From Phycisphaerae bacterium (GTDB lineage Bacteria > Planctomycetota > Phycisphaerae > Tepidisphaerales > Tepidisphaeraceae): a stretch of 10,016 bases of DNA. Location of the stretch: NCBI GenBank assembly GCA_014380825.1, contig JACMJD010000097.1:1-10016 (forward strand). Direction: 5' to 3'. This document shows, piece after piece, positions 1 through 10,016 of this stretch (position 1 is its first letter; every line of letters begins with the position of its first letter). The notes beneath the pieces were generated by a model that saw only the letters and a program-made list of their open reading frames with translations, was not told the origin of the DNA and ran no database searches. A program made the position numbers and the translations under genes.

Positions 1-209
<209 letters not shown>

Positions 210-312
210 CTACTCCATTCGCGAGATGGCGGGAAAAGTCGAAAAACAACCCGAACTTGAGGTGTAAAGGTAACGGGAAGCGCGCGCGCGTGCAATGCAG
301 GAGACGTGGGGT

Positions 313-372
313 GAATGACCAGTGACCAAATCCGAACGACCAATCAATGAACAGAGTCGAATGACGAATGCT
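313..372. repeat. Degenerate heptamer repeat tract in the rnhA-mreB spacer
   Basis: The stretch divides into 7-bp units: GAATGAC (313-319), CAGTGAC (320-326), CAAATCC, GAACGAC (334-340), CAATCAA, TGAACAG, then after AGTC another GAATGAC (359-365) and GAATGCT (366-372). The approximate consensus is SAATGAC. No clear inverted partner arm is seen, unlike the two related tracts at 3107-3187 and 6894-6989. It lies just past the rnhA stop codon, so both genes avoid it. It may be a decayed or half copy of the same kind of element. Confidence 0.55.
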
Positions 373-390
373 CGGGTCGCGCCGGCGCGC

Positions 391-861
391 TCAATCCCCA
401 GCGAGTTGCTTTGCCAACTGTTGGCGGGCCCGCTTGGCGAGAAAGTCGCACCGATTGTTCTGCGCATCATCCGCATGACCGCGAACCCATTTCCACGTGA
501 CGTGATGCTTATCCATCGTCAGCGCGAGCAATTCTTGCCACAAGTCGGTGTTGAGGACTGGCTTCCGACTGGACGTTCGCCAGCCGTTCGTCGTCCACTT
601 TTCCAACCAGCCTTTGTCAAAAGGGTTCTTGAGATACTCCGAGTCGGTAACGAGCGTGACCTCGCACGGCTTCTTCAACGTCCGAAGTGCCATCATCGCT
701 GCCGTCAACTCCATCCGATTGTTCGTCGACTCGGGCTCCGCGCCGCTTATTTCTTTCTTCACGTCGTGCGGCTGCGAAATCAGGATTGCTCCCCATCCAC
801 CAATTCCCGGATTCGGCGAACACGCGCCGTCGCTGTAAATGAGTACTCGCGGCAAGTTCAT
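391..861 (-). CDS. rnhA: Ribonuclease HI
   Basis: Cytoplasmic endonuclease that cuts the RNA strand of RNA-DNA hybrids, removing primers and R-loops with two metal ions. The 156-residue product has the usual length of a stand-alone RNase HI. The catalytic acidic residues are all visible: D11 in IYSDGAC, E51 in NNRMELTAAMMAL, D73 in VTDSEYL and D139 in NNRCDFLA, together with the flexible-loop histidine H129 in WVRGHADDAQN. The basic stretch KGWLEKWTTNGWRTSSRKPVLN (83-104) matches the substrate-binding handle. The ATG at 861 starts the protein just ahead of the first strand; the ribosome binding site before it is weak. It lies 52 bp after the small membrane protein gene and before mreB, all on one strand, so co-transcription is possible but unproven. 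Confidence 0.96.
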   Translation of the reverse strand: MNLPRVLIYSDGACSPNPGIGGWGAILISQPHDVKKEISGAEPESTNNRMELTAAMMALRTLKKPCEVTLVTDSEYLKNPFDKGWLEKWTTNGWRTSSRKPVLNTDLWQELLALTMDKHHVTWKWVRGHADDAQNNRCDFLAKRARQQLAKQLAGD

Positions 862-913
862 TGTCGGTCTTGAAAGAGCATACTCTCAGGGCTCGAATTT
901 TCGATCGGCATGC

Positions 914-1189
914 TTACGCGCGCTCCCACGTTTTCGCCATCCGGCGTGCCGGCAGCTTGACGCCGTCGAGCTTCCGCCAGGCGAACCAGTGCAGCACGCT
1001 GGCCGATTCGAAGAGCGCCAGCGGCGTCATCCCTTCCATCGTCGCGGCGCGCTGATCATGCGTTGGCTCAAGCGCAGGCGTTAAGCCGTCGGCTTCCAGC
1101 AACGCCGCCAGCTTTCGCGACGCGGCTTTGTTGAGCCGGATGCTGACCACAATCGCGACAACCGCCACGAACCCGCCGACGCCAAGCAT
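914..1189 (-). CDS. Small hypothetical membrane protein with one N-terminal helix
   Basis: I do not recognise this family. The 91-residue product starts MLGVGGFVAVVAIVVSIRL, one hydrophobic helix of about 18 residues. A basic, soluble tail follows (NKAASRKLAALLEADG... to ...LPARRMAKTWERA), so it is probably anchored by its N-terminus with the tail inside the cell. I chose the ATG at 1189 rather than an upstream start at 1285 because a run of six G (minus strand, 1193-1198) lies just before it and because the upstream extension has no membrane or domain character. It sits between the Trx/MsrA-like gene (123 bp away) and rnhA (52 bp away) on the same strand. The evidence for a real gene is position, length, a plausible ribosome binding site and the clean hydrophobic segment. 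No function can be assigned. Confidence 0.6.
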   Translation of the reverse strand: MLGVGGFVAVVAIVVSIRLNKAASRKLAALLEADGLTPALEPTHDQRAATMEGMTPLALFESASVLHWFAWRKLDGVKLPARRMAKTWERA

Positions 1190-1306
1190 GATCCCCCCAT
1201 GCGGGCACGCGGAGCTTACCGCTGGAGCAATAGGGTTCGGATTTCTGAAATCACGGTGTGCAGTAGCGTACACGGCGGGTGGCAATTCGTCTGGTCGGCT
1301 TGAGTC

Positions 1307-1325
1307 ACGCAGCTAAACGCTGCGT
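1307..1325 (-). terminator. Hairpin over the stop codon of the Trx/MsrA-like gene (weak terminator candidate)
   Basis: ACGCAGC (1307-1313) and GCTGCGT (1319-1325) are perfect inverted repeats, a 7-bp stem with a 5-nt loop. The structure spans the TAG stop at 1315-1313. No T-tract follows on the minus strand, so it is at most a weak or Rho-assisted terminator, or an RNA-stability element. Confidence 0.3.
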
Positions 1326-2203
1326 CGCTTCTTCAAACTTGTCCGCTGCGCTGGGGTGAGCCACTGGCTTGGATCCTGAAGCAATGTAAGCGCGCTATGG
1401 ACCTTCGTGCGCTGCATCGGTATGAGGTCAAGTTTCTCGTACGCGGTGCCTCGCAGCGCGTGTTGTTGGTCGCTTGGCGGCGCTTCGCACACGGCCGGAG
1501 CGGTAACGAACCGGCAATCGCTTCTTTCGGTGGCGGCGGCGAGCGCCCGCTTCGTCGTGCCGGTCGGAACGTACGTCACCTCGACGACTTCGGTGCCGTT
1601 GGCGAACGCCGCTCGCGTCGCGACGACGCCGGGCAGCGCGCCCAGCGCGGCTTCGCCTTCCCAGAAACAGCGCATCGCGAAGACCGCCGTCTCGCGCTTC
1701 GGATACGCTTCGTCGCGCGCGATCCGCAGATATCCGGGCACCGGCAAATTGGCTGTTTCGAGGGCGTCGATGAACCGCGAGGCGACGGTGAACGCATCGT
1801 ACACCCCGTCTTCGCGCGGGATGAGGTCTTTGCCGTCTGCGTTCAGGAACCGCACGACCGGATTGTTCCACGCAGGCTCGCCGAAACGCTTGAGGAGCTC
1901 CGCCTCTTTTCCCGCGACGTTATTGCGAATAACTAGCGGCACGGCATCGTGTTCGATCGCGGCGGCGAGCAGTGCGTTGCGCAGCACGTCCTTGCCGAAT
2001 CCAGTGCAGGTCGCGCAGCCGGGGATTTCCTGGAAGAGCAAGAACACTGGCTTGTTCTCGCGCTTCGCCTGAGCCAGCGCGGCGTCAAAATCATGTTGCC
2101 AATGAACTTGTCCCAACTCGGGCTCTGAGTTCACCGAGTCCTCCGATCCCGCGCATGAGTAACTTGTGACGACAAGTGTAAGCAAGAGTGCGATCTTTAT
2201 CAT
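1313..2203 (-). CDS. Exported thioredoxin-fold protein fused to a degenerate MsrA-like domain
   Basis: Predicted thiol redox protein acting outside the cytoplasm. The 296-residue product begins MIKIALLLTLVVTSYSCAG, a secretion signal; Cys17 could be a lipid anchor, but the residues before it are not a textbook lipobox. Residues 38-155 form a thioredoxin-like domain: the CxxC motif C63-A-T-C66 in FQEIPGCATCTGFG, and the probable cis-proline P115 in WNNPVVRFL. Residues 172-232 resemble methionine sulfoxide reductase A, with AVFAMRCFWEGEAALGALPGVVATRAAF around C179 and then EVVEVTYVPT, but the rest of the MsrA core is missing. A short tail (245-290) follows. I recall a thioredoxin-like (seleno)protein family with a VPGU motif; this may be a cysteine form of it. 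The ATG at 2203 starts the signal peptide; an upstream ATG at 2302 would read through a terminator. Substrate and exact activity are unknown. Confidence 0.8.
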   Translation of the reverse strand: MIKIALLLTLVVTSYSCAGSEDSVNSEPELGQVHWQHDFDAALAQAKRENKPVFLLFQEIPGCATCTGFGKDVLRNALLAAAIEHDAVPLVIRNNVAGKEAELLKRFGEPAWNNPVVRFLNADGKDLIPREDGVYDAFTVASRFIDALETANLPVPGYLRIARDEAYPKRETAVFAMRCFWEGEAALGALPGVVATRAAFANGTEVVEVTYVPTGTTKRALAAATERSDCRFVTAPAVCEAPPSDQQHALRGTAYEKLDLIPMQRTKVHSALTLLQDPSQWLTPAQRTSLKKRRSV

Positions 2204-2256
2204 CACCAGATCGTAGGCAGGCGCGCGGTGCGGCTTGTCAGCGGATGTCGGCGACG

Positions 2257-2299
2257 AAAAAAAGTGCCCGGGCGGGGGTTGTCGGGGAGCCGCCCGGGC
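2257..2299 (-). terminator. Strong intrinsic terminator or attenuator ahead of the Trx/MsrA-like gene
   Basis: On the minus strand a perfect 10-bp stem, GCCCGGGCGG (2299-2290) pairing with CCGCCCGGGC (2275-2266), encloses a 14-nt loop. Two bases later comes a run of seven T (2263-2257). This is the classic Rho-independent layout. It lies 53 bp upstream of the start codon at 2203 on the same strand. It therefore either ends a transcript from the 2300-2900 region or acts as a conditional attenuator in a leader of the redox gene. No plus-strand transcript would be terminated by it, because no T-run follows on that side. Confidence 0.75.
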
Positions 2300-2564
2300 C
2301 ATGGGGGGTGAGAACTGATTTAGCGCGCCGGCATGTCTCCCTACTGTGCGGGCGCGCGAGATTATTCATTCCGTACAAAGCTCCGCCGGGGGGCGGGATC
2401 GGCTGAGGGACGAACAGAGGGTGGCATTTTCTCCGGTGTAGTGACACCGTGTTCAACTCATCCGACCCGGATCCCCACCGGCAAGAGCCACATCACTGGC
2501 TGTCGCGCCCATCGAAGGGCACCCATCGAAGGGCAATGGTGAGGCGCACGTTCCGATGCGAGCA
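2300..2564. other. Gene-free stretch with small hairpins; possible minus-strand leader
   Basis: No convincing coding frame is seen here. Visible structure: hairpin CCGCC-GGGG-GGCGG (2383-2396); hairpin CGGTGT-AGTG-ACACCG (2434-2449); and the 14-bp tandem repeat at 2508-2535. Together with the terminator at 2257-2299 these could form a structured 5' leader on the minus strand. I matched no known riboswitch consensus by eye. Confidence 0.4.
2508..2535. repeat. Two exact tandem copies of a 14-bp unit
   Basis: CCCATCGAAGGGCA occurs at 2508-2521 and again at 2522-2535 without mismatch. Each unit with its flanks contains GCCC...GGGC arms and could form a small stem. It is probably a recent slippage duplication in non-coding DNA. 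Confidence 0.75.
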
Positions 2565-2900
2565 TCAAATCGGCCGCTCTCTTTGCGGCGATCGATCGCA
2601 ATATCGGAGGCATCGCGGCGCGTGCGTGAGTCGTCTGAGCCTCCCTCGGCCCAAAATAAGTTGCCGACGAAGTCGGCTTGCGTGGATGTCGACGTATTTG
2701 TTGGGGCTTGGAAGCTCCAGCATCCCGTCCGGCGATAAGCGGTCGACCGATTCTTCCGACACTTCGGAAGAATCAACCACGCTCATCACGCCGCCGTGCA
2801 GATCCAGTCCGATGCGGCGTTCGACGGTTTCCGGCCAGGCCGGTTGTCGCGCGTCGCGGCGCGGGTCTGTGGGTTGCGGGTTGCTTGGCTTCGCGTTCAT
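2565..2900 (-). CDS. Small hypothetical gene, possibly decayed or frameshifted at its 3' end
   Basis: Unrecognised 111-residue product beginning MNAKPSNPQPTDPRRDARQP. AAGGA lies 8 nt before the ATG (minus strand, 2909-2913), a plausible ribosome binding site. Residues 1 to about 70, including RRIGLDLHGGVMSVVDSSEV and MLELPSPNKYVDIH, use mostly G- or C-ending codons like the neighbouring genes. From about residue 72 (SRLRRQLILGRGRLRR onward) the codon bias is lost and the chain becomes an Arg-rich string ending in TGA, as in a shifted frame. I could not recover a clear continuation in another frame. A perfect 11-bp inverted repeat (2749-2774) lies inside it. The strong minus-strand terminator at 2257-2299 is about 265 bp downstream and fits transcription of this strand. 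It could be a small gene, a decaying gene, or a structured RNA. Confidence 0.35.
   Translation of the reverse strand: MNAKPSNPQPTDPRRDARQPAWPETVERRIGLDLHGGVMSVVDSSEVSEESVDRLSPDGMLELPSPNKYVDIHASRLRRQLILGRGRLRRLTHAPRCLRYCDRSPQRERPI
2749..2774. repeat. Perfect 11-bp inverted repeat with 4-nt loop
   Basis: GATTCTTCCGA (2749-2759) and TCGGAAGAATC (2764-2774) are exact reverse complements separated by CACT. If transcribed this is a very stable hairpin; on the minus strand it would encode DSSEVSEES of the doubtful small protein. No T-run follows on either strand, so it is not a standard terminator. Confidence 0.7.
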
Positions 2901-3238
2901 TGTCTTCGTCCTTCCCTGTTGTTCGTCGCATGCTGAAACAAACTCATGCGTTCGAACGAGTGAAACTATCGTCCACGTTCGGCCGGTCGACCAGTGCCCG
3001 AAACAGGCCAGCCTCTGATCGCCATGCGTACTACATCTATGCGAATAAAGCCGGCGGGATGGACAAAACATTCCCGTGCCCTGAACGGGGCAATGAGCGG
3101 AACTGCGGAATGATGAATGCAGAGTGCAGAATGGATAAGCGGGGTAAGATGTTTCTTTCATTCTGCATTCCGCATTCTGCATTCTGACTTCACTTTTCAT
3201 TGCGTTCCACGCCGTCCCTGCGGACAATTGACCGTCTA
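2901..3238. other. Gene-free stretch upstream of the LuxR-type regulator, holding a heptamer inverted repeat
   Basis: No credible coding frame is seen. Frames that run through here contain translated repeat sequence and lack coding bias. The main content is the inverted repeat element at 3107-3187. The remaining 53 bp before the regulator start (3186-3238) show no confident sigma-70 promoter. A short arm pair TGCCC...GGGCA near 3076-3092 is the only other structure noted. Confidence 0.5.
3107..3187. repeat. Palindromic element built of AGAATGC heptamers, upstream of the LuxR-type gene
   Basis: The left arm (3107-3135) reads as units GGAATGA-TGAATGC-AGAGTGC-AGAATGG. The right arm, read on the minus strand from 3185, is AGAATGC-AGAATGC-GGAATGC-AGAATGA. 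The arms match at 23 of 29 positions when paired as an inverted repeat, with a spacer of 21 bp between them. The end of the spacer holds GATGTTTCTT (3148-3157), which also occurs in the spacer of the element inside mqnC. The element could form a long cruciform or RNA hairpin. There is no transposase and no obvious target duplication. Confidence 0.75.
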
Positions 3239-4048
3239 ATGACTGATCGTGGCGAACACCTCCGGCTGGGTGCGGTGCGGGATGTCTTTCGGCTCGTCGG
3301 CGAAATCCGCGAGCAGGGCGCTGATCCATCGAAGTGGCGGCCGCACATGGTGCGGCGCATCAGCAAGATGATGAACGCCGAGATCGTCGTCTCCAGCGAG
3401 ATCCACTTCCGCGCCGCCGGCGAGGGCGGCGTGTATCACGTACACGACATCGGCTGGGGCTGCGACCAGGACGGCAACACCTGGCAGATCAACACCGAAC
3501 GCGAGGAGAAACCCGAAGCGTACTGGCTGACCGTGCTCGGAAAAAACACGCCGGTTCCTCAAAGGAAGCCGACGGACGAATCCGAATCATCGGACAAGCC
3601 CGTCATTGCCGTGACACCCGTTCGCGCGGTGTATGGCGGAACGAGCTTCGTCCTCTCGCAATATCCGCTGCCACATCTGGGCGCCGTCGATCAGCTTGGC
3701 CTGCACCGCGCCTGGGGAAATCAGCCGTTCACTCGACCCGAGCACCGCCTGATCCGCCTGTTCCACCTCGAGCTTGGCCGGCTGTGGAAAAAAGACGCGC
3801 TGCAAAAAGCGCAAGACCCGGCATCCGCACTTCCGCCAAGACTCGCGCAAACGCTCGCCGAGCTCCAGGCCGGCAGCAGCGAGAAGCAAGTCTCGATCGC
3901 GCTGGGCATCAGCCGCCACACGGTTCACAATTATGTGAAAGCGCTGCATCGAAGACTGGGCGTGAGCAGTCGCGGCGAATTGCTGGCCAAATCTCGCGCG
4001 AGCGCCAGCGGGGATTTCACGCCGAAGCTGAGCGTTCCGCGCGAATAA
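3239..4048 (+). CDS. LuxR-type transcriptional regulator with C-terminal helix-turn-helix
   Basis: Predicted cytoplasmic DNA-binding regulator of 269 residues. The C-terminal part (about 198-252) is a GerE/LuxR-type helix-turn-helix: LPPRLAQTLAELQAGSSEKQ, then VSIALGISRHTVHNYVKALHRRLGVSSRGELLA, with the recognition helix around SRHTVHNYVKALHRRL. The N-terminal part (LRLGAVRDVFRLVGEIREQG...WRPHMVRRISKMMNAEIVVSSE) has a sensor-like layout that I recall from planctomycetal LuxR proteins; its ligand is unknown. No receiver-type phospho-acceptor pocket is evident, so it is not an ordinary two-component response regulator. I chose the ATG at 3239; a TTG at 3200 would extend it into poorly conserved sequence, and the ribosome binding site is weak. 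katE follows 134 bp downstream on the same strand, so the regulator may act on or be co-expressed with it, but no operator was identified. Confidence 0.82.
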   Translation: MTDRGEHLRLGAVRDVFRLVGEIREQGADPSKWRPHMVRRISKMMNAEIVVSSEIHFRAAGEGGVYHVHDIGWGCDQDGNTWQINTEREEKPEAYWLTVLGKNTPVPQRKPTDESESSDKPVIAVTPVRAVYGGTSFVLSQYPLPHLGAVDQLGLHRAWGNQPFTRPEHRLIRLFHLELGRLWKKDALQKAQDPASALPPRLAQTLAELQAGSSEKQVSIALGISRHTVHNYVKALHRRLGVSSRGELLAKSRASASGDFTPKLSVPRE

Positions 4049-4182
4049 GACTCAACATCTCGCTCGCGATCAATTAGCGGCGAAACTGAGTTCCCATCCG
4101 CGCACACTTGCCCCTACAAAGGGCGCTTGTGTCGACATGCGGCCGTTCGCGTGCGCGCGGCAATCTACTTTTCGAGACCACC

Positions 4183-6300
4183 ATGAAACCGAAAAACAAA
4201 AAACGCGGCCAACAACCTTCGCAAATGCCCGCTTCCGCCAAAGACGTCGACCTTCAACGCGACACGCTGTCGCCAGGCGATGCCCTCACCACCAATCAGG
4301 GCTTGGCGCTGGTCGATGACCAGAACTCGCTCAAGGCCGGCGTGCGCGGGCCGACGCTGCTGGAGGACTTTCATTTCCGTGAAAAGATCACGCACTTCGA
4401 TCACGAGCGCATCCCCGAGCGGGTCGTACACGCCCGCGGCTCCGCGGCGCACGGATATTTCGAAGCGACCACCACGGCGACGGATATCACCAAGGCATCG
4501 CTGTTTGGCAAGAAGGGCAAGCGCACGCCGGTGTTCGTTCGCTTCAGCACGGTCGCCGGCAGTCGCGGCAGCGCGGACACGCCGCGCGATGTGCGCGGAT
4601 TCGCGGTGAAGTTCTACACCGATGAAGGCGTGTGGGATCTGGTCGGCAACAACATCCCGATTTTCTTCATCCAGGACGCGATTAAGTTCCCCGATTTGAT
4701 ACACGCCGTGAAGCCCGAGCCGAACAACGAAATCCCGCAGGCCGCCAGCGCGCACGACACGTTCTGGGATTTCGCTTCGCTCACGCCTGAGACGATGCAC
4801 ATGCTGATGTGGGTCATGAGCGACCGTGCGTTGCCGCGCAGCTTCGCAATGATGGAAGGTTTCGGCATCCACACGTTCCGATTCATCAACGCCGCCGGTC
4901 AATCGAATTTCGTGAAGTTTCACTTCAAGCCGAAGAAGGGAATCCATTCGCTCGTGTGGGACGAAGCGCAGAAGATCGCCGGGAAAGACGCCGACTTCAA
5001 CCGGCGCGATCTGTACGATTCGATCAATCGCGGCGATTTCCCCGAATGGGAATTCGGCGTGCAGGTGGTGCCGGAAAAGGACGAGCACAAGTTCGATTTT
5101 GATCTGCTCGATCCGACGAAGATTATCCCGGAAGAATTGGTCCCCGTGCGCGTGCTCGGCAAACTGGTGCTGAATCGCAATCCGGAAAACTTTTTCGCCG
5201 AGACCGAGCAGGTTGCGTTTCATCCGGGCCACATCGTTCCGGGAATCGATTTCAGCAACGACCCGCTTCTGCAAGGGCGGTTGTTCTCTTATTTTGATAC
5301 GCAGATCAAGCGAGTGGGCCCGAACTTCGCGCAGCTGCCGATCAATCGGCCAACGTGTCCGTTCAGCAACAACCAGCGCGATGGCGAGAGCCAGCAGATC
5401 GTGCACAAGGGTCGCGTCAGTTACTTCCCCAATTCGCTGGCCAACAACCGTCCGGAACATTCGCCCGACGGGACGAAGGCGTTCAGCAGCTTCGCCGAAA
5501 AGATGGAGGGCGCGAAAGTCCGCGTGCGCAGCGAAAGCTTCTCCGATCATTTCAGCCAGGCAACGCTGTTCTGGAACAGCATGGCGCAGTGGGAAAAGAA
5601 CCACATCGTCAGCGCCATCAGTTTCGAGCTGAACATGGTCGAGACGATCGCGATCCGCGAACGCGTCGTCAACGAAATGCTCGTGAACGTCGCCGACGAA
5701 CTGGCCAGCAAGGTGGCAAAGAACATTGGCGTGCGGATCACCGCCAAGCGCAAGAGCAAGCCGCACAATCGCACGTCTGCGGCGCTGAGCATGGACAAGC
5801 CGTGCAGGGACATCATCGGTCGGAAGGTGGCGATCTTGGTGGCCGAAGGATCCGACGCTGCTCAGGTGAACGCGATGAAAGAAAAGCTGACCGGAGAAGG
5901 CGCACTGGTCGAAGTGATCGCGCCCAGCGTTGGCCCGGTCCGCGGTAGCGGCGGCGCGATCGCTGTGAATAAGCCGCTGCCGAACGCGCCGGGCGTCCTG
6001 TACGACGCCGTCTTCATCCCCGGCGGCGCCGGCGCAACCACGCTCGCACTGCTTGGCCCCGCCGTGCAGTTCGTCAGCGATCAATACGCGCACGGCAAAC
6101 CGATCGGCGCGGTCGGCGAGGGAAAGCTATTGGTTGAAGCGGCGATTATCGATGTCCCCAGTGACGCGAAGGCCGCGATGAAAGCAGGCTTGCTCATCGC
6201 GAACGACAAGCGCGACGCCGCCGCGATCACTAATTCGTTCGTACAGGCGATGCTTCTTCATCGCTTCCCGAATCGGCAGCCGGAGACAATATTGGCTTGA
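4183..6300 (+). CDS. katE: Large-subunit (HPII-type, clade 2) haem catalase
   Basis: Cytoplasmic enzyme that splits hydrogen peroxide into water and oxygen. The 705-residue chain fits the large-subunit class (E. coli HPII has 753). Active-site residues keep HPII spacing: distal His83 in RVVHARG, Asn156 in DLVGNNIPIFFIQDA, proximal haem ligand Tyr370 in LLQGRLFSYFDTQ with Arg366, and His347 in AFHPGH. His347 corresponds to HPII His392, which cross-links to the haem-ligand tyrosine. Residues about 545-690 form the extra C-terminal flavodoxin/class I amidotransferase-like domain (GRKVAILVAEGSDAAQV, AVFIPGGAG), without the catalytic cysteine of DJ-1/PfpI enzymes, as is usual for these catalases. 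I chose the ATG at 4183 (MKPKNKKRG) over an upstream ATG at 4108, since the extra 25 residues look non-coding. Neither start has a strong ribosome binding site. The 3' end converges on mqnC, one base apart. Confidence 0.97.
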   Translation: MKPKNKKRGQQPSQMPASAKDVDLQRDTLSPGDALTTNQGLALVDDQNSLKAGVRGPTLLEDFHFREKITHFDHERIPERVVHARGSAAHGYFEATTTATDITKASLFGKKGKRTPVFVRFSTVAGSRGSADTPRDVRGFAVKFYTDEGVWDLVGNNIPIFFIQDAIKFPDLIHAVKPEPNNEIPQAASAHDTFWDFASLTPETMHMLMWVMSDRALPRSFAMMEGFGIHTFRFINAAGQSNFVKFHFKPKKGIHSLVWDEAQKIAGKDADFNRRDLYDSINRGDFPEWEFGVQVVPEKDEHKFDFDLLDPTKIIPEELVPVRVLGKLVLNRNPENFFAETEQVAFHPGHIVPGIDFSNDPLLQGRLFSYFDTQIKRVGPNFAQLPINRPTCPFSNNQRDGESQQIVHKGRVSYFPNSLANNRPEHSPDGTKAFSSFAEKMEGAKVRVRSESFSDHFSQATLFWNSMAQWEKNHIVSAISFELNMVETIAIRERVVNEMLVNVADELASKVAKNIGVRITAKRKSKPHNRTSAALSMDKPCRDIIGRKVAILVAEGSDAAQVNAMKEKLTGEGALVEVIAPSVGPVRGSGGAIAVNKPLPNAPGVLYDAVFIPGGAGATTLALLGPAVQFVSDQYAHGKPIGAVGEGKLLVEAAIIDVPSDAKAAMKAGLLIANDKRDAAAITNSFVQAMLLHRFPNRQPETILA

Positions 6301-6301
6301 A

Positions 6302-7720
6302 TCAGTTATTGCCGAGAATCGGCAACTGAACGGAAACATTCCGATCCGCACCATCGTCCAAGCCCGGCGCGGCGCCGATGAATTGCTTGTCGATGCGCTT
6401 CACAGCGCGGATCGGCGGATGCGGATCGGGGAGCAGGTCGGGGGAATTGGGGCCGTCGTGGCGTTTCAGGATGTTGTAGTACTGATCTCGCTGGGCGGGG
6501 ATCCAGCCGGCGTCGCGGATCAGGCGGCAGATTTCCCGCTCGTTCAGCTTGTACGTCGTGCCGGCGGCGCTGACGACGTTCTCTTCCATCATCACGCTGC
6601 CCATGTCGTTCGCCCCGAACGTCATCGCGAGCTGGCCGATCTTCGGGCCCATCGTCACCCAGCTGGATTGGAGCGACGGGAAGTTGTCGAGATAAATTCG
6701 AGCGATGGCCAGCGTGCGGAGATAATCATCCGCGCCGGCGCTTCGAACGATGCGACCTTTCTGGATGTCCTCGAGCGTCGAATCGTCGAACTGCCCGTGA
6801 ACGGTCGGATCCCATTCGGTCGCGTGGCCCAGCGACGTGTTCTCGCGCTGGAACGGCCAGTGGATGAAAGCGGTGTAGGAGCCGTAGGTGGTGAGTGGCC
6901 AGTGGTCAGCGGCCAGTGAAGACTTGGTAAAGACTCCGGGATGTTTCTTCTCTATTTCACTGACCACTGACCGCTGACCACTGGCCACTGATGCCGCGTA
7001 GTCCTGCATATCCCGCAACGCGCTCATATGCTCGACGCGATCGCGGAGAAATTCGATATGCCCGATCAGCATCGTCGCGCTGGTGTTCAATCCTTCTTCA
7101 TGTGCGACGCGCATGACGCGCAGCCATTCGTCGCCCGTGCATTTGCCGATGCCGATTTTCTTGCGGACGCGGGGCGTGAAGATTTCTCCGCCGCCGCCGG
7201 GGATCGTCGCTAATCCTGCTGCCTTGAATCTTCGGATGATGTCGCGCACATCCATCTTGAAGAAGCGCTCGAACTCGATGAACTCCGGCGGGCTGAAGGC
7301 GTGGATGTGGATCGTCGGGAAACTCGTCTTGATGTAGCGCAGCAGGTCTTCGTACCACTCGATCGGGAGCGCATCGTTCATGCCGCCTTGCATGAGAATT
7401 TGCGTTCCGCCGATCGCGATCAGCTCGCGAATCTTCTCGCCGATCGTCTCATAGCTCAGCGTGTAGCTGTCGGCGTCGTCGTGGTCGCGACGGAAGGCGC
7501 AGAACGTGCAATGGGCGGTGCAGACGTTTGTATAGTTGATGTTCCGATCGATGACGTAGGTTCGGTAATCTTGCGGGTGCATTCGATCGACGACCGTTTG
7601 CGCCCACGTGCCAAGATCGTGGAGCGATGCGCGCTGGTAAAGCTCGAGCGCTTGCGCGTCGCTAAGCCGCGAACGGCCTTGTAAGATCGGATCGATGTCG
7701 AAGGACAGCATTTTCGGCAT
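6302..7720 (-). CDS. mqnC: Cyclic dehypoxanthine futalosine synthase (radical SAM), carrying an in-frame repeat insertion
   Basis: Radical SAM enzyme of the futalosine pathway, cyclising dehypoxanthine futalosine on the way to menaquinone. The 4Fe-4S motif is C67-x3-C71-x2-C74 in NINYTNVCTAHCTFCAF. Further MqnC hallmarks are GGTQILMQGG (104-113), HIHAFSPPEFIEF (138-150), PGGGGEIFTPRVRKKI, TSATMLIGHIE, YTAFIHWPFQRENT (282-294), SSWVTMGPKIGQLA, and MMEENVVSAAGT (377-388). The nearest alternative, aminofutalosine synthase MqnE, fits less well. Residues about 242-279 (ASVASGQRSVVSE...SSLAADHWPLTTY) have no counterpart in the family as I recall it, and are translated from the heptamer inverted repeat at 6894-6989. 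The frame is kept and all catalytic motifs remain. The C-terminal tail after 420 is also longer than typical. The start at 7720 has a weak ribosome binding site; an ATG at 7711 is an alternative. Confidence 0.93.
   Translation of the reverse strand: MPKMLSFDIDPILQGRSRLSDAQALELYQRASLHDLGTWAQTVVDRMHPQDYRTYVIDRNINYTNVCTAHCTFCAFRRDHDDADSYTLSYETIGEKIRELIAIGGTQILMQGGMNDALPIEWYEDLLRYIKTSFPTIHIHAFSPPEFIEFERFFKMDVRDIIRRFKAAGLATIPGGGGEIFTPRVRKKIGIGKCTGDEWLRVMRVAHEEGLNTSATMLIGHIEFLRDRVEHMSALRDMQDYAASVASGQRSVVSEIEKKHPGVFTKSSLAADHWPLTTYGSYTAFIHWPFQRENTSLGHATEWDPTVHGQFDDSTLEDIQKGRIVRSAGADDYLRTLAIARIYLDNFPSLQSSWVTMGPKIGQLAMTFGANDMGSVMMEENVVSAAGTTYKLNEREICRLIRDAGWIPAQRDQYYNILKRHDGPNSPDLLPDPHPPIRAVKRIDKQFIGAAPGLDDGADRNVSVQLPILGNN
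6309..6325. terminator. Hairpin at the katE-mqnC junction (weak bidirectional terminator candidate)
   Basis: TTGCCGA (6309-6315) and TCGGCAA (6319-6325) form a perfect 7-bp stem with a 3-nt loop, 8 bp past the katE stop and inside the last codons of mqnC. Neither side has a proper T-run. Its position between converging genes suggests transcript ending or 3'-end protection, but this is tentative. Confidence 0.35.
6894..6989. repeat. Palindromic element built of AGTGGYC heptamers, inside mqnC
   Basis: The left arm reads AGTGGCC-AGTGGTC-AGCGGCC-AGTGAAG from 6894. The right arm, read on the minus strand from 6989, is AGTGGCC-AGTGGTC-AGCGGTC-AGTGGTC-AGTGAAA. The outer 25 bp of the arms (6894-6918 and 6965-6989) pair with one mismatch, 19 bp of them perfectly. 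The spacer is lower in GC than the gene and holds GATGTTTCTT (6940-6949), shared with the spacer of the 3107-3187 element. Translation through it is open in the mqnC frame. Confidence 0.88.
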
Positions 7721-7846
7721 GGTCGCTCATCAGATGCTACGGAAGTAGAACGCATGGGGAAAGCGGCGAGCCGACCCGAGCACACATTTCATACGAATTG
7801 AAAGGCCACACGCGCTGGCGGCGCCTTCGCGACGTGACATCAGAAG

Positions 7847-9424
7847 ATGGGACCGGCCACGCGTCAAGCTGATGTTAGTCGGGCACGTATTCGCCTACTG
7901 AAGTTCGCTTTGCTGCTGCCGATCGTGGCGGTGGCGGTCACGGTTCTCCTGATCAATTGCTACTCGATCGCGTACCGCATCGCCCGGCCGTACACGCTTT
8001 CGCCGTGGGAATCGATGATCGTCGTCGACGCACATCGCGCGTCGCAAGGACAACCGATTTACCAGCCTCTGGATAGGGGCGCCCCGGCGCCGCACATCTA
8101 CGGGCCGCTGATGACGCACGTCGTCGCGCTGGTCTTTCGGGTTACCGGGCCGAATCTTTATGCCGCGCGGGTAATCAGTCTGATCGCGGCGCTCATCGCG
8201 TGCGCGATCTTGATTCGCATTTACGTCGACTATCGAAAACCATTCGACCTGCTGTTCGGCGCCGCGCTGATGCTCTCGCTGCAATGCCGCAGCCGCGCGT
8301 ATTTTGTGGAATCGCGACCGGACATGATCGCCTGGCTGCTGGCGACGCTGGCGCTGATCTGCTTCTACCGCGCACATCATCGCAACGCGTTTGGCCGGTG
8401 GTATCCGCTCGGTCTTGCGCTCGTGATCCTGACGTTCCTTTCCAAGCAAACGTACGCATGCTTCGCGGCTGTGCCGCTGGTAGCGATCCTGGTCTTGCAA
8501 CCGCGGCCGCTGCGGAAGCATTTGCTGTTCGCGATGCTGCCGCTCGTGTGTCTCGGTCTCACGGTGATCGTGCTGAAACAGGTTCAGCCGGTTCTTTACC
8601 ACTACATGGTGAAGGTCCCGAAGATGTATGCGATTCCGCTCGACCGCCTGAAGGTCGCGTGGGACATCCTGATCATGAGCATCCCGTTGTATCCGGCCGC
8701 GGTGGTCGGTTACTTCGTTCGGTTGCGACATGATCCCGACGGCGATGCACCGGTTGCGTGGCTCGCGCCAAAGATGATCTGGCTGATGGCTGCGTGCGGG
8801 GTCGGCTTCGCGGCGGCCGTCATGGCGTTCGGCAAGCAGTTCGCGACGATCAATTCGCTGCTGCTCGCCTGGATTCCGATGACCGTGTTTTGTTGCATCG
8901 TCATCCCATCGCTCGTGCGCGGCCTGTATCGCAGCGCGATCGCCGGGCTGGCGCTGCCGCCGCTGGGCAATTTTGCACTCCACTTTTCCGGCGCGTTCCT
9001 GATCGCCTCCCTCACGTTCGTCACGGCGTTCTCAAGCGGCAAGGACGGATTCAACTGGGACCTCGGCCACGGCACGCGCGAATACAAACACGTGATCGCC
9101 GCGGTGAAGGACCTGAGCGGCCGGGTGGTCTCGCCGGAGGATCCGACGATCCCGCTGTTCGCCAACGGATACATCGGCCGAAATCTCGATGCGGAGCTCG
9201 ATGCAACAAATCACGGAGCGATTCCGCAGAGCGTCCTCGCCGAAGTCTCGCGAGCGCACTGGCTCGTTCACGTGACGGCGGGCTACAAGTCGCAGATTTC
9301 CGAGCGATTGCTGAAAACCTGGGGCTTCAAGCGCTATCGAACGTTCGGCCGAGGATATTCGCTGTGGCTGCACACCGGCATCGGTGAGCGCAAGAGCCCG
9401 ACGACGCAACGAACATCTCCTTAA
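7847..9424 (+). CDS. Polytopic membrane protein, GT-C / family 39-like glycosyltransferase
   Basis: The 525-residue product is an integral membrane protein with about nine to eleven hydrophobic segments, for example residues 18-37, 108-125, 135-147, 160-174, 188-215, 226-243, 273-291, 310-328, 336-356 and 376-395. The first external loop contains SPWESMIVVDAHRASQGQPIYQ and HIYGPLMTHVVALVF, the layout of GT-C enzymes that take sugars from a polyprenyl-phosphate donor, with E55 and D61 as candidate catalytic or metal-binding acids. RPDMIAWLLATLAL (157-170) and FLSKQTYACFAAVPL are also typical of family 39-like proteins. A soluble C-terminal portion (about 396-525) follows. Acceptor and product are unknown; lipid, protein or polysaccharide glycosylation are all possible. 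The ATG at 7847 gives a short basic N-terminus before the first helix, but its ribosome binding site is poor. It is transcribed away from mqnC across a 126-bp gap. Confidence 0.75.
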   Translation: MGPATRQADVSRARIRLLKFALLLPIVAVAVTVLLINCYSIAYRIARPYTLSPWESMIVVDAHRASQGQPIYQPLDRGAPAPHIYGPLMTHVVALVFRVTGPNLYAARVISLIAALIACAILIRIYVDYRKPFDLLFGAALMLSLQCRSRAYFVESRPDMIAWLLATLALICFYRAHHRNAFGRWYPLGLALVILTFLSKQTYACFAAVPLVAILVLQPRPLRKHLLFAMLPLVCLGLTVIVLKQVQPVLYHYMVKVPKMYAIPLDRLKVAWDILIMSIPLYPAAVVGYFVRLRHDPDGDAPVAWLAPKMIWLMAACGVGFAAAVMAFGKQFATINSLLLAWIPMTVFCCIVIPSLVRGLYRSAIAGLALPPLGNFALHFSGAFLIASLTFVTAFSSGKDGFNWDLGHGTREYKHVIAAVKDLSGRVVSPEDPTIPLFANGYIGRNLDAELDATNHGAIPQSVLAEVSRAHWLVHVTAGYKSQISERLLKTWGFKRYRTFGRGYSLWLHTGIGERKSPTTQRTSP

Positions 9425-9438
9425 TCCGAGATTGTGCG

Positions 9439-9469
9439 TTGCAACTTTCAGCGGTATCGAAAGTATTAT
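9439..9469 (+). promoter_or_regulatory. Possible sigma-70-like promoter for the PDZ-domain gene
   Basis: TTGCAA (9439-9444) and TATTAT (9464-9469) lie 19 bp apart in a locally AT-rich 94-bp gap between the membrane protein gene and the PDZ gene. The spacing is longer than the ideal 17 bp. CTTTC/GAAAG arms (9445-9449, 9459-9463) fill the spacer. The call is by eye only. Confidence 0.35.
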
Positions 9470-9518
9470 GTATGGGATATCTCACGCACGAATCGAGTCA
9501 TTTCACACGAGGTGCAGC

Positions 9519-10016
9519 ATGTTGAAACGCAGCGTACGAATCGTAGCGAGCATCGCCCTGGCGATGTCGCTGATGGCCGGGTCTTCGGCACGGGCGCAGG
9601 ACCACGGCGAAAAGCAAGAGGGCAAGCACGAGCACCAGCAGGGTCAGGCCAAGGAGATGCCGCCGGCGAATCCGAACCAGGGCTACTTCGGCGCGAAGTT
9701 CGGCCTGATCAGCGATGAAAAGGCGGAGGAGCTCGGTCTGGATTCGCAGGATGGCGTGGTGATCATGGAAGTGATTCCCGACAGCCCGGCCGCGAAAGCG
9801 GGATTGAAGACGGACGATGTTGTGAAGAAGCTGGACGACAAAGACATTGAGGGCACCGAAGGTTTCGTCGCCGTCATGCGCGCCAGCAAGCCGGATCAGC
9901 AGTTGAAGGTCTCGATCATCCGCGAGAAGCAGCCGCAGGACATCACGGTCACGCTCGCCAAGCGCCCGGCCTCGATGGACGCGCTGGACAAGCAGATGCA
10001 AAAAGAGCGGATGGAA
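9519..10016 (+). CDS. Secreted PDZ-domain protein, N-terminal 166 residues (runs off the right edge)
   Basis: The product begins MLKRSVRIVASIALAMSLMA, a clear signal peptide with likely cleavage after A24-R25-A26 before Q27, so it acts outside the cytoplasm. Next comes a charged, Gln/His/Lys-rich linker (HGEKQEGKHEHQQGQAKE, about 29-46). Residues about 50-150 are a PDZ domain: the carboxylate-binding loop GYFGAKFGL, the typical VIMEVIPDSPAAKAGLKTDD with its SPAAKAGL turn, and RASKPDQQLKVSIIRE. There is no trypsin-like protease domain before the PDZ, so it is not an ordinary DegP/HtrA layout. It could be an adaptor or scaffold, or more domains could follow outside the window. GAGG (9509-9512) lies 6 nt before the ATG, a good ribosome binding site. 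The frame is still open at the window end. Confidence 0.88.
   Translation, partial: MLKRSVRIVASIALAMSLMAGSSARAQDHGEKQEGKHEHQQGQAKEMPPANPNQGYFGAKFGLISDEKAEELGLDSQDGVVIMEVIPDSPAAKAGLKTDDVVKKLDDKDIEGTEGFVAVMRASKPDQQLKVSIIREKQPQDITVTLAKRPASMDALDKQMQKERME

Follow-up and report, generated by a model that had tools for sequence, protein, structure and literature searches.

Palindromes of seven- and eight-nucleotide words in a variable loop of MqnC and at other sites in the genomes of a planctomycete family

Results

The mqnC gene and its palindromic element

The window, by which we mean the whole stretch of DNA analysed here (10,016 nucleotides from a Phycisphaerae bacterium of the Tepidisphaeraceae, contig JACMJD010000097.1), carries an mqnC gene on its minus strand with a palindromic element inside the coding sequence, and a second palindromic element elsewhere. 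The features are as follows.

7720-6302, minus strand: mqnC, cyclic dehypoxanthinyl futalosine synthase, 472 aa, intact frame
6881..7003, minus strand: family-specific variable loop of MqnC, D240 to G280 (residues 240-280), from the homologue alignment
6965..6989, minus strand: 5' arm (mRNA sense) of period-7 words, about residues 244-252, from the inverted repeat and the array
6919..6964, minus strand: 46-nt hairpin loop, including the HPGVFTKS codons (residues 260-267, 6920-6943)
6894..6918, minus strand: 3' arm (mRNA sense), reverse complement of the 5' arm, about residues 268-276
3108..3186: second palindromic heptamer element (GAATGCA/CATTCTG words, 25-nt loop), a short way upstream of the 3200-4048 frame

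The NCBIfam model TIGR03699 matched the window protein above its cut-off (437.5 versus 428.1 bits), and Radical_SAM and CofH_C domains were found in it. The closest solved relative by sequence is MqnE (6xi9), whose alignment breaks off near the start of the loop and resumes after it. From the order of elements in the barrel fold, the loop would be expected to follow a helix and precede a strand, facing away from the active site.

The tightest arms of the inverted repeat (6894-6918/6965-6989) are 25 nt long, 96% complementary and 46 nt apart, and the whole element (6894-6989) measures 96 bp; a longer pair of arms (6888-6920/6956-6988, 33 nt) is 82% complementary. Period-7 arrays were detected at 6894-6918 and 6958-6991. 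Folded as single-stranded DNA, positions 6880-7000 gave -30.8 kcal/mol compared to -16.0 ± 2.75 kcal/mol for shuffles (z -5.4), with 0 of 200 shuffles as good, and the ungapped inverted-repeat score of the loop was also reached by 0 of 200 base shuffles. A sequence-only reading of this DNA had proposed an inverted repeat of 7-bp units within mqnC, which the arms, the period-7 arrays and the fold confirm. Its 7-bp unit stands, but its single consensus AGTGGYC does not, since the word varies within the element (AGTGGYC/AGYGGYC). The frame is open through the element, as that reading had stated: the loop region holds no stop in the frame used and two in each of the other sense frames. At W274 in the 3' arm, the codon is TGG where the plain word would put an in-frame TGA. 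The element had also been said to add ~38 residues; it is indeed translated in frame, but 39 residues lie between D240 and G280 and the net excess over loop-less sister lineages is ~32.

Several other features of the window were noted. The frame at 3200-4048 matches LuxR-type regulators weakly, and the minus-strand frame at 1313-2302 encodes a type 2 thioredoxin-like (seleno)protein of the VPGUxxT family (NF041383, above its cut-off). A degenerate one-armed heptamer-like array of AATGACC-like words was seen by eye between genes at 310-375, and a perfect 14-bp (twice seven) tandem duplication of CCCATCGAAGGGCA lies at 2508-2535. That the loops of both window elements might have AGAAACATC in common was considered, with other copies compared by eye, and dropped.

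The MqnC loop across the family and beyond

We aligned the best 120 of 7994 scored homologues. In 119 of them, RDMQDY and YTAFIHWPF are separated by a long loop, which is made up of a conserved core (RWPGVFAKS as consensus) with a variable stretch on either side. A one-off or recent insertion of 38 residues in the window gene is contradicted by this count, and because HPGVFTKS (H260-S267) belongs to the family-conserved core, the segment from D240 to G280 is not one new insertion. The comparison with relatives works in two directions: an equally long loop is common, which by the terms of the sequence-only reading itself counts against an insertion, but many of these loops are themselves palindromes. 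As their words differ from that of the window, the MqnC loop appears as a site of recurrent turnover, and the initial interpretation is in this sense partly supported.

The one exception, the protein P0106, has lost the whole loop and is 94.6% identical to P0060. At the same place, 18 sister loci (L016-L034 without L021; ~58-62% identical) have a linker of ~12 residues. Distant loci (L035-L080) mostly have short linkers, and several have long inserts of their own (for example L061, L073, L070 and L077), which indicates that the site is tolerant beyond the family. In one distant Phycisphaerae MqnC (L072), the insert at this site is shorter, and its peptide resembles the 8-nt word repeat (ERRSDEATKRR). 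Within the family, L098, L100 and L101 have the loop and the core without a palindrome, and L100 and L101 are the members most divergent by identity. We considered these three as the deepest, palindrome-free branches and rejected the idea, since L014 and L010, which carry words, were placed nearer the base of a weakly supported tree.

An mqnC gene was found in 22 of the 26 family genomes, most of which are metagenome bins; some may be mixed, and mqnC lies on two contigs in G001. The 24 mqnC match rows were free of internal stops, and MqnA/MqnD-type proteins (PF02621) were found in all 26 genomes. Taken together, these observations fit menaquinone synthesis by the futalosine route with a functional MqnC in the family.

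Many words in one architecture

The DNA of 24 distinct mqnC loci was read, with the window included and L102/L104, which are one gene with an N gap (G025), counted once. The loop DNA of ten contained a significant inverted repeat (0 of 100 base shuffles each). These palindromes are made of 7-nt words in seven loci (L001, L002, L004, L010, L021, L102 with its N gap, and the window) and of 8-nt words in two (L005 and L008), and L086 has a plain, non-repeat palindrome on one side only. The words differ between loci (ATTGCCG, CGGGTAT, AGGACTG, GAAGCGAC 8-mers, GAAGGAT, GTCCGTT and AGTGGTC), and eight mqnC heptamer or octamer elements span 93-151 bp. In the other 14 loci, no palindrome was significant in the loop by the base-shuffle test; in one of these, L014, the arrays on either side are made of different words. 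Judged by these loci, the two arms are not always installed together.

For proteins without available DNA, we scored the complementarity of arm 1 with arm 2 after back-translation under any codon choice. Among the best 120 of 7994 homologues, 111 could be parsed and nine could not. The mean complementarity between arms was 9.09 within proteins compared to 5.40 between proteins, and the highest mean in 5000 permutations (6.13) was below the observed value. The arms of 52 of the 111 proteins scored above the 95th percentile of between-protein pairs, and those of 23 above the 99th. Thus, the two arms co-vary. Two proteins, P0100 and P0113, carry in the same permissive loop what look like translations of non-heptamer palindromes (GFQPV/GLQPV type).

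Turnover between near-identical enzymes

A FastTree phylogeny was built from 145 MqnC rows with the loop removed; 51 of its 142 inner branches were weakly supported. Word classes were taken from the pattern and amended manually in six rows (L005, L008, P0092, P0001, P0113 and P0003). On this tree, the 88 word-bearing rows required at least 56 word changes as a raw count. There were 31 pairs of rows with at least 93% identity when the loop is left out; in 19 the states differed and in 12 they agreed, where states include 'none' and 'no loop' and the pairs are not independent. The clearest cases were two pairs of enzymes differing by a few residues outside the loop. L004 and P0085 are 98.6% identical over 436 aa; their six differences all lie more than 20 residues from the loop, yet their arms are built of AGGACTG and TGGCAAC, respectively. 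L001 and P0107 are 98.4% identical and also carry different words; four of their seven differences lie 21-28 residues past the loop. Within each of these two pairs, the loops have little in common beyond the core.

A dispersed class of elements

The survey for period-7/8 arrays covered the mqnC loci of the family, flanks included, and parts of G001, G008 and G010, and dispersed copies of individual words were counted in the genomes of the window's relatives. The survey yielded 58 arrays, 46 of them in the 1.48 Mb of G001, G008 and G010 stretches. An inverted partner was present within 200 nt for 30 of the 58, and for 28 there was none at the threshold used. Controls taken at 3-4.5 kb matched the inverted-partner score for one of the 58 arrays (three had no control in reach), and direct partners matched it for three.

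Each genome contains many words. The AGGACTG pattern matched 56 times in G004, 11 times in G026 and 9 times in G021 (overlapping matches counted) and had no match in the other 23 family genomes, compared to one match for the reversed control. The window word, with up to two mismatches, gave 37 matches (overlapping counted) in nine of the 26 genomes versus two for its control. A 29-nt arm of the AAGGATG word, GAAGGATGAAGGNNGAAGGATGAAGGATG, had 32 matches (overlapping counted) in seven of 298 class genomes, versus none for its control. In these matches, the two variable positions read CG in 14 of 32 and plain AT in 13 of 32; the CG variant was found in five of the seven genomes with matches, both inside and outside long frames. 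The mqnC and aminotransferase arms of G004 have AGGACTGAGGACTGAGGACTCAG in common.

The arms have a polarity. In 23 of 25 arm pairs, the 5' arm held more G than C, and for three words, 32 adjacent pairs faced each other, none stood back to back and four were on the same strand. The hairpin loops of the elements are mostly unrelated between copies, which makes the element unlike a simple transposing unit. Four AGGACTG elements of G004/G026 (L256, L264, L310 and L324) have, by eye, a CTGAAAGTCGATGCGCC-like loop sequence in common and could possibly be copies of a unit.

By eye, several intergenic copies lie directly after a stop codon. In one element (L128:5616-5705), also close after a stop codon, the heptamer arms surround a perfect 11-bp terminator-like hairpin. 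Nested palindromes were seen at L170:5315-5493, L182:13241-13369 and L021:2255-2379, with different outer and inner words in L170 and L182. We rejected nested hairpin growth as a general rule: among 51 elements looked at, 43 had loops of at least 16 nt, and a further inverted repeat was present at the 5% level in two of these (L128, where it is the terminator-like one, and L182).

In-frame copies in other genes

We read 35 distinct AGGACTG places in G004 and identified genes by NCBIfam, Pfam or alignment; here and in the other genomes, several of the gene matches fell below the NCBIfam cut-off (among them gcvP, rarA, purL and the YaeI-like protein), and some frames were cut by the ends of the stretches. 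Ten of the 35 places are in frame within identified genes: gcvP, murJ, pyrK, recJ, an aminotransferase, carB (twice), rarA, an M19 dipeptidase and mqnC. Both orientations of the word reached the threshold in 14 of the 35. Four of the ten in-frame places (mqnC, aminotransferase, rarA and dipeptidase) have both arms, and the rest have one perfect array. In-frame hosts were also found in G026 (purL, uvrA and an aminotransferase), G021 (lnt and a YaeI-like phosphodiesterase), G017 (a MiaB-like protein) and G001 (putA and an aminotransferase). Three more in-frame arrays were seen, a paired one in a cytochrome c protein and unpaired ones in an AAA_25 protein and in a ribonucleotide reductase.

Eight long frames read the AGGACTG array in sense, and all eight have the in-frame stop removed, which is partly true by construction, as frames with a stop would be unlisted. 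The change that removes the stop is TCA in seven of the eight; two TCA arrays lie outside long frames (L265 and L305). This repeated choice of one change suggests that some AGGACTG elements form a readable subfamily.

Recurrent use of one loop was also seen in two of these hosts. In the aminotransferase, the loop contains a palindrome in six of 25 genomes (three of AGGACTG, one of AAGGATG, one of another repeat and one plain); in the other 19, there was no palindrome and the loop was shorter (35-51 residues between the same landmarks). In rarA, palindromes were found in three of 24 readable genomes, all three different and one starting with GTAG, and a further case was weak (1 of 100 shuffles). 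Reuse of a single loop is, therefore, not peculiar to mqnC, which gives the strongest case found. Non-heptamer palindromes occupy these permissive loops in L199 (aminotransferase) and L349 (rarA, with a GTAG start like a REP).

Discussion

Overwriting of the MqnC loop and its alternatives

We consider it probable that the window has captured a single state of an insertion site that changes fast, where dispersed palindromic elements repeatedly overwrite both sides of the MqnC loop. The MqnC of this Tepidisphaeraceae-like planctomycete family would have a lineage-specific loop of ~40 residues that tolerates change, and the elements would be hairpins with arms of 3-5 copies of a 7- or 8-nt word, G-rich in the 5' arm and C-rich in the 3' arm. 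Only in-frame, stop-free versions would survive, because the gene is needed and unreadable versions of the loop would be lost. The element would then be translated as a presumably inert peptide around the conserved core. The same elements would enter other permissive loops of housekeeping genes, with most copies outside genes, and the copies would come from elsewhere, by movement as elements or by arm copying, and not have originated locally. As conservation is seen in the arms and not in the loops, a process that copies arms at hairpins is possible.

The closest competitor, which we nevertheless think unlikely, is that mqnC loops are shuffled between species by homologous recombination, so that the differences reflect gene flow and not new insertion. 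This would agree with the retention of the core when the arms change, with the residues beside the core also differing between L004 and P0085, and with the position of four of the seven L001/P0107 differences just downstream of the loop (21-28 residues past it). However, the flanks of L004 and P0085 are identical up to 20 residues from the loop, and identity to the window protein is mostly 75-80% for the other homologues among the best 120 of 7994. The word of the G004 mqnC also occurs at dozens of other places in that genome, and two unrelated genes, for the aminotransferase and RarA, show the same pattern.

Slightly more doubtful is an origin by local slippage, in which the 7-bp units arose in place and their pairing came from template switching, with no dispersed element. 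Unit number does vary, and heptamer repeats are described as common in bacteria in the available parts of two reports (PMC4692102, PMC4679880). The mostly unrelated loops of different copies and the 28 of 58 arrays without an inverted partner would also be expected. Slippage does not readily explain exact 28-29-nt arms with the same odd interior changes at many places (GAAGGATGAAGGNNGAAGGATGAAGGATG, CG in 14 of 32), the AGGACTGAGGACTGAGGACTCAG common to two genes of G004, or the polarity of the arms (23 of 25 pairs; 32 facing versus none back to back).

It is improbable that an RNA or DNA hairpin is selected for in mqnC, for translational pausing or transcript control, with words changing by compensation. 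The co-variation of arms across proteins fits such a hairpin, but 14 of 24 mqnC loci have no significant palindrome, P0106 has no loop at 94.6% identity to P0060, such hairpins also occur in unrelated genes and outside genes, and the window gave no Rfam match. Finally, removal of the element by splicing or ribosome skipping, so that it is never in the protein, is very improbable: the hairpin does sit in a coding gene and skipped elements exist elsewhere, but none of the 24 family match rows has an internal stop, the eight sense AGGACTG frames avoid the in-frame stop (partly by construction), and the core residues are conserved as protein.

With overwriting by dispersed palindromes as the preferred reading, a wider proposal can be made tentatively. 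The elements may be a hitherto undescribed, self-spreading class of hairpins defined by architecture and not by sequence, which is copied through its arms, lands in fixed permissive loops of essential proteins and includes stop-free subfamilies pre-adapted to translation. If this is true, the complementary arms would consist of 7- or 8-nt words in tandem, the 5' arm would be G-rich and the loop free, with no transposase identified. Y1 transposase (Y1_Tnp) matches were present in all 26 family genomes. An origin as RAYT-mobilized REPs was examined and rejected: in 20 stretches around Y1 genes (7 genomes, 67 kb), arrays were found in two, which is about the background of 46 in 1.48 Mb.

Relation to known palindromic sequences

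The comparisons that follow rely on the portions of the cited papers available to us. Rickettsia palindromic elements (RPEs) are described as hairpins of ~100-150 bp found between genes and in frame in conserved genes, where they are translated as an extra peptide; Gmk with such a peptide kept its activity, with altered substrate affinity (PMC2229807). The likeness drawn by the sequence-only reading, a palindrome read in frame inside a conserved enzyme, was confirmed. The stem-loops here have a similar size (96 bp in the window, 93-151 bp for the eight mqnC elements), and they too occur both between genes and, in frame, within several conserved genes that are unrelated to one another (G004, G001, G017, G021 and G026). 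Taking RPEs as they are described, the present elements differ in having arms of tandem 7- or 8-nt words of many sequences and mostly variable loops, and in their G-rich/C-rich arm polarity, the reuse of the same protein loop across species and their planctomycete host. They form one recognizable sequence family within a word but not across words. The heptamer and octamer palindromes work in the manner of RPEs.

GTAG- and CGTC-tagged REPs are small palindromes that lie close to the ends of genes and in some cases within them, many of these genes serving DNA synthesis or repair; different REPs occupy about the same recB site in two Xanthomonas species, and REP families are known in Opitutus, of the same superphylum (PMC3733652, in the part available). 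The elements described here resemble them in being small palindromes near gene ends and inside genes with reused sites. We found GTAG at 14 and CGTC at 2 of the 64 ends of 32 elements, compared to 7 and 10 of 128 control ends; the enrichment of GTAG arises in part because AGTAG is a variant of a word. In contrast to tagged REPs, the elements lack both GTAG and CGTC at most of their ends, their arms are tandem words, and the Y1 (RAYT) genes looked at were not flanked by arrays above background.

Palindromic stems of replaceable short words also have a precedent. In the P6b region of the Nostoc trnL intron, the stem always consists of complementary 7-nt repeats whose motifs are replaced while the structure stays similar, according to the accessible part of PMC4476775. 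Complementary 7-nt stems occur likewise in the window and in six other mqnC loci, with 8-nt words in L005 and L008. The Nostoc case, as presented there, concerns a non-coding group I intron with two motif classes, whereas the stems here are coding and use more than a dozen words. No Rfam family matched in the window, where the element sits in the mqnC coding sequence. In Nematomorpha mitochondria, inverted repeats lie inside protein-coding genes and the protein is read through; in the available text both arms encode conserved residues, whereas here they encode the variable part (PMC6649704). PARCELs are likewise dyad-symmetric coding repeats and are thought to move between genomes, but they are presented, in what was available of that paper, as 25-residue tandem repeats in ORFs without assigned function, many of them membrane-targeted (PMC2996958); the hairpins here lie inside housekeeping enzymes.

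Among the literature matches listed, mostly from outside subscription journals, there was no earlier report of heptamer palindromes in planctomycete genes, and we found no literature report of an MqnC insertion in planctomycetes. In-frame palindromic insertion and replaceable heptanucleotide stems are already known; the present case combines them, and what is added is the diversity of words, the polarity and the recurrent landing loops.

Implications

These observations extend in-frame palindromic insertion from the lineages in the cited papers to a planctomycete family. They also call for caution with metagenome proteins, in which such loops are translated repeats and not functional domains, and should not be used for phylogeny. 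That enzymes more than 98% identical carry different inserts suggests a fast and ongoing process. The family would offer a natural experiment on three questions: which places in proteins accept insertions, how hairpins can spread while their sequence changes, and whether selfish DNA can become translatable through evolution.
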